Below are positions 1 through 55,472 of a stretch of 55,472 nt of DNA, one piece after another. A program made the translations under genes and the position numbers. Within the stretch, counting starts at the first letter, position 1; each line of letters begins with the position of its first letter. The stretch is from an uncultured bacterium. GTDB taxonomy: Bacteria; Desulfobacterota; GWC2-55-46. The notes beneath the pieces were generated by a model. The model searched no databases and had not been told where the DNA came from. It was given only the letters and a program-made list of their open reading frames with translations. The stretch lies in contig CAJPGC010000013.1 in NCBI GenBank assembly GCA_905339405.1, positions 1 through 55,472 of the forward strand. The letters are read 5' to 3'.

Positions 1-106
1 CCTCGTCCATTTGACAATAAAACCTAACGGTGCGAAAATATTAAGGAAAGCATGTGCTGTCCATCAGGGCGGCCTTTTATGCTTATTTCCGGAAGGAGGA
101 GCTCAA

Positions 107-604
107 ATGGCAACAAAACTTGACCCTATCGCGGAGTTCCGCGATGACCACAGGAAAGTCCGCGACGCGGTCCTTACGATATCAGAGGCGCTTCGCGACA
201 AGGACGTAAAGAAGGCGAGGGAGGTGCTCGGGGTACTTAACGAGCTTACCGGACCGCACTTCAGGTACGAGGAGGAGAACCTGTACCCGGCCCTGAGGAA
301 GTACCTGGGCGAGTACGTCGACTCGCTTTACAAGGAGCATGACTCGGTAATAAAGACGGCAAAGGTATGCGCCGGTCTCCTCGCGAAGGACACCCTTACG
401 GACAAGGAGTCCCAGGAGGCCACCAGCGCGGCCATGCAGATGCTTGTCCATGTCTCCAACTGCGACGGGCTGGCCATCCTTTCCGAGAGGTTCAACTCCG
501 GCGAGATGGATGAGCTCGCGAAGTCTTTCGAGAAGGCGCGAGCCGCCGGTGTGACCCTCCTGGATTGGGCCGACACGATAAGAAAACAGCAGAAAAAGGC
601 GTGA
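107..604 (+). CDS. Hemerythrin HHE domain protein
   Basis: This is a 165-residue cytoplasmic protein of the hemerythrin HHE family, expected to hold a di-iron site that binds O2 or NO or serves in stress sensing. Candidate iron ligands are H15, H51 with E55, H78 and H115. The last helix is unusual: the family normally has H-x3-E there, whereas H115 is followed by VSNCDGL, so D120 would have to replace the glutamate. ATG 107 is chosen because GGAAGGAGGA lies at 91-100; the frame is open upstream to position 11 but has no such site there. The stop lies two bases before the next start, so it forms an operon with the DsrE-like gene. The family is clear; the ligand set and role are inferred. Confidence 0.8.
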   Translation: MATKLDPIAEFRDDHRKVRDAVLTISEALRDKDVKKAREVLGVLNELTGPHFRYEEENLYPALRKYLGEYVDSLYKEHDSVIKTAKVCAGLLAKDTLTDKESQEATSAAMQMLVHVSNCDGLAILSERFNSGEMDELAKSFEKARAAGVTLLDWADTIRKQQKKA

Positions 605-606
605 CG

Positions 607-1035
607 ATGGAAGAGGCGAAAAGACCGTACAGGTACTGCATATTCCTTCACTCGGGCTCCTACGACAGGGTCTTCCAGGCCATGTCCATAGCCAACGTCG
701 TGCTCGCAACAGGCGGCGAGGTCCACATATTCTTCAGCTACGGGGCCTTGCGCCGTCTCGTGAAGGGCAGGACCGACGACGCCGTTATCGAAGGCGAGCC
801 GCCCTTTTTTCAATCTGAGATTGAAAAAAACCTCGGCAGGGGGACCCTCGAGCCGATAAGCGAGATGATAGGTATGGCGAAGCGTTTCGGGCGGTTCAGG
901 ATATACGCCTGCACCGGCTCGATGGCAGTCCTCAACATTGCGCGCGACGAGCTCATAGGCGCGGTCGACCAGAGCATGGGGCTCGTCTCGTTTCTTCAGC
1001 TGGTGCAGGAGGCCGACCAGGTGCTGTACATCTGA
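607..1035 (+). CDS. DsrE/DsrF-like small sulfur-relay protein
   Basis: This 142-residue protein has the alpha/beta look of the DsrE/DsrF/peroxiredoxin-like family: an N-terminal strand CIFLHSGSYDRV, a GGEVHIFFSYGA strand-turn, and a single Cys in YACTGSM (C102) at the place where family members carry the persulfide-carrying or structural Cys. Such proteins act in cytoplasmic sulfur trafficking or as poorly defined soluble accessories. It starts two bases after the hemerythrin stop and is followed by an intrinsic terminator, so the pair is probably one transcript. ATG 607 is used; a longer in-frame reading from 565 would overlap the hemerythrin. The precise substrate cannot be told from the sequence. 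Confidence 0.7.
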   Translation: MEEAKRPYRYCIFLHSGSYDRVFQAMSIANVVLATGGEVHIFFSYGALRRLVKGRTDDAVIEGEPPFFQSEIEKNLGRGTLEPISEMIGMAKRFGRFRIYACTGSMAVLNIARDELIGAVDQSMGLVSFLQLVQEADQVLYI

Positions 1036-1059
1036 CGGCCATAGGTTGATTGCGGGTAA

Positions 1060-1085
1060 AGGCCCTCGAAAGAGGGCCTTTTTTT
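1060..1085 (+). terminator. Intrinsic terminator after the hemerythrin/DsrE pair
   Basis: AGGCCCTC and GAGGGCCT form a stem around a GAAA tetraloop and are followed by a run of T. It sits 25 bases after the DsrE-like stop and matches a rho-independent terminator. Confidence 0.9.
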
Positions 1086-1116
1086 GAGACAACTCATGGG
1101 ACCGAAGGGGGGCGTC

Positions 1117-1470
1117 ATGGTCAGGACCGGCTCTGTTTATTCTCCGGCGCACAAGGAGGACGGTTGGAGGCTCCTGGTGACCAGGTACTGGCCCAGGGGC
1201 GTAAAGAAAGAACGGGTCGATCAGTGGATGCGTGGGCTCGGGCCCTCGGCTGAGCTCATAAAAGACTGGAAGTCAGGGTCTATAGGCTGGGGCGAGTTCG
1301 AGAGGCGCTACAGGGCCGAGTTCAAGGACGTTGAAAAGAAAAAGCTATTCATCGAACTGAAGGAGACAGTCGCGGAGAAAGGCGACGTTGTCCTTCTTTG
1401 CACCTGCAAGGAAGAGGAGAAGCATTGCCACAGGCATCTTCTCAGTTCAATGCTGCGGGGCGGCTCTTGA
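1117..1470 (+). CDS. DUF488 family protein (YeaO-like)
   Basis: This is a 117-residue DUF488 protein. Family hallmarks are TRYWPRG near residues 22-28 and the C-terminal LLCTCKEEEKHCHRHLL, with several Cys and His that could bind metal. The biochemical role of the family is not established. ATG 1117 is preferred because a purine-rich AAGGGGGG precedes it; the frame can be extended upstream to a TTG at 1084, but that lies in the T-run of the preceding terminator. The 3' end overlaps the convergent gene on the other strand by 29 bases. Confidence 0.7.
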   Translation: MVRTGSVYSPAHKEDGWRLLVTRYWPRGVKKERVDQWMRGLGPSAELIKDWKSGSIGWGEFERRYRAEFKDVEKKKLFIELKETVAEKGDVVLLCTCKEEEKHCHRHLLSSMLRGGS

Positions 1471-2773
1471 TGACGCTGTCGGTTATGATGAGGTCGGAGA
1501 GCCTGAAGACGCGTTCCCGGCTTAGGGTCTTTTTGCCGCTGTCCTGCTCGTAGGTGACTGAAAGAGACATCTCGATTGGTGTCTTTTCTGCCTCTTTCAA
1601 AGTCATGTTGGTGAAGGTGGCCGCTTTTTCGATCTCCGGCGTAAGGAGTTTATAGAGGGCTGTCGCGTCTATCCGGGAGGATGGCGGCACGTCGGCCTGC
1701 CTGGTTGCCTTCACTGAAGAGCCCCTGTAGCTGAGAGCCGCGCCGGTCACGTGGATCTTCTCGGCGGTCCTGTTCTCAAGGAAGAGCTTGCCCTTTTGGA
1801 ATACGGCCTTGAGTGAAGGGTCCTCCGCCTCGATTGTCTCCGGCAGGGCCCCTTTTATGTCCTTCGAGACAATTATGGCCCTAGCGACGGGGGGCGGGCC
1901 CTGGATGCCGGTAATCCTGGGCGGGCAGTCGTACTTCAGGTGGTACGGCTCAAGGTGCTCGGGCCCGCAGAAGACAGGGTAGTCCCTGGTGGCGCTCCTG
2001 AGGGCCGATTCGAGGTCAGACCTCTGGACGTGCAGGGAGGTCTCTATCGACGCGAGTTTCTCCTCGAACTCGGCCGGGGTACCGGTTATGGAGAGCGACG
2101 GCGCGGCAGGCGGCTTCAGCTCCGTGAGGGCGTTGCGGTTGACCCTAATGATTATGTCGGCGTACAGGTCGTTGGCATAGAGCCCTGATTCGTCGTCGAT
2201 TCTCTTGTCGACTTTAGCCGGGGCCGTGCTGTTGTAGTACTCGTCCCTGTACTTCGTGAACATCTCGGAGAGCTCTTCGTTCCTGTCCTCTACGACGTCT
2301 GTCAGGGCCATGAACCTCTTTATGAGCTCTTCCCTTTTTTCCTCCAGCCCGGAGTTTTTCAACGCCTCGGCAACTGCCTTGTCGTAGGCGGCCTGGTCAA
2401 AGACGCTCTCTTCAATGATTATCCCGAATAGCATAGACGCGCCGAGCGTCGTGGCCCCGAGGAGGAAAGTGGGCACGGGTCTCACTTCAGAAGTGCGGAA
2501 TTCGCTGTTGGAGGGCACGCAGTCCCGGTGGTCGCTGAAGGTGACTGAGCCGAAGAACATCTTTGAGCAGTCCCATTCGGCCTGTTCAAAGTTCAACGGC
2601 TTGAGCGTCATGAAATCCATGCGGCTCTTCTCTGTGGTTATCTTTGTGATGTAGTATTTGCCGTCAGCCGCTTTCGCCATGTCAGCGTAAAGGCGCGGCC
2701 TTTCAGGGGCGGAGGCGCTAAGGGGCGGCGCGAGGATAAAAATGGTAAGGAGAATGATGATAAAACGGTGCAT
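1442..2773 (-). CDS. Secreted protein of unknown function
   Basis: I do not recognise this 443-residue protein. It begins with a clear signal peptide (hydrophobic IIILLTIFILAPPL then SASA), so it is exported. A second hydrophobic stretch near residues 100-120 (TFLLGATTLGASMLFGIII) may anchor it to the membrane. The region around residues 125-185 is charged and helical, and the C-terminal half (about 300-440) looks like beta-rich, extracytoplasmic domains. There are few Cys and no visible catalytic motif. It is a single gene, convergent with DUF488 and divergent from nothing obvious. Confidence 0.6.
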   Translation of the reverse strand: MHRFIIILLTIFILAPPLSASAPERPRLYADMAKAADGKYYITKITTEKSRMDFMTLKPLNFEQAEWDCSKMFFGSVTFSDHRDCVPSNSEFRTSEVRPVPTFLLGATTLGASMLFGIIIEESVFDQAAYDKAVAEALKNSGLEEKREELIKRFMALTDVVEDRNEELSEMFTKYRDEYYNSTAPAKVDKRIDDESGLYANDLYADIIIRVNRNALTELKPPAAPSLSITGTPAEFEEKLASIETSLHVQRSDLESALRSATRDYPVFCGPEHLEPYHLKYDCPPRITGIQGPPPVARAIIVSKDIKGALPETIEAEDPSLKAVFQKGKLFLENRTAEKIHVTGAALSYRGSSVKATRQADVPPSSRIDATALYKLLTPEIEKAATFTNMTLKEAEKTPIEMSLSVTYEQDSGKKTLSRERVFRLSDLIITDSVIKSRPAALN

Positions 2774-2890
2774 ATTGCCGGCTAAACGCCCTTAAATGGG
2801 CTTCAAAGTTGATAAATTACAATAAAGTATTCTTGATGGTTTGTCAATACGTTATTGAAAGCCGGCTGGCTGGCGTCTGTGGTGGGTAGA

Positions 2891-2928
2891 AATAAAAAAT
2901 ACCAGCAAAATCAATGACTTGCCGGTAT
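2891..2928 (-). terminator. Intrinsic terminator of the Hsp20 gene
   Basis: Read on the minus strand, ATACCGGCAA and TTGCTGGTAT pair (one G-U) around a 10-base loop and are followed by a T-rich tract. It lies about 60 bases after the Hsp20 stop. Confidence 0.8.
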
Positions 2929-2985
2929 TACCTTATGTTGAGAGATAAGGCGGATTCCTTCATGCCGTACTTTTTCCAGCGGACT

Positions 2986-3462
2986 TCAAGCCGCTTTCTT
3001 GCCTTCCTCCAGCTCTACTTTTACCTTTCTCGGAAGAGCCTCTGCCTTGGCGGGCATCTTGATCTCGAGGACGCCCTTGTTGTAGGAGGCGTGCACCTTT
3101 GCGGTGTCGACACCCTCGGGCAGGGTTATTGTCCGTTCGAAACCGCCGAAGCTGGTCTCATGATATAGATACCCTTCCTTTTTCTCCTCGAAATCAGCTT
3201 TCCGCTCTCCCCTTATGGTGAGCATATTGCCGGTGACAGAGATGTCAACGTCCTTCGGGTCGACTCCCGGGATATCGGCGTGCACCACGAGCTCGTTGCC
3301 TTTCATGAAAAGGTCGAGTGTGGGCAGCCACTCTCCTTTTACTTCCCTCCTGAACAGGCTCGTCGGCGTCAGGCTGCCGAAGACTCTCCTGAACAGGTCG
3401 TCCATGTCCTTCTGGATATTGGCCAATTCCCTGAAGGGCTCCCATTTTTTGAGGTCTGCCAT
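2986..3462 (-). CDS. Small heat-shock protein, Hsp20/alpha-crystallin
   Basis: This 158-residue protein is an ATP-independent holdase chaperone of the Hsp20 family. The N-terminal arm (1-45) is followed by the alpha-crystallin domain (about 46-140) with the typical DLFMKGNELVVHADIPGV opening, a FGGFERTITLP strand and the hallmark NKGVLEIKMP near residue 130. The length is usual for bacterial class A Hsp20. A strong Shine-Dalgarno (GGGAGGTGA) supports the start at 3462, and a near-consensus sigma-70 promoter lies upstream. No CIRCE or ROSE-like element was seen. It is monocistronic, with its own terminator. Confidence 0.93.
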   Translation of the reverse strand: MADLKKWEPFRELANIQKDMDDLFRRVFGSLTPTSLFRREVKGEWLPTLDLFMKGNELVVHADIPGVDPKDVDISVTGNMLTIRGERKADFEEKKEGYLYHETSFGGFERTITLPEGVDTAKVHASYNKGVLEIKMPAKAEALPRKVKVELEEGKKAA

Positions 3463-3517
3463 AAAATCACCTCCCGTTCAGACTTAAACGAATCCACCTT
3501 ATCGCTCTTCTATTAAG

Positions 3518-3546
3518 AATATAGTACTAACGGAAGGCAGTGTCAA
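3518..3546 (-). promoter_or_regulatory. Sigma-70-type promoter of the Hsp20 gene
   Basis: On the minus strand TTGACA (3541-3546) is separated by 17 bases from TATATT (3518-3523). Transcription would start near 3511, about 50 bases before the start codon. Confidence 0.75.
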
Positions 3547-3577
3547 GTCGGGCGGGTTTGGAAAAAGTTGATAGAAA

Positions 3578-4768
3578 TCAGGTGGTTGCGTTTGGTTTTA
3601 TCTTGTTGGAAGGGGGGGTGGGGCTGGTTTTGGGCATAGTCCACTCCGCTGCCGTAACGCAGTTCTTGCCCCTTTGTTTCGAAGTGTACATGGCGGAGTC
3701 GGCTGCCTTTATGAGCGCCTCCCTCAGCTCTCCATGGTCGTGGCGGCCTTCAACCAGGGAAGGCGAGAAGGCGGCAACTCCTATCGAGCTCGTTATGACG
3801 CCCGTTATGCGCAGGGCTTTTTCGCCCCCCGGGTAGGGGCGCTTTATGAAGACGAATTCCTGGATGGTCTTCCTCAATCCTTCGGCGTATTCAAGGGCCT
3901 TATCAAGGCTGGTATCGGGCAGTATGACGATGAACTCGTCCCCGCCGTATCTCGCGGCCGTGGCGTGCCTGTTCTTGAGGCTTGCGGCCAGCACGCCGCC
4001 GAGCTCTGTCAGCACGCGGCTTCCGGCAAGGTGGCCGTAGGTGTCGTTGACCTCCTTGAACCTGTCGAGGTCGAGAAACAGCAGGCTCAGGTCCTTTTTG
4101 TCGTTGAGGGAACTCTTAAGGTCCTTGGCAAGCCTGTCGTAGAAGAACCTGTCGTTGTACAGGCCCGTGAGGTTGTCCTTGATTGAAAGCTCGCCGAACC
4201 TCTTGGCGTCCAGCGAGTTCTGTATGAGGGTTGAGGTATATTCCGCGAATATCTTGAGGAGCGTGAGGTCGTTGCGGCCGTAGTCCTCCCCGCTCACTCT
4301 GTTTATGAGCTCTATGACGCCTATCGTCACGCCCTTGATGTTGATAGGCGCGCAGATTATCGATTTCGTCACGAACTTTGTCTTCTGGTCTATCTCGGAG
4401 TAGAAGTTCCGGTCGAGCTTGACCTTCTTGCTGATGTAGGGCTTTCCAGTGGAGTAGGTGCTTCCGGCGATGCCGACGTTTATGGGGAGCGTTGTACCTG
4501 CAAGCGCGCCTGAGCCTTTGCCGAAGCAGGCGATGAAATAGAGCACCCCGGCTTTTTTCTTGTGCTGGTTCAATACCGGGTCGTCAAGGAGGATGGAGCC
4601 TGATTCAGAGGGTACGAACTCGTTCGCCCACGTGAGGATCTCCCTCAGCATGTCGTTCAAGTCTACGTCCTCAGGCCTGTATGCTTCCTTCTTCTTTCTT
4701 TCGAGTATCTTGTCGAGGACGGCCTTTTCAGCGATATTGATGCGCATACGTGAAAAGCGGCGCTCCAT
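3578..4768 (-). CDS. GAF-GGDEF diguanylate cyclase
   Basis: This 396-residue soluble protein makes the second messenger c-di-GMP from GTP. A GAF sensor domain covers about residues 40-190 and a GGDEF domain about 195-365, with the active-site signature GGDEF at 275-279 and the metal-binding FLDLDRFK before it. The autoinhibitory I-site (RxxD, five residues before the signature) is absent: the corresponding residues are NRHA. The cyclase may therefore not be product-inhibited through the usual site. The C-terminal 20 residues are a Thr/Pro-rich tail. The start is taken at ATG 4768; ATG at residue 8 is a possible alternative because neither has a clear ribosome binding site. Confidence 0.88.
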   Translation of the reverse strand: MERRFSRMRINIAEKAVLDKILERKKKEAYRPEDVDLNDMLREILTWANEFVPSESGSILLDDPVLNQHKKKAGVLYFIACFGKGSGALAGTTLPINVGIAGSTYSTGKPYISKKVKLDRNFYSEIDQKTKFVTKSIICAPINIKGVTIGVIELINRVSGEDYGRNDLTLLKIFAEYTSTLIQNSLDAKRFGELSIKDNLTGLYNDRFFYDRLAKDLKSSLNDKKDLSLLFLDLDRFKEVNDTYGHLAGSRVLTELGGVLAASLKNRHATAARYGGDEFIVILPDTSLDKALEYAEGLRKTIQEFVFIKRPYPGGEKALRITGVITSSIGVAAFSPSLVEGRHDHGELREALIKAADSAMYTSKQRGKNCVTAAEWTMPKTSPTPPSNKIKPNATT

Positions 4769-4871
4769 GCGGGGATTTTTGTGAGCCTACAGAAAAATAT
4801 ACAACAGCGACAAAGGGTTGACAAGTTTTATATTTTCAAGGACTGTGACCGCCGTCACTGATTGCGGGCGC

Positions 4872-4912
4872 AAAAAAGGCCTCCTGCAAAGAATCATCGG
4901 AGGCCTTTTTTC
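4872..4912 (-). terminator. Intrinsic terminator after the hydrogenase genes
   Basis: AAAAAAGGCCTCC and GGAGGCCTTTTTT are perfect inverted repeats around a 14-base loop. It lies directly after the large-subunit stop and could work in both directions. Confidence 0.88.
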
Positions 4913-4916
4913 GCGC

Positions 4917-6206
4917 TCATTCGAAGCTTACGTCCATGATGTGCGCCGAACAGGAGATGCATGGGTCGTAAGCCCGCACCAGCGTCTCGACGCTCTTGGC
5001 TATCTCGGCTTTGGGCCTGTCCAGCATCTTTGGGACAAGCGCCCTGAGGTCGTCTTCGATGGAACGCAGGTTCTGCGCCGTCGGTATCATGCATTCCGCC
5101 CGCTCGACGAGCCCGTCCTTGCCTATCTCGTATTCATGGTAGAGCGTGCCCCTGGGCGCCTCCACCATGCCTACGCCGCGGCCATGGCCCCTGGGTTTGG
5201 CAAGAGGCTCGTTCCTGGGCCCCATCTCCAGTAGTTCGTCGATTATGTTTATCGCGTCTTCAGTTGCGTGGAAGCACTCTATCAGCTGGGCCATGTTGTT
5301 GGCGAACGGGTTGTGGCAGGGGAGCTTGAGCCCGGAAGCCTTGAGGGCGGTCTTTGCCCGGCCCGAGAGCTGGCGCGAGTTGTTGTTGAGCCTCGCAAGA
5401 GCGCCCACCATGTACGTGCCCCTGGATGAAGCCGCGTGCTTTGCCGAGGAGTGCTCGACTACGTATTCCTTTACCTCGCCGGTGAACTCTTTTGCCTTTA
5501 TCTCGTTGCCGAAGCTGGAGACCGGCTCGCCTTCGTACAACGCGTATTCGCCCCGGGTCTTAAGGGAGATGAACTCCCTTGCGAGCTCGAAATCCGGCAA
5601 TGGTATGTCTGTGAGGAACCTGAGGGTCGCCTCGAGGCCCGCGAAGGTCGATTCGAGGTCGGTTCTGAGCCGCTTGAGGTCGCCCGGCTTAGGCGTGAAG
5701 ACTACCCCGCCTGGAAAGAGCGAGATGGGGTGTATGTGGCGGCCGCCTATTGTCTCGCATATCTCGTTGGCGAGCCTCTTGAGCTCGAGCCCCGTCTTGG
5801 CCATCTCCGGATGTGAGCTCAGAAGGGGCACGATGGAGCCCGCGCCTACGAGGTCGGGCAGCACGAGGAAGTAGACGTGCAGGATGTGGCTCTGCAGCAG
5901 CTCGCCGTGGAACGCGAGCTTTCTCAAGAGCGTCGATTGCTTCGATATCCTGATGTCCATCGCGTCTTCTATCGCCCGCAGGGATGCGGATGTATGACTC
6001 ACTGCGCATATGCCGCATATCCGGGCCATTATATGCTGGGCCTCGTCGAAGCGCCTTCCCCGGAGCATCATTTCGAAGAACCTGGGAGATTCGATTATCT
6101 CCAGCTTCAGGTCCTTTATGACGCCCTTCTTGACGTCTATGACGATGTTGCCGTGGCCCTCGACCCGGGTTATTTCGTGTACTTTTATGTTGAGGTCTCT
6201 CTTCAT
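4917..6206 (-). CDS. Group 3 [NiFe] hydrogenase large subunit
   Basis: This 429-residue protein carries the Ni-Fe(CN)2CO active site of a cytoplasmic group 3 hydrogenase (related to the alpha subunit of sulfhydrogenase/F420-non-reducing enzymes). The N-terminal nickel motif is RICGIC (C64, C67), with EITRVEGHGN upstream, and the C-terminal motif is DPCISCSAH (C416, C419). Only seven residues follow H422, so the tail that the maturation protease normally removes is very short. The gene is downstream of the small subunit but is separated from it by 423 bases of tandem repeats instead of the usual close coupling. No flavin/iron-sulfur (diaphorase) subunits and no hyp genes are in the window. Confidence 0.92.
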   Translation of the reverse strand: MKRDLNIKVHEITRVEGHGNIVIDVKKGVIKDLKLEIIESPRFFEMMLRGRRFDEAQHIMARICGICAVSHTSASLRAIEDAMDIRISKQSTLLRKLAFHGELLQSHILHVYFLVLPDLVGAGSIVPLLSSHPEMAKTGLELKRLANEICETIGGRHIHPISLFPGGVVFTPKPGDLKRLRTDLESTFAGLEATLRFLTDIPLPDFELAREFISLKTRGEYALYEGEPVSSFGNEIKAKEFTGEVKEYVVEHSSAKHAASSRGTYMVGALARLNNNSRQLSGRAKTALKASGLKLPCHNPFANNMAQLIECFHATEDAINIIDELLEMGPRNEPLAKPRGHGRGVGMVEAPRGTLYHEYEIGKDGLVERAECMIPTAQNLRSIEDDLRALVPKMLDRPKAEIAKSVETLVRAYDPCISCSAHIMDVSFE

Positions 6207-6231
6207 CTTATGCTCTTTGTTTCAGTGTGAG

Positions 6232-6613
6232 ATTGCTGAAAAAGCCCATCTTGCTTTGCCGCTTTGTCACTCGACTGTTGCGGCGTACCCCAAAGTACGC
6301 CTCACGCCTCGTTCCTCGACTCCTCGCATCTGGAACTTTTTGAGCAATCTGAGGTTATTTTGCGTTGCTGAAAAAGTCCCATCTTGCTTTGCCGCTTCGT
6401 CACTCGGCTGTTGCGGCGTACCCCAAAGTACGCCTCCCGCCTCGTTCCTCGACTCCTCGCATCTGGAACTTTTTGAGCAATCTGAGGTTATTTTGCGTTG
6501 CTGAAAAAGCCCCGTCTGCTTTGCCGCTTCGTCACTCGACTGTTGCAGTGTACTATAAAGTACGCCTCACGCCTCGTTCCTCGACTCCTCGCATCTGGAA
6601 CTTTTTGAGCAAT
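6232..6613. repeat. Three tandem copies of a palindrome-ended repeat between the hydrogenase genes
   Basis: Three nearly identical elements of about 117 bp are spaced at 132 and 133 bases (6232-6348, 6364-6481, 6497-6613). Each begins with TTGCTGAAAAAG and ends with CTTTTTGAGCAA, which are imperfect inverted repeats, and contains the inner palindrome GGCGTAC..GTACGCC (degenerate in copy 3). Identical 16-base spacers (CTGAGGTTATTTTGCG) separate copies. Copy 2 has a one-base insertion and copy 3 has a few substitutions. There is no coding capacity of its own. The look is that of a MITE or large REP-type element. It fills the gap between the two hydrogenase genes. Confidence 0.92.
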
Positions 6614-6629
6614 CTGAGGTTATTTCTAT

Positions 6630-7400
6630 TTATTTAAGGCACTTCTTCGCGCCCTTGCAGTTGCCGTAGAGGGCGAACTTGTTTGTGACCGATTCGACCG
6701 TAAGCCCGTACCTCTTCAGCGTCTCCTCGTGCGAGTCTGTATTCGGGTTGTCCACCGGGCCGCGGCAGCCCCAGCACCATGTGCCGTAGGTGACGCAGAT
6801 GGCGTCGCACCCGGCCCTGGAGACAGGCCCCATGCAGGACATCCCCCTCTCGAAAACGCAGATGTTGCCGGCCATCTTGCAGTCGACGCATACCGGGTTG
6901 TTGTTCACTTCCGGCTTCTTGCCCATGAGAAGGGAAGTGAGGAACGTGAGGAACTCCTTTTTCGGTATCGGGCAGCCGTGGAGGTAGTAGTCGACATGGA
7001 CTACGGCGTCGATGGGCCTTGCGGGGATGGTGTCGATGAGCTTAAAGTCCCTCGCGGCCTTTTTGCCGTAGACACGTTCTTTCACCTCTTCCATGGGGTA
7101 GCGGTTCTTCAGGCAGTTTAGCCCGCCCGTTGACGAGCACGCGCCGAGGGCCACCACGACCTTTGCGGTCTTCCTTATCTTCCTGAGTTTCCGTATCTCG
7201 TCCTTCCTGCTTATCGAGCCCTCGACAAAGGCTATGTCATAATCGTCAGACTTCTCGGTCATCGCTTCACGGAAGTTCACTATCTTGATGTGGCTCAATA
7301 TATCGGGCAGCTCGCGCTCGCAGCTCAAGACCATGAGCTGGCAGCCCTCACAGCAGGTGAAGGAGAAAAAAGCTACCCTGGGTTTTTCCTTTGTTTCCAT
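6630..7400 (-). CDS. Group 3 [NiFe] hydrogenase small subunit
   Basis: This 256-residue iron-sulfur subunit transfers electrons from the nickel site to its redox partner. The proximal-cluster Cys are in FTCCEGC (residues 14-20), LGACSSTGG and the HGCPIPK region. Further Cys in the C-terminal part (VCVDCKMAGNICVFE, SCMG, GCDAIC, WCWGCRGP) indicate additional clusters, as in sulfhydrogenase delta subunits. There is no Tat signal peptide, so it is cytoplasmic. It is the first gene of the pair and is preceded by a candidate promoter. The usual partners (flavin/NAD(P) and Fe-S subunits) are missing on both sides, so its electron acceptor is not evident. Confidence 0.9.
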   Translation of the reverse strand: METKEKPRVAFFSFTCCEGCQLMVLSCERELPDILSHIKIVNFREAMTEKSDDYDIAFVEGSISRKDEIRKLRKIRKTAKVVVALGACSSTGGLNCLKNRYPMEEVKERVYGKKAARDFKLIDTIPARPIDAVVHVDYYLHGCPIPKKEFLTFLTSLLMGKKPEVNNNPVCVDCKMAGNICVFERGMSCMGPVSRAGCDAICVTYGTWCWGCRGPVDNPNTDSHEETLKRYGLTVESVTNKFALYGNCKGAKKCLK

Positions 7401-7442
7401 AATGGTCTTTCCTTATTTGTAAGTGCTTGAGTTATCAAAGAA

Positions 7443-7472
7443 ATAATAACATATGCGCCCGGAGGTTGTAAA
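7443..7472 (-). promoter_or_regulatory. Candidate promoter of the hydrogenase genes
   Basis: On the minus strand TTTACA (7467-7472) and TATTAT (7443-7448) are separated by 18 bases, about 45 bases upstream of the small-subunit start. This is the best sigma-70-like match in the 250-base gap between 7401 and 7651; nothing else was seen there. Confidence 0.45.
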
Positions 7473-7651
7473 CTACAAGCCAGAGTGCCTTTTAGATTTT
7501 TATTGATGAACACACGGCTTTGAAGCCCAGTCGAAAGTGCTGGACAAACCGCTCCTTAGCAGATATTTTTACTTCGTGGCGGGAAATCGGGGTGTATGTG
7601 TATTATTCTATCTCTAAACGCTGAAAATGGCCAGCGTACGGCCCTGGTGAC

Positions 7652-8338
7652 ATGGCATTTCTGAAAACATTTAAAAAAACTGTTAAGTGGTTCAGCCTCG
7701 CTTTCACGGCCGTCTCTTTCATCGTCATGCTGACGCCTTTGTCGAACCGGCTCGCAGCCCCGCTCCTTGTCTCAGAGGGCCCGGCTCAAAAGACCGACGT
7801 GATAGCGGTGCTCGGCGGGGGCGCTTACGCCAACGGGGTGCTCGGAGGAGCTTCCAACGAAAGGCTTATAAAAGGCGTGCTCCTGTACAGGGAGGGGAGG
7901 GCCCCGAAGATAGTCTTTACCGGAGGGAGCGTCCTTGAACTTAAGGCGAAGCTCAACCACACCGTCCTGGGCTCGGTGGATGCCGCCGCTGGCAAGTTCA
8001 CCGAGGCGGGGCTGATGCGGGACATTGTCACCGGCATGGGCGTGCCTTCTACCGATTGCATCGTCGAGGACAAGTCGCTAAGCACCTTCGAGAACTTGAG
8101 GAACCTCAAGGCCTACATGGACGGGAACGGGCTCTTGACGGCGACCATAGTGAGCTCGCCTCTTCATATGAAAAGGACGGAGCTCATTGCCAGAAAGCTC
8201 GGTTTGGAGTTTACACTCTCTCCGGCGTTCGACGCTACCATGCACAGGACTACGCCGATAGCGCGAATCCATCTCATGAGGGACGTGTTATGGGAGTACG
8301 CCGCTTTAGGGCTTTACTGGATGAGGGGGCAGGTCTGA
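7652..8338 (+). CDS. DUF218 (YdcF/SanA/ElyC-type) membrane-anchored protein
   Basis: This 228-residue protein has one N-terminal membrane segment (about 14-36) and then a DUF218 domain, as in SanA, YdcF and ElyC, which are linked to envelope integrity. Visible motifs are DVIAVLGGG, NERLIKGVLLYREG, KIVFTGG and the late SSPLHMKR. Length and layout suit the family. It stands alone, with its stop two bases from the convergent deacetylase-like gene. The molecular activity of the family is not firmly known. Confidence 0.85.
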   Translation: MAFLKTFKKTVKWFSLAFTAVSFIVMLTPLSNRLAAPLLVSEGPAQKTDVIAVLGGGAYANGVLGGASNERLIKGVLLYREGRAPKIVFTGGSVLELKAKLNHTVLGSVDAAAGKFTEAGLMRDIVTGMGVPSTDCIVEDKSLSTFENLRNLKAYMDGNGLLTATIVSSPLHMKRTELIARKLGLEFTLSPAFDATMHRTTPIARIHLMRDVLWEYAALGLYWMRGQV

Positions 8339-8339
8339 G

Positions 8340-9287
8340 CTATCTGCCGATTGCTTCCCTTAAGGGCAGGAACCGCAGCTCGCCAAGCTCTGAGCTCTTT
8401 TTTTTCTCACCGTAAAATTCGAGAAGCTTCTTTACGCCTTCGGGCTCGTTCCCGTTCCCGTGGACGAGTATTATCGAACCTTCACGGGGCTTGCCTCCCT
8501 TGGCGAGCCACGCGTCAGCGCCCACCGGTATGAGGAAAAGATTTTTTAGCTTCTCCAGGAGACCCTTGTCCGCTACCAGCCCAGGGAAGCGGAAAAAGGG
8601 TGAGGGGAGGAGCCCTCTTTTAATGAGCGCCAGCTCGTCTTCGAGCACCTCTTTTTCAAAATCCACTCCGGGCTTCAGGAGGAAGTTATCTTCCAGGGGC
8701 TTGTCCCTGTCATAGGGGTGGCTGAAGCTGTGGTTGACCCAGGTTATCGAAAGGTCCCCCTTTTTTTCCATCCCCAATATCCACGCGAGCTCGTCCTCGT
8801 GCCTTTCCATCCACATCCCGCTTACAGCTATCGCGATCGGCAGCGGCCTGTCTTTCATGTGCGGCTCTCCGATTGCAGCCTTGAAGAGCTCCATGTCCAT
8901 CTTTTTCGTCGAAGGGCACAGGTCGACGGTAAGGAAAAGCCCGCTGCCTCCGCGCGTCAACCCGCTGTCCTGAAGCCCTGCCGCAGGCGCGTTATATTTT
9001 TCCAGGGCAACGGCGTAAGGGGTGGACTTCCATTGCCCGTCGTCGTCGGCTTTGCCCAGTTCAGGGCCTTCGATGAGGGCCGTGGCAAAGCTCTCCGGCT
9101 CTACAGTCAGGTACCTCGTCCTCGGCCCTTCGGTAAGCCGCCTGATTGCTATTCGCAGCACGCCCTGGCTGTCGCGGGCTGGCTTGAAGACGGCCTTGTA
9201 CTCGGCCCCGGCAAAGGACGGAGCGAGCCACTGCGCCGCCATGAGGACTGCAAAAAGAAGAGCGGCCTGGTATCTCACATTATCCAC
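8340..9287 (-). CDS. Exported polysaccharide deacetylase-like (NodB-fold) protein
   Basis: The 315-residue product begins with a signal peptide (LLFAVLMAAQWLAPSFAGA). From about residue 115 it resembles a NodB-homology domain: LFLTVDLCPS stands where TFDDGP is expected, WVNHSFSHPYD supplies the paired His, FFRFPGL matches the arginine motif, and SIILVHGNG the last motif. The first motif keeps one Asp only, so metal-dependent deacetylation may be altered or lost. The start is GTG and overlaps the end of the AEC gene by 13 bases, suggesting coupled translation. The substrate is unknown. Confidence 0.65.
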   Translation of the reverse strand: MDNVRYQAALLFAVLMAAQWLAPSFAGAEYKAVFKPARDSQGVLRIAIRRLTEGPRTRYLTVEPESFATALIEGPELGKADDDGQWKSTPYAVALEKYNAPAAGLQDSGLTRGGSGLFLTVDLCPSTKKMDMELFKAAIGEPHMKDRPLPIAIAVSGMWMERHEDELAWILGMEKKGDLSITWVNHSFSHPYDRDKPLEDNFLLKPGVDFEKEVLEDELALIKRGLLPSPFFRFPGLVADKGLLEKLKNLFLIPVGADAWLAKGGKPREGSIILVHGNGNEPEGVKKLLEFYGEKKKSSELGELRFLPLREAIGR

Positions 9288-10153
9288 ATGAGGATTAGGG
9301 GAGTAGTGACTACGCTCGCAAGGGTGGAGAGCGCGACGGTGGAGGCGACGAGGTCGCTGTCGACCTTGTACTTCCTGCTCACCACGAAGTTTATGACCGC
9401 GGCTGGCATTCCTGATGACAGGAGTATGACCTTCTGGTTTATGCCCTCTATTCCGAAAAGCGTGACCACGGCCCAGGCTATTGCGACCCCTCCTCCTATG
9501 CGGAGGACCGTCCCGGCTATCGATACGCCGGGGTAGGCGAGCCTTGCCGAATAGAGCCCGTAGCCGAGGCTGACCTGCATGATGGGGATCGTGGCCGCCC
9601 CGAGCATGTCGAAGGTCGTGATGAGAGGCTCGGGGAGTCTAATGCCGCCGAGGTTCAGGGATATGCCAATGCCGGCCGCGTAGATGAGCGGCAGCTTGAA
9701 CATCTCCACGAACCCGCCCTTGCCCTTGGCGATGTAGATACCGAGAGAGTAGACCATCAGGCTCACCGCTATGTAGTAGAGCACCGCTACAGTAAGGCCT
9801 TCGGGGCCGAACGCCAGGAGCGCAAGCGGAAATGACATGTTCCCGGAGTTCATGAACATGACGGGCAGGTAGAAGCCCCTGAGGTCGCGCTTTTTCACCA
9901 GCGTAAGGTATATGAAGGCCAGGAGGCCGGTGCCGAGAATGACGATTATGGCCGAAAGGCTCACAACGGCAAGGTCGTCGAGCACGAGCTGTTTCTTCGA
10001 AAGCGAGGATATGACGAGCGCGGGGATGGTAAGGTAGAGGAGCACCTCGATTATGGGCTCGAGGCTTATCTTCCTGAACGCGGCAAAGAGATACCCTATG
10101 CCGATTATGCAGAAGACCGGGAAGACTATCTCTAGGGCTTTGAGTATGGCCAT
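9275..10153 (-). CDS. AEC-family (auxin-efflux-carrier type) transporter
   Basis: This 292-residue inner-membrane protein has about ten hydrophobic segments arranged as two inverted halves, with the family's central NSGNMSFPLALLAFG and the later GMPAAVINFVVSRKY. Bacterial members move malate, malonate or other carboxylates, but the substrate cannot be read from sequence. ATG 10153 is forced by a stop just upstream; it lies at the end of the T-tract of the terminator that follows the pyruvate carboxylase genes and has no ribosome binding site. It may be expressed by read-through. It overlaps the downstream deacetylase-like gene. Confidence 0.85.
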   Translation of the reverse strand: MAILKALEIVFPVFCIIGIGYLFAAFRKISLEPIIEVLLYLTIPALVISSLSKKQLVLDDLAVVSLSAIIVILGTGLLAFIYLTLVKKRDLRGFYLPVMFMNSGNMSFPLALLAFGPEGLTVAVLYYIAVSLMVYSLGIYIAKGKGGFVEMFKLPLIYAAGIGISLNLGGIRLPEPLITTFDMLGAATIPIMQVSLGYGLYSARLAYPGVSIAGTVLRIGGGVAIAWAVVTLFGIEGINQKVILLSSGMPAAVINFVVSRKYKVDSDLVASTVALSTLASVVTTPLILMWIM

Positions 10154-10158
10154 TTTTT

Positions 10159-10195
10159 AAAAAAATGGGGCGGAAAAGCATACTTTCCGCCCCAT
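10159..10195 (-). terminator. Intrinsic terminator after the pyruvate carboxylase genes
   Basis: On the minus strand ATGGGGCGGAAA and TTTCCGCCCCAT form a 12-bp stem followed by a run of seven T. It is directly upstream of the AEC start codon at 10153. Confidence 0.9.
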
Positions 10196-10245
10196 ATCCG
10201 AGGTTTGTTATGTGGGCCCGGCAAATGCCGGGCAGCCCTGGCAGG

Positions 10246-12144
10246 TTATTCCTTCTCGACTTCCATGAGCGTCTCGTCGGGGTTGACCGAGTCGCCTACT
10301 TTCACGAGTATCTTCTTCACGACGCCGCTTATGGGCGTGTGCACTTCGTTCTCCATCTTCATGGCCTCAACCGTAAGGACGGTGTCTCCCTCGGCCACCT
10401 TGCCGCCCACGGCGACCTTTATCGAAGTCACCTTGCCCGGTATCGGCGTGGTGACGTCGCCTTCTTTCCTGGCCTTGGGCCTTATGGACTGGGTTATGGA
10501 CGGCCTCTCTATCTCTCCGGCCGTCGTCGGTATGACTTCCGTGAGAGATTCTATCATGACCTCTTCGAGCCTGTTGTCGATGGAGATGAAAAACGGCCTC
10601 TTGCCCTCGACCTTGTGGCCTGCGCCCGCGACTTTTATCTTGTAGGTCTCTCCGTGCACCGTGACGTTGAACTCGCTGGGCGCAAGATGCGGCACGGTGT
10701 GCTCCGCCGGTGCCGCGTATTCGAGCTCGAGGGGCTCGGGCTCAAGCTTGCCGTTCTCCCTCTGCTCGAAGAACTCCATGGCCACTATCGGGAAGAGGGC
10801 GTAGGAAAGCACGTCCTCGATCGATTTCGCCTTGCCGTCGATGTCCCTTATGAGCTTGTCGAGCTCGGGCTCGAGGAGGTCGGCGGGCCTGCACGTTATG
10901 GGCTTTTCGTCCCCTATGGCGAGCTTCCTTGCGGTCTCGTCGATAGGGCCCGGGGCCTTGCCGTAAAGCCCCTTGAAGTAGTTCCTGGTCTCGCTCGTTA
11001 TGACCTTGTACCTTTCGCCCATGAGGACGTTCAAGGTGGCCTGCGTGCCGACGACCTGGCTAGTTGGCGTCACTAGAGGAGGGTAGCCCATGTCCTTCCT
11101 GACCTTGGGTATCTCCTCGAAGACGTCGTTCATCTTGTCCAGGGCGTTCTGCTCTTTCAGCTGGTTGGCGAGGTTCGATATCATGCCGCCCGGTATCTGT
11201 ACGACCAAAGTCCTGGGGTTGATGGCGGTGTACTCGCTCTCATAGCGTTTGTACTTCTTCCTTGTGTCCCTGAACCTGTCCGCTATGTCGGAAAGCACCC
11301 CGAGGTCGAGGCCGGTGTCGTAGGGCGTGTCCTTGAGGGCCGCCACTATGCTCTCCGTCGGCGGCTGCGAAGTGCCGGACGCGAGCGAGGAGAGGGCGGT
11401 GTCGATTATGTTCGCTCCAGCCTCAATGGCCTTCAGGTAGCTCATCGCCGCCAGCCCCGAGGAGTCGTGCGAGTGTATGTGTATGGGGAGGGTCACTTTC
11501 TCCCTCATTTTCGATACGAGGTCGTAGACGGCGCCGGGCGTCAGGAGGCCCGCCATGTCCTTTATGCATATCGTGTCCGCGCCCATCTTGACGAGCTTTT
11601 GCGCGAGGTCAACGAAGCCCTCGTGCGTGTGCACCGGGCTCGTCGTGTAGCATATCGTCGCCTCGACCATGGCCTTGGCGTCCTTGGCAGCTTTTACCGC
11701 GACCTCGATGTTCCTGGTGTCGTTCAGCGCGTCGAATATCCTGAAGACGTCGATGCCGTTCTTGGCGGCCCGCTCGACGAACTTTCTCACGACGTCGTCG
11801 GGGTAGTGCCTGTAGCCGACGAGGTTCTGCCCGCGAAGCAGCATCTGGAGCCTGGTGTTCGGGATGACCTTGCGGAGCGTCTTGAGCCTCTCCCAGGGGT
11901 CTTCCTTCAAAAACCTCAGGCAGGCGTCGAAGGTGGCCCCGCCCCAGACCTCGAGCGACCAGTAGCCTACCTTGTCAAGCAGGGGGGCTATCTCGAGCAT
12001 GTCCTCGGTCCTCATCCTGGTCGCCAGGAGCGACTGGTGAGAGTCCCTGAGGATGGTGTCGGTTATGTTTGTCCTCCTGCCGGCCCCCGGCTTTTCCTTC
12101 AGGGGCGTCTTCGAGGTCGTTGCGTTGCTGGTCTTGTTCGGCAT
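10246..12144 (-). CDS. pycB: Pyruvate carboxylase subunit B / oxaloacetate decarboxylase alpha-type, biotinylated
   Basis: This 632-residue protein carries the carboxyltransferase domain (about 25-300, with DTILRDSHQSLLATRMRT and HSHDSSGLA), the conserved PYC/OADA domain (about 320-510) and a C-terminal biotinyl domain. The biotinylated lysine is in EAMKMENE (K596). Together with the upstream biotin carboxylase it makes a two-subunit, ATP-dependent pyruvate carboxylase that forms oxaloacetate, an anaplerotic reaction. A sodium-pump oxaloacetate decarboxylase is less likely because no beta or gamma subunit is nearby. It starts 17 bases after subunit A ends and has a GGAGAG site. Confidence 0.9.
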   Translation of the reverse strand: MPNKTSNATTSKTPLKEKPGAGRRTNITDTILRDSHQSLLATRMRTEDMLEIAPLLDKVGYWSLEVWGGATFDACLRFLKEDPWERLKTLRKVIPNTRLQMLLRGQNLVGYRHYPDDVVRKFVERAAKNGIDVFRIFDALNDTRNIEVAVKAAKDAKAMVEATICYTTSPVHTHEGFVDLAQKLVKMGADTICIKDMAGLLTPGAVYDLVSKMREKVTLPIHIHSHDSSGLAAMSYLKAIEAGANIIDTALSSLASGTSQPPTESIVAALKDTPYDTGLDLGVLSDIADRFRDTRKKYKRYESEYTAINPRTLVVQIPGGMISNLANQLKEQNALDKMNDVFEEIPKVRKDMGYPPLVTPTSQVVGTQATLNVLMGERYKVITSETRNYFKGLYGKAPGPIDETARKLAIGDEKPITCRPADLLEPELDKLIRDIDGKAKSIEDVLSYALFPIVAMEFFEQRENGKLEPEPLELEYAAPAEHTVPHLAPSEFNVTVHGETYKIKVAGAGHKVEGKRPFFISIDNRLEEVMIESLTEVIPTTAGEIERPSITQSIRPKARKEGDVTTPIPGKVTSIKVAVGGKVAEGDTVLTVEAMKMENEVHTPISGVVKKILVKVGDSVNPDETLMEVEKE

Positions 12145-12161
12145 GAGAATCTCTCCGTCTT

Positions 12162-13592
12162 TTATAAACCGTGATGGGCCGCTATCGCGGCGGCTATGGC
12201 CGCGACAAGGTCGGTCGGCTCGCCGTATTCGTCGTAGTCCATTAGGCCGGGCTTCCTGTCGATGAAGCCCGTGTCGAAGTCGCCCTTTCTGAAATCAGGG
12301 TCTTCCATTATCTTCCTGAGGAAGGGTATCGTCGTCTTTACTCCCCTTATCACGAACTCCTCGAGGCAGCGGTTCATCCTCGCGACCGTCTCGTTCCAGG
12401 TGGTGCCGCGCACGACGAGCTTGGCCACAAGGGAATCGTAGCAGCTCGGTATTATGAAGTCCTTGTATATGGCCCCGTCTATCCTTACGCCTATGCCGCC
12501 GGGCGAATAATAGGCCGTGACCCTGCCGAAGGAGGGGAAGAAGTTGTTTTTCGGGTCCTCGGCGCAGATGCGGCATTCCATGGCGAAACCTGTGACCTTT
12601 ACGTCTTCCTGCGTGAAGCCCAGCGGCAGTCCCGCCGCGACCTCAATCTGCTTTTTCACCAGGTCTATGCCCGTGACCTCTTCGGTGATGGGGTGCTCGA
12701 CCTGTATCCTCGTGTTCATCTCGAGGAAGTAGAAGTTCCTGTCGGAGTCCACGAGGAACTCGACGGTTCCCGCGTTGGTGTAGTTGGCGGCTTTGGCGGC
12801 CTTTACGGCTGCCTCTCCCATCCTCCTCCTCAGGTCCTCGTCGAGGATGAGGGAGGGGGTTATCTCTATTAGCTTCTGGTGGCGCCTCTGTATCGAGCAG
12901 TCCCTTTCGCCGAGGTGGACGGTGTTGCCGAACTTGTCGGCGAAGACCTGGAACTCGATGTGGTGCGGCTTTTCAAGGAACTTCTCTAGGAAGACCTCAG
13001 AGACGCCGAAGGCTGCCCCGGCCTCTTTCCTCGCCGTGGTGATGGCGTCGATGAGCTCTTTTTCGTTCCTCGCGACGCGAAGCCCCCTGCCGCCGCCGCC
13101 GCCCGAGGCTTTGACCATTATGGGGTAGCCTATCTCTTTGGCGAAAGCAATCGCCTCGTCGACGTCTTTAATCGACTCTTCCGTGCCGGGGAGTATGGGG
13201 ACTTCGGCCTTCTTCATCATGTTCCTGGCCATGATCTTGTCGCCCATGTCGGTTATGGTCTGGCTGGAGGGGCCTATGAAGGTGATGCCCTTCTTCTCGC
13301 ACAGATGGGGGAACTTCGGGTTCTCCGAGAGAAAGCCGTAGCCCGGGTGTATGGCGTCCACGCCTACCTTGGTGGCGAGGTCGACGAGCCTGTGTATGTT
13401 GAGGTACCCCTGTATGGGGCCGGGGCCGACCATGTACGACTCGTCGGCCTTCTTGACGTAAAGGGATGTGGCGTCCTCTTCGGAATAGATGGCGACAGTG
13501 GGTATTCCGAGCTCTTTGCAGGCCCTGATGACCCTTGTGGCAATCTCGCCTCTGTTGGCTATGAGTACTTTTTTAAACAGCTGTGGCATCAT
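12162..13592 (-). CDS. pycA: Biotin carboxylase subunit A of pyruvate carboxylase
   Basis: This 476-residue ATP-grasp enzyme carboxylates the biotin carried by subunit B using ATP and bicarbonate. Motifs seen are the N-terminal KKVLIANRGEIATRV, the glycine-rich KASGGGGGRG ATP loop, ERDCSIQRRHQK and EMNTRIQVEHP. The C-terminal part is the biotin carboxylase C domain. An in-frame TTG lies at 13616, but ATG 13592 directly follows CCCGGAG and matches the usual N-terminus. AccC of acetyl-CoA carboxylase is very similar, but adjacency to the biotinylated carboxyltransferase decides for pyruvate carboxylase. Confidence 0.9.
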   Translation of the reverse strand: MMPQLFKKVLIANRGEIATRVIRACKELGIPTVAIYSEEDATSLYVKKADESYMVGPGPIQGYLNIHRLVDLATKVGVDAIHPGYGFLSENPKFPHLCEKKGITFIGPSSQTITDMGDKIMARNMMKKAEVPILPGTEESIKDVDEAIAFAKEIGYPIMVKASGGGGGRGLRVARNEKELIDAITTARKEAGAAFGVSEVFLEKFLEKPHHIEFQVFADKFGNTVHLGERDCSIQRRHQKLIEITPSLILDEDLRRRMGEAAVKAAKAANYTNAGTVEFLVDSDRNFYFLEMNTRIQVEHPITEEVTGIDLVKKQIEVAAGLPLGFTQEDVKVTGFAMECRICAEDPKNNFFPSFGRVTAYYSPGGIGVRIDGAIYKDFIIPSCYDSLVAKLVVRGTTWNETVARMNRCLEEFVIRGVKTTIPFLRKIMEDPDFRKGDFDTGFIDRKPGLMDYDEYGEPTDLVAAIAAAIAAHHGL

Positions 13593-13685
13593 CGGCTCCG
13601 GGTATTGGTGGTACAAACGCCAAACAAATATTTACCCAATAAACACCAGTTAAGTCAAGGAAATAACTCTTCTGGTCTGTCCCTT

Positions 13686-15080
13686 TCAGGCTCCCTGCAT
13701 GCGCTGGAGAGCCGCCTCTATCCTCTTTATGACGAGCTCTTTTCCCATCGCGCTCATGGTCTCGAAAATGCCGGGGCTCACGGTCCCTCCGGTGAGGGCG
13801 ACCCTCACGGGCTGGGCGAGCTTGCCGAGCTTCATGTCTTTTTCAGCGAGGAGGACGCCGAAGGCCGCCTCGATTTCGTCGTGACCGAAAGAGGCGAGGG
13901 CAGAAAGCCTGTTTTTCAGTTCCTCGAAAAGCTGCGCGTTCTCGGGTATCAGGAACTTTTCGGCCGCCTTGGGGTCGTACTCTATATCGTCCTTGAAGTA
14001 AAAGAGGGACGAGTCGGCCATCTCCTTCAAAGTCCTGGCCCTCTCCTGGAGGGTCTTCACTATCGCCGCCAGCCTGCCGTCGCCTTCGGCCTCTATGCCG
14101 TGCTCCTTCAGGAACGGCAGGAGCAGCCCCGAGAGCTCTTCTGGTTTCGATGCCTTTATGTAGTGCTGGTTCAGCCAGAGGAGCTTTTCCGGGTTGAATA
14201 CGCCCGAGGACTTGCCGACGCTGTCCAGGGAGAACTTCTCGACTAGCTCTTCGATCGAGAATATCTCCTGGTCGCCGTGCGACCAGCCGAGCCTGGCGAG
14301 GTAGTTGACGAGGGCGTGGGGCAGGTAGCCCATTTCCTTATACGCCATGACAGAGGTCGCGCCGTGGCGCTTGGAGAGCCTCGTCTTGTCCGACCCGAGT
14401 ATCATCGGCAGGTGCGCGAATATTGGCAGTTCGTGGCCGAGGGCCTTGTAAAGGAGCATCTGCTTGGGCGTGTTGTTAATATGGTCGTCGCCCCTTATGA
14501 CGTGGGTTATGTCCATTGTCGCGTCGTCGACCACGACGCAGAAGTTGTACGTGGGCGTGCCGTCGCTCCGGAGGATGATGAGGTCTTCTATCTCGGAGTT
14601 CTCGAACGATATGACGCCCTTTATCTCGTCCTTGAACGAGGTGACTCCGGGTGGCACCCTGAACCTCAGGGCGTAGGGGGCGGAAGGATTGTCTTTCCTG
14701 TCCCTGCACCTTCCGTCGTAGCGGGGCGGCCTGCCTTCTTTCATGGCCGCTTCCCTTCTTGCCTCGAGCTCGGCCGGAGTGCACCAGCACCTGTAGACCA
14801 ACCCCTTTTCGAGGAGCTCGGCGGCGAACTTCCTGTACTCGTCGAACCTCTGGCTCTGGAAGAACGGCCCTTCGTCCCACGTGAGGCCGAGCCATTCCAT
14901 GCCGTCGAGTATGGCCTGTATAGATTCCTTCGTGCTCCGGGCGACGTCTGTGTCCTCAATCCTCAAAATGAACTTGCCGCCGTGCTTTTTGGCGTAGAGC
15001 CAGCTGAAAAGGGCTGTCCTGGCCCCTCCGATGTGCAGATAGCCTGTGGGGCTCGGGGCAAAACGTGTACGGACCTTCAA
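13686..15080 (-). CDS. gltX: Glutamyl-tRNA synthetase
   Basis: This 464-residue class I synthetase charges tRNA-Glu (and in many deltaproteobacteria also tRNA-Gln before amidation). The HIGH signature is in [11 protein letters not shown] (residues 10-20) and the KMSKS equivalent is [11 protein letters not shown]. Length is normal. The start is TTG at 15080: no ATG is available, and an excellent AGGAGG lies nine bases upstream. It is followed by the pyruvate carboxylase genes on the same strand after a 93-base gap. Confidence 0.95.
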
Positions 15081-15301
15081 TTAATAAAACCTCCTGAAAA
15101 TTTAAGGGGGAAAACCACCCCTGAAGTCTGCGTGTGCGGGATATTGCCCAAACCTTTGATTTTTGAGGGATTACGGGCAAGGCCATATTAACAGAAGAGA
15201 TGTGGGATGTAAAGGAATTGGAGCTGTTTTCGCATCGGTCGCGCTTGACAGGGCGAACTCAGCCTGTAGAGTTGATTCAAACCCTCATGGGAGGAGCGCA
15301 T

Positions 15302-15712
15302 ATGCTGAAAAAAGGTCTGTTTTTCGTTGCTGTAGCTTCTTTGAACCTTTTCCTGTTTTCGCACACAGAGGCGTGCGATACATCATCCTGCCCGATCTCT
15401 CACAGGAAGATCCACCAGGCCCCCTGGGAGCAGCTCGTGGAGAAGAGCTTTGGGCTGCCTGCGGGCTTCGGAAAGGCCCTCATGACAGAGACCGAGTGGA
15501 TAGAAGAGAAAGTCCTGATGGCCGGGATGACCCAGCACGAGAGGCACTCTCACAAGAAGGCGATGAAAGCACTTCTCATGCGAAAGGCAGATGAACAGGG
15601 GGTGACTGTCCCGGTATTCGGCCCGGCATTCGGTAAAGACAGGGAGTTCAGGAAGGAGAAGGTACTGCCTTTCGAGTACAAGGGCGCGAAGACCGGGATA
15701 GCGGCTAACTGA
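15302..15712 (+). CDS. Small exported protein of unknown function
   Basis: This 136-residue protein has a signal peptide (residues 1-26, KKGLFFVAVASLNLFLF) and a mature part rich in Lys, Glu and His. ATG 15302 follows GGGAGGAGC. The mature chain begins near a Cys (TEACDTSSCP), but the sequence before it is not a good lipobox. I do not recognise the family. No partner gene is evident; the gene is convergent with and overlaps the MEMO1 gene by eight bases. Confidence 0.55.
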   Translation: MLKKGLFFVAVASLNLFLFSHTEACDTSSCPISHRKIHQAPWEQLVEKSFGLPAGFGKALMTETEWIEEKVLMAGMTQHERHSHKKAMKALLMRKADEQGVTVPVFGPAFGKDREFRKEKVLPFEYKGAKTGIAAN

Positions 15713-16520
15713 TGACTATCGCCGCGTAGCCCACGACGGCGTCCATGTCCCCGCTTGTCTCGCCGGAGGTCGCGTAGCTCACGAGGCGGGCTTCACGGCC
15801 GCCTAATGCCTTCGCCGCGAATATGGCGATGGCAGCTGGAAGAAGGCCGCACATGGTAATGTCCTCTTTTTCAGCGGTCTTCAAGAGCCCCTTCGCGTCC
15901 AGGGCCTCTACCCGTTTTATCGCGAGAGCGTCCTTTACCCGGGTCGCGCTGTCCGGCTCGTAGTGGTTCATGTCAGAGCTAACGACGATGAGGACCCGTT
16001 CAGCGGCCTTTGAGACGGCCCTTGCCAGCGCTTTGCCCATCTCTTCGCACTCAGTAACATCCGCCCTCATTATAGTCACCGGGACTATTTTCGCATTTGG
16101 GTTGACCGCGTGTATGAAGGGCAGCTGCACCTCGAGGGAATGCTCCATTATGTGCGCCTCGAAGTCGCTTTTGAAAAGGGGCGAAGAGGCAAGGACGAGG
16201 GAAGCGAGCTTATTGTCGACCTCGACCCTGCCGGTCGGTATCTCCCATGTGCCGGATGGCATGACAGAGGCGCTCGCCCCGAGCCCGGTGTGGTTCGGGC
16301 CGAGGAGGATTATTTTGTCAGGGACGTTGACCATCGAGTAGGCGCGTCCGGCTATTGCCCCAGAGTACATGTACCCGGCGTGCGGGCAGACGACCGCTAT
16401 AGCGTCTTCTTTGGGCCCTTCGGCCAGAAACGAGGCGACTTCTCCGGCAAGAGACGCTTTCGAGCCAGGGTAAAAACGCCCGGCTACGCAGGCTTTCCTG
16501 AGAAATTCTTTTTCGCGCAT
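15705..16520 (-). CDS. MEMO1 family protein (AmmeMemoRadiSam system protein B)
   Basis: This 271-residue protein belongs to the MEMO1 family, related to extradiol dioxygenase-type enzymes. The landmarks are RKACVAGRFYPGS at the start, VCPHAGYMYSG, LLGPNHTG, HIMEHSLEVQLPF and VVSSDMNHYE, which carry the metal-site His residues. In bacteria it is often encoded with an AMMECR1 domain protein and a radical SAM enzyme, but neither is in this window. The function in bacteria is not settled. GAGGAAA precedes the ATG at 16520. Confidence 0.88.
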   Translation of the reverse strand: MREKEFLRKACVAGRFYPGSKASLAGEVASFLAEGPKEDAIAVVCPHAGYMYSGAIAGRAYSMVNVPDKIILLGPNHTGLGASASVMPSGTWEIPTGRVEVDNKLASLVLASSPLFKSDFEAHIMEHSLEVQLPFIHAVNPNAKIVPVTIMRADVTECEEMGKALARAVSKAAERVLIVVSSDMNHYEPDSATRVKDALAIKRVEALDAKGLLKTAEKEDITMCGLLPAAIAIFAAKALGGREARLVSYATSGETSGDMDAVVGYAAIVIS

Positions 16521-16664
16521 GATGGTTTTTCCTCAATAGGACTTTATCAAAGGGGGCAGGCCGTGTAAAGGGCCGCCCCTGCGGTTTCGGCCCCATTTGG
16601 CTGGAGAATGGCTTCTTTTCTGTGTTAAGATGTCACGCTTTACAGAAAAAGGAGCGGAGTTGAG

Positions 16665-17321
16665 ATGAACGGCATAGCTGCGGACCTCGTAATATTCGAC
16701 CTTGACGGAACGCTCATCGATTCGAGCGGCGACATAGCATGGTGCGCCAACAAGACACTTGCGGCTTTCGGTCACGCCGAGATGGACCCCTCGGAGATAG
16801 TCGGCCACATAGGCTGGGGCGTGAAGCCCCTTCTGGAAAAGCTCATGCCGGGGGAGGCGCCCGAGATGATAACCGAGGCCCGCCTCAAGTTCCTCGAGGT
16901 CTACGGCGGCCATCTGGTGGTTGAAACGACCCTCTATCCCGGGGTCGTCGAGCTCCTCGACAGGTTGTCCGGCCAGGGAAAAAAGCTCGCCGTGGTGACG
17001 AACAAGCCCGAAGGGCTCGCTTCAGGCATACTCGACGTCATGAAGCTTTCCGGGTATTTCAAATTGCTCCTCGGCGGGGATTCTCTCCCGAACAGGAAGC
17101 CCCACCCGGAACCGATCGAGAAGGCCATAAAAGAGCTCGGGGCGAAGCCGGACAGGACGATAGTCGTCGGCGACAGCCCTGTGGATTGCGAGGCTGCCAA
17201 GGGCGCGGGAGCCTATGCCATAGGCGCGGCCTACGGCTTCAGGGGAAGGGGCGAGCTCGAGGCCGCCGGATGCGACATAATAGTGGAAGACGTCCCCTCA
17301 TTGAAAACCGCGATCCGCTGA
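16665..17321 (+). CDS. HAD-family hydrolase, phosphoglycolate-phosphatase-like
   Basis: This 218-residue cytoplasmic HAD subfamily IA enzyme shows all catalytic motifs: IFDLDGTLID with the nucleophile D12 and acid D14, a VVTNKPEG motif II/III lysine region and GDSPVDCEAAKGAGA as motif IV. A helical cap lies between residues 16 and 85. Phosphoglycolate phosphatase is the best match by layout, but many HAD-IA enzymes act on several sugar phosphates. GGAGCGGAG precedes the start, and an intrinsic terminator follows. Confidence 0.8.
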   Translation: MNGIAADLVIFDLDGTLIDSSGDIAWCANKTLAAFGHAEMDPSEIVGHIGWGVKPLLEKLMPGEAPEMITEARLKFLEVYGGHLVVETTLYPGVVELLDRLSGQGKKLAVVTNKPEGLASGILDVMKLSGYFKLLLGGDSLPNRKPHPEPIEKAIKELGAKPDRTIVVGDSPVDCEAAKGAGAYAIGAAYGFRGRGELEAAGCDIIVEDVPSLKTAIR

Positions 17322-17344
17322 CATCTCCCATATCTGCTATACTT

Positions 17345-17378
17345 GAGAGGCCGCTTTTAAGCGGCCTCTCGTTTTTTT
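17345..17378 (+). terminator. Intrinsic terminator after the HAD hydrolase
   Basis: GAGAGGCCGC and GCGGCCTCTC pair around a TTTTAA loop and are followed by a run of seven T. Confidence 0.9.
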
Positions 17379-17400
17379 GTCCTGAACCAGCGAGGCGACA

Positions 17401-18435
17401 ATGCTCTCACGGCGGACCCTTTTCCAGACGATAGCCGCTTCGATGGTATTCCTTTCCCTTTCGGAGGGGCAGGCCTTCTCCCAGTTCCTTTTCCGCCCGA
17501 AGGAAAAACGCAAGCCCAGATACCGCGAAAACCTGTTCATTGAAAACGGCAAGTCCCTTGTCGCCGTATCTTCCGGCAAGGACGCGGAAGAGATGGTCGA
17601 GCGGGCCGTCTCCCTCATAGGCGGCTTCGAGAAGCTCGCCCTGTCAGGCAAGACTGTCCTTGTGAAGCCCAACGTCGTATCAGGCGAGAGGAACCCCGCC
17701 ACGACGAACCCCGAAGTCCTGTCCGCCGTCGTGAAGCTCCTTTATAAGAACGGCGCGAAAAAGGTCTATGCCGGGGACATGTCGGCCCTCCGGACGGTTT
17801 CGACGAGGCGCAACATGTCGAGGAACGGCATACTGAAGGCGGCCGAGGCAGCCGGAGCCGAGGTCATAATCTTCGAGGACTTCGAGTGGTACGCCGTCCC
17901 ACTTTCAGGGACGGAGCACATTAAAGAGGCATACGTCACGGAATGGATATTCAGGCCGGACGTCATCGTGAACCTGCCGGTCGTAAAGACGCACAGGTCG
18001 GCGAGCTACTCCATAACCTTGAAGAACTTCATCGGATGCACGCACCTGCGCCAGAGGCCGTACCTCGTAAACCCCTCGGCGTGGGAAGAGCTCGTCGCGG
18101 AGTTCAACACCGCGTACACGCCTGAGCTCAATATAGTCGACGCGACTACCTCGATGATAGCAGGCGGCCCGTGGGAGGGCACGCCGGGTGTCACGAACAT
18201 GATAATAGCCAGCGGCGACAGGGTCGCAGCCGATGCAATAGGACTCGGGCTCATAAAGACTTTCGGCAAGTGGGAGCCAGTCGTGTCGAAAGACGTCTGG
18301 GAGCAGACACAGCTGAAGACGGCCCTTTCGCTGGGCATCGGGAAACCGAAAAAAGAGATAACGTTCTTGAAAGGCGAGGGGGACGAGGCTTTCGATTCGC
18401 TCGTTGATAAGATAAGAGAGCACACGGGCCTTTGA
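17401..18435 (+). CDS. Exported DUF362 domain protein
   Basis: The 344-residue protein begins with a possible twin-arginine signal (SRRTLF followed by a hydrophobic stretch and QAFS), so export by Tat is plausible. The rest is one DUF362 domain with KTVLVKPNVVSG, NLPVVKTH, ITLKNFIG and ATTSMIAGGP. No CxxC-rich ferredoxin part is present, unlike some family members. The function of DUF362 is not established; some members are linked to iron-sulfur proteins. It lies 63 bases before a cytochrome peroxidase on the same strand. Confidence 0.75.
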   Translation: MLSRRTLFQTIAASMVFLSLSEGQAFSQFLFRPKEKRKPRYRENLFIENGKSLVAVSSGKDAEEMVERAVSLIGGFEKLALSGKTVLVKPNVVSGERNPATTNPEVLSAVVKLLYKNGAKKVYAGDMSALRTVSTRRNMSRNGILKAAEAAGAEVIIFEDFEWYAVPLSGTEHIKEAYVTEWIFRPDVIVNLPVVKTHRSASYSITLKNFIGCTHLRQRPYLVNPSAWEELVAEFNTAYTPELNIVDATTSMIAGGPWEGTPGVTNMIIASGDRVAADAIGLGLIKTFGKWEPVVSKDVWEQTQLKTALSLGIGKPKKEITFLKGEGDEAFDSLVDKIREHTGL

Positions 18436-18498
18436 GGCCTCTTTGATACAGTTGCCGCTTCCGGTATGTTTACAGAAAAATCATTGGAGGATATTGCG

Positions 18499-19443
18499 AT
18501 GAAGAGAACGCTTCTGGCGGTCATGCTCGCGACGGCTTTTTTTGCTGTACCGGCCCTTGCCAACGAGCCGCTTCCGGCAGTGCCGCCCATTCCGGCGGAC
18601 AACTCGATGAGCTTTAAAAAAGTGGAGCTCGGGAAGATGCTTTTTTTCGACCCACGCATTTCCTCGAGCGGGGTCGTGAGCTGCGCTACCTGCCATAACC
18701 CGTCCTTTGCCTTCACCGACAGGGTGCCGCGCGCTCTCGGCCACAACCACCAGGTCGGCCCGCGCAACACGCCGACCGTCCTGAACGCGGCCTTCCTGAC
18801 TTCACAGTTCTGGGACGGCAGGGCCGCTACCCTCGAGGAGCAGGCCCTCGGGCCCATACAGGCGAGCCTGGAGATGAACGAGAGCCTTGAGATAGTGGAG
18901 GCGAGGCTCAGCGCCATTCCCGAGTACAGGAAGATGTTCATCGAGGTCTTCGGCGGGAAAGAGGCCGTAAGCTCCAAGAATATCGCGAAGGCGATGGCGG
19001 CGTTTGAAAGGACTCTTGTGACTCCCAACTCGCCGTTCGACAGGTACCTGATGGGCGACAAGGACGCGATAAGCGCGGACGCCAAAAAAGGTTGGGAGCT
19101 CTTCCAGAAAAAAGGCTGCAACTCATGCCACAGCGGCCCCAACTTCACGGACGGCAACTTCTACAGGATAATTGTGCCTGGCTCGACAGACCTCGGCAGG
19201 TTCGAGGTGACGAAAAAAGAGGAGGACAAGTACAGGTTCCGGGTGCAGACGCTCCGGAATGTGGCGCTCACCTATCCGTACTTCAACAACGGCTCGGTTG
19301 CGAAGCTCACCGACGCCGTAAAGATAATGAGCAAGGAGATGCTGAGGAGCGAGTCGGGAGACGAGGAAGCGGCCCTCATAGTGGAATTCCTCAATACGCT
19401 TACGGGGACGATGCCCAAGTTCGACTATCCGATGCTGCCCTGA
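18499..19443 (+). CDS. Periplasmic di-haem cytochrome c peroxidase
   Basis: This 314-residue enzyme reduces hydrogen peroxide in the periplasm with electrons from small cytochromes. The signal peptide covers about residues 1-21. The haem sites are CATCH (62-66) and CNSCH (207-211). M277 fits the position of the axial Met of the electron-transfer haem. The motif that is usually PYFHDG reads PYFNNG (N263, N264), so a conserved His beside the haem is missing. ATG 18499 follows TTGGAGG; an earlier in-frame start at 18466 would break the signal peptide. A MauG-like role is possible but less likely given the motifs. Confidence 0.87.
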   Translation: MKRTLLAVMLATAFFAVPALANEPLPAVPPIPADNSMSFKKVELGKMLFFDPRISSSGVVSCATCHNPSFAFTDRVPRALGHNHQVGPRNTPTVLNAAFLTSQFWDGRAATLEEQALGPIQASLEMNESLEIVEARLSAIPEYRKMFIEVFGGKEAVSSKNIAKAMAAFERTLVTPNSPFDRYLMGDKDAISADAKKGWELFQKKGCNSCHSGPNFTDGNFYRIIVPGSTDLGRFEVTKKEEDKYRFRVQTLRNVALTYPYFNNGSVAKLTDAVKIMSKEMLRSESGDEEAALIVEFLNTLTGTMPKFDYPMLP

Positions 19444-19450
19444 AAACTAT

Positions 19451-19480
19451 GGGGGAAACTTCCCATGGAAAGTTTCCCCC
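19451..19480. terminator. Stem-loop between convergent genes
   Basis: GGGGGAAACT and AGTTTCCCCC form a 10-bp stem with a 10-base loop. There is no T-run on either side, so termination efficiency is uncertain, but its position between the convergent peroxidase and aconitase stops suits a bidirectional terminator. Confidence 0.55.
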
Positions 19481-19485
19481 GGGCA

Positions 19486-21423
19486 TCAACGCCCCCTGTT
19501 CTTCTTTATGTAGTTCAAGAGGCCGCCTTCGAGTATATACGACCTCTCCCGTTTGCTTAAGCTAAGAGTGAACCTCACTGCCCGCTCCTTCCCTTTTATG
19601 AGCGCGCCTATCTCGTCCGAGGAAGCGACGGCCTCGCGGAGGCCCCTGAACCAGAGCGTGCCGCCCTGCTCGATGGTCTTGTAATCGGACGGGTCAACGA
19701 AGACCAGCGGCAGTATGCCGAAGTTCACGAGGTTCGCCCTGTGTATGCGGGCGAAGCTCTTGGCTATCTTCACCCTTATGCCGAGATACCTTGGGGCTAT
19801 GGCGGCGTGCTCGCGCGAGGAGCCCTGTCCGTAGTTCTCTCCCGCCGCGATTATCCCGCCCCCGGCCTCCTTGCACCTCTGAAAAAAACTCCGGTCGAGC
19901 CGCTCGAAGGCGAACTCGCTTATCTTCGGTATGTTCGACCTGAACGGCAGCACCCTGTTGCCTGCAGGGAGTATCTCGTCGGTGGAGACGTTGTCGCCGA
20001 GCTTCAGGAGCACCTTGCCTTCGTATTCTGAGGGTAGCGCGTCGAAGTCCGGGAAGGGCGCGATGTTCGGCCCGCGCACCACTTCGACCCTGGCCCGCTC
20101 CTCATGCGGGAGAGGCTTTATTATTATCGAGTCGTTGTACTCGTATTTTTTCGGCTCGGTTATCCTCGGGAACGGCCCGAGCTTCCTCGGGTCTGTTATC
20201 TGCCCGTAAAGGGCCGCTGCGACCGCTGTCTCAGGGCTGGAGAGATATACGTAATCGTCTTCGGTCCCGCTCCTGCCCTTGAAGTTCCGGGGGAAGGTCC
20301 TTACCGAGGCTGCCTTTGTCGCAGGGGCCTGCCCCATGCCTATGCAGCCGAGACAGCCTGACTGATGTACTCTCGCACCCGAGTGGTTCAGGATGGCGGT
20401 CCCTCCGGCGCGCTCGATGTTCTCGAGCACGGCCCTGCTGCCGGGGTTTATCTCCAGGCTTACGCCGGGGTAGGCCGTACGGCCGCGTAGCGTCTTGCAC
20501 ACCACCATTAGGTCGCGGAACGAGAAGTTCACCGAAGAGCCGACGATGACCTGCGCGACCGGCGTGCCTTCGACCTCGCTTACCCTCTTGACGTTGTCCG
20601 GCGAGCTGGGACAGGCTATGAGCGGGACGAGCGCCGAGAGGTCTATTTCGTCCTCTTCGTCGTATACGGCGTTTGGGTCGGCCTCAAGAGGGGCCCAGTT
20701 TTTCACACGTCCCTGACGCTCGAGGAAATCCCTCGTCATCTCGTCAGAGGGGAAGACTGTGGCCGTGGCCCCGAGCTCCGCTCCCATGTTCGCGATGGTG
20801 GCCCTGTCAGTTGCGGTAAGGGTCTTTACCCCAGGCCCCCAGTATTCGATTATCCTGCCGACCCCGCCTTTTACAGTGTGGCGGCGGAGCATCTCGAGGA
20901 TGACGTCCTTTGCCGAAACCCAGGGCTTGAGCTTTTTAGTGAGCTTCACGCCCATGACCTTGGGGACTTTGAGGAAAAAGGGCTCTCCGGCCATCGCGAG
21001 CGCCACGTCGAGCCCGCCAGTGCCGATGGCGAGCATGCCGAGTGCGCCTGCCGTGCAAGTGTGCGAGTCAGCGCCGAGGAGCGTTTTTCCGGGCGCGCCG
21101 AACCTTTCCATGTGCACAGGGTGGGAGACCCCGTTCCCGGGTGGAGAGTAGTAGACCCCGAACCTCATCGCCGCCGTCATGAGGAACCTGTGGTCGTCGG
21201 CGTTCCTGTAGTCGGTCTGGAGGATGTTGTGGTCGACGTAGCTCGCCGAGAGCTCTGTTTTGACGGAGTCGAGGCCGAGGGACTCGAACTCAAGGAAGAC
21301 CAGCGTGCCGGTGGCGTCCTGGGTGAGCGTATGGTCTATCTTGATCGCCACCTCGGAGCCCGGCTCCCAGCTGCCGGAGACGATGTGGGCCTCGATTATT
21401 TTTCTCGCAAGGTTTTTGTTCAT
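19486..21423 (-). CDS. Aconitate hydratase
   Basis: This 645-residue enzyme interconverts citrate and isocitrate in the TCA cycle. It is the short aconitase form common in deltaproteobacteria and thermophiles, between IPM isomerase and long AcnA in size. The [4Fe-4S] ligands are in DSHTCTAGALG (first Cys) and GCLGCIGMG (second pair). The C-terminal swivel domain shows DEILPAG, GENYGQGSSREHAA and SFARIHRANLVNFG. ATG 21423 is preferred over a GTG two codons upstream. It faces the peroxidase gene. Confidence 0.93.
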   Translation of the reverse strand: MNKNLARKIIEAHIVSGSWEPGSEVAIKIDHTLTQDATGTLVFLEFESLGLDSVKTELSASYVDHNILQTDYRNADDHRFLMTAAMRFGVYYSPPGNGVSHPVHMERFGAPGKTLLGADSHTCTAGALGMLAIGTGGLDVALAMAGEPFFLKVPKVMGVKLTKKLKPWVSAKDVILEMLRRHTVKGGVGRIIEYWGPGVKTLTATDRATIANMGAELGATATVFPSDEMTRDFLERQGRVKNWAPLEADPNAVYDEEDEIDLSALVPLIACPSSPDNVKRVSEVEGTPVAQVIVGSSVNFSFRDLMVVCKTLRGRTAYPGVSLEINPGSRAVLENIERAGGTAILNHSGARVHQSGCLGCIGMGQAPATKAASVRTFPRNFKGRSGTEDDYVYLSSPETAVAAALYGQITDPRKLGPFPRITEPKKYEYNDSIIIKPLPHEERARVEVVRGPNIAPFPDFDALPSEYEGKVLLKLGDNVSTDEILPAGNRVLPFRSNIPKISEFAFERLDRSFFQRCKEAGGGIIAAGENYGQGSSREHAAIAPRYLGIRVKIAKSFARIHRANLVNFGILPLVFVDPSDYKTIEQGGTLWFRGLREAVASSDEIGALIKGKERAVRFTLSLSKRERSYILEGGLLNYIKKNRGR

Positions 21424-21520
21424 CCGCACCCGCCAGGAATTTTGAAAGTCCGGTCTGTAAATCCATTGAATTTACAAAGAGGCGCTCATAGATGCGCGCC
21501 CCCTTGTTTTCAGCGTTTTC

Positions 21521-23923
21521 TCATTTTATCGCTATTTCGTAATTCGCGCCTTCCCATCCGCCCTTCTCCGGGTAGTGGAACGTGAAAGTAAGGGTAGAGC
21601 CGGGGGCGAACGCGCCGGGGGCGAAGTCCAGGTGCCAGATGCCGAGGCCCGTGCCGCTCATCACCTCTTCTGAGCGGGAAGACCAGTTGTCGGCGGTCCA
21701 CAGGAGGTTTGCGGGCTCGAAGCAGATTATCCGGACCGTCTCCGTCGAGAGGGCAGACGTGATTATCTTGTTCTTCTTCCACGCCGTCATGCTGACTTTC
21801 GTGAGCTTGTCCACGTAGCGGGCCTTGACCTCGTCGACAAGGTCGCAGCCCCACGCGCCTTTTATAGTGCGAAGGGCCTTTATGTACTCGGCGTGGGCCC
21901 ACACGAGCGGCGTGGCAGAGCCGGTCCCTTTACCCTTTCCAAGCCTCCTGCCGGGTATGTCGTCAGCGTCCCAGACCTGCTCCGGGAACATGAAACCTTC
22001 GTTGGTGAACGACTCGAGTGAATCCAGGTACTCCTCCGGCGAGACTTCGGCCATTGCCTCGTAGATGGCCCTTTCACCCGTGAGAAGCGGCCAGGGCCTC
22101 CCGACGCCCGAGCCGTCGAAGGGCGAGCCGTCTTCCTTCTCGCCGTACCCGTCGAAGTTGTACCTGTAGAAAGCGACCCTGTTGTGGTGCTCGAACCTCA
22201 AAAGCTTGTCTACGGATTTGATCGAGTCCAGTATCCTGGGGTCCCTCGGGCCCCGGACGCCGTACCTTACGAGGTCTAGGAAGCCCGCGTCTATGACAGC
22301 GCCCTGGTGATGGGGCTTGTCAACGGGCCTGTTCCTGTTGAATACGACCGCATGGCAGACCTGGTCTTCCGGGCCCAATGTCTCGGGCATCTCTCCTACT
22401 ATCTGCATGTAATGGCCGGGCGAGCCTTCGCCCAGGCAGTCGCACTCCCTGTAAGCCCAGTCCTCAAGCCTGGTCTGCCAGTAGTCGGCAGTTGAAAAGA
22501 GGAATTCGGACTCTTTCGTCTCTCCCATCTGTTTTGCCCAGTGGGCTGCGCATACGAGCGCCGTTATCTCAGAGGCCAGCGTAGCGGGGGAGAGCCCGGA
22601 GCGCTCTTCCCACCTCTCCTGGACCGTAACCGGGCCGTTCGTGGCTATGTACTGCGCCGCCCTTTTCGCCATCGGGTAGAAGCCGTCCCTTGTCATGCCC
22701 ATCCCCCGGAGCCTCCAGGCGAGTATCACCGGGAGGGCGACCTCGTCGAGCTGCACGGAGGGCCAGTGGAGCTGACCGTTGACATACATGTTCTGGGGCC
22801 AGCTTCCCGAGTCCATCTGGGTAGACTCCAGGTACTGGAGAATCGACAGGGCCGTCGCGCCGTCTCCCATAGCCATGAAGGCGAAAGCGGTCTTGCACAG
22901 GTCCCTTGGCCATACGAGGTGGTAGCCTTCGGCCTGGCCGTCGCCTTTCGCGTCTCCCCAGGGTATTGAAAGGGAGGCTATCACCGCGCCGGGATAGGTC
23001 TTGTCCTCGTGGGTCTTCAGCACCATCGCGCTCGTGTAAAACCTCCTGCCGCCGTCGGGCGAGAGCCTGCCGAGGTTGTCGAGGCTGTTTATGTACCTCC
23101 TCCAGGCGCGTATGTACTCCCTCTCTATTGAGTGGTATTCGCGCGCGAGGCTCTTTTCAGCCTCGAGTACCGCCTCGAGCTCGTCCTTTCCAAAGCCCAG
23201 TACGAGAGTGAACTCGTCCCTGGCCGCCAGCTCGCCCATGAGGGCTATGTTGCCGTCTTCCGCCCGCTCGAAGGCCCAGTCCATCCTGAGGTCGTCGTGG
23301 AGGTCCTGCCAGCCGTCGGATGCGCCCGAGAAACCGGCCGAGATTTTTGTGAAAGGGTTGTCGGAGGCAAGCGCGGCTGCTATGTCCTCCCTCCATGCTA
23401 TGAGGTAGCTCCTCTTGTCGTAGGCGGCCGCCCTGCCGGAGTTCCCGTATCCCCTGTTCTTTATGTGGGGTGCCAAAAGCGCGTAGAGGCGGAAATCAGA
23501 AGGGACGCCGTGCAGGGCCTTGAAGCCGCAGTTTATGACGAGCGTATTCGCCTGCGGGTCCGTTATTATCCTTTTAGTGATGCTGTAGAGGCCTGATTTG
23601 GCGGTCTGCGTTATGAGGTAGGCCGGGGCCTTCTCGTGGATGTATTCGAAGGAGGTGACTTCGGTATTTACGCCTTCCTCGTCGAAGAAGGTCTTGCCGT
23701 CCGTTATGAGGAACTTAAGGTCCCTCGTGTTGGCCGTCCCGGTGTTGGGGTAGTAGACTTCGGTTATGACCCCGTTTTCTATGGTGAACCACACCTTCGA
23801 TAGCGCGCTCAGGGCCGTGCCGACGCCGTGCTTGGAGGCCCTCGTCCAGCGGGGCTCCAATCCAGGCTTTCCGAACGCCTCAACGGACGGAAACTGAAAC
23901 TCGGGCTTGTACGCTACGCTCAT
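21521..23923 (-). CDS. Glycoside hydrolase family 15 glucoamylase-like enzyme
   Basis: This 800-residue enzyme releases glucose from starch- or glycogen-type alpha-glucans. An N-terminal beta-sandwich domain (about 1-260) precedes an (alpha/alpha)6 barrel (about 280-690). The catalytic acid lies in RWEERSGLSP and the base in MFPEQVWDADD; YHLVWPRDL is also typical. An extra C-terminal beta domain (about 690-800) ends the chain. No signal peptide is seen, so it is probably intracellular and acts on glycogen. ATG 23923 follows GGGAGG; a longer in-frame reading to 23980 has no such site. TreZ and a debranching enzyme at 40-44 kb may act in the same polymer metabolism. Confidence 0.9.
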   Translation of the reverse strand: MSVAYKPEFQFPSVEAFGKPGLEPRWTRASKHGVGTALSALSKVWFTIENGVITEVYYPNTGTANTRDLKFLITDGKTFFDEEGVNTEVTSFEYIHEKAPAYLITQTAKSGLYSITKRIITDPQANTLVINCGFKALHGVPSDFRLYALLAPHIKNRGYGNSGRAAAYDKRSYLIAWREDIAAALASDNPFTKISAGFSGASDGWQDLHDDLRMDWAFERAEDGNIALMGELAARDEFTLVLGFGKDELEAVLEAEKSLAREYHSIEREYIRAWRRYINSLDNLGRLSPDGGRRFYTSAMVLKTHEDKTYPGAVIASLSIPWGDAKGDGQAEGYHLVWPRDLCKTAFAFMAMGDGATALSILQYLESTQMDSGSWPQNMYVNGQLHWPSVQLDEVALPVILAWRLRGMGMTRDGFYPMAKRAAQYIATNGPVTVQERWEERSGLSPATLASEITALVCAAHWAKQMGETKESEFLFSTADYWQTRLEDWAYRECDCLGEGSPGHYMQIVGEMPETLGPEDQVCHAVVFNRNRPVDKPHHQGAVIDAGFLDLVRYGVRGPRDPRILDSIKSVDKLLRFEHHNRVAFYRYNFDGYGEKEDGSPFDGSGVGRPWPLLTGERAIYEAMAEVSPEEYLDSLESFTNEGFMFPEQVWDADDIPGRRLGKGKGTGSATPLVWAHAEYIKALRTIKGAWGCDLVDEVKARYVDKLTKVSMTAWKKNKIITSALSTETVRIICFEPANLLWTADNWSSRSEEVMSGTGLGIWHLDFAPGAFAPGSTLTFTFHYPEKGGWEGANYEIAIK

Positions 23924-24086
23924 GGCACCCTCCCTCTTTTTAATGCCTGCTCGGGGCCGACCCTTGAGGGACGGGACCATCGCGTCTGTCTCGGGGCCTT
24001 TCGGGACGGTCGTTCACATAATCCGAGTAAAGCACCGTTCCATTCAAAGTCAAGGCGCGCCCGCCGCCCTCTAGCGCCTTACCTCC

Positions 24087-24115
24087 CTGACAATCCAGCG
24101 CTTTTAGGATATAAT
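24087..24115 (+). promoter_or_regulatory. Sigma-70-type promoter of the bacterioferritin operon
   Basis: CTGACA (24087-24092) and TATAAT (24110-24115) are separated by exactly 17 bases. Transcription would start near 24122, leaving a leader of about 115 bases before the ATG at 24238. Confidence 0.75.
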
Positions 24116-24147
24116 AATCCGGTGCGCCATGAGGCCATTTGATATTG

Positions 24148-24196
24148 AAAAGGCGGCCCGGAGCGGGTTAAAATCTCTCAAACCTTCCGCCGCCTT
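24148..24196 (+). terminator. Terminator-like hairpin in the bacterioferritin leader
   Basis: Within the leader, AAGGCGGC and GCCGCCTT enclose about 32 bases and are followed by several T. The hairpin lies downstream of the promoter and upstream of the ribosome binding site, the arrangement of an attenuator. No competing hairpin was identified, so regulation is only suggested. Confidence 0.45.
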
Positions 24197-24237
24197 TTTG
24201 AGTTCGTGTCGAAAAACTAACCATGCGGAGGTGGAGA

Positions 24238-24681
24238 ATGGGTGCCAAGCTGAGCGAGGACGCGAGAAAGAAGATAATAGAGGCATTGAACGAGGACAGG
24301 GTCGCAGAGCTTACCGCGATTATCCAGTACATGGGCCATCATTATGAGGGAGAGGGCCTCGAGAGCCCGCCCATCCTGGAGCTTTTCAAGAGCACTGCCA
24401 TGGACGAGATGAGGCACGCCGAATCCCTCGCTGAAAGGATAGTCTACCTGGGAGGAGTCCCGGTGTACAAGCCCTCTGGCGTCAGCCGGGGCGGGGAGCT
24501 CCGCGAGATGATATCCCAGGACCTCGGCCTGGAGAACGGCGCCATAGAAAGATACAGGAAGCACATAAAGCTCTGCGACGAACTCGGGGATTCCACCACA
24601 AGGCTTCTCCTCGAGCAGATACTGATGCAGGAAGAAGGCCATGCCGACGCTTTTGAGACCGCGCTCGGCAGGGGAAAATAA
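24238..24681 (+). CDS. Bacterioferritin-like iron-storage protein
   Basis: This 147-residue four-helix-bundle protein matches bacterioferritin. Ferroxidase ligands line up as E24, E57, H60, E104, E132 and H135, and M58 sits where bacterioferritin carries the Met that binds inter-subunit haem (DEMRH). It would oxidise and store iron in the cytoplasm. ATG 24238 follows CGGAGGTGGAGA. The next gene, 11 bases after the stop, encodes a rubredoxin-like protein, an arrangement known from Desulfovibrio where rubredoxin is a proposed electron partner of bacterioferritin. A near-consensus promoter precedes it. Confidence 0.85.
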   Translation: MGAKLSEDARKKIIEALNEDRVAELTAIIQYMGHHYEGEGLESPPILELFKSTAMDEMRHAESLAERIVYLGGVPVYKPSGVSRGGELREMISQDLGLENGAIERYRKHIKLCDELGDSTTRLLLEQILMQEEGHADAFETALGRGK

Positions 24682-24692
24682 AAAAGGGGTAC

Positions 24693-24821
24693 ATGAGAAT
24701 GGCAAAGAGATGGAAATGCGTTGAATGCGGCTACGTACACGAGGGCGACCACCCGCCGGATGCCTGCCCGGTCTGCTACGCGCCGAGCGACGCGTTCGTA
24801 GAGGTCGTTGTAAATGCCTGA
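24693..24821 (+). CDS. Rubredoxin-like small iron protein
   Basis: This 42-residue protein has a single-iron Cys4 site: C9 and C12 in CVECGY, and C25 and C28 in CPVCYAPSD. It resembles the C-terminal rubredoxin-like domain of rubrerythrins but stands as its own gene. The ATG at 24693 is 8 to 9 bases after AAAAAGGGG; ATG 24699 is an alternative. It follows bacterioferritin and its last eight bases overlap the next gene, so the three are co-transcribed. Its expected role is electron transfer to bacterioferritin or to a peroxidase. Confidence 0.85.
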   Translation: MRMAKRWKCVECGYVHEGDHPPDACPVCYAPSDAFVEVVVNA

Positions 24822-25980
24822 TGGACAACAAGCGGAAAGCCGCGCCGGGCAGCGGCGCGGCCCCGTCGCTGAAGAGCTCGCCCGCCGCATAGCCGTTGGC
24901 GGGCCTATTCCTTTCACTGAATTCATGGAGGCCGCCCTGTACGCAGAAGAGGGCGGCTATTACACTTCCGGAAGGCAGACCTGGGGGCCCGAGGGCGACT
25001 ACATAACCAGCGTCGACGTGAGCCCTGTTTTCGCGAGGACGCTGGCAAGGCAGGTAACGGAGTGCTGGGAGCTTCTCGGCTCTCCGGCCTCCTTCGAACT
25101 CGTGGAGGCCGGGGCCGGAAGAGGGTGGCTTTCAATGGGCATGCTCGAGTACTTCAAGAGCTCTTGCCCGGCCCTGTACGAAGCCCTGACGGTCAAGCTC
25201 GTCGAAGTCGGGTGGCCGCCGCCGGGGCGCTCCCATGAGAAGGTCTCCTGGCACAGGAGCCTCGATGAGCTCAAACCTGCTGACGCGGCCTTCATAGTAA
25301 CCAACGAGCTAATAGACAGTTTCGCCGTGCATAGGGTAAGGTACTCGGGAGGCGAACTCAGGGAGCTTTACGTCGGCTTTGACGGGGAGTCCTTTTTCGA
25401 AACGGAGGGGCAATTGTCGGATGCTGCCCTGGCAAGGTACTTTGAGAGGGCTGGCGTTGTCCCGTTCGAGGGCATGACTACCGAGGTGAACCTCGAGGCC
25501 GGAAGGTGGATGAAGAAGGCATCGGCCCTTTTTTCACGGGGCTTCGCCGTGACCATAGACTACGGCTCCGCCGCCCGCGAGCTCTACTCCCCAGAAAGGA
25601 GGGGGAGCCTTCATTGCCACTTCCGCCACACATTGAACGACAACCCCTTCGCCAACATCGGAGAGCAGGACATAACCACCCACGTCGATTTCACCACGCT
25701 CGGCCTCGACTCGATGGCTTGCGGGCTTTCGGTCACGGGCTTCACCACGCAGAAGAACTTCCTCCTCGGCCTCGGCATACTCGAAGAGCTCAAGACGCCC
25801 GCCTCGCTCGGCGTCGAGGGCATTGAAGAGGTCAACCATAACCGTGCCATCGGCGCTCTTATAGCCCCGGGCGGTATGGGAGACACCTTCAAGGTGCTGG
25901 TCTGCCACAAGGGGATCGAGGGGCCCAGGCTCAAGGGTTTCTCCTTCAAGGACATGACCAGGAGCCTTTGCCTGTCCTGA
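24814..25980 (+). CDS. MidA/NDUFAF7-type SAM-dependent methyltransferase
   Basis: This 388-residue protein belongs to the DUF185/MidA family of class I methyltransferases, whose mitochondrial member NDUFAF7 methylates an arginine of complex I. Recognisable parts are the N-terminal GGYYTSGRQTWGPEGDYITS, the SAM loop FELVEAGAGRGWLSM, the NELIDSFAVHRV motif and TIDYGS. The bacterial substrate is unknown. The first eight bases overlap the rubredoxin-like gene, so translation is probably coupled. Confidence 0.85.
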   Translation: MPDGQQAESRAGQRRGPVAEELARRIAVGGPIPFTEFMEAALYAEEGGYYTSGRQTWGPEGDYITSVDVSPVFARTLARQVTECWELLGSPASFELVEAGAGRGWLSMGMLEYFKSSCPALYEALTVKLVEVGWPPPGRSHEKVSWHRSLDELKPADAAFIVTNELIDSFAVHRVRYSGGELRELYVGFDGESFFETEGQLSDAALARYFERAGVVPFEGMTTEVNLEAGRWMKKASALFSRGFAVTIDYGSAARELYSPERRGSLHCHFRHTLNDNPFANIGEQDITTHVDFTTLGLDSMACGLSVTGFTTQKNFLLGLGILEELKTPASLGVEGIEEVNHNRAIGALIAPGGMGDTFKVLVCHKGIEGPRLKGFSFKDMTRSLCLS

Positions 25981-26060
25981 GCCGGAGTCATGTTGTAATA
26001 ATCATTGCGATATGTTAATTATAAAATATAAGCGAAAAATCCGTTTGGAGGGGGATTCAA

Positions 26061-26219
26061 ATGGCAGGGACCGATAACAAAGACAACAAGGAAAAACAGC
26101 ACGTTTGCTCGATATGCGGCAAGCCTTCCGACCTTACCATCTGCCACGCCTGCGAAGACAGGATAAGGGGAGAAGCGGTCGAGAAGAAGCATGACGCCGA
26201 GAAGGCCGGGAAGAAGTAG
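26061..26219 (+). CDS. Small zinc-ribbon-like protein (52 aa)
   Basis: This 52-residue reading frame has a perfect GGAGGGGG ribosome binding site six bases before its ATG. It contains two Cys pairs, CSICG (C16, C19) and CHAC (C28, C31), spaced as in treble-clef or zinc-ribbon domains, and a Lys/Glu-rich tail. It lies between the methyltransferase and the rubrerythrin-like gene on the same strand. The codon use is like its neighbours. No known family can be named; metal binding is inferred from the Cys pairs. Confidence 0.7.
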   Translation: MAGTDNKDNKEKQHVCSICGKPSDLTICHACEDRIRGEAVEKKHDAEKAGKK

Positions 26220-26250
26220 GTTCCATAAATAAAAAATTCCGGAGGGGAAA

Positions 26251-26787
26251 ATGGCCCAGGACAATATTCTCCAGGACCTCAGCACCGCCTATAACACAGA
26301 GATAACAGGATACCATTTCTACACTACCGCGGCGGCGCTCGTCGAGGACTCGAAGGGCAGGACCGTATTTTCAAACCTCGCGAAGGACGAGCTCGCCCAC
26401 ATAGTAGTAGTCGGGAAGATAGCGGAGTCGTTGAAGAACGGCCTGGGCTGGATAAGCTACGAGGAAGCGCTCTCCCAGGGCTTCGCCATAGCTCTTTCCG
26501 GGCAGATACCTTTCCCTTCCGAGAACGAGCTTTTAAAGAGGCTTTCAACCAACCAGTCCGACACCAACGCCGTGCAGATAGCCATCGAGACCGAGATGGA
26601 GGCCGTGGAATTTTACTCCAACCTCCTGAAACAAGCCTCGACCCCGGCCGAGAAGGTCTGCCTTACAAAGCTTTTGGAGATGGAAAAAGGGCACCTGAAG
26701 GTCCTCCGGTGGGAGTACGAGTCTCTCAATAAGACCGGTTTCTGGTGCGGCGAGATGGAATTCAGCGTGGAGAAGGAGAGCGAGTAA
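26251..26787 (+). CDS. Rubrerythrin-like di-iron protein
   Basis: This 178-residue ferritin-like protein shows a rubrerythrin-type di-iron four-helix bundle: an early YNTEITGYHFY helix, DELAH, the second-half EMEAVEFY and EKGHLKVLRWEYESL. No rubredoxin domain follows; the short C-terminal tail has one Cys (WCGEM). A role in peroxide or iron handling is expected. GGAGGGG lies before the ATG, and the stop is one base before the next start, so it is in one operon with the flavoprotein downstream. Confidence 0.8.
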   Translation: MAQDNILQDLSTAYNTEITGYHFYTTAAALVEDSKGRTVFSNLAKDELAHIVVVGKIAESLKNGLGWISYEEALSQGFAIALSGQIPFPSENELLKRLSTNQSDTNAVQIAIETEMEAVEFYSNLLKQASTPAEKVCLTKLLEMEKGHLKVLRWEYESLNKTGFWCGEMEFSVEKESE

Positions 26788-26788
26788 C

Positions 26789-27961
26789 ATGTACGACGTC
26801 ATCGTCGTCGGCCTGGGGCCAGCCGGGTCGACCGCCAGCCGCGACCTCGCAAAAGCTGGCCTCCGCGTGCTCGGAGTGGACAAGGAGAAGTTCCCGAGGT
26901 ACAAGTCCTGCGGCGGGTGCATCTCCACCAAGATAGAGCGCATCCTCGATTTCGACATATCAGGCGCCATAGAAGAGCGGGTCAAGGGCGCGACCTATAC
27001 GTACAAGTCCGGCAGGACGATGGACATACTCTCGGACAGACCTGTCGGCTACAACGTCATGAGGGACACTTTCGACGCCCTCCTTCTTTCAAAGGCTAAA
27101 GAGGCCTGTGCGGAGATAATAGAAGGCGTCCGCGTTGTAAAGGCCGCTGACAACGGCAGCTCGGTGAGCGTCACGCTCGCCGACGGCAGGTCGTTCGGGG
27201 CAAAGTTCCTCGTGGGTGCCGACGGTTCGTCCGGGTTCGTGGGCCGCGAGCTTTTCGGCCTGAACCCGAAAGAGGCAGCCGTCTCCATAACTGCAGAGGT
27301 GCCGCTGCCGAGAAAGGCCCGGCCCTACTCCGACAAGCTTTTCATCGATTTCGGCAGCGTCCCTTACGGGTACGGCTGGATATTCCCCAAGGAGAACTGC
27401 CTTTCCGTCGGAATCGCCGGGGATGCCTGCAAGGTCGGCGGTAAGATAAAGGATTATTTCAACGAGTTCGTCACCACCCACGAAGCGTTAAAGGGGCTGG
27501 ACCTGAGCCAGCGGATAGGCTGGACAGTGCCGATATATTACGACGGAGCAGCCCCTTCCGTAAGGGGCAGGGTCCTCGTCATAGGAGACTCCGGCCACCT
27601 TGTCGACCCGTTCCTCGGCGAGGGCATATACTATGCCATCCGCACAGCCAAGTCCGCCGCTTCTGTTATAATAGATAATATCGGCGGTAAAAAAGAGCTC
27701 GCCGCCTACCAGGACTGGCTCGAAAAGGAGATACACCCCGAGTTCAAATCCGCGGGAAAGCTCGCAGACCTCGTATACAACCATCCGAGGCTCTGGTACA
27801 GCATACTCGAAAAAGACCCTGATATAATGCTGAGGTTCTACGACGTGATAAGGGGCGAGGAGGAATGCGCGAGCTTCTACGAGTGGGTCCTCGCCAAGGT
27901 CAAATCAAAGCCCTGGAAGATATTGAGGAGATGGGTAGAGAGCAGGCTCCTGCCTTCTTAA
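26789..27961 (+). CDS. Geranylgeranyl-reductase-family FAD oxidoreductase
   Basis: This 390-residue flavoprotein has an N-terminal Rossmann FAD motif VVGLGPAGSTAS, the family's FPRYKSCGGCIS, GADGSSGFVGR and the second FAD motif VIGDSGHLVDPFLGEGIYYA. Members reduce isoprenoid double bonds, for example of geranylgeranyl groups or menaquinone side chains. The substrate is not clear here. It directly follows the rubrerythrin-like gene and is the last gene of the run that begins with bacterioferritin. Confidence 0.85.
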   Translation: MYDVIVVGLGPAGSTASRDLAKAGLRVLGVDKEKFPRYKSCGGCISTKIERILDFDISGAIEERVKGATYTYKSGRTMDILSDRPVGYNVMRDTFDALLLSKAKEACAEIIEGVRVVKAADNGSSVSVTLADGRSFGAKFLVGADGSSGFVGRELFGLNPKEAAVSITAEVPLPRKARPYSDKLFIDFGSVPYGYGWIFPKENCLSVGIAGDACKVGGKIKDYFNEFVTTHEALKGLDLSQRIGWTVPIYYDGAAPSVRGRVLVIGDSGHLVDPFLGEGIYYAIRTAKSAASVIIDNIGGKKELAAYQDWLEKEIHPEFKSAGKLADLVYNHPRLWYSILEKDPDIMLRFYDVIRGEEECASFYEWVLAKVKSKPWKILRRWVESRLLPS

Positions 27962-27977
27962 TGCCTTAAAAATCCAG

Positions 27978-28081
27978 TTCCGTCATCACATGGAGGCGTA
28001 CGAAAAAAGTACGCCTTTCCCGCTCCCGGCTTTTCAGCCGGGGGTTTACTGCACTCTGAACTCCATTTTTCAGCAGCTTGT
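27978..28081. repeat. Diverged relative of the hydrogenase-gap repeat
   Basis: Read on the minus strand this stretch begins with GCTGCTGAAAAA, contains GGCGTAC..GTACGCC and a GCCGGG hairpin, and ends near GGAACTGGATTTTT. The order and motifs match the elements at 6232-6613, though the interior is different. It may be another, degraded member of the family. Confidence 0.45.
27994..28018 (+). terminator. Hairpin after the flavoprotein gene, part of a repeat relic
   Basis: AGGCGTAC and GTACGCCT form an 8-bp stem with an A-rich loop followed by TTT. It can terminate the preceding operon. The same palindrome core is found in the hydrogenase-associated repeats. Confidence 0.6.
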
Positions 28082-28137
28082 TCGTCCATACGCAGTCCGG
28101 AAAAAAACAGGGCAAGCCCCTGTCCCAGGAGGTTGCG

Positions 28138-29250
28138 ATGAAAGTCCCGAACACGGTGCTTACAAGCCTCTATCTTCTCGCCTTTTTTCTTTTCGCTTCT
28201 CCCGTATTTGCCCAGCAGCAGTCCCCGGCCCCTTCTGTCCAGGAGCCTCCATCCCAGAAGGAGTCCTCCCGTCCCTGGCTCGGCGTCACCATCCAGGAGG
28301 TCAACGAGAGGATCGCCAGCCAGATGGGCATAACCGACCCCAGGGGCGTCCTTGTCGCCGACGTGGCCGACGGCAGCCCGGCTGACGAGGCCGGGGTCAA
28401 TTTGGGCGACGTAATCGTAAGGCTCAACGGCCGCGACGTCGAGGACGCTGGCGATTTCATCAACAGGATACAGGAGGCGGGCGTTGGCTCGACGGTGGCC
28501 CTCGAGGTCAACAGGGCAGGGGCCACGGAGGAGATAAACGTAACGCTCGAGCCGATGCCCCCGGCGGCCATGCTAGGGAGCGCCCGCATGGGCGGGATGA
28601 GCAGCATGAGCGGGATGATGTCAGGTATGGGCCAGGGAATGGGCCAGGGCATGGGGATGATGACGGGAGGGGGCGAATGCCCGATGCATTCCCAGGGAAT
28701 GGGCCATGATTGTCCGATGGGCCAGAGCTGTCCTAATTGCCCTTCCCAGCCGATGATGGGAGGCGCTGAGTGTCCTGGCCACGGCCCCATGGGAATGGGC
28801 CCGATGGGGAAGATGCACAGGCACCCCGGCAAGGGCATGATGATGGGCATGGGGGGCCAAATGGATATGATGGGCGGCCCTGTTTATGGTAAAATAATGA
28901 TGGCCGTAAAGAACATGAACCTTACGCCCGAGCAGAAGGCCAAGTTCGACGTCATACACTCGGACTTCAAGAAAAGGGCAGTAAGGGCCGCAGCCGACGT
29001 AAAGGTGGCACACATAGAGGTGCATGAGCTCATGGCAGCCGACCCGGTCAACCTGGACAGGGTAAGGGCTAAGGTCAACGAGCTCTTCCAGAAAAAGTCA
29101 GAGATGATGATGCTCGGGATAAGGAGCCTGGAGGACTTCAAGAAGCTCCTGAACCCCGGCCAGAAGAAGATGCTTAAGGACATGCTGGCCATGGACTCGG
29201 CGGACGGGGACATGGAAGAGGCAGAGGCCCTTGATGAGGGGGCCGAGTAG
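28138..29250 (+). CDS. Periplasmic PDZ / Met-Cys-His-rich / Spy-like fusion protein
   Basis: The 370-residue product has a signal peptide (1-25, ending VFA), then a PDZ domain (about 46-138, with RPWLGVTIQEV and GVLVADVADGSPADEAGV), then about 95 residues dominated by Met, Gly, Cys and His (151-247, such as CPMHSQGMGH and SCPNCP), and a C-terminal helical domain (258-355) with the LTPEQ motif of Spy/CpxP/ZraP-type periplasmic chaperones. The middle part looks suited to bind copper or other soft metals. ATG 28138 follows CAGGAGG. It stands alone between repeats and the hemerythrins. The whole architecture is unfamiliar to me. Confidence 0.75.
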   Translation: MKVPNTVLTSLYLLAFFLFASPVFAQQQSPAPSVQEPPSQKESSRPWLGVTIQEVNERIASQMGITDPRGVLVADVADGSPADEAGVNLGDVIVRLNGRDVEDAGDFINRIQEAGVGSTVALEVNRAGATEEINVTLEPMPPAAMLGSARMGGMSSMSGMMSGMGQGMGQGMGMMTGGGECPMHSQGMGHDCPMGQSCPNCPSQPMMGGAECPGHGPMGMGPMGKMHRHPGKGMMMGMGGQMDMMGGPVYGKIMMAVKNMNLTPEQKAKFDVIHSDFKKRAVRAAADVKVAHIEVHELMAADPVNLDRVRAKVNELFQKKSEMMMLGIRSLEDFKKLLNPGQKKMLKDMLAMDSADGDMEEAEALDEGAE

Positions 29251-29295
29251 ACCAAGCCGGAGGGGGTGGAAAAAATGAAAAGATACGCAATCCCC

Positions 29296-29325
29296 AGGGT
29301 AGCCCATTGCAGTGAGGGTTGCCCT
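29296..29325 (+). other. Stem-loop downstream of the PDZ/Spy-like gene
   Basis: AGGGTAGCCC and GGGTTGCCCT can pair over ten positions including wobble pairs, with a 10-base loop. It has no T-run and lies just before a better terminator. Its role is unknown. Confidence 0.4.
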
Positions 29326-29334
29326 AGAAGGTCC

Positions 29335-29366
29335 CGGGCACGACCTTAAACTGCCCGTTTTCTTTT
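29335..29366 (+). terminator. Intrinsic terminator after the PDZ/Spy-like gene
   Basis: CGGGCA and TGCCCG pair around an 11-base loop and are followed by TTTTCTTTT. Confidence 0.65.
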
Positions 29367-29447
29367 CCTGGTTTCTCCCGCTTTTTTTCATTTCCTACCG
29401 CCGTTTTTTCCTGTTAAAATAATCAGGCATTCCTGAGAGGTGTTTTT

Positions 29448-29867
29448 ATGGGGATAGAGTGGACGCCCAACCTGTCTACGGGCATACAATGGCAGGACAG
29501 GCACCATAAAGAGCTGTTCAGCAAGATAAGCCGCCTCCTCGACGCCATGACGCTTGGACAGGGCAAGGAGGAGGTGGTCTCGCTCTTCAAGTTCCTCGAC
29601 GAGTACATCATCTATCATTTCGAGGCCGAAGAGCAGGCGATGAGCAAGCACGCCTACCCCGGCGCTTTCATCCACACGGCGGAGCACACGCACTTCATCG
29701 AGGATATAGCCGCGCTCCGTGACGAGTTCAGAAAGGGGCCCTCTACAGGCCTCGTCATAAAAGTGCAAAGGCAGGTCGTGGACTGGCTACTCAACCACAT
29801 CTGCGGCCCTGACAAGAAATTGGGAGAGTTCCTGAGTTCAGTGGAGGGCGGGGGTAAAGCGCAATAG
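29448..29867 (+). CDS. Bacteriohemerythrin, first of a tandem pair
   Basis: This 139-residue protein is a canonical single-domain bacteriohemerythrin that binds O2 at a di-iron site. The ligand motifs are complete: WQDRHHKELF, YHFEAEEQAMSK, HTAEHTHF and the C-terminal LLNHICGPDKKL. There is no signal peptide. Roles known for the family are oxygen delivery to metabolic enzymes or oxygen sensing. GAGAGG precedes the ATG. It is a clear paralogue of the next gene, from which it is separated by 57 bases. Confidence 0.93.
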   Translation: MGIEWTPNLSTGIQWQDRHHKELFSKISRLLDAMTLGQGKEEVVSLFKFLDEYIIYHFEAEEQAMSKHAYPGAFIHTAEHTHFIEDIAALRDEFRKGPSTGLVIKVQRQVVDWLLNHICGPDKKLGEFLSSVEGGGKAQ

Positions 29868-29924
29868 TCCCGCCTTGACCAGAGCGGTTGTTCTTGCGGA
29901 AAACCGGAACAAGAGGGGGCGTAT

Positions 29925-30344
29925 ATGGCTATCGAATGGAACAGCAACCTTTCCACCGGGGTTGAGTGGCAGGACAGGCATCATAAGGAGTTGTTCAAAA
30001 GGGTAGGCGGCCTGCTTGACGCGATGAGCGTCGGTTCCGGCAAAGACGAGCTGGACCGCCTGTTCAGGTTCCTTGACAGCTATTTCGTGGTCCACTTCGA
30101 CGCAGAAGAGCAGGCCATGAGCAAGTACGGCTTCCCTGACGCTGTTGAGCACCTCAAGGAGCATACCGGGTTCATAGAGAACGTAGCGGCCTTGAGGCAC
30201 GAGTTCTCGTGCGGCGCCACGTCGGTGCTCGTCGTAAAGGTCCAGAAGCTCGTAGTGGACTGGCTCATACACCACATAGGCGGGATGGACAAGAGGCTCG
30301 GGGTGCATATCCTGAAATCCGAAGCCGGCATGCTCGCGAGGTAA
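29925..30344 (+). CDS. Bacteriohemerythrin, second of a tandem pair
   Basis: Also 139 residues, this protein keeps all hemerythrin ligands (WQDRHHKELFKR, VHFDAEEQAMSK, HLKEHTGF, IHHIGGMDKRL). It shares long identical stretches with the preceding gene, such as GVEWQDRHHKELF against GIQWQDRHHKELF, but differs in surface residues, so it is an older tandem duplicate and not a recent copy. An AAGAGGGGG site precedes the ATG. Its stop abuts the stop of the convergent transporter gene. Confidence 0.93.
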   Translation: MAIEWNSNLSTGVEWQDRHHKELFKRVGGLLDAMSVGSGKDELDRLFRFLDSYFVVHFDAEEQAMSKYGFPDAVEHLKEHTGFIENVAALRHEFSCGATSVLVVKVQKLVVDWLIHHIGGMDKRLGVHILKSEAGMLAR

Positions 30345-31235
30345 CTATTCGCTCTCAGGCTTCACCCGTTTCTCGAAAGAGACTACCAGCACCCCTGCCA
30401 TCACCAGAAACATGCCGCCGAGCTGCACCGGCTCGAGGCTTTCCCCCAGCACCGCCCATGCCAGCACAGCCGTAGAGACCGGGCCTATGAAGCTCGCTAT
30501 CGCGGCCCTGCTTGCGCCAATCCGTTTTATCCCCAGCGTTATCGTAAGCACCGGCACGAATGTCGACACGACCGCCAGCGCGGCCAGAAGCCACCATGCC
30601 CCGGCATCCGCCGGGAGAGTGCCGGGCTTGCCGCCCCAGGTCCCCAGGAACGCGAACGCGGCAGCCGTGGTCGCGTATGCCGACATCTTCACGCCCGAGA
30701 CTCTTTTCGAGAAGACTTCCGTGAATATGTAGCTCAGGGAATAGATGACGGCCGAGAAAAGAACTAGGGCCGCGCCTATGAGCTCGGCCCTTCCGACCCC
30801 CTGGAATACCTTCATCACGAGCGCCAGGCCTATATAGGTCAGCCCCAGGGAGGCGAGCTTTTTCTTCGTCATCGGCTCCTTGAAGAACAGCGTCGTCCAG
30901 ACGACGACGAAGGCCGGGTAAGCGTAGAGTATGACCCGCTCGAGGGAGGCGTCTATGTAGAGGAGGCCGTAGAAGTCCGCGAGCGCCGCCAGGTACAGGC
31001 CCAGAAGGCCGCTCAAGGCCACGTAAAAGACGTCCTTCCAGGACACCCGCTCCGAGGGGAAGATGAGCACCGCCGCCCAGAAGAGCGGCAGCGACATGGC
31101 GAACCTCAAGGCCAGCAGCGTCACCGGGTCGATGCCGTGCCTGTACAGGAGCTTGGCGAATATGCCCTTAGCCGAGAACGTCACCGCCGAGGCCGCCACC
31201 AGCAGGTAGCCTGTAATCTCTTTCCTTTTTTCCAT
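30345..31235 (-). CDS. EamA-type drug/metabolite (DMT) transporter
   Basis: This 296-residue inner-membrane protein has ten predicted membrane segments in two EamA halves, each ending with the typical pattern (VVVWTTLFFKEPMTKKKLASLGL in part, and VLAWAVLGESLEP). Substrate is not predictable. The start at 31235 (MEKRKEI) is chosen because the first membrane helix follows at once; the frame is open further upstream, but that part is not membrane-like. The gene is divergent from the NlpC/P60 gene. Confidence 0.85.
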   Translation of the reverse strand: MEKRKEITGYLLVAASAVTFSAKGIFAKLLYRHGIDPVTLLALRFAMSLPLFWAAVLIFPSERVSWKDVFYVALSGLLGLYLAALADFYGLLYIDASLERVILYAYPAFVVVWTTLFFKEPMTKKKLASLGLTYIGLALVMKVFQGVGRAELIGAALVLFSAVIYSLSYIFTEVFSKRVSGVKMSAYATTAAAFAFLGTWGGKPGTLPADAGAWWLLAALAVVSTFVPVLTITLGIKRIGASRAAIASFIGPVSTAVLAWAVLGESLEPVQLGGMFLVMAGVLVVSFEKRVKPESE

Positions 31236-31331
31236 TTCCGTCACGTTCCATGAAAAAGGCGTTACCAGGGTCACAGCCTCTTCCAGCCCGTCCGTTGTAT
31301 ATTGGTTCCGCTCCATGAGGAGGGTAAAGGA

Positions 31332-31360
31332 TGATAATACTTCCTCCGATATGAGGTCAA
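31332..31360 (-). promoter_or_regulatory. Candidate promoter of the EamA transporter gene
   Basis: On the minus strand TTGACC (31355-31360) and TTATCA (31332-31337) are 17 bases apart. The start of transcription would lie about 90 bases before the start codon. Confidence 0.45.
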
Positions 31361-31420
31361 GCCCGTCACGAGGCGTACGGGCCCGCGGAGCAAATAAAAC
31401 GAGCGAAAGGGGCAGGCCAG

Positions 31421-32806
31421 ATGCACTCCGCAGGGACAGATTCAAAGTATTTAAATCTCGATATTCCACGAAAAATCGCAATCGGCCTCCTTTTCGCGCT
31501 CCTGTTCCTCATACCGGTCCTGTCCTACGCCGCAACCCCCATAAACAACCCTGAGTTCTGGATAAAGAAGCTCAAGAACGCCGACGAGACCGTCCTTTCC
31601 TCAGAAGAGATAGACACGCTCAACTCGATGATATTGGAGAGCATCGACCATATGACGGACATAGGGTCGATGCCGGACTACGTATCGGGCGACAGGGTCT
31701 TCGAATGGCTCTGGACGGGTTTCATCTTGAACCCTGGCGTCAAGTATGATTCCTCGGGCCAGAGGCTTTCGGAGGGGTTCCTTGACTCCGTAGCCTACAA
31801 CATGGGGCTCGACGCAATAGCCGAAGAAGGCGAAGTGAGGTTCGGAGTAGTCGTCACGAGAGGCGACATAAGGGCCCTGCCGACCGACACCGCCATGTTC
31901 GCGGGCCGGGGCAGAGGGGGCTTCGACACCATACAGTATACGAGCGCTCACCCTTCCGAGCCGGTCGCGCTCCTGCATACGAGCAGGGACGGCGAGTGGG
32001 GCTTTTTTCAGACCTCGACCTTGAGGGGCTGGATGAGGATGGACAGGGTGGCTTTCGGCTCCAGGGAGGACCTCATCTCAAGGGACGAGGACTTTCTCGT
32101 GGTCACGGGCAGCAAGGTGCGCATCTATGGCGACCCCTCCATGAAAAAGCCCATCTCGGAAGTCAAGATGGGCGCGCTTTTGCGCTATGACGCACAGAGG
32201 GGGGCGAAAGAGCCCTGGAAAGTACTGTTCCCTGAAAAAGGCGAGCAAGGCGAGCTCGTCTGGACCGAGGCATACTTGAGCCCCAAGGCCGACGTGCACG
32301 AGGGCTACCTTTCCTATACCAGAAGGAACATCATAATCCAGGCGTTCAAGATGCTCGGCGAGGAATACGGCTGGGGTGGGAAGGACGGCAGGAGGGACTG
32401 CTCTCTTTTCATCAAGGACCTTTTCGCGACCGTGGGGCTTAACCTGCCGAGGAACTCCAGGCAGCAGGGCTCCACTGGCGACGTGAAGGCCAGCCGCGCC
32501 GCCGCCAGCCAGTACAGCGAGATAACCGAGGCGTTGAGGAGCGCGGACCCCGGGATAACCCTTCTTACCCTGAACGGCCACGTGATGCTGCACATAGGCG
32601 ACCACAAGGGCAAGCCCTACGTCATACACCAGATATTCGGCTACAACGACGGCAGGCGCATGAAGCTCATAAACAAGACGGCCGTCACGGGCCTCGACCT
32701 CGGCAAACGCTCGAGGGCAGGCTCTTTCCAGAAAAGGCTGAGGAGCGTCACGGAGGTGACGATACCAGAGCGCAGGGCCGAGGCCCTCTCCGACAAGAGC
32801 GTATAA
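31421..32806 (+). CDS. SH3-domain NlpC/P60 (C40) cell-wall peptidase
   Basis: The 461-residue protein has an N-terminal hydrophobic segment (about 19-38) that can act as signal or anchor, a helical domain, SH3-like domains (about 140-290) and a C-terminal NlpC/P60 domain. The catalytic triad candidates are C327 in GRRDCSLF, H387 in LNGHVML and H403 in YVIHQ. It probably cleaves peptidoglycan stem peptides in the periplasm, like YkfC-type enzymes. AAAGGGGC precedes the ATG, and a strong terminator follows. Confidence 0.85.
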   Translation: MHSAGTDSKYLNLDIPRKIAIGLLFALLFLIPVLSYAATPINNPEFWIKKLKNADETVLSSEEIDTLNSMILESIDHMTDIGSMPDYVSGDRVFEWLWTGFILNPGVKYDSSGQRLSEGFLDSVAYNMGLDAIAEEGEVRFGVVVTRGDIRALPTDTAMFAGRGRGGFDTIQYTSAHPSEPVALLHTSRDGEWGFFQTSTLRGWMRMDRVAFGSREDLISRDEDFLVVTGSKVRIYGDPSMKKPISEVKMGALLRYDAQRGAKEPWKVLFPEKGEQGELVWTEAYLSPKADVHEGYLSYTRRNIIIQAFKMLGEEYGWGGKDGRRDCSLFIKDLFATVGLNLPRNSRQQGSTGDVKASRAAASQYSEITEALRSADPGITLLTLNGHVMLHIGDHKGKPYVIHQIFGYNDGRRMKLINKTAVTGLDLGKRSRAGSFQKRLRSVTEVTIPERRAEALSDKSV

Positions 32807-32831
32807 TCGCGCGATTACATCGTAAAACGGA

Positions 32832-32865
32832 AAGGGAAGGGCCCGCGCGGCCCTTCCCTTTTTTT
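32832..32865 (+). terminator. Intrinsic terminator after the NlpC/P60 gene
   Basis: AAGGGAAGGGCC and GGCCCTTCCCTT pair around a five-base loop and run into a T-tract. Confidence 0.92.
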
Positions 32866-32971
32866 GCGCCTCCTTTTCTTGACTTTTACTCTCCTTTGTA
32901 ATAATTTGATTTAAATAGGAATTTTTTTTAAATCACCCCTTTTTGCCGGGCCTGCCGGGAACCCCTGAAAA

Positions 32972-35236
32972 ATGAACATAGGCAGAAAACTCATACTCTC
33001 GTTTCTGCTCGTCACTTTCCTTCCGACTTTGCTTCTCGCTTTTCTTACTACCAACCTCATAAGCTCCAGCAAGAAGGACGACGCGCAGGAGGCGATAAAC
33101 AACAACCTCAAGGCCGCCTGGGTGCAGTATTACGCGCGGGCCTACCAGATGAAGTACGGCATGCTCCAGGCCTCGACCGAGAAGTTCATACAGGACGCGA
33201 TTTTTTCGAGAGACAAAAAGCTCCTGCGCGAACAGCTCAAGTCGTGGAAGGCACACAGGCCGTACGTCGACCTCTGGGCCGTGGTCGACAGAAAAGGCGC
33301 GGTCATCGCTTCCCACAACACGCCCGAGTCGGGCCACCTCCTGGGCCTCGACGGGCTCGTCAACAAGGCGATAACCCGGAAGTCGGCGTTCATCTCGAGC
33401 GAGATAATCCCCGGTTCCGTCCTCGAGGCCGAGCGCATAGACAGGGCGGCAAGGGTAGTGCGCACCTTCGAAGAGAACGGAAGACGCTCCGCCCGGGAAC
33501 TCCTCGACGGCATGATGCTCTGCGTCGTCACGCCGGTCATGGACTCGTCCGGGAACGTGCTCGGGGCGATCGTCACGGGCGACCTCATAAACAACGACCC
33601 GTTCGTGCCGGACGCTTTCGCCGAATCGATACCCGGGGCCCTTGTAACCATATCGATGGGCGACGTGCAGGTCTCCACGAACGTCAGGGGCGAGACCGGG
33701 AAAAGGCTCATAGGCCATGTCATACCCGAAGAGGTGCTTGCCGCGATCAAGAGCCAGATGGGCTACAGGGGCGAGACGGTCCTGGCCCATAAGACTTATT
33801 TGTCCGCCTTCGACCCGGTCATAAACTACGAGGCCAAAATAATCGGCTCCATCTTCGTGGGAGTGCCGAAGGACAGGTTCGTAGAGCTCCAGTACGACAA
33901 CATAAAGGCCGTCATAACCATCTCGATGATAGGCCTGTTTCTCGCAACCGGAGCGGCCTCTTTCGTCACGTACGTCATAACGCGCCCCATCCTGTCGCTC
34001 AAGAAAAAGGCCCAGCTCGTCGCCTCCGGCGACCTCAACGTGAGGATAGGGTCCGCGAAGAAGGGCAATGACGAGATAGCCGACCTGGCGCGCACCTTCG
34101 AGACGATGCTCGAGAGCCTGCGAGATAACGAAGAGCGCATCAAGGTGAGCCAGGAGAAGCTCGCGGCCCAGAACGTCCTCATCGAATCGATAATAAACAG
34201 TCTGCCCTACCGTCTGTACGTGCTCGACAAGGACAAGAACATAGTCCTGTGGAACAGGCGCGCATCCGAAGCGTGCCACATATGCAGGGACTCCGAAGCT
34301 TCATGCGCCCATACGAACGCGCTGGCGCTCGTGCCGGGCGAGGAGTCAAGGCGCGCCCTGGGCGAGGCAATAAGCGGCGCTTTCGCCACCGGCGGGGCGC
34401 AGTCCTTCGAGTACAGGGTCACGGGCTCTGACGGCCGCGAGAAGGTGATATTCGCGAGCGTCTTCCCGGTCCTGCCGGGGGCCTCCGGCCGTGCTGAGCA
34501 CGTCGTGTGGATGTCCGAGGACGTCACCAGGAAAAAGGAGCTCGAGTCGAATATAATATCGAGCGAGAAGCTCGCCGCCGTGGGCCAGCTCGCGGCAGGC
34601 ATAGCCCATGAGGTCAACAACCCCCTGGGCGGCATACTCAACTGCCTTTACAACTTCAGGAGCAAGAAGCTCGCGGACGAGAGAAAGGCCGAGTACATCG
34701 AGTTCATGGAGGACGGCATAAAGAGGGTGCAGAACATCGTAAGGCAGCTCCTCGATTTCTCGCAGCAGCACGCCCCGGAGTTGAAGCTCACCGACCTGAA
34801 CGCCATCATCGAGGGGCTCATACCGCTGTTCGTCCATTCGATAAAGGGCAGGGACATAACCCTTAATACGAAGCTCGGGGCCGGCCTTCCTCCCGTAATG
34901 GCCGACAAGCACCAGATAGAGCAGATAGTCGTGAACCTCATACTGAACGCAGTGCAGGCCGTCTCGGGCGGAGGCATTATCGAGGTGAGGACCCGGGTCG
35001 AGGGCGGCTGGTTTGCAATCGAGGTCGCCGACAACGGCTGCGGCATATCCAAGGAGAACCTGAACCGCGTTTTCGACCCGTTCTTCACGACGAAGGGAGT
35101 TGGCAAGGGCACCGGCTTGGGGCTTTCGGTGAGCCGTGGTATAATCGAAGGCCACAGGGGCAGGATAGAAGTGGACAGCCAGCCGGGAGCGGGCAGCACC
35201 TTCAAGGTCTACCTGCCGGTCCCACAGCAAGCTTAA
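32972..35236 (+). CDS. Membrane sensor histidine kinase (Cache-HAMP-PAS-HisKA-HATPase)
   Basis: This 754-residue kinase has membrane segments near 8-28 and 313-336, which flank a periplasmic double-Cache-type sensor domain (about 30-310). A HAMP linker (337-390), a PAS domain (about 400-525) and the HisKA domain with the phosphoacceptor H546 (GIAHEVNNPLGG) follow, then the ATPase domain (DNGCGIS, DPFFTTK, GTGLGLSVSRGI). The PAS domain holds a compact Cys cluster, C435, C438 and C445, which could bind a metal or Fe-S cluster or respond to redox. It is directly upstream of a sigma-54 response regulator, 16 bases apart, and is its likely partner. Confidence 0.9.
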   Translation: MNIGRKLILSFLLVTFLPTLLLAFLTTNLISSSKKDDAQEAINNNLKAAWVQYYARAYQMKYGMLQASTEKFIQDAIFSRDKKLLREQLKSWKAHRPYVDLWAVVDRKGAVIASHNTPESGHLLGLDGLVNKAITRKSAFISSEIIPGSVLEAERIDRAARVVRTFEENGRRSARELLDGMMLCVVTPVMDSSGNVLGAIVTGDLINNDPFVPDAFAESIPGALVTISMGDVQVSTNVRGETGKRLIGHVIPEEVLAAIKSQMGYRGETVLAHKTYLSAFDPVINYEAKIIGSIFVGVPKDRFVELQYDNIKAVITISMIGLFLATGAASFVTYVITRPILSLKKKAQLVASGDLNVRIGSAKKGNDEIADLARTFETMLESLRDNEERIKVSQEKLAAQNVLIESIINSLPYRLYVLDKDKNIVLWNRRASEACHICRDSEASCAHTNALALVPGEESRRALGEAISGAFATGGAQSFEYRVTGSDGREKVIFASVFPVLPGASGRAEHVVWMSEDVTRKKELESNIISSEKLAAVGQLAAGIAHEVNNPLGGILNCLYNFRSKKLADERKAEYIEFMEDGIKRVQNIVRQLLDFSQQHAPELKLTDLNAIIEGLIPLFVHSIKGRDITLNTKLGAGLPPVMADKHQIEQIVVNLILNAVQAVSGGGIIEVRTRVEGGWFAIEVADNGCGISKENLNRVFDPFFTTKGVGKGTGLGLSVSRGIIEGHRGRIEVDSQPGAGSTFKVYLPVPQQA

Positions 35237-35252
35237 AAGGAGGGGTTTTTTA

Positions 35253-36653
35253 GTGCCGCGCGCGCCGAAGGTCCTGATAATAGACGACGAGCCGCTTATG
35301 AGGATGTCCATAAGCGACGCATTGAAGGAAGAAGGGTACGAGGTCTTCTCCACGGCCTCTGGCAAAGAAGGCGTCCAGCTCGCCAGGGACGGCTCTTTCG
35401 ACATAGTGATAACAGACTTGAGGCTCCCGGACATCGACGGCATCGAGGTACTTAAGTCCTGCAAGAGGGCCTCCTCCGAGACGCTGGTCGTGCTCATAAC
35501 CGCGTACGGGGCCGTGGAGACGGCCGTCGAGGCGATGAAGTACGGCGCTTACGACTACGTCACAAAGCCTTTCCGCATGGAAGAGCTCCTCCTCATGATG
35601 AGGAGGATGGTCAGGCTCCGCGACCTCGAGCAGGAGAACATACTCCTCAAAGAGCAGGTCGAGGGCAGGTACAACTTCAGCGGCATCGTCGGCAAGAGCG
35701 AGAAGATGGAGGAGATTTTCGAGAAGATAAGGATAATAGCCCAGACCGACTCCACAGTCCTCATCCTCGGCGAGAGCGGCACCGGCAAGGAGCTTGTCGC
35801 CAACGCCATACACTACAACAGCCCGAGGAAGTCCGAGCCGTTCATAAAGGTGAGCTGCGCGGCCCTGCCCGAAACCCTCCTTGAGGCCGAGCTCTTCGGC
35901 TACGAGAAGGGCGCGTTCACTGGAGCGGTCAGGCAGAAGAAGGGGAGGTTCGAGCTCGCCGACAGGGGCACCATATTCCTCGACGAGATAGGCGAGCTTT
36001 CCCCTGCGATACAGGTGAAGCTGCTGCGCGTGCTCCAGGAAAAGGAGTTCGACCGGCTCGGAGGGGCAGGCACCATCAGCGTCGACCTCCGCATAATCTG
36101 CGCCACGCAGAGGGACTTGAGGAAAGAGGTCGCCCGGGGCGTATTCAGGGAAGACCTCTTCTACAGGCTAAACGTTGTCCCGCTCGTGCTGCCGCCGCTG
36201 CGCGACAGGAAAGGGGACATCCTGCTGCTCGCCAACCACTTCCTCAAGTACTACGCCGGTCTTTACAAAAAGAGCGTCACGGGTTTTTCCGTCGAGGCGA
36301 TGGAGCTCCTGCTGAAGCACCCGTTTCCGGGGAACGTAAGGGAGCTCGAGCACGCCGTCGAAAGGGCGGTCGTCATGGGCAGGGGCGAGGAGGTTGTCCC
36401 GGCCGACCTCCCGGAGGAGATAGGCGGGGACCCGGGCGAGCGTTTGCAGGCCATCCAGGGCGTATCCAGCCATGAGCGACTTACAAAGGCCATGCGCGAA
36501 TTCGAGAGGCAGTACATCATCAGCGTGCTCGACGAGGCGAAAGGGAACAAGACTCTGGCGGCAAAGCTCCTGGGGGTGTCCAGGAAGACGCTCTGGGAGA
36601 AGTGCAAGATGCTGCAGATTGCGTCCGACTCGAGGGACGCGTCAGGGGAATAA
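35253..36653 (+). CDS. Sigma-54-dependent response regulator
   Basis: This 466-residue NtrC-type activator has a receiver domain (phosphoacceptor D55), a AAA+ domain with Walker A GESGTGKE (173-180), an intact GAFTGA loop (220-225) and FLDEI (242-246), and a Fis-type helix-turn-helix at the end (KTLAAKLLGVSRKTLWEK). The start is GTG, supported by AAGGAGGGG. It is co-transcribed with the kinase. No clear sigma-54 (-24/-12) promoter was found in the window, so its targets are not known. Confidence 0.93.
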   Translation: MPRAPKVLIIDDEPLMRMSISDALKEEGYEVFSTASGKEGVQLARDGSFDIVITDLRLPDIDGIEVLKSCKRASSETLVVLITAYGAVETAVEAMKYGAYDYVTKPFRMEELLLMMRRMVRLRDLEQENILLKEQVEGRYNFSGIVGKSEKMEEIFEKIRIIAQTDSTVLILGESGTGKELVANAIHYNSPRKSEPFIKVSCAALPETLLEAELFGYEKGAFTGAVRQKKGRFELADRGTIFLDEIGELSPAIQVKLLRVLQEKEFDRLGGAGTISVDLRIICATQRDLRKEVARGVFREDLFYRLNVVPLVLPPLRDRKGDILLLANHFLKYYAGLYKKSVTGFSVEAMELLLKHPFPGNVRELEHAVERAVVMGRGEEVVPADLPEEIGGDPGERLQAIQGVSSHERLTKAMREFERQYIISVLDEAKGNKTLAAKLLGVSRKTLWEKCKMLQIASDSRDASGE

Positions 36654-36690
36654 TGGAGTTGCAATGAACGCCTGCTATTTGCCGGGCAAA

Positions 36691-36726
36691 AGCAAAAGCC
36701 CGTCTCGAAAGAGGCGGGCTTTTGCT
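36691..36726. terminator. Bidirectional intrinsic terminator
   Basis: AGCAAAAGCCCGTCTC and GAGGCGGGCTTTTGCT form a perfect 16-bp stem with a GAAA loop. A-rich and T-rich flanks let it serve both the response regulator and the convergent ANTAR gene. Confidence 0.92.
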
Positions 36727-36747
36727 TTTAAACTGGTTTTTGCAGGT

Positions 36748-37017
36748 TCAACCGACGGTTTTGCCCGTCAGGACGAGTTCGGCGACCTTGATGAGCTTGA
36801 GCCTGGTCTTCCTGCTCGATTTCATCAGGAAGTCATGCGCCTCTTCCTCGGTCATGTTCTTTCTCGCCACTATGGCCCATTTAGCCTTTTCTATTACGTC
36901 TCTTTCCTCGAGCTTTTGCTTGAGGGAGGCTACCTCGGAGTAAAGCTCGAAGTATTGGCGGCAGACGTTCACGCATACGTCGGCCTTGGGCGTACCTGTT
37001 TTTACGCTGCTGCTCAT
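36748..37017 (-). CDS. Stand-alone ANTAR-domain RNA-binding regulator (ANTAR1)
   Basis: This 89-residue protein consists of a short N-terminal part with C15-x3-C19, a helical coiled-coil segment and an ANTAR three-helix domain (about 31-84: VIEKAKWAIVARKNMTEEEA, then the third helix to VAELVL). ANTAR domains bind paired RNA hairpins and block intrinsic terminators. Most are fused to receiver or sensor domains; here there is none. The ATG at 37017 follows GGAGGTATCACA. The gene is divergent from the cytochrome gene, and its promoter shares 15 bases with the cytochrome promoter. A second ANTAR protein lies on the other side of the cytochrome. Confidence 0.85.
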   Translation of the reverse strand: MSSSVKTGTPKADVCVNVCRQYFELYSEVASLKQKLEERDVIEKAKWAIVARKNMTEEEAHDFLMKSSRKTRLKLIKVAELVLTGKTVG

Positions 37018-37129
37018 TGTGATACCTCCAGTGATTAGGGGACGCGGGATCGGAATATGGCTCTGTTGCGTATTAGTATGCCCGGTCCCTGAATCAGTGG
37101 CATTAGTTCTATATTTTTTATGTAACATA

Positions 37130-37158
37130 ATAATGTCAGAGCACATTAAAAATGTCAA
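37130..37158 (-). promoter_or_regulatory. Promoter of the ANTAR1 gene
   Basis: On the minus strand TTGACA (37153-37158) and CATTAT (37130-37135) are 17 bases apart. The first 15 bases, TTGACATTTTTAATG, are identical to those of the cytochrome promoter at 37287. The transcript would have a 5' untranslated region of about 105 bases, in which GGGAC and GTCCC (near 37081-37089 and 37038-37043) can pair. Confidence 0.7.
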
Positions 37159-37286
37159 GGCTGAAAATCTTTTCAACCCTGAGGCGTAATCTCCTCAGTT
37201 AAATGCGAGTAATCTGTAAAACAGTTAATTTTGTTGCGATTTTTATATTTTCAGCTTGAAATATTAAAAATTTCTAATTTTCCCTA

Positions 37287-37315
37287 TTGACATTTTTAAT
37301 GGTTTGGAATATCAT
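37287..37315 (+). promoter_or_regulatory. Promoter of the cytochrome leader transcript
   Basis: TTGACA (37287-37292) and TATCAT (37310-37315) are separated by exactly 17 bases in AT-rich DNA. Transcription would begin near 37322 and produce a leader of about 540 bases before the cytochrome start codon. Confidence 0.75.
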
Positions 37316-37549
37316 GGCAATCATCGAGAGTAGTAATAACCCGCAACAGGGGCTCAGGAAGGGACCTTCGCGGATAGCAAAAGATGCTTAACCCCAGGGC
37401 TCACGCCTTGGTTTAAGAGTAAGGCCGTTTGTGGGAACGGCTCAGGCCATGAAGGCCTCAGCCATCCAGGCCAAAAGTCCTGAAACTCAGGACAACCAGG
37501 AACACGAACATAATCCTTCACTGGAAAGCTCATGATGGGCTTCCAGTGC

Positions 37550-37579
37550 CGGAACAAGTCCATGGATGCCTTGGTTCCG
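37550..37579 (+). promoter_or_regulatory. Candidate antiterminator hairpin
   Basis: CGGAAC (37550-37555) followed by AAG pairs with CTT and GTTCCG (37574-37579), with one bulged G. The 3' arm is part of the 5' arm of the terminator at 37566, so the two structures exclude each other. Confidence 0.6.
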
Positions 37580-37610
37580 TCGAAAGACGGTATCAAGGCA
37601 TTTTTTTTTT
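37566..37610 (+). terminator. Intrinsic terminator inside the cytochrome leader
   Basis: ATGCCTTG (37566-37573) pairs with CAAGGCAT (37594-37601) and CCGTC with GACGG around a GAAA loop, with a small internal loop between. Ten T follow. It lies about 250 bases before the cytochrome start codon, so most transcripts would stop here unless it is prevented from folding. Confidence 0.92.
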
Positions 37611-37861
37611 GGTCTTGTGGCCTCTCTAAAAACCGGCTCAAAAAGCTCATGGCGGGCTTGGAAGGGTCGGAAAAGCTGAAAGCCGCGCAAGCAGCTGAAG
37701 GCAAAAGTCCACGGCATCCTCAAGATGCCCTGGAGCCTCAGGCCGAAAGGCAGGGGGCGCCGGAAGCGGACCGACGGAAGGTCCGGAAACCGGTAAGGCC
37801 AAGTCGCCTGGGTAGATACTTACAAAAAAAAGAATTTTAACTTGTGGAAAGGAGTATCACA

Positions 37862-38764
37862 ATGAAAAGGTTTCTCACCCTCGCACTCGCAGTTGCTTCA
37901 GTAGGCTTTATCGCGGTAGGCACTGCCTCCGCTGTTGACACTTACGACGACGGCGACGCCGCAAACGGCATCGGTAACTCCAGGCATAACCTCGGATCCC
38001 TCGGTGAGCACATCGTCACCACCGGCGGCACCGGCACCTCCGAGATATGCGTATTCTGTCACACGCCTCACCACACCAACACCACGAACAACCTGAAGCC
38101 GTTGTGGAACAGGGGCACCTCTGCTCCCACTTCCTTCACCGCCTATGGCACCACTCTTGGCGGCAGCACGATAGTCTCTGGTGACGTAGGATCCACCTCG
38201 CTGGCCTGCTTGAGCTGCCACGATGGTGTGACCACCTTCGACAACCTCCTCAACACCCCCGGTAAGTCCGGCGTTACCGCCACCGGCTCCGACAGGAACT
38301 GGTCCTTCTATGATGCCGCGGTCGAGACCGTCGTCTCCGACTTCATGACCTCCAGCAGGTTGAACATCGGCCTGAACCTCTCCAACGATCACCCGGTGTC
38401 CGTAACCTACACCGAGGGCGTCGCTGGCCTCAGGGACAAGACCACGACCATCTTTGACATCGACGTGGCCGCTGAACTGGCCGACTCCGCCGCGACCTTT
38501 GATGGCGGCAACCTGACCAAGAACCTCTGGGCCGTGAAGGGCTATGTTGATGCCGGCGCGACCATCCAGGACCTCCTCAGGGACGACAAGGTAGAGTGCT
38601 CGAGCTGCCACGATCCCCACTTCAACAACAAGTCCTGGAACGAGATCGACCCGACCTACGATGCTGACACCGAGCTGCAGGAGCCCGAGAACAACGGTCT
38701 GTTCCTCAGAAGGGTCGGCGGAAACTCCGGTTCCGGTCTCTGCAGAACCTGCCACAACAAGTAA
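37862..38764 (+). CDS. Exported tetrahaem c-type cytochrome
   Basis: The 300-residue product has a signal peptide cleaved after TASA (residue 24) and four CxxCH haem sites: CVFCH (63-67), CLSCH (116-120), CSSCH (246-250) and CRTCH (294-298). Further His residues (H42, H50, H70/71, H177, H253) can supply the second axial ligands. Layout with an N-terminal SRHNLG and EICVFCHTPHH is typical of deltaproteobacterial cytochromes used in extracellular or periplasmic electron transfer, including filament-forming tetrahaem types, but assignment to those is only a guess. ATG 37862 follows GGAAAGGAGTATCACA. Expression is controlled by the leader upstream, and a hairpin terminator follows. Confidence 0.88.
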   Translation: MKRFLTLALAVASVGFIAVGTASAVDTYDDGDAANGIGNSRHNLGSLGEHIVTTGGTGTSEICVFCHTPHHTNTTNNLKPLWNRGTSAPTSFTAYGTTLGGSTIVSGDVGSTSLACLSCHDGVTTFDNLLNTPGKSGVTATGSDRNWSFYDAAVETVVSDFMTSSRLNIGLNLSNDHPVSVTYTEGVAGLRDKTTTIFDIDVAAELADSAATFDGGNLTKNLWAVKGYVDAGATIQDLLRDDKVECSSCHDPHFNNKSWNEIDPTYDADTELQEPENNGLFLRRVGGNSGSGLCRTCHNK

Positions 38765-38803
38765 TGCCGCTTCTGGCATAACTTGGAACATATGTAAAAA
38801 AGA

Positions 38804-38828
38804 GCGGGCCGGAGTCTCTCCGGCCCGC
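38804..38828 (+). terminator. Terminator-like hairpin after the cytochrome gene
   Basis: GCGGGCCGGA and TCCGGCCCGC form a 10-bp GC-rich stem with a five-base loop; the following T-tract is short. Confidence 0.7.
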
Positions 38829-38839
38829 ATCTTTATAAA

Positions 38840-38869
38840 CTTCTTAAGAAGGCATGAACCTGCTATAAT
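38840..38869 (+). promoter_or_regulatory. Candidate promoter and operator of the ANTAR2 gene
   Basis: A perfect TATAAT is at 38864-38869. The -35 region is poor, but it is occupied by the 12-base palindrome CTTCTTAAGAAG (38840-38851), a possible binding site for an activator. Confidence 0.5.
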
Positions 38870-38912
38870 GGTTTTGAACAAGCCGGGTTTGTGAAAGCAA
38901 GGTGGGATTTTT

Positions 38913-39224
38913 ATGGCAAAGGTCCCTGACAAAAAGGAAGACGTCCTGATGAACGAGGCTGCCGGTCCGAAAGCCTGCGATTCGCTCTGTAAGCCGCTCA
39001 TCGAGCTTTCAGAAGAACTCGACCGGCTCAAGGTTGAACTGAAGGAACGTCAGCTCATCGAGAAGGCAAAGGGCGTTCTGATAAAGTCGAAGGGCATCAG
39101 CGAGCAGGAAGCCTCGAAGATAATGCACTCTTTCATGGAGCAGCAGAACAAGAGCCTTGCCGAGGTTGCAAATATAGTCCTCCTGGGCGAAAAGATGCTG
39201 GGCCAGAATGGCTTGCTGAAGTAG
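38913..39224 (+). CDS. Stand-alone ANTAR-domain RNA-binding regulator (ANTAR2)
   Basis: This 103-residue protein is a paralogue of ANTAR1: C22-x3-C26, a Glu/Leu-rich coiled coil, and an ANTAR domain (LIEKAKGVLIKSKGISEQEA to VANIVLLGEKML). The distance from the first Cys to IEKAK is the same in both proteins (27 residues). It lacks a receiver or sensor domain, so the Cys pair is the only visible candidate for signal input. AAGGTGGG precedes the ATG. The gene lies on the same strand as the cytochrome gene, after its terminator, and has its own terminator. Confidence 0.85.
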   Translation: MAKVPDKKEDVLMNEAAGPKACDSLCKPLIELSEELDRLKVELKERQLIEKAKGVLIKSKGISEQEASKIMHSFMEQQNKSLAEVANIVLLGEKMLGQNGLLK

Positions 39225-39238
39225 TTTGGTACCGAAGT

Positions 39239-39275
39239 AACAGGGCTGTTTGTCTCCCTAGCCCTGTTGTCATTT
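39239..39275 (+). terminator. Intrinsic terminator after ANTAR2
   Basis: AACAGGGCT and AGCCCTGTT pair with a 12-base loop, then a T-rich stretch follows. Confidence 0.75.
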
Positions 39276-39384
39276 TTATTGCCTTTCCCGGGCGGTCCCC
39301 CCTTTAGAACAATTCCGAAATTCCGTTTGGTTTCTCCTGCGTCTTAACCTTGCCTGCGTCTTTTGAGGTGTAGTCTTTTTCTTT

Positions 39385-40263
39385 TCAATCTTTTGAGCGG
39401 GCTTTAAGTATCCTTCCAATCCCTGCGTAATCCTTCAATATTTCGATGTAGCCATATCTGCCTGTCCCCTCTGCCAGCATCCGTACGGCTTCCCCCTGGT
39501 CATAGCCTATTTCCATGAGGAGAAGGCCTCCGGGCACAAGCCAGCCAGGCGCTTCTTCAATTATCTTTTTAATTATGTCGAGTCCGTCAGTCCCGCCGTA
39601 GAGGGCCTCCCTGGGCTCGAAGTCCTTTACCTCCGGGGCGAGGGCTGCCATGTCCTTCCAGTTGATATACGGCGGGTTCGTGAGGAGCATGTGAGTCCGG
39701 CCTTTTGCCTTTTCCGGTATCGGCGCGAAGAGGTCGCCTTTGAGGAAAGTCACTTTTTTGTCAGCCTCAAGCCTCCTGGCGTTCTCGCCTGCGACCTCGA
39801 GGGCCTTCTCTGATATATCAGAGGCGAGGACATGGCAGTCCATCTCGAGGGCGATGGAAACCGCTATGCAGCCGCTTCCCGTGCAAAGGTCGATTATCGT
39901 AAGGCCGCTGCCGCCGAAAGCAGGCGCTTCTTTTCTTGCCTCCTCTACCAGCAGCTCTGTTTCGGGCCTCGGTATGAGCACGTCCGGCGTGACCTTGAAA
40001 GACCTGCCCCTGAACTCGGCCTCCCCGAAGATGTACTGCGCCGGTTCCCTCGCGGCCCTCCTTGAGGCCGCTTCCCTTAGAAGCTCCGACTCTTTAGGGG
40101 TCAGGGGACGCCTCGCGTTCAGGAAAAGCTCGCTTCTGGTGCAATCAAGGACGTGCATGAGCAAGAATTCGGATTCGTCCCGGCTGAAAGGAATACCGGC
40201 CGCCGAGAGCTCCCCGAAAGCCCAGATGAGGGCTTCGCCGACTGTAAGTGCGTGTTCTTCCAT
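39385..40263 (-). CDS. prmC: Release factor glutamine methyltransferase
   Basis: This 292-residue enzyme methylates the GGQ glutamine of peptide chain release factors. The N-terminal helical domain is followed by LIPRPETELLVEEA, the SAM motif IIDLCTGSGCIAVSIA and the catalytic NPPYI. Length is standard. In many genomes prmC follows prfA, which is not in this window. No clear ribosome binding site is seen before the ATG at 40263. It is divergent from treZ. Confidence 0.92.
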   Translation of the reverse strand: MEEHALTVGEALIWAFGELSAAGIPFSRDESEFLLMHVLDCTRSELFLNARRPLTPKESELLREAASRRAAREPAQYIFGEAEFRGRSFKVTPDVLIPRPETELLVEEARKEAPAFGGSGLTIIDLCTGSGCIAVSIALEMDCHVLASDISEKALEVAGENARRLEADKKVTFLKGDLFAPIPEKAKGRTHMLLTNPPYINWKDMAALAPEVKDFEPREALYGGTDGLDIIKKIIEEAPGWLVPGGLLLMEIGYDQGEAVRMLAEGTGRYGYIEILKDYAGIGRILKARSKD

Positions 40264-40393
40264 TAAAAAACAAACTACAGCAAAAGCCCGGCCTTGTCAA
40301 AGTATTCTCCCTCATGGTAAGGGGAAAAAGCTTTTTTGTCTGCTAAACTTGAAGATTGAAGGCTGATTTTTACGCCATTCCCGAGGGGGCTCG

Positions 40394-42268
40394 ATGAAAG
40401 GCATTCCGGCAGGCTCTTATGAGTATGACGAGGGGCTTTTGATCGGCGCGCGGGTCCTCTCCGGCGGCGTGTTTTTCCGGGTATGGGCGCCGGGGGCGTC
40501 CAAGGTCGAATCAGTGGTCGAGGGCAGGGGAGTCTACAGCCTCTCGCCCGAGGGCAGGGGTTATTTTTCAGGTTTCGCGCCAGGCTTAACGCATGGCGAC
40601 TTCTACCGGTACAGGCTCGACGGCACCGTATCGCTTGCAGACCCGGCCTCGCGTTTTCAGCCCGAGGGGCCTGAAGGGCCCTCTGAAGCCATAGACCCGG
40701 AGCTGTTCGCCTGGACCGACTTCGACTGGACGGGCGTGGACTTGAAAGGGCAGGTCATATACGAGATGCACGTTGGCACATTTACAAAAGAGGGTACATG
40801 GGAGGCTGCCAATCGATTCCTTTGGGAGTTAAAGGACCTGGGCGTCACCTTGATAGAGCTCATGCCGGTGGCCGACTTTCCGGGCAGGTTCGGCTGGGGT
40901 TACGACGGGGTCTGCCTGTACGCGCCGACGAGGCTTTACGGCAGGCCCGAGGGCCTCAGGGCCTTCGTGAACACGGCACACTGCCTGGGGCTCGGGGTCA
41001 TATTGGACGTCGTCTATAATCATACCGGCCCGCAGGGCTGCGCACTTTCCAGCTTCTCGAATAATTATTTTACCGACAGATACGAGAACGAATGGGGCAA
41101 GGCCGTGAACTTCGACGGCGAGGGCTCGGGGCCGGTCAGGGATTTTTTCGTCGAGAACGCGAGGTACTGGATAAGGGAGTTCCACATGGACGGCCTCAGG
41201 CTCGACGCCACCCAGATGATATTCGACGCTTCGCCGACGCATATCGTAACGGAGATCACGGCGGCCGTAAAAGCCGCGGCAGGTGAGCGGCGCGTCTTAG
41301 TCATCGCAGAGAACGAGCCGCAGGATGCGAAGCTTATCGCTCCGGCTGAAAAGGGCGGCTCCGGCGTCGACGCTCTCTGGAACGACGACTTCCATCACAG
41401 CGCCCACGTTGCCATGACCGGGCGTCGTGAGGCCTATTACGTCGATTACAACGGCAAGCCCCAGGAACTGCTCTCGTCAATAAAGCGAGGCTTCATCTAC
41501 CAGGGGCAGCGCTCGATCTGGCAGGGAAAAGCAAGGGGGACACCGAGCCTTAATGTCCCTTCCATGAAGTTCGTGAATTACCTCCAGAACCATGACCAGG
41601 TGGCCAACTCGGCCGCCGGGCTGAGGGCGCACCTGCTCACGAGCCCGGGAAGGCTGAGGGCTCTGACGGCCCTCCTGCTGCTCGCGCCTTCAACGCCCTT
41701 GATCTTCCAGGGGCAGGAGTTCGCCTCAAATAGCCCTTTCTTGTACTTTTGCGACCTCGAAAAAGGGCTGATGGAAAAGGTGCGCGCCGGTAGAATGGGT
41801 TTTCTCCGGCAGTTCGAGTCAATAGCTGGCATGGAGCCTGACCAATGGCTGCCCGACCCTGCTGAGCCAGCCACTTTCCAAAAATGCAAGCTCGACGAAT
41901 CAGAGAGGCTTGCCAACAGGGCCGCGTACGTTCTTCACAGGGACCTCCTTGAGATAAGGCGCCGGGACGCAGTCATACGGGAGCAGGAAGGCGGGCTCGA
42001 CGGCGCGGTAATCGGGCCTGAAGCTTTCGCGCTCCGTTTTTTCGGCGGCGATGAGGACAGGCTCCTCATAGTAAACCTCGGGGCCGACCTTTCTCTTGCG
42101 CCCTGTCCAGAGCCGCTCCTGGCACCGCAATCAGGAAAATTCTGGAAGATAATGTGGTCGAGCGAGCACCCGAAATACGGTGGTACAGGCGTGAGGCCGC
42201 TGGATGAAGCGGAGCTGTCAATGCCGGGGCACTCGGCCCTTTTGCTGTCGCCTTTTGAACACACATAG
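40394..42268 (+). CDS. treZ: Malto-oligosyltrehalose trehalohydrolase
   Basis: This 624-residue GH13 enzyme releases trehalose from maltooligosyl trehalose, the second step of the TreY-TreZ route. An N-terminal beta domain (about 1-105) leads into the (beta/alpha)8 barrel with the GH13 regions DVVYNHTGP, DGLRLDATQ (nucleophile Asp), VIAENEPQDAKL (acid Glu) and QNHDQVAN. A small C-terminal beta domain ends it. TreY is not in the window. GAGGGGG precedes the ATG. It is followed, after repeat-type hairpins, by a debranching enzyme, so the pair probably acts on glycogen-derived glucans. Confidence 0.92.
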   Translation: MKGIPAGSYEYDEGLLIGARVLSGGVFFRVWAPGASKVESVVEGRGVYSLSPEGRGYFSGFAPGLTHGDFYRYRLDGTVSLADPASRFQPEGPEGPSEAIDPELFAWTDFDWTGVDLKGQVIYEMHVGTFTKEGTWEAANRFLWELKDLGVTLIELMPVADFPGRFGWGYDGVCLYAPTRLYGRPEGLRAFVNTAHCLGLGVILDVVYNHTGPQGCALSSFSNNYFTDRYENEWGKAVNFDGEGSGPVRDFFVENARYWIREFHMDGLRLDATQMIFDASPTHIVTEITAAVKAAAGERRVLVIAENEPQDAKLIAPAEKGGSGVDALWNDDFHHSAHVAMTGRREAYYVDYNGKPQELLSSIKRGFIYQGQRSIWQGKARGTPSLNVPSMKFVNYLQNHDQVANSAAGLRAHLLTSPGRLRALTALLLLAPSTPLIFQGQEFASNSPFLYFCDLEKGLMEKVRAGRMGFLRQFESIAGMEPDQWLPDPAEPATFQKCKLDESERLANRAAYVLHRDLLEIRRRDAVIREQEGGLDGAVIGPEAFALRFFGGDEDRLLIVNLGADLSLAPCPEPLLAPQSGKFWKIMWSSEHPKYGGTGVRPLDEAELSMPGHSALLLSPFEHT

Positions 42269-42279
42269 CGAGCGCAATC

Positions 42280-42364
42280 CCCGCAGCTTGCTGCGGGTCA
42301 AGCGAGCGAACAGTAAATCGAAAATCCCTTATGTGTCGAAGATCCCCCGCGGCTTGCCGCGGGG
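42280..42364. repeat. Two REP-like hairpins between treZ and the debranching enzyme
   Basis: CCCGCAGC/GCTGCGGG (42280-42297) and CCCCGCGGC/GCCGCGGGG (42345-42364) are very similar perfect stems with TT loops, set in related flanks (CAAGCGAGCG; TCGAAGATC..GGAGATTC). They look like repetitive extragenic palindromes and can also act as terminators or processing sites. Confidence 0.75.
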
Positions 42365-42400
42365 AGATTCAAAGAGCGGACTAAAGCACCAGGAGGGAAG

Positions 42401-44440
42401 ATGGCTGAAAGGGTCATAACCTGGCATGAGATAAAGCCCGGAGAAGAGGAGCCGTTCACGTCCAGGGAATGGCTCGTGACGAACGGCATAGGAGGCTATG
42501 CCAGCGGCACGCTCTCCGGGGTCATGACGAGGAGGTATCACGGCCTCCTCATTGCCGCCATGCCGGTGCCCCTCGGGCGCATAGTCATGCTGAGCCAGCT
42601 CTCCGAGCAGGCAAGGCTCCCGAACGGCAACCTCATAAGGCTTTTCGACGCCGAGCGCCTGGACGTGCCTCCGCATTTCTCCTCAGTGAGGCACATGGTC
42701 GAGTTCAGGCTGCATGACGGCCTTCCTGTCTGGCGTTACAGGGTCGGCCACTTCACCCTCGAAAAGGAGATATTGCTCCCGTACAGGCAGAACACGGTCC
42801 AGGTGAGGTACAGGATAATCGAAGGCGAGGGGGCGTTGAGACTCAAGCTCCTGCCATCCATGAACTTCAGGAGGCACGACGAGCCCGTTGGCACGCCGCT
42901 CGGCAGGCCGTTCGCCATAAACGCTTTCGAGGGCAGGTACGAGTTCTCTCAGCTCAAGGACATGCCTTCGCTGAGGACGTTCATGCACGGCGCCCGGTCG
43001 GCCTTCACGATAGAAGAGCGGGTCATACCGGAGATAGTCTACAGCCAGGAGGAGTGCAGGGGATATGAATGCCTCGGGGACCTCTGGAGCCCCGGCTATT
43101 TCAGGGTCGACATCGAAAAAGGCATGGACGCCACCCTCGTGGCTTCGACCGAAGAATGGGAAGTGCTCCTGGCCATGGACCCGGACGAGGCCTTCGCCGC
43201 CGAGAAGGAGAGGAAGGAGCGGCTTATCTCCATTGCCCCCATCGACGCGCACGAAGGGTTTGGCGCGGAGCTGGTGCTTGCGGCAGACCAGTTCATAGTG
43301 ACCCCCGTGGGAAGGACCGAAGACGCCGCAAGGGCCAGGGCCGCGGGGGACGACATAAGGACCGTCATAGCCGGGTACCACTGGTTCACAGACTGGGGCA
43401 GGGACACGATGATAAGCCTCGAAGGTCTGACGCTCGCCACAGGCAGGAGGGCCGAGGCAGGCTATATTCTCCGCACGTTCGCGCATTACATAAGGGACGG
43501 GCTCATACCCAACCTCTTTCCCGAAGGGGGCAGGGAAGGGCTTTACCATACGGCCGACGCTACGATGTGGCTCTTCCACGCGCTCGACAGGTACCTGGAG
43601 GTCACGAACGACTATATGACGCTCAAGGTGGTCTTGCCGGGCCTCGTCGAAATAATCGACCGGCACGAATCCGGCACCAGCTTCGGCATAGGCATGGACC
43701 CAACTGACGGACTCCTTAAGCAGGGCGCGAGCGGCTATCAGCTCACGTGGATGGACGCCAAGGTCGGGGAGTGGGTGGTGACGCCGAGAAGGGGCAAGGC
43801 TGTTGAGATAAACGCCCTCTGGTACAACGCCTTGAAGCTCATGCACAGGTGGGTGGGGACCGCGATGGGTGAAAAGGAGGCGGAAAAGTACCTGGAGCTC
43901 GCCGAAAAAGCGGGAAGGTCTTTCAACGAGCGCTTCTGGAATGAAAAGACAGGACATCTTTACGACGTTATCGACGGAGAGCAGGGAGATGACGCGGCCT
44001 TGAGGCCGAATCAGCTCTTTTCAATCTCGCTGCCTAACCCGGTCCTCGACCCGGCAAAGTGGCCGAAGGTGGTTGACGCGGTGCGCGAGAAGCTCCTGAC
44101 GCCGCTCGGCCTGCGCACCTTGAGCCAGGAGCACAAGGAGTACAAGATGAGGTACGCCGGGGACCTCCGCTCGAGGGACGCCGCTTACCACCAGGGGACC
44201 GTATGGGCGTGGCTCATGGGGCCGTTCATAGACGCGTGGTTGAAGCTCCATCCGGGTGATTACGCTGGAGCGAGGGGTTTTCTATCCGGTTTTGAGACAC
44301 ACCTCAACGAAGGATGCGTAGGCAGCATAAGCGAGGTCTTCGACGCCGAGAACCCCTTTAACCCCGGAGGCTGCGTGGCGCAGGCGTGGAGCGTGGCAGA
44401 GGTGTTGAGGTGCTGGCTCAAGACGACTCCGGGAGGCTAA
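42401..44440 (+). CDS. Glycogen debranching enzyme (amylo-alpha-1,6-glucosidase family, GH133)
   Basis: This 679-residue enzyme removes alpha-1,6 branches from glycogen-type polymers. The N-terminal domain (about 1-280) has WLVTNGIGGYASGTLSGV, and the (alpha/alpha)6 domain carries GYHWFTDWGRDTMISLEG, IPNLFPEGG, NALWYNALKL and YHQGTVWAWLMG. A C-terminal EVFDAENPFNPGGCVAQAWS is also conserved. AGGAGG precedes the ATG. The stop overlaps the stop of the convergent ybaK-type gene. GH15 at 21.5 kb and TreZ next door fit one glucan-degradation route. Confidence 0.92.
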   Translation: MAERVITWHEIKPGEEEPFTSREWLVTNGIGGYASGTLSGVMTRRYHGLLIAAMPVPLGRIVMLSQLSEQARLPNGNLIRLFDAERLDVPPHFSSVRHMVEFRLHDGLPVWRYRVGHFTLEKEILLPYRQNTVQVRYRIIEGEGALRLKLLPSMNFRRHDEPVGTPLGRPFAINAFEGRYEFSQLKDMPSLRTFMHGARSAFTIEERVIPEIVYSQEECRGYECLGDLWSPGYFRVDIEKGMDATLVASTEEWEVLLAMDPDEAFAAEKERKERLISIAPIDAHEGFGAELVLAADQFIVTPVGRTEDAARARAAGDDIRTVIAGYHWFTDWGRDTMISLEGLTLATGRRAEAGYILRTFAHYIRDGLIPNLFPEGGREGLYHTADATMWLFHALDRYLEVTNDYMTLKVVLPGLVEIIDRHESGTSFGIGMDPTDGLLKQGASGYQLTWMDAKVGEWVVTPRRGKAVEINALWYNALKLMHRWVGTAMGEKEAEKYLELAEKAGRSFNERFWNEKTGHLYDVIDGEQGDDAALRPNQLFSISLPNPVLDPAKWPKVVDAVREKLLTPLGLRTLSQEHKEYKMRYAGDLRSRDAAYHQGTVWAWLMGPFIDAWLKLHPGDYAGARGFLSGFETHLNEGCVGSISEVFDAENPFNPGGCVAQAWSVAEVLRCWLKTTPGG

Positions 44441-44907
44441 ATGCGCCTGCTGAAGTCGGCTATCTTCGGTTTCACGAGCTCCTCGTAATCCCTGTAGCTC
44501 ATCTCGATGGCTTCGTAATGGCTGCCAGCGTTGAAGAATATCTCGTCGTCGTGGGTAAGGGAAGCGTCCACCACTGTGTCGACGTTGTAGAGGTTCCCGA
44601 ACGGCGGCTCAGCCCCTGTTTCGCAGTCCGGGAAAAGGACGCTGAACTCTTCCTCTGAGGCGAGCCTCACGTCCCTGTTGCCTAGGAAGTCCTTGAGCTT
44701 CTGGAAATCTATCCTGCCGCTGGCCGGAAGGACCGTCATGACGAAGCTGCCGTCCGTCTTGACCATGACTGCCTTGGCGAGCTCCTGGCCCTTCACGTGC
44801 ATCGCGGCTGCCACCTCCTGCGCCGTATACGCCTCAGGGTGGATGAGGGATTTGAAGCCGACATGACGTTCCTTCAGCAGCACTTCGAGCCGTCTGGGGA
44901 TTGACAT
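44437..44907 (-). CDS. YbaK/EbsC-type aminoacyl-tRNA deacylase
   Basis: This 156-residue protein is a single YbaK/ProX-type editing domain that hydrolyses mischarged tRNA, probably in trans. It shows HPEAYTAQEVAAAMHVKGQELAKAV, with the catalytic-site Lys in LAKAVM, and GAEPPFGN. Members differ in which tRNA they edit, so specificity is open. ATG 44907 follows AGGAGG; a longer frame reaches 44994 but has no site. Several AT-rich inverted repeats lie upstream. Confidence 0.85.
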   Translation of the reverse strand: MSIPRRLEVLLKERHVGFKSLIHPEAYTAQEVAAAMHVKGQELAKAVMVKTDGSFVMTVLPASGRIDFQKLKDFLGNRDVRLASEEEFSVLFPDCETGAEPPFGNLYNVDTVVDASLTHDDEIFFNAGSHYEAIEMSYRDYEELVKPKIADFSRRI

Positions 44908-44935
44908 GGCCTCCTCCTTTCCTTCTTGGGATGAC

Positions 44936-45053
44936 TCGGAAAAAATTGCTATTTTTTCCGATCTCTTCGTTAGGTCGGAAATAAAAATGCTCACATATTC
45001 TCTTATATGCTGCGCTTTTTATTTCCGCCCTGCCTCGACCTCGGAAAAAATAT
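44936..45053. repeat. AT-rich inverted repeats upstream of the YbaK-type gene
   Basis: TCGGAAAAAAT (44936-44946) and ATTTTTTCCGA (44951-44961) form a perfect 11-bp inverted repeat. CGGAAATAAAAA (44976-44987) and TTTTTATTTCCG (45016-45027) form a second perfect one. A third TCGGAAAAAATA occurs at 45041. The common word CGGAAA suggests multiple binding sites or stem-loops in the promoter region. Confidence 0.7.
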
Positions 45054-45138
45054 CTAATTTTAGGGCACACTATGAATTATACCGCAAAATCAGGTCATTT
45101 CCTGAAAACCGTAGGGCCTGTACCAGTACCCTGAAATG

Positions 45139-45169
45139 AAAAAAGCCCCGGAGCCGGGGGCTCCGGGGC
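45139..45169 (-). terminator. Intrinsic terminator after the DUF2249-hemerythrin gene
   Basis: GCCCCGGAGCC and GGCTCCGGGGC pair with a three-base loop; on the minus strand a run of six T follows. Confidence 0.92.
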
Positions 45170-45186
45170 AGAAGGCGAAAACGTTC

Positions 45187-45864
45187 TCAGGCGGCCTGGG
45201 CCTTTTTTATTATCTGCGCCCTTTCGGCGTCGGTTATGAAGGCGTCCGATTCAGGGTAGAGGATGTGCTCCTCTTTCATGTTGTGGTCCATGAGGATGCT
45301 TATGAGCGCGCCAGCCGCTTCGGAGGCCGTTTTCCCGTCATGGCCGGCCGTTGCCGCAAGGATCCTGTCGAGGAGCTCGTTTATCTCCTTGTGCTCCATT
45401 TTCATGACGAAGGTCGGCCCCGCGTCTATCATGCCGGTCTTCTCCTCGAAGACGGGGAAGAGTATCTCTTCTTCTATGCGTATATGTTTCCTCAGGCCCA
45501 GCACGAACTCCTTGAAGCCGCTCAATGCCTCTTCCCAGCGCTCGCCCCTCAAGGCGTCCTGGAAGCGCTCCATTATGCCGTCAAGCCGCCTGTGGTCGGT
45601 CTGGAGGTAGTCGGTTATCGTCCTGTCCGCACCGGCGGCTTCCCTCTTGGAGATGCGCACCCTCCAGACCTGCGGGCCCTGCTCCAGCGGCCACCAGTCG
45701 AATTCGCCGTCGTGCTCGGCCTGGAACTGGTACAGCAGAGGCTTGGGCTCGTGGTCGTTCACGAGCACGAACGACGTTCCCGGGTCGAGGGCGTTGAACG
45801 TTTCGAATATCTTCGAGTGCCTGTCCTTGGGCACCATCTCTCTTACGTCGAGTATCTTCCCCAT
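45187..45864 (-). CDS. DUF2249-hemerythrin fusion protein
   Basis: This 225-residue protein joins an N-terminal DUF2249 domain (about 1-78, ILDVREMVPKDRHSKIFETF and FVLVNDHEPKPLLYQF) to a C-terminal hemerythrin HHE domain. The iron ligands are in LQTDHRRLD, LRKHIRIEEEILFP, KMEHKEIN and LMDHNMKEEHILYP. Such fusions are found in anaerobes and denitrifiers and are thought to take part in NO or oxygen response, but this is not proven. AGGAGG precedes the ATG. It is the fourth hemerythrin-type gene in the window. Confidence 0.9.
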   Translation of the reverse strand: MGKILDVREMVPKDRHSKIFETFNALDPGTSFVLVNDHEPKPLLYQFQAEHDGEFDWWPLEQGPQVWRVRISKREAAGADRTITDYLQTDHRRLDGIMERFQDALRGERWEEALSGFKEFVLGLRKHIRIEEEILFPVFEEKTGMIDAGPTFVMKMEHKEINELLDRILAATAGHDGKTASEAAGALISILMDHNMKEEHILYPESDAFITDAERAQIIKKAQAA

Positions 45865-45978
45865 TTATGCCTGTTCCTCCTAAGTGTTTTAAAGCGGGCG
45901 TCCGGCACGGGCCCGGCGCATATTACATTCTTTCCCGGAAACGGCGCGAAAAAAATGACAAAAATCAGTTGCGCGGGA

Positions 45979-46746
45979 TTATCTGCCCTTGTAATACTTG
46001 AGCGCCTCAGGCAAAAAGCCCTTGAGCTCCTCGACGCGCTTCTGGTCGCTCGGGTGGGTCGAAAGGAACGGGGGAGGGGCCGCGCCCTCTTTCTTGGCGA
46101 GCATCCTCTCCCAGAACGCCACGGCCTGCCTCGGGTCGTACCCTGCCTTGGCCATGAGTATCATCCCTATCTTGTCGGCCTCGAGCTCGTGCTTTCTGCT
46201 GTACGGCAGCAGAACTCCGACCTGCGAGCCGAGCCCGTATGCCTGCATCACGCCTTCTCTCACCACGGGGCTCGTCCCGGAGATTGCCGCCATGAGCGCG
46301 ACCCCGCCTATTGAAAGGGCCTGCTGCTGGGACATCCTCTCTGAGCCGTGCCTGGCGAGCACGTGCGCAACTTCATGCCCCATGACGGCGGCGATGCCGG
46401 CTTCGTCCTGGCAAACGGGCATTATGCCCGTGTAAAAGGCGACCTTGCCGCCTGGCAGGGCAAAGGCGTTGACGTTCTTGTCGTCGATGACCGCGAACTC
46501 CCATTTGTATTCTGGCTTGTCGGCCGCGGCGGCTATCTTCCTGCCGACTTCGGAGACCATTGAGGTTATCTTTGGGTCGGCGCTCAAACGGGATTCCTGC
46601 TTGACCTCCGTAAAAAGGGTCGCGCCTATCTGCGATTCCTGCTCCTCGGAGACCATCATTATCTGTTGGCGGTCGGTATAAGGCACGGTTGCGCAGCCGT
46701 AGGTGAACAGCATAAGGGCGGAGATTATGAAAAAGAGCTTTGCCAT
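45979..46746 (-). CDS. M48-family periplasmic metalloprotease
   Basis: This 255-residue protein has an export signal ending near C18 (a weak lipobox), followed by a peptidase M48 domain with the zinc motif HEVAH (124-128), a third ligand in HELEADKIGM and the STHPSDQKRVEEL terminal motif. It resembles Loip/YcaL-type outer-membrane quality-control proteases. ATG 46746 follows AAGGGGGC; the frame is open further upstream but that extension has no signal peptide. It is the only gene between two intergenic stretches. Confidence 0.88.
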   Translation of the reverse strand: MAKLFFIISALMLFTYGCATVPYTDRQQIMMVSEEQESQIGATLFTEVKQESRLSADPKITSMVSEVGRKIAAAADKPEYKWEFAVIDDKNVNAFALPGGKVAFYTGIMPVCQDEAGIAAVMGHEVAHVLARHGSERMSQQQALSIGGVALMAAISGTSPVVREGVMQAYGLGSQVGVLLPYSRKHELEADKIGMILMAKAGYDPRQAVAFWERMLAKKEGAAPPPFLSTHPSDQKRVEELKGFLPEALKYYKGR

Positions 46747-46940
46747 TTTAAGCCCCCTTGTTTTTTTTGCATATTCAGATTTTATCCCAAAGCGAGCCGG
46801 TGTCGACAATGTATACCACATCAAGAGCTGAAAGCCCATAGCTGACGAACTTTTTTGCCGATGGCAAGGTTGCAGGCCTGCCGTGTCTCGAGATTCTCCG
46901 GGGTGTGCCGTGGAGGTAAAAATATAATAAATACAGCTAC

Positions 46941-46968
46941 TTGACAACATTTTTTTTGGCCGTAAAGT
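46941..46968 (+). promoter_or_regulatory. Candidate promoter of the HhH protein gene
   Basis: TTGACA (46941-46946) is followed after 16 bases by TAAAGT, a weak -10 element. The 46747-46940 stretch shows nothing else of note. Confidence 0.35.
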
Positions 46969-47034
46969 CTTTATAGAGGGTATCGGATACCCGTTGTACG
47001 CATTTTCCCTTTTTCGGAAAGGAGGGAGGAAGTA

Positions 47035-47238
47035 ATGGAAGGCAAATCATGTCACATCAACAGCTCGAAATTGAGCGATTTCATAAGTACCGCTGGAATA
47101 GGCGAGAACGAAGCTAAAAGGCTCGTCGACTACAGGGACGAGCACGGCCCCTTCAGGAGCCTTGACGACCTCATGAACGTCCCTGGCTTCGGTCCGGGAA
47201 CGGTCGAAAAGATAAAAAACGAGTGCGACCTCGATTGA
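47035..47238 (+). CDS. ComEA-like helix-hairpin-helix protein
   Basis: This 67-residue protein is a single HhH DNA-binding unit: two helix-hairpin-helix motifs, ISTAGIGENEAKRLVDYR and LMNVPGFGPGTVEKI. It lacks the membrane anchor of ComEA, so it is a small cytoplasmic DNA-binding protein. The start has an extended ribosome binding site (GGAGGGAGGAAG). It is flanked by a candidate promoter and a terminator. Confidence 0.8.
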   Translation: MEGKSCHINSSKLSDFISTAGIGENEAKRLVDYRDEHGPFRSLDDLMNVPGFGPGTVEKIKNECDLD

Positions 47239-47308
47239 GTCGACTGAACCGCTTCCAGCGTTTTGAAGGCGTTCGGGCGAGCGGCTGCCGCCTGGATGTC
47301 TTCAAAAC

Positions 47309-47347
47309 AAAGACCGGGCTTTTAATTTGAAAGTCCGGTCTTTTTTT
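47309..47347. terminator. Bidirectional intrinsic terminator
   Basis: AAAGACCGG and CCGGTCTTT pair, with an inner CTTT/AAAG stem, and are followed by seven T. It lies between the HhH gene and the convergent DUF2721 gene. Confidence 0.85.
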
Positions 47348-47355
47348 ATTTCGTC

Positions 47356-47856
47356 TCAGGCTGCTTTGTCCTTTTTGCCGTGCCTGGCGAGCCTTTCCAT
47401 GAGGTCCATCTCGTCGTGCAGGGCCGCAAGTCCTATTCTTGAATCGATTATTAGAAGCACGCTCGAGTAAAAAAGGAGCATGACGCCTGTAAATCCGAAA
47501 AGGACGGCGAGGAAAGCCGGGAAGCCTTGCCAGAGGCTGGACGCGCCTATGGCGACGCTTGTAGCGACGAACGCGCTTATCGAGGCGTACTGGCTCCCCA
47601 GGGCCCTTGAGAGTAGCTCCGAGCGTTTTTTCGCCCTGCTGAATTGCTTAAGGAGCATGGAGTGACGCTCTTGAGTATCCCCTGGCCTGGTCTTCTCGAA
47701 CTCTTCAAGGAGTTCGTACATGGCCCTTGCCCTCTCGAGCACCCGGCCCATCCTAGTGGCCGTGGAAAGGGTAAGAAGGGCAGAGGCGGAGATGAGCACC
47801 ACGGGGGTAATCACGGCTGAAAGGATGCTTATGGCCAGGGCTATTGAAGTCTCCAA
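47356..47856 (-). CDS. DUF2721 membrane protein
   Basis: This 166-residue inner-membrane protein has one N-terminal segment (about 5-30, ending in ISASALLTLSTATRM) and two more (about 92-112 and 117-137), with a charged loop between. This is the DUF2721 layout. Function is unknown. It starts 13 bases after a small Lys-rich gene on the same strand. Confidence 0.8.
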   Translation of the reverse strand: METSIALAISILSAVITPVVLISASALLTLSTATRMGRVLERARAMYELLEEFEKTRPGDTQERHSMLLKQFSRAKKRSELLSRALGSQYASISAFVATSVAIGASSLWQGFPAFLAVLFGFTGVMLLFYSSVLLIIDSRIGLAALHDEMDLMERLARHGKKDKAA

Positions 47857-47869
47857 GAAGCTTCTCCCA

Positions 47870-48049
47870 TCAGGCGGCTTTTTTCTTTTTTCCTGTCGGT
47901 TTCCACCCGCGCTCCACGCCTTCCAGGAGCCTTCTTTGGGCTTCGGCCTTTTCTTTCGTGGTGCCTTTGGCCTTCACTCCGCCGGGTGTTTCGACCTTGT
48001 ATTTGCCTTTTTTCTTTCCGCTGGTTATCTTCTTTACTTTCGCTGGCAT
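47870..48049 (-). CDS. Small Lys-rich conserved-type protein (59 aa)
   Basis: This 59-residue gene has a strong ribosome binding site (GGAGGGA, eight bases before ATG 48049). The product is very basic: VKKITSGKKKGKYKVETPGG, then a TTKEKAEAQRRLLEGVE helix and a GKKKKAA tail. Small proteins with a TPGG..A..TT..KA.AQ..LL.. pattern are common in bacterial genomes but have no known role; nucleic-acid binding is a guess from the charge. It is upstream of DUF2721 and may be co-transcribed. Confidence 0.7.
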   Translation of the reverse strand: MPAKVKKITSGKKKGKYKVETPGGVKAKGTTKEKAEAQRRLLEGVERGWKPTGKKKKAA

Positions 48050-48124
48050 GGGTACTTTCCCTCCATTTTTAGTCCTTTTTTGATTTTATACCAATATCCT
48101 TCAAAGCGTTTGCCACGCTGAAAT

Positions 48125-48158
48125 AAAAAAAGGCCGCCCTTTCTGGGCGGCCTTTTTT
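48125..48158 (-). terminator. Intrinsic terminator after the beta-helix gene
   Basis: AGGCCGCCC and GGGCGGCCT pair around a five-base loop, flanked by A-run and T-run, so it can work in both directions. Confidence 0.9.
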
Positions 48159-48172
48159 GAGCGGAACCGTTG

Positions 48173-49513
48173 TTATTGAACCGTAAGGCCCGTGGGAATA
48201 GTGGGCACCGGGCGGACAGTGGAGGTGCCGCCGAATTCGTAGGCCCCCCTGTCCCAGTTGCCGTCCTGTCCCCTCGTGTTGCCGAGCATGTCCAGGTTGA
48301 AGGGCGAGGCCAGCGCGTTGACCTTGAGGGTCGGAGAGGCGAGCCTGTAGTCCTTGCCCGAGTAGTTGACGAACGGGCTCGTGCTCCCCACCTGCGCGCC
48401 GCTTTCGCCGTGGTTCCCGCTGTTAAACCAGTTGTAGTTGTGGCTGCCGCCTATGGCGCGCGGGTTGGTGTTGTAGAAGATGTTGTTCTGGACGACGACG
48501 TCGGAGAGGTTGCCTATGGGGAAGATGGAACCGGCGTCCGACGGACTGGAGTCGTTTATATTCACGAAGGTGTTGTTGTAGATGCGGGCGGTCTGTATGC
48601 CCATCCACGAATGGCTCCAGCTGCCGATTGCGCCGTTGTTGGCGGTATTGCCCCAGTTCTTCGTCCACTCAAAGATGTTGCCGTAGATGTAGAGGTTCTT
48701 CGAGAGGCTCTGGGCGGCTGAGGAGACGACTCCGCCGAACATCAGCCCTCCGGTGCTCTTCCAGTCGAGGATGTAGTTGTAGCGCACGGTCACGTTGCTG
48801 ACCTGCCTCGAGGAGAATATCTCGGAGTGGTTGCCCGAGGTCCAGTTCACGCCGTTGCGCTCCATCCTGTTGAACTCGAAGGTTATGTTCGACCAGGTGA
48901 TAGGGTAGAAGATGGTCCTGGCCGAGTCGTGCAGCCAGCAGTACTGGACTAGGATGTCGCTGCCGCCGGAGACCGCGTAGATGAGGTCGCCGGAAGCCGT
49001 CGTCGAGGAGGCGCCCACGAGGTTGTTGAAGTATATCTCCGCGTGGCGGAGCCTTATGCCGGTGACGTTGTCCACGGTTATGAGCTTGCCGGTTCCGGAA
49101 GCGGCCGAGGTTATCTTGAAGCCGTGGCCGGAGGTCCAGGAGCCGGGCCCGCCGCCGACGGCGCCGTCCAGGTCATAGTAGCCCCTTGCGAACTTGAGGT
49201 TGGCGAAGGTGGCAGTCCCGGCGTAGGCGCTGTTCCAGCCGGTATTTGTGCCATGGTTTGCGGCCGTCGCCTTCTTGATGTAGATGTAGGTGGAGCCGGC
49301 GACCGCGTCATCGAAAGTGTATCCGCCGTAAGACCCGGCTGCTATGTAATAGGTGTCGCCACGGACGAGTGTGGCGGGCAGGTTCCCCATCGCGTTTGTC
49401 CAGTCAGTGCCGTTGCCCGAAGCGCCGGCGCGCACGTAATGCACGGCCGCGTCAGCGAGCCCCGGTATGGCGCCAAGGACGAATAGCGCCAAAATGATAA
49501 AACCTTTCTTCAT
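48173..49513 (-). CDS. Secreted right-handed beta-helix protein
   Basis: The 446-residue product has a signal peptide (KKGFIILALFVLGAIPGLADA) and then successive beta-helix turns rich in Asn, Gly and Ser, for example ITFEFNRMERNGV, NVTVRYNYILDW, ARIYNNTFVNI and VVVQNNIFYNT. Proteins of this class are often polysaccharide lyases, surface adhesins or binding proteins; no catalytic motif can be named. The end (STVRPVPTIPTGLTVQ) looks like a linker into a domain that is missing, so the chain may be shortened. AAGGAGG supports ATG 49513. Confidence 0.75.
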   Translation of the reverse strand: MKKGFIILALFVLGAIPGLADAAVHYVRAGASGNGTDWTNAMGNLPATLVRGDTYYIAAGSYGGYTFDDAVAGSTYIYIKKATAANHGTNTGWNSAYAGTATFANLKFARGYYDLDGAVGGGPGSWTSGHGFKITSAASGTGKLITVDNVTGIRLRHAEIYFNNLVGASSTTASGDLIYAVSGGSDILVQYCWLHDSARTIFYPITWSNITFEFNRMERNGVNWTSGNHSEIFSSRQVSNVTVRYNYILDWKSTGGLMFGGVVSSAAQSLSKNLYIYGNIFEWTKNWGNTANNGAIGSWSHSWMGIQTARIYNNTFVNINDSSPSDAGSIFPIGNLSDVVVQNNIFYNTNPRAIGGSHNYNWFNSGNHGESGAQVGSTSPFVNYSGKDYRLASPTLKVNALASPFNLDMLGNTRGQDGNWDRGAYEFGGTSTVRPVPTIPTGLTVQ

Positions 49514-49588
49514 AGACTGCCTCCTTGCTGTGTGTTGCAAAAGGGTTGCTTGATGCAGAAAAGGATACAATAGATTGTCATCGGAAAA

Positions 49589-49604
49589 TGTGATGAAAAT
49601 CACC
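49589..49604. promoter_or_regulatory. CRP/FNR-type binding site upstream of the beta-helix gene
   Basis: TGTGATGAAAATCACC matches the CRP consensus TGTGA-N6-TCACA at nine of ten positions and has the inverted-repeat core TGAT..ATCA. It lies 76 to 91 bases before the beta-helix start codon. Apart from this, the stretch 49514-49948 shows no gene or strong structure. Confidence 0.5.
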
Positions 49605-49948
49605 ACATTGCGTGAAGATTTTAAGATTTGTTCTCATGTGGCGCCCGTTTGTCCCGGCACGCTCTGGACCGCTGTTTTTTATTGTCATTTTTTTTAAATG
49701 GGGGGTTGAGCGGCGCGCCGGGCACGCATCGCCTCATTGTTACAAGATATTGCCATCCGTTGACGGCTGGAGCCCGGAGTAGACTCGATTTAACGGTATG
49801 CTGAAAAAATGCTCTGGAGTTTTTTTTCAGCTTCAGGGCAGAAAAGTTTTCCGGTCCAGGCTGCCTGGAGAAAATTATAACAGGCTTTTCTACGGGCACA
49901 ATTTACCGGTTTTCAGGGGCGGGCAGGGTGCCGGAGGGTGTTTTCCCT

Positions 49949-51298
49949 TCAGCGGTTCTTGAGGAGCCTGTAGAGCGTTTTCCTGTCGATGCCGAGGATC
50001 TCGGCGGCCTGTTTCTGGTTGCCGTTCGTGTGGCGGAGCACCTCGTCTATGTACTCCAGCTTCACTTTGGCCAGCGTAGGAAATTCCGGCCCGGCGGGAG
50101 AGTCCGCTTTTTTGAGAACTTCAGAGGGGATGTCGCTCACGAGTAGGGCCTTGTTGCTGGTGAGGGCGATGGCCCTCTCTATGGTGTTCTCGAGCTGCCT
50201 GATGTTGCCGGGCCAGTTGTACGAGGCGAGCACGTCCATCGCTTCCTGGGATATGCAGCGCACGTCCTTTTTCGACTTGGCGACCGCCTTCCTGAAAAAA
50301 TGCTCAGCCAGCAGCGGTATGTCGTCGAGGTGGTCGCGCAGAGGCGGCAGGTTTATTGTGATGACGTGGAGCCTGTAGAAGAGGTCTTCCCTGAACTCCT
50401 TTGATTTGACCATCGACGGCAGGTGCTTGTTGGTAGCGGCCACGAACCTTACGTTGACGAAGGTGCTAGTAGTCCCTCCTATGCGGCGTATCTCGCTCGT
50501 CTGCAGCACGCGCAGAAGCTTGACCTGGAGCGAAATTGGCATGTCGCCTATCTCGTCCAGGAAGCAGGTGCCGCCGTCCGCCTCCTCGAAAAGGCCCCTC
50601 TTGTCCATTAGCGCGTTCGTGAACGCCCCCTTCACGTGGCCGAAGAGCTCGCTTTCGAGCAAGTCCCGCGGAATGGCCGCGCAGTTGATGGCGACAAAGG
50701 GGGCGGTGCGTCGAGAGCTCTGGCCATGGATGGCCCGGGCCACCAGCTCCTTGCCGGTCCCCGACTCGCCGGTTATGAGAACCGTGGCGTCCGTATCGGC
50801 CACCCGGTCGATGACCCGAAAAACCTCCTCCATGGGTCGGGAAATGCCGATGATGCTGCGAAACTCCTCCCGCTCGGAGAGCTCCTCCTTCAGGCGCCGG
50901 TTCTCCCGTGAGAGCCCCTGCATGTCCAGGGCCTTGCGGACCGTCAGTTTCAGGGCTTCGCGGTTGAAGGGTTTGGTGATGAAATCATAGGCTCCGGCCT
51001 TCATGGCCTCCACCGCCGCCTCCACGGCGCCGAAGGCGGTGATAACGATGACGACCGTATCGGGCGAGCGCTCCTTCACCTCCCTGAGGAGTTGAAAGCC
51101 TCCCATGCCGGGCATCTTGAGGTCAGTCACCACAAGCGCCGGTCCCCGCTCATCGAAGAGACGCAGTCCCTCCTCGCCGCTGCCGGCGGTAAGCACCTCG
51201 TACCCCTCCTCCTGGAGGTTGTATTCGAGCACCCGACGCAGCGACACGTCGTCGTCGACAATCAGAACCCTGACAGTTTTCTTTTCGCCATTCCCCAC
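49949..51298 (-). CDS. Sigma-54-dependent response regulator, possibly chimeric
   Basis: This 449-residue NtrC-type regulator has a receiver domain (phosphoacceptor D59), a AAA+ domain (Walker A GESGTGKE, FLDEIGDMP) and a Fis-type HTH (KQAAEILGIDRKTLYRLL). The sigma-54 contact loop reads GAFTNA (224-229) and not GAFTGA. The first 200 codons use CGC/CGG and ATC/ATT like the genes to the right; codons after about 230 use AGG and ATA like the genes to the left. The switch lies at about 50605-50701, in the best conserved part of the family. The start is GTG, ten bases after the kinase gene. Confidence 0.85.
   Translation of the reverse strand: MGNGEKKTVRVLIVDDDVSLRRVLEYNLQEEGYEVLTAGSGEEGLRLFDERGPALVVTDLKMPGMGGFQLLREVKERSPDTVVIVITAFGAVEAAVEAMKAGAYDFITKPFNREALKLTVRKALDMQGLSRENRRLKEELSEREEFRSIIGISRPMEEVFRVIDRVADTDATVLITGESGTGKELVARAIHGQSSRRTAPFVAINCAAIPRDLLESELFGHVKGAFTNALMDKRGLFEEADGGTCFLDEIGDMPISLQVKLLRVLQTSEIRRIGGTTSTFVNVRFVAATNKHLPSMVKSKEFREDLFYRLHVITINLPPLRDHLDDIPLLAEHFFRKAVAKSKKDVRCISQEAMDVLASYNWPGNIRQLENTIERAIALTSNKALLVSDIPSEVLKKADSPAGPEFPTLAKVKLEYIDEVLRHTNGNQKQAAEILGIDRKTLYRLLKNR
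50605..50701. other. Junction between two codon-usage regimes
   Basis: On the minus strand, codons upstream of this interval (toward 51298) favour CGG, CGC, ATC and GTG, whereas those downstream favour AGG, ATA and AAG-AGG combinations. The interval encodes FVAINCAAIP to ALMDK, the segment most conserved among sigma-54 activators. It may be a homologous-recombination point or a misassembly. Confidence 0.6.
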
Positions 51299-51308
51299 TC
51301 TTCACTCC

Positions 51309-52412
51309 TCACACAGGGAGTCGCACCCTGAAAGTGGTCCCCTGCCCCGGTTCGCTCTCCACCGTCACTATCCCGCCGTGCCCCTCCACAATCCGCTGGG
51401 TGATGGCGAGCCCGAGGCCAGTTCCACCCTCTTTTGTGGTAAAAAATGGCGTAAAGATCTTCCCGAGGCTCTCCCCCGGGATCCCTACCCCGGTATCGGT
51501 AAACGCAAGCTCCACGAAGGGGGGCTCATCGCCGCGGCGGGGAAGCACTGCCCCCCGCACGGCCACAGTCCCACCCGCGCCCGTGGCCTGGATACCGTTC
51601 AGGAGCAGATTCAGGAAAGCCTGCCGCAGCTTTTCCCGGTCTCCGGTCACCGGCGGGATCTCGTCCACCTCAAGGGAAATGCGCACCCCCCGGGCCGCGG
51701 CGTCGCTCCCGAGGAGCGTTACCAGTTCCCGCAGTTCGGCGGCCAGGTCACAGGTCTTTCTCTCCCCGTCGATGGGGCGGGAAAGCCGGAGGAAATCCTC
51801 CACCACCCGGTTCAGCCGGTCTGTCTCCTTGAGGAGAATTTCCAGAAACTCGTATTTCGGATGCCCCGGCCGGAAATCGTCCCGCAGGATCTCCGCGGTC
51901 CCCCGGATGGAGCCGAGGGGGTTGCGTATCTCATGGGCCAGCATCGCCGAGAGCTCCCCCAGGGCCGACAGCCGCTCGGCCCGGCGCAGCTGCTCCTCGA
52001 TGCCGATGATGAGGTCGGCCTGGCCCCGGAGCGTGCGGTACGACTCCTCCAGGCGCCGGGCAGTCCGTTCCAGCTCCTCGCGGCGTTCCTCCTCCTTCTG
52101 GCAGAGAAATCCCGTGACCCCACCCACCACGTTGTAGAGGAGAATCTCCAGAAACTTTTCCAGCTCCAGGGACGGGCTGGCCCCCCACTGGAAGAGGATA
52201 TGGGGGGCGTAGAGGATACTGACAATGACCGAGGCGGCGAGGCCGCCCCGCAGACCGAACCAGAGGGCCGCCAGAATAATCGGCAGGTAGTACAGCCTCT
52301 GAAAGATGTCATGAAGCGCGGGGAGATGAAGCGGGGTCAGGTAGTGAAAAAGGCTGATCCCGACGACAAAAACGGCAAGAAGCAGGATGCGGAGGGGGCC
52401 TGTCAGCGTCAT
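51309..52412 (-). CDS. Membrane sensor histidine kinase, NtrB/ZraS-like
   Basis: This 367-residue kinase has an N-terminal membrane domain (about 5-105, four hydrophobic segments), a coiled coil, a HisKA domain with H160 in AMLAHEIRNPLGSI and an ATPase domain (DTGVGIP, FTPFFTTKEGGTGLGL). No PAS or periplasmic domain is present. It is co-transcribed with the response regulator. Codon use is of the right-hand, Geobacter-like type. Confidence 0.9.
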   Translation of the reverse strand: MTLTGPLRILLLAVFVVGISLFHYLTPLHLPALHDIFQRLYYLPIILAALWFGLRGGLAASVIVSILYAPHILFQWGASPSLELEKFLEILLYNVVGGVTGFLCQKEEERREELERTARRLEESYRTLRGQADLIIGIEEQLRRAERLSALGELSAMLAHEIRNPLGSIRGTAEILRDDFRPGHPKYEFLEILLKETDRLNRVVEDFLRLSRPIDGERKTCDLAAELRELVTLLGSDAAARGVRISLEVDEIPPVTGDREKLRQAFLNLLLNGIQATGAGGTVAVRGAVLPRRGDEPPFVELAFTDTGVGIPGESLGKIFTPFFTTKEGGTGLGLAITQRIVEGHGGIVTVESEPGQGTTFRVRLPV

Positions 52413-52545
52413 GGACTGATTATGTAGAGGATGGCCGGCTAGATTGCAAGGGAGAAATCAGCCAGGCCCGGCTGGCGCCGGACCGGATGAGCCGAGAGCG
52501 GTAAGACTGGTGTCGAGGGTGCTTTCCGGGAAACAGTGAAGGGCT

Positions 52546-53514
52546 TTAGCGGTTGCGGCTCACAACGTAGTCTGCCACATCCACAAGCGCGCGCTTTTCC
52601 GTCGAGTCGGGGAATGCCTCAAGGTGCTCCTTGCAGCGGGCGATGTACTCGCCGGCCACCTGGGTGGTGTACTGGATGCCGCCGTATTTGTGGACGAGGG
52701 TGAAAACAGCCTCGAAGTCGCCCGGCTCCATGACTTCCTTCTCCACGATGGCGGCGATCGTCTCCCGCTCCTCGTCAGTGCACTTGCGAAGGGTGTGGAT
52801 GAGCGGCAGGGTGATCTTCCCCTCTTCCAGGTCGTGGCCGATCTCCTTGCCGAACTGCTCCTCGCTGGCGGTATAGTCGAGGGTGTCGTCCATGAGCTGG
52901 AAGGCAATGCCGAGGTCCATGCCGTAGTCCCGCAGGGCCAGCTCCTGCTCCGGCGTGGCCTTCCCGAGGATGGCGCCCGCCTCGCATGCGGCGGAGAGGA
53001 GTACGGCGGTCTTGCTCTTAACCACCTCGATATAGCGCTCCTGTGTCATATCCATGTCGCTCGTGCAGAGAAGCTGGAGGACCTCTCCCTCGGCGATGAT
53101 GGTGGTGGCGCCGGACATGACCTTCAGGACCCGCAGATCGCCGGCCTCAACCATGAGGGAGAACGACTTGGAGAAGAGGAAATCGCCCACGAGAACCGAT
53201 GCCTCGTTGCCCCACACCTCGTTGGCCGAGGCGTTGCCGCGGCGCAGCGTGGCACTGTCCACCACGTCGTCGTGGAGGAGCGTTGCGGTGTGGATGAATT
53301 CGATGACGCTTGCCAGGGGCACATGCCGATCACCGGTGTAGCCACACAGTTTGGCGGAGAGGAGAAGGAGCGCCGGCCTGATCCGCTTCCCGCCGCTGGC
53401 GAGGACGTATTCCCCCACCTTGCGGATCAGGTAGACATCCGATTCAAGGTCCTTCTTGAACTGTGCTTCGACGTTTTTCAGGTCGTCACCGACCAGGGCA
53501 AGAGCAGCATGCAT
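52546..53514 (-). CDS. ispB: Polyprenyl diphosphate synthase
   Basis: This 322-residue trans-prenyltransferase extends isoprenoid chains for the quinone side chain. Both Asp-rich motifs are present: LLHDDVVD and QLMDDTLDY, with GGKRIRPALLLL near the start. Chain length is not certain from sequence, but in Geobacter-type bacteria the product is the menaquinone tail. ATG 53514 is used. It lies upstream of and on the same strand as the kinase/regulator pair, after a 133-base gap. Confidence 0.92.
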   Translation of the reverse strand: MHAALALVGDDLKNVEAQFKKDLESDVYLIRKVGEYVLASGGKRIRPALLLLSAKLCGYTGDRHVPLASVIEFIHTATLLHDDVVDSATLRRGNASANEVWGNEASVLVGDFLFSKSFSLMVEAGDLRVLKVMSGATTIIAEGEVLQLLCTSDMDMTQERYIEVVKSKTAVLLSAACEAGAILGKATPEQELALRDYGMDLGIAFQLMDDTLDYTASEEQFGKEIGHDLEEGKITLPLIHTLRKCTDEERETIAAIVEKEVMEPGDFEAVFTLVHKYGGIQYTTQVAGEYIARCKEHLEAFPDSTEKRALVDVADYVVSRNR

Positions 53515-53805
53515 TAAGACAACCTCAGACTAAGATTTCGGCAATACTACGGGAATTACGCCTGTTTTGTCAAAGCTTTTCTGCCCCCGCAAACCGCCAT
53601 CCAACGCGGATTAACCAGCTTTCAACGTCCGGTTGATTTGCCCGGCGGCCCACCTCGGCTATACTGAGGTTGACGTAACCGCACCCCAGAGAGGCCCCCA
53701 TGGCACCGGCCCTACTTCCCGACAACTCCCACAACCGGCCCAGCGTACCCCTTTTCGTCAAGAAAGTACTCGACACCCGGCTCAGGTGGCAGTTATAAAC
53801 TTCCC
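53515..53805. other. Intergenic stretch with a candidate promoter and doubtful short frame
   Basis: A TATACT (53660-53665) with a TTTGCC 18 to 19 bases upstream may serve the downstream membrane-protein operon. A 32-codon frame (53700-53798, MAPALLPDN...) lies after it, but it has no good ribosome binding site and may not be translated. Confidence 0.3.
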
Positions 53806-54480
53806 ATGACCAGACAGAAATTCATCATCATCGCCGTCATCGTGCTTATTGTGGCGCTTTTCTTCGCGTCGGGGCTCGGCAAGTACCTGACCCTTGAGTC
53901 CCTCAAGGCGAACCGGAATATTCTTGTTTCGTTTGCGGAGCAGAACCGCCTCGCCGCCGTCTCGCTGTTCATAGGCATCTACGTGGCGCAGACCGCCCTC
54001 TCCCTCCCCGGCGCCACCATCCTCTCCCTAGCGGCCGGCGCCATCTTCGGAGCATTCATGGGTACGGTCTATGCGGTAACCGGGGCCACCATTGGCGCCA
54101 CCCTCGCCTTCCTCGTGACCCGCTACCTTTTTCACGACGCGGTCCAGAAGAGATTCGGCCACCGGCTTGTCGCCATCAACCGGGAACTGGAAACGGCCGG
54201 GCTCAACTATCTCCTCTTCCTCCGGCTCGTCCCCCTCTTCCCGTTTTTCCTCATCAACCTTGCCGCCGGGCTCACCCGCTTGCCGCTGCGTACCTTTTTC
54301 ATCGGCACCCTCATCGGCATCATCCCCGGCGGCTTCGTCTACGTGAACGCCGGGGCGAGCCTCGCCACCATCACGAACCCGGCTGACGCCGCCTCACCCC
54401 GGGTCCTGGGCTCCTTCGCCCTGCTGGGGCTCTTTTCCCTGATCCCGGTCATCTACAAAAAACTCGTAAGGAGAAGCTGA
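53806..54480 (+). CDS. TVP38/TMEM64-type (DedA-like) inner-membrane protein
   Basis: This 224-residue protein has about six hydrophobic segments and the VTT-domain pattern GATIGATLAFLVTRYLF and a later FLRLVPLFPFFLINLAAG. Family members are linked to lipid scrambling and membrane homeostasis. The stop overlaps the start of the radical SAM gene by one base, so the two are coupled. Confidence 0.87.
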   Translation: MTRQKFIIIAVIVLIVALFFASGLGKYLTLESLKANRNILVSFAEQNRLAAVSLFIGIYVAQTALSLPGATILSLAAGAIFGAFMGTVYAVTGATIGATLAFLVTRYLFHDAVQKRFGHRLVAINRELETAGLNYLLFLRLVPLFPFFLINLAAGLTRLPLRTFFIGTLIGIIPGGFVYVNAGASLATITNPADAASPRVLGSFALLGLFSLIPVIYKKLVRRS

Positions 54481-55436
54481 TGGTTGCTGTATTTAAGGAA
54501 CGGCTGCGCGAACTCGACCCGGGGTACGCCACCTTCGAGGAGCTCCAGACCCTCCAGGTGAACCTGGGCAACCTCTGCAACCTGCGCTGCGCACACTGCC
54601 ACGTGAACGCATCCCCTGCCGGAGACCGGATCATGGGGCCGGAGGTGATGGAGAAGATCGTGGGGTTTCTGTCCCGCCGCCCTGGCATTACCCTTGACAT
54701 CACCGGCGGCTGCCCGGAGATGAATCCCCACTTCTGCTTCCTGGTGGAGGGAACCCGGGGCCACTCCCCCCGCCGGATGGTGCGGAGCAACCTGACCATT
54801 CTGACCGAACCGGGCATGGAGTGGCTCCCCCCCTTCTACCGGGATCAGGAACTGGTGGTCATCGCCTCCCTCCCCTGCTATCTGGAGGAGAACGTGGACC
54901 GTCAGCGGGGTCCGGGTGTCTTCGGCCGGAGTATCGATGCCCTGCGGACCTTGAACGTACTCGGCTACGGTGTCACCCTGGAGCTGAACCTGGTCTACAA
55001 CCCGGGCGGTCCCTTCATACCCGGCTCCCAGCGGGAGCTGGAAGAAGCCTACCGGGCAGAACTCCTGACGCGCTACGGCATCCGCTTCAACAACCTCTAC
55101 ACCATCGCCAACGCCCCCATCGGCCGTTTCCGGGAACACTTGGAGGCAACCGACACCTACGAGCGCTACCTGACCACCCTCGCCACCCGCTTCAACCCCG
55201 ACGCGGCCCCCGCCATCATGTGCCGGACCCTCGTCAGCATCGACTGGCAGGGGATTCTCTACAACTGCGACTTCAATCAGGCCATCGGCCAGCCGATAAC
55301 CGGGAGCAATGGTACAATTCTTACCATAGACAACCTTGATGAGGCGGCCACTACGGGGACTGAACTCGTCCTGGCCCAGCACTGCTACTGCTGCACCGCC
55401 GGCGAGGGATCGAGCTGCACCGGCTCACTGGCGTAA
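54480..55436 (+). CDS. ArsS-like radical SAM protein (arsenosugar-biosynthesis family)
   Basis: This 318-residue radical SAM enzyme has the [4Fe-4S] motif CNLRCAHC (C33, C37, C40), the ITGGCPEMNPHF region and a Cys-rich C-terminal DUF3641-type domain with CDFNQAIG and QHCYCCTAGEGSSC. The family includes ArsS, which makes arsenosugar precursors; no arsenic gene is seen here, so the name rests on family only. In deltaproteobacteria it often follows a TVP38 gene, as here. Confidence 0.85.
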   Translation: MVAVFKERLRELDPGYATFEELQTLQVNLGNLCNLRCAHCHVNASPAGDRIMGPEVMEKIVGFLSRRPGITLDITGGCPEMNPHFCFLVEGTRGHSPRRMVRSNLTILTEPGMEWLPPFYRDQELVVIASLPCYLEENVDRQRGPGVFGRSIDALRTLNVLGYGVTLELNLVYNPGGPFIPGSQRELEEAYRAELLTRYGIRFNNLYTIANAPIGRFREHLEATDTYERYLTTLATRFNPDAAPAIMCRTLVSIDWQGILYNCDFNQAIGQPITGSNGTILTIDNLDEAATTGTELVLAQHCYCCTAGEGSSCTGSLA

Positions 55437-55450
55437 AAAAGGAGACCACC

Positions 55451-55472
55451 ATGGATACCATAACCCTCTGGA
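55451..55472 (+). CDS. Start of a gene cut by the window end
   Basis: An ATG at 55451 follows AAAAAAGGAG with suitable spacing, and the frame is open to the window end (MDTITLW). It lies 14 bases after the radical SAM stop and would continue the operon. Nothing can be said of its function. Confidence 0.6.

Follow-up and report, generated by a model that had tools for sequence, protein, structure and literature searches.

A conserved two-hairpin leader element as a candidate variant ANTAR antitermination switch of OmcE-like cytochrome genes

Little is understood about how bacteria regulate their choice of extracellular cytochromes. In the 55,472-nucleotide stretch of DNA analysed here (the window; contig CAJPGC010000013.1, G000:C13 in our genome set, from a 2.65 Mb genome that is 95% complete), a cytochrome gene with a long leader is flanked by genes for two small ANTAR proteins, ANTAR1 on the minus strand and ANTAR2 on the plus strand (Table 1), which raises the question of whether expression of the cytochrome is decided by ANTAR-controlled antitermination, as a sequence-only reading had proposed. 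We consider it probable that the leader is a variant form of such a switch and that its target is an OmcE-like cytochrome. The basic description of the locus given by that reading was confirmed: both flanking proteins pass the Pfam ANTAR (PF03861) cut-off of 27.3 bits, with 60.6 and 47.9 bits, and neither contains any other Pfam domain, a receiver domain included, while the cytochrome is tetrahaem, with four CxxCH motifs, and related to OmcE.

Table 1. Features of the cytochrome locus and what supports them (positions in the window)
Feature	Position	Strand	Support
ANTAR1, stand-alone, 89 aa, KAKW class, CVNVC motif	36748..37017	-	Pfam ANTAR 60.6 bits; AlphaFold; paralogue class conserved beside cytochromes
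Sigma-70-like leader promoter, TTGACA-17-TATCAT	37287..37315	+	11/12 consensus bases
Extra hairpin, C[AUGAA]G loop, 5' of core element	37439..37463	+	Loop-pattern count versus shuffles
P1 hairpin, loop AUGAU, C-G closing pair	37519..37548	+	Alignment, covariation, covariance-model match
P2 (putative antiterminator) hairpin, CAAGUCCAUGGAUGCCUUG	37555..37573	+	Alignment; three-way covariation of columns 46/60/102
Intrinsic terminator, run of ten U	37564..37610	+	Folding, covariation
P1-like hairpin, C[AUGGC]G loop, 3' of terminator	37639..37663	+	Weak covariance-model match 37631-37717, 17.3 bits
OmcE-like tetrahaem cytochrome c, 300 aa, four CxxCH	37862..38764	+	Homology to 7tfs chain; invariant haem motifs
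Inverted repeat after cytochrome gene, terminator-like on both strands	38804..38828	.	
ANTAR2, stand-alone, 103 aa, KAKG class, CDSLC motif	38913..39224	+	Pfam ANTAR 47.9 bits

The promoter-like site is near consensus and lies about 540 nt ahead of the start codon. The 543-nt leader folds far better than shuffled sequences (z -8.9), and the terminator reaches -26.4 kcal/mol for a 59-nt stretch (z -5.8), in agreement with the earlier claim of a long leader with a strong intrinsic terminator. An open reading frame at 37532-37840 on the plus strand (102 aa) was rejected as a gene, being without family and overlapping the terminator. By whole-leader DNA similarity a clear match exists in a single relative (G002), which indicates that the element is kept by structure rather than by overall sequence. 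Leaders at loci with stand-alone ANTARs are about 480-550 nt long, several of them with extra hairpins, and most copies of the element that have no neighbouring ANTAR gene sit in leaders of about 160-200 nt.

What recurs among homologous leaders is an order of parts: a hairpin P1 with an AYGRN loop closed by a C-G pair, a short linker, a hairpin P2 of the form GGC-NAYGRAU-GCC, and the terminator, whose 5' arm doubles as the 3' arm of P2. The window leader has this arrangement, with 6 nt between the hairpins, a five-base P1 loop (AUGAU), a seven-base P2 loop (CAUGGAU) and the overlap of P2 with the terminator, and it contains three C[RYGRN]G hairpins where shuffled sequences contain a mean of 0.03. 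The alternative antiterminator hairpin seen in the sequence-only reading is real, but it is one of a conserved pair rather than a single structure.

A regular expression gave 22 distinct strings, and the alignment comprises 22 sequences, two of them added by hand, namely the window copy and 21 relatives. The expected pairs are formed in 87.5% of cells for P1 and P2 and in 90.5% for P1 and the terminator; no shuffle out of 500 came up to these percentages or to the covariation scores, and pairing falls to 30-53% when the partners are slid by 1-3 columns. Column 60 pairs either with column 46 in P2 or with column 102 in the terminator, and the three columns covary (46/60/102 being A/U/A in 8 sequences, C/G/C in 5, U/A/U in 2 and other combinations in 7). 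This joint change supports two mutually exclusive pairings. No sequence of the alignment departs from the closing C and G of P1, the G at loop position 3 or the GCC of P2; the loop conservation is partly a matter of construction, since the sequences were picked partly by loop pattern, a selection that affects the covariation and the later model matches less. When the 37514-37576 stretch is folded in isolation, its minimum-energy structure is not P2, and the terminator greatly exceeds P2 in stability. The latter would suit a fixed attenuator, in which the terminator only fixes a baseline proportion of short and long transcripts and the hairpins shield the RNA, with no regulation involved; such a device, however, gives no reason to keep the three-way covariation of P2 and terminator or the invariant loop bases, and we regard it as very improbable.

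A dual hairpin whose second member overlaps a terminator is the layout established for the targets of EutV, NasR and AmiR (PMC3369931). With the eut leaders of Enterococcus faecalis that are bound by EutV (PMC3369931; PMC8934654), the present element has in common two close hairpins upstream of the controlled gene, of which the second takes in the 5' arm of the terminator, and the regulators share the ANTAR fold, as far as the predicted model of ANTAR1 tells. It differs from them in its loops, AYGRN with five bases and NAYGRAU with seven instead of six bases with A at position 1 and G at position 4 (A1/G4), in its nearby regulators, which lack a receiver domain, Y164 and M172, and in its target, an electron-transfer cytochrome. 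The sequence-only reading had seen no clear pair of A1/G4 hexaloops, and indeed no canonical pair was found in the window leader, although a pair with variant loops exists and is conserved in the 22 aligned sequences; a lone UUCC[AGUGCC]GGAA hexaloop in the leader was discarded as a canonical element, as G002 does not keep it. The A1/G4 loop rule, when tested, failed in this leader, and for that reason we do not class it as a canonical ANTAR target.

With NasR at nasF and AmiR at ami, the likeness is a leader terminator that is overridden, here by proposal, by an ANTAR protein; the canonical element type of those systems is represented in the same genome upstream of a porin-amtB pair. NasR has a nitrate-sensing domain and AmiR has its partner AmiC, whereas the regulators at the present locus consist of an ANTAR domain and a coiled coil only, with a C/H-x3-C motif. 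Regulons with relaxed loop conservation, as seen here, are described for PdtaR (Rv1626) and actinobacterial ANTAR RNAs, but PdtaR is a receiver-ANTAR protein, and many of those RNA targets overlap a ribosome binding site, not a terminator (PMC8164766). The ANTAR covariance survey (PMC3369931) may already list leaders of the present kind.

The covariance model (R1) matches the window copy at 37514-37608 with 65.8 bits. By this model 32 of 59 related genomes contain the element, with one to seven copies each, as against 6 of 297 genomes drawn across the phylum. The 82 strong matches (E up to 2.5e-5) comprise 60 ahead of OmcE-like cytochrome genes, 16 ahead of a gene for a PocR-GAF-GGDEF diguanylate cyclase, and 6 with other or unresolved neighbours, of which some lie close to a contig end or in a short locus. 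Four copies are present in the genome of the window: the window copy, one on contig C14 with a 94% identical cytochrome, one on C49 and one on C36 with the diguanylate cyclase. Judged by this distribution, the element is a lineage-specific regulon element. About 6 of 19 P2 loops of the cyclase type or related to it prove to be canonical A1/G4 hexaloops once the whole stem is taken into account, a count made partly by eye, as in the longer-stem example GGGC[AAAGGU]GCCC; by their sequence these loops bridge the variant and the canonical element types.

Most copies have no ANTAR gene beside them. The sequence-only reading had held that homologous loci keeping the leader but lacking any ANTAR gene would speak against its proposal, and this came out half true: leaders with no ANTAR neighbour are common, but each of the 59 close relatives encodes at least one ANTAR domain (as do 123 of the 297 genomes across the phylum), and presence or absence is therefore unable to test dependence among them. 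In G140, the one distant genome with an element (of another class, 93% complete, the 34.5-bit element being upstream of a TonB receptor), no ANTAR domain was detected. That genome would fit an element that is a small-molecule riboswitch or the target of an unrelated RNA-binding protein, with the ANTAR link secondary, as would the diguanylate cyclase among the targets, c-di-GMP class riboswitches being known upstream of cytochrome genes. Against this, the element consists of two distinct hairpins whose loops are nearly identical and has no other conserved junction or pseudoknot, which suggests protein binding; its layout also equals that of the canonical ANTAR element in the same genome. Moreover, no Rfam family reached its gathering threshold in the window, the matches in 37000-39300 were weak chance matches with no riboswitch among them, and no Rfam riboswitch or leader family, c-di-GMP included, gave a covariance-model match at that threshold. 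We therefore consider a riboswitch or an unrelated protein target unlikely.

The case for an ANTAR-type switch, which we favour, is carried by the dual-hairpin and terminator architecture and by gene linkage, although the many copies at genes with no adjacent ANTAR qualify the original proposal. A small-ANTAR model, built from the same 13 proteins that it retrieves, was applied to 48 genomes of the order: these 13 score 109.8-125.2 bits, nothing else exceeds 70.5 bits, receiver-ANTARs included, and all 13 stand-alone ANTARs of this type adjoin OmcE-like cytochromes. Outside this group are a short ANTAR open reading frame (G015:C500, 44.5 bits) and a degenerate copy in G027. The small ANTARs form two classes, KAKW and KAKG, with at least one of each in five of seven genomes, at the locus or on matching contig ends; a quick tree places both classes apart from the receiver-ANTARs, and the G023 protein apart from other KAKW proteins. 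Stand-alone ANTARs also occur at the G023 locus and at one G027 locus where the elements are weak and diverged (18-20 bits). At the G002 locus an NlpC/P60 gene directly adjoins ANTAR1. The histidine kinase and NtrC-type regulator at 32972-36653 in the window were considered as a sensor and rejected, as they are not kept at the homologous loci listed. In its AlphaFold model (pLDDT 87), ANTAR1 combines a coiled coil with the three-helix ANTAR fold, and the best solved match is EutV (6ww6/6wsh), with a TMq of 0.75 against 6wsh by Foldseek, at E-values of only about 1e-3.

The RNA contacts of EutV offer a comparison. There, Y164 stacks on G4, which is flipped out, and M172 is indispensable, as M172A abolishes binding (PMC8934654). 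We compared the contact residues R142, K149, E160, Y164, R168, M172 and R175: Y164 and M172 are replaced in all 13 small ANTARs, K149 and E160 are kept throughout, position 142 is R or K, and R168 and R175 are lost in many, so that the contact set of EutV is incomplete in the small ANTARs. Just four ANTAR domains occur in the genome of the window, two in ANTAR1 and ANTAR2 and two in receiver-ANTAR proteins. The type II receiver-ANTAR keeps R168, M172 and R175 and is encoded near the porin-amtB pair. The leader of that pair bears a dual A1/G4 hexaloop element of the canonical type with a terminator (CGGUUAC[AUUGGC]GUAACCG - 21 nt - AAGGC[AACGGC]GCCUU; no such match in shuffles), which has the same layout as the cytochrome-leader element. 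That this genome encodes a canonical protein near a canonical element, and altered proteins near an altered one, would fit a change of specificity. Alternatively, the small ANTARs may have lost RNA binding; M172A abolishes it in EutV and M172 is absent from all of them, and hence they might bind no RNA.

Type I receiver-ANTARs have fixed but different residues (F164, Q168, Q172, N175), almost identical across the sequences compared. Their genes occur in genomes with and without the element and in most of those that bear it, as estimated by an approximate query (85% identity to the true protein) with a rough split into types I and II. A receiver-ANTAR may be the general regulator, given that an ANTAR gene adjoins only a minority of the elements. 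As a sub-case overlapping our main reading, the element could be controlled by a receiver-ANTAR encoded elsewhere, with the small ANTARs acting as modulators, that is, dominant-negative partners or titrators. The rough presence of type I genes in most element genomes, including those with no stand-alone ANTARs, and the missing EutV contact residues of the small ANTARs favour this arrangement, but stand-alone ANTARs occur only beside these leaders, where extra-hairpin leaders are also found, and type I proteins, being present in genomes with no element, must have other roles too. We hold this sub-case to be possible rather than probable.

The sequence-only reading had described the regulators as free of receiver or sensor domains. 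They have no receiver, but they are not plainly sensor-less: an invariant Cys stands directly before the coiled coil in all 13, and a C/H-x3-C motif is present in 12 of them (C-x3-C in nine, H-x3-C in three), the G023 protein having C-x2-C that includes the invariant Cys. In the AlphaFold model of ANTAR1 this segment lies at the start of the long helix. His in place of Cys suggests a metal site and not a disulfide, and the small ANTARs may sense metal or redox state via this motif, on which no paper was found in the literature searched. A bolder version, which we put forward tentatively and find rather doubtful, is that the tiny paralogous pair forms a heterodimer in which four Cys/His ligands at the base of the coiled coil hold a metal or Fe-S centre, whose redox or metal state would directly set antitermination of nanowire-type cytochrome genes via the pentaloop and heptaloop hairpins.

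The presumed target is of OmcE type by its four CxxCH motifs and by homology of residues 33-188 to the OmcE filament chain 7tfs (E 6.8e-17), which is the nanowire cytochrome of Geobacter sulfurreducens (PMC12954529). The four haem motifs and His 42, 70, 177 and 253 are invariant or nearly so in 20 homologues, and the additional conserved histidines would fit the expectation for bis-His haems. Relatives of the window cytochrome are mostly Deltaproteobacteria records, many from groundwater genomes. It is longer than the OmcE chain (300 vs 232 aa), and filament formation by the window protein, with an inter-subunit haem ligand, is only putative; the AlphaFold model (mean pLDDT 37) was not used. 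Antitermination control of OmcE was not found in the literature searched.

On the reading that we favour, the terminator at 37564-37610 would form by default and the OmcE-like cytochrome would not be made. A dimeric ANTAR protein would bind the loops of P1 and P2, and P2, once stabilized, would take the 5' arm of the terminator (GCCUUG), allowing the polymerase to read into the cytochrome gene. The same element would control OmcE-like cytochromes and the PocR-GAF-GGDEF diguanylate cyclase across one uncultured lineage related to deltaproteobacteria, where it is probably read by a receiver-ANTAR protein. The window locus and those in six other genomes have small ANTARs of their own, usually one per class and mostly with a longer leader, and these would act on the leader as homo- or heterodimers. 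The small pair at the window may play an accessory part to a receiver-ANTAR protein, as a local, perhaps redox- or metal-tuned addition.

The locus thus provides a concrete RNA switch candidate for an OmcE-like cytochrome, with a diguanylate cyclase in the same regulon, and suggests that an uncultured lineage switches extracellular electron transfer by aborting or completing an mRNA. With the covariance model, genomes can be searched for this RNA element, to which no Rfam family corresponds. If the proposed control is true, ANTAR regulation would be widened to electron transfer, and ANTAR recognition would extend to loops other than A1/G4, alongside corresponding changes in protein residues. 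The family would also gain very small regulators that may carry a metal or redox sensor within them. Should the heterodimer hold a metal centre as well, the leader would be a redox-gated RNA switch for extracellular electron transfer.

The RNA element of the window type, in which a P1 hairpin is followed by a P2 hairpin overlapping an intrinsic terminator, is also present in many genomes at a PocR-GAF-GGDEF diguanylate cyclase gene (L199 and its orthologues) with secD/secF-like genes upstream, and several P2 loops among these copies are canonical hexaloops. Across the alignment of element sequences (A1), the top of the terminator hairpin (columns 70-76) reads CCGAUG or CCGACG in many copies and resembles the P2 loop; it is conceivable that the terminator top is a third binding site. 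Genome G140, which belongs to another class and in which no ANTAR domain was detected, carries the element ahead of the gene for a TonB-dependent receptor.

Features by locus and coordinates
Feature	Locus	Coordinates
PocR-GAF-GGDEF diguanylate cyclase	L199	2346-3947
Dual A1/G4 hexaloop element of canonical type, plus terminator	L168 (G000:C60)	4981-5060
Type I receiver-ANTAR, example	L117	4984-5625
RNA element, distant genome	L219 (G140:C9)	3090-3205
Cytochrome paralogue	L114 (G000:C14)	5608-6507
Histidine kinase and sigma-54 regulator	window	32972-36653

The canonical element of the window's own genome is upstream of a porin-amtB gene pair, with a type II receiver-ANTAR gene nearby. Type I receiver-ANTAR proteins, with fixed Q168, Q172 and N175, are widespread in the class and were seen in genomes of the order.

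Just upstream of ANTAR1, the window encodes a Cache-HAMP-PAS histidine kinase and an NtrC-type sigma-54 regulator, a pair absent between the orthologous neighbours in genome G002. The cytochrome paralogue is 94% identical in protein sequence to the window copy, yet, unlike it, has a short leader and lacks an ANTAR gene; it is clustered with other cytochrome genes. This suggests a recent duplication or gene conversion.
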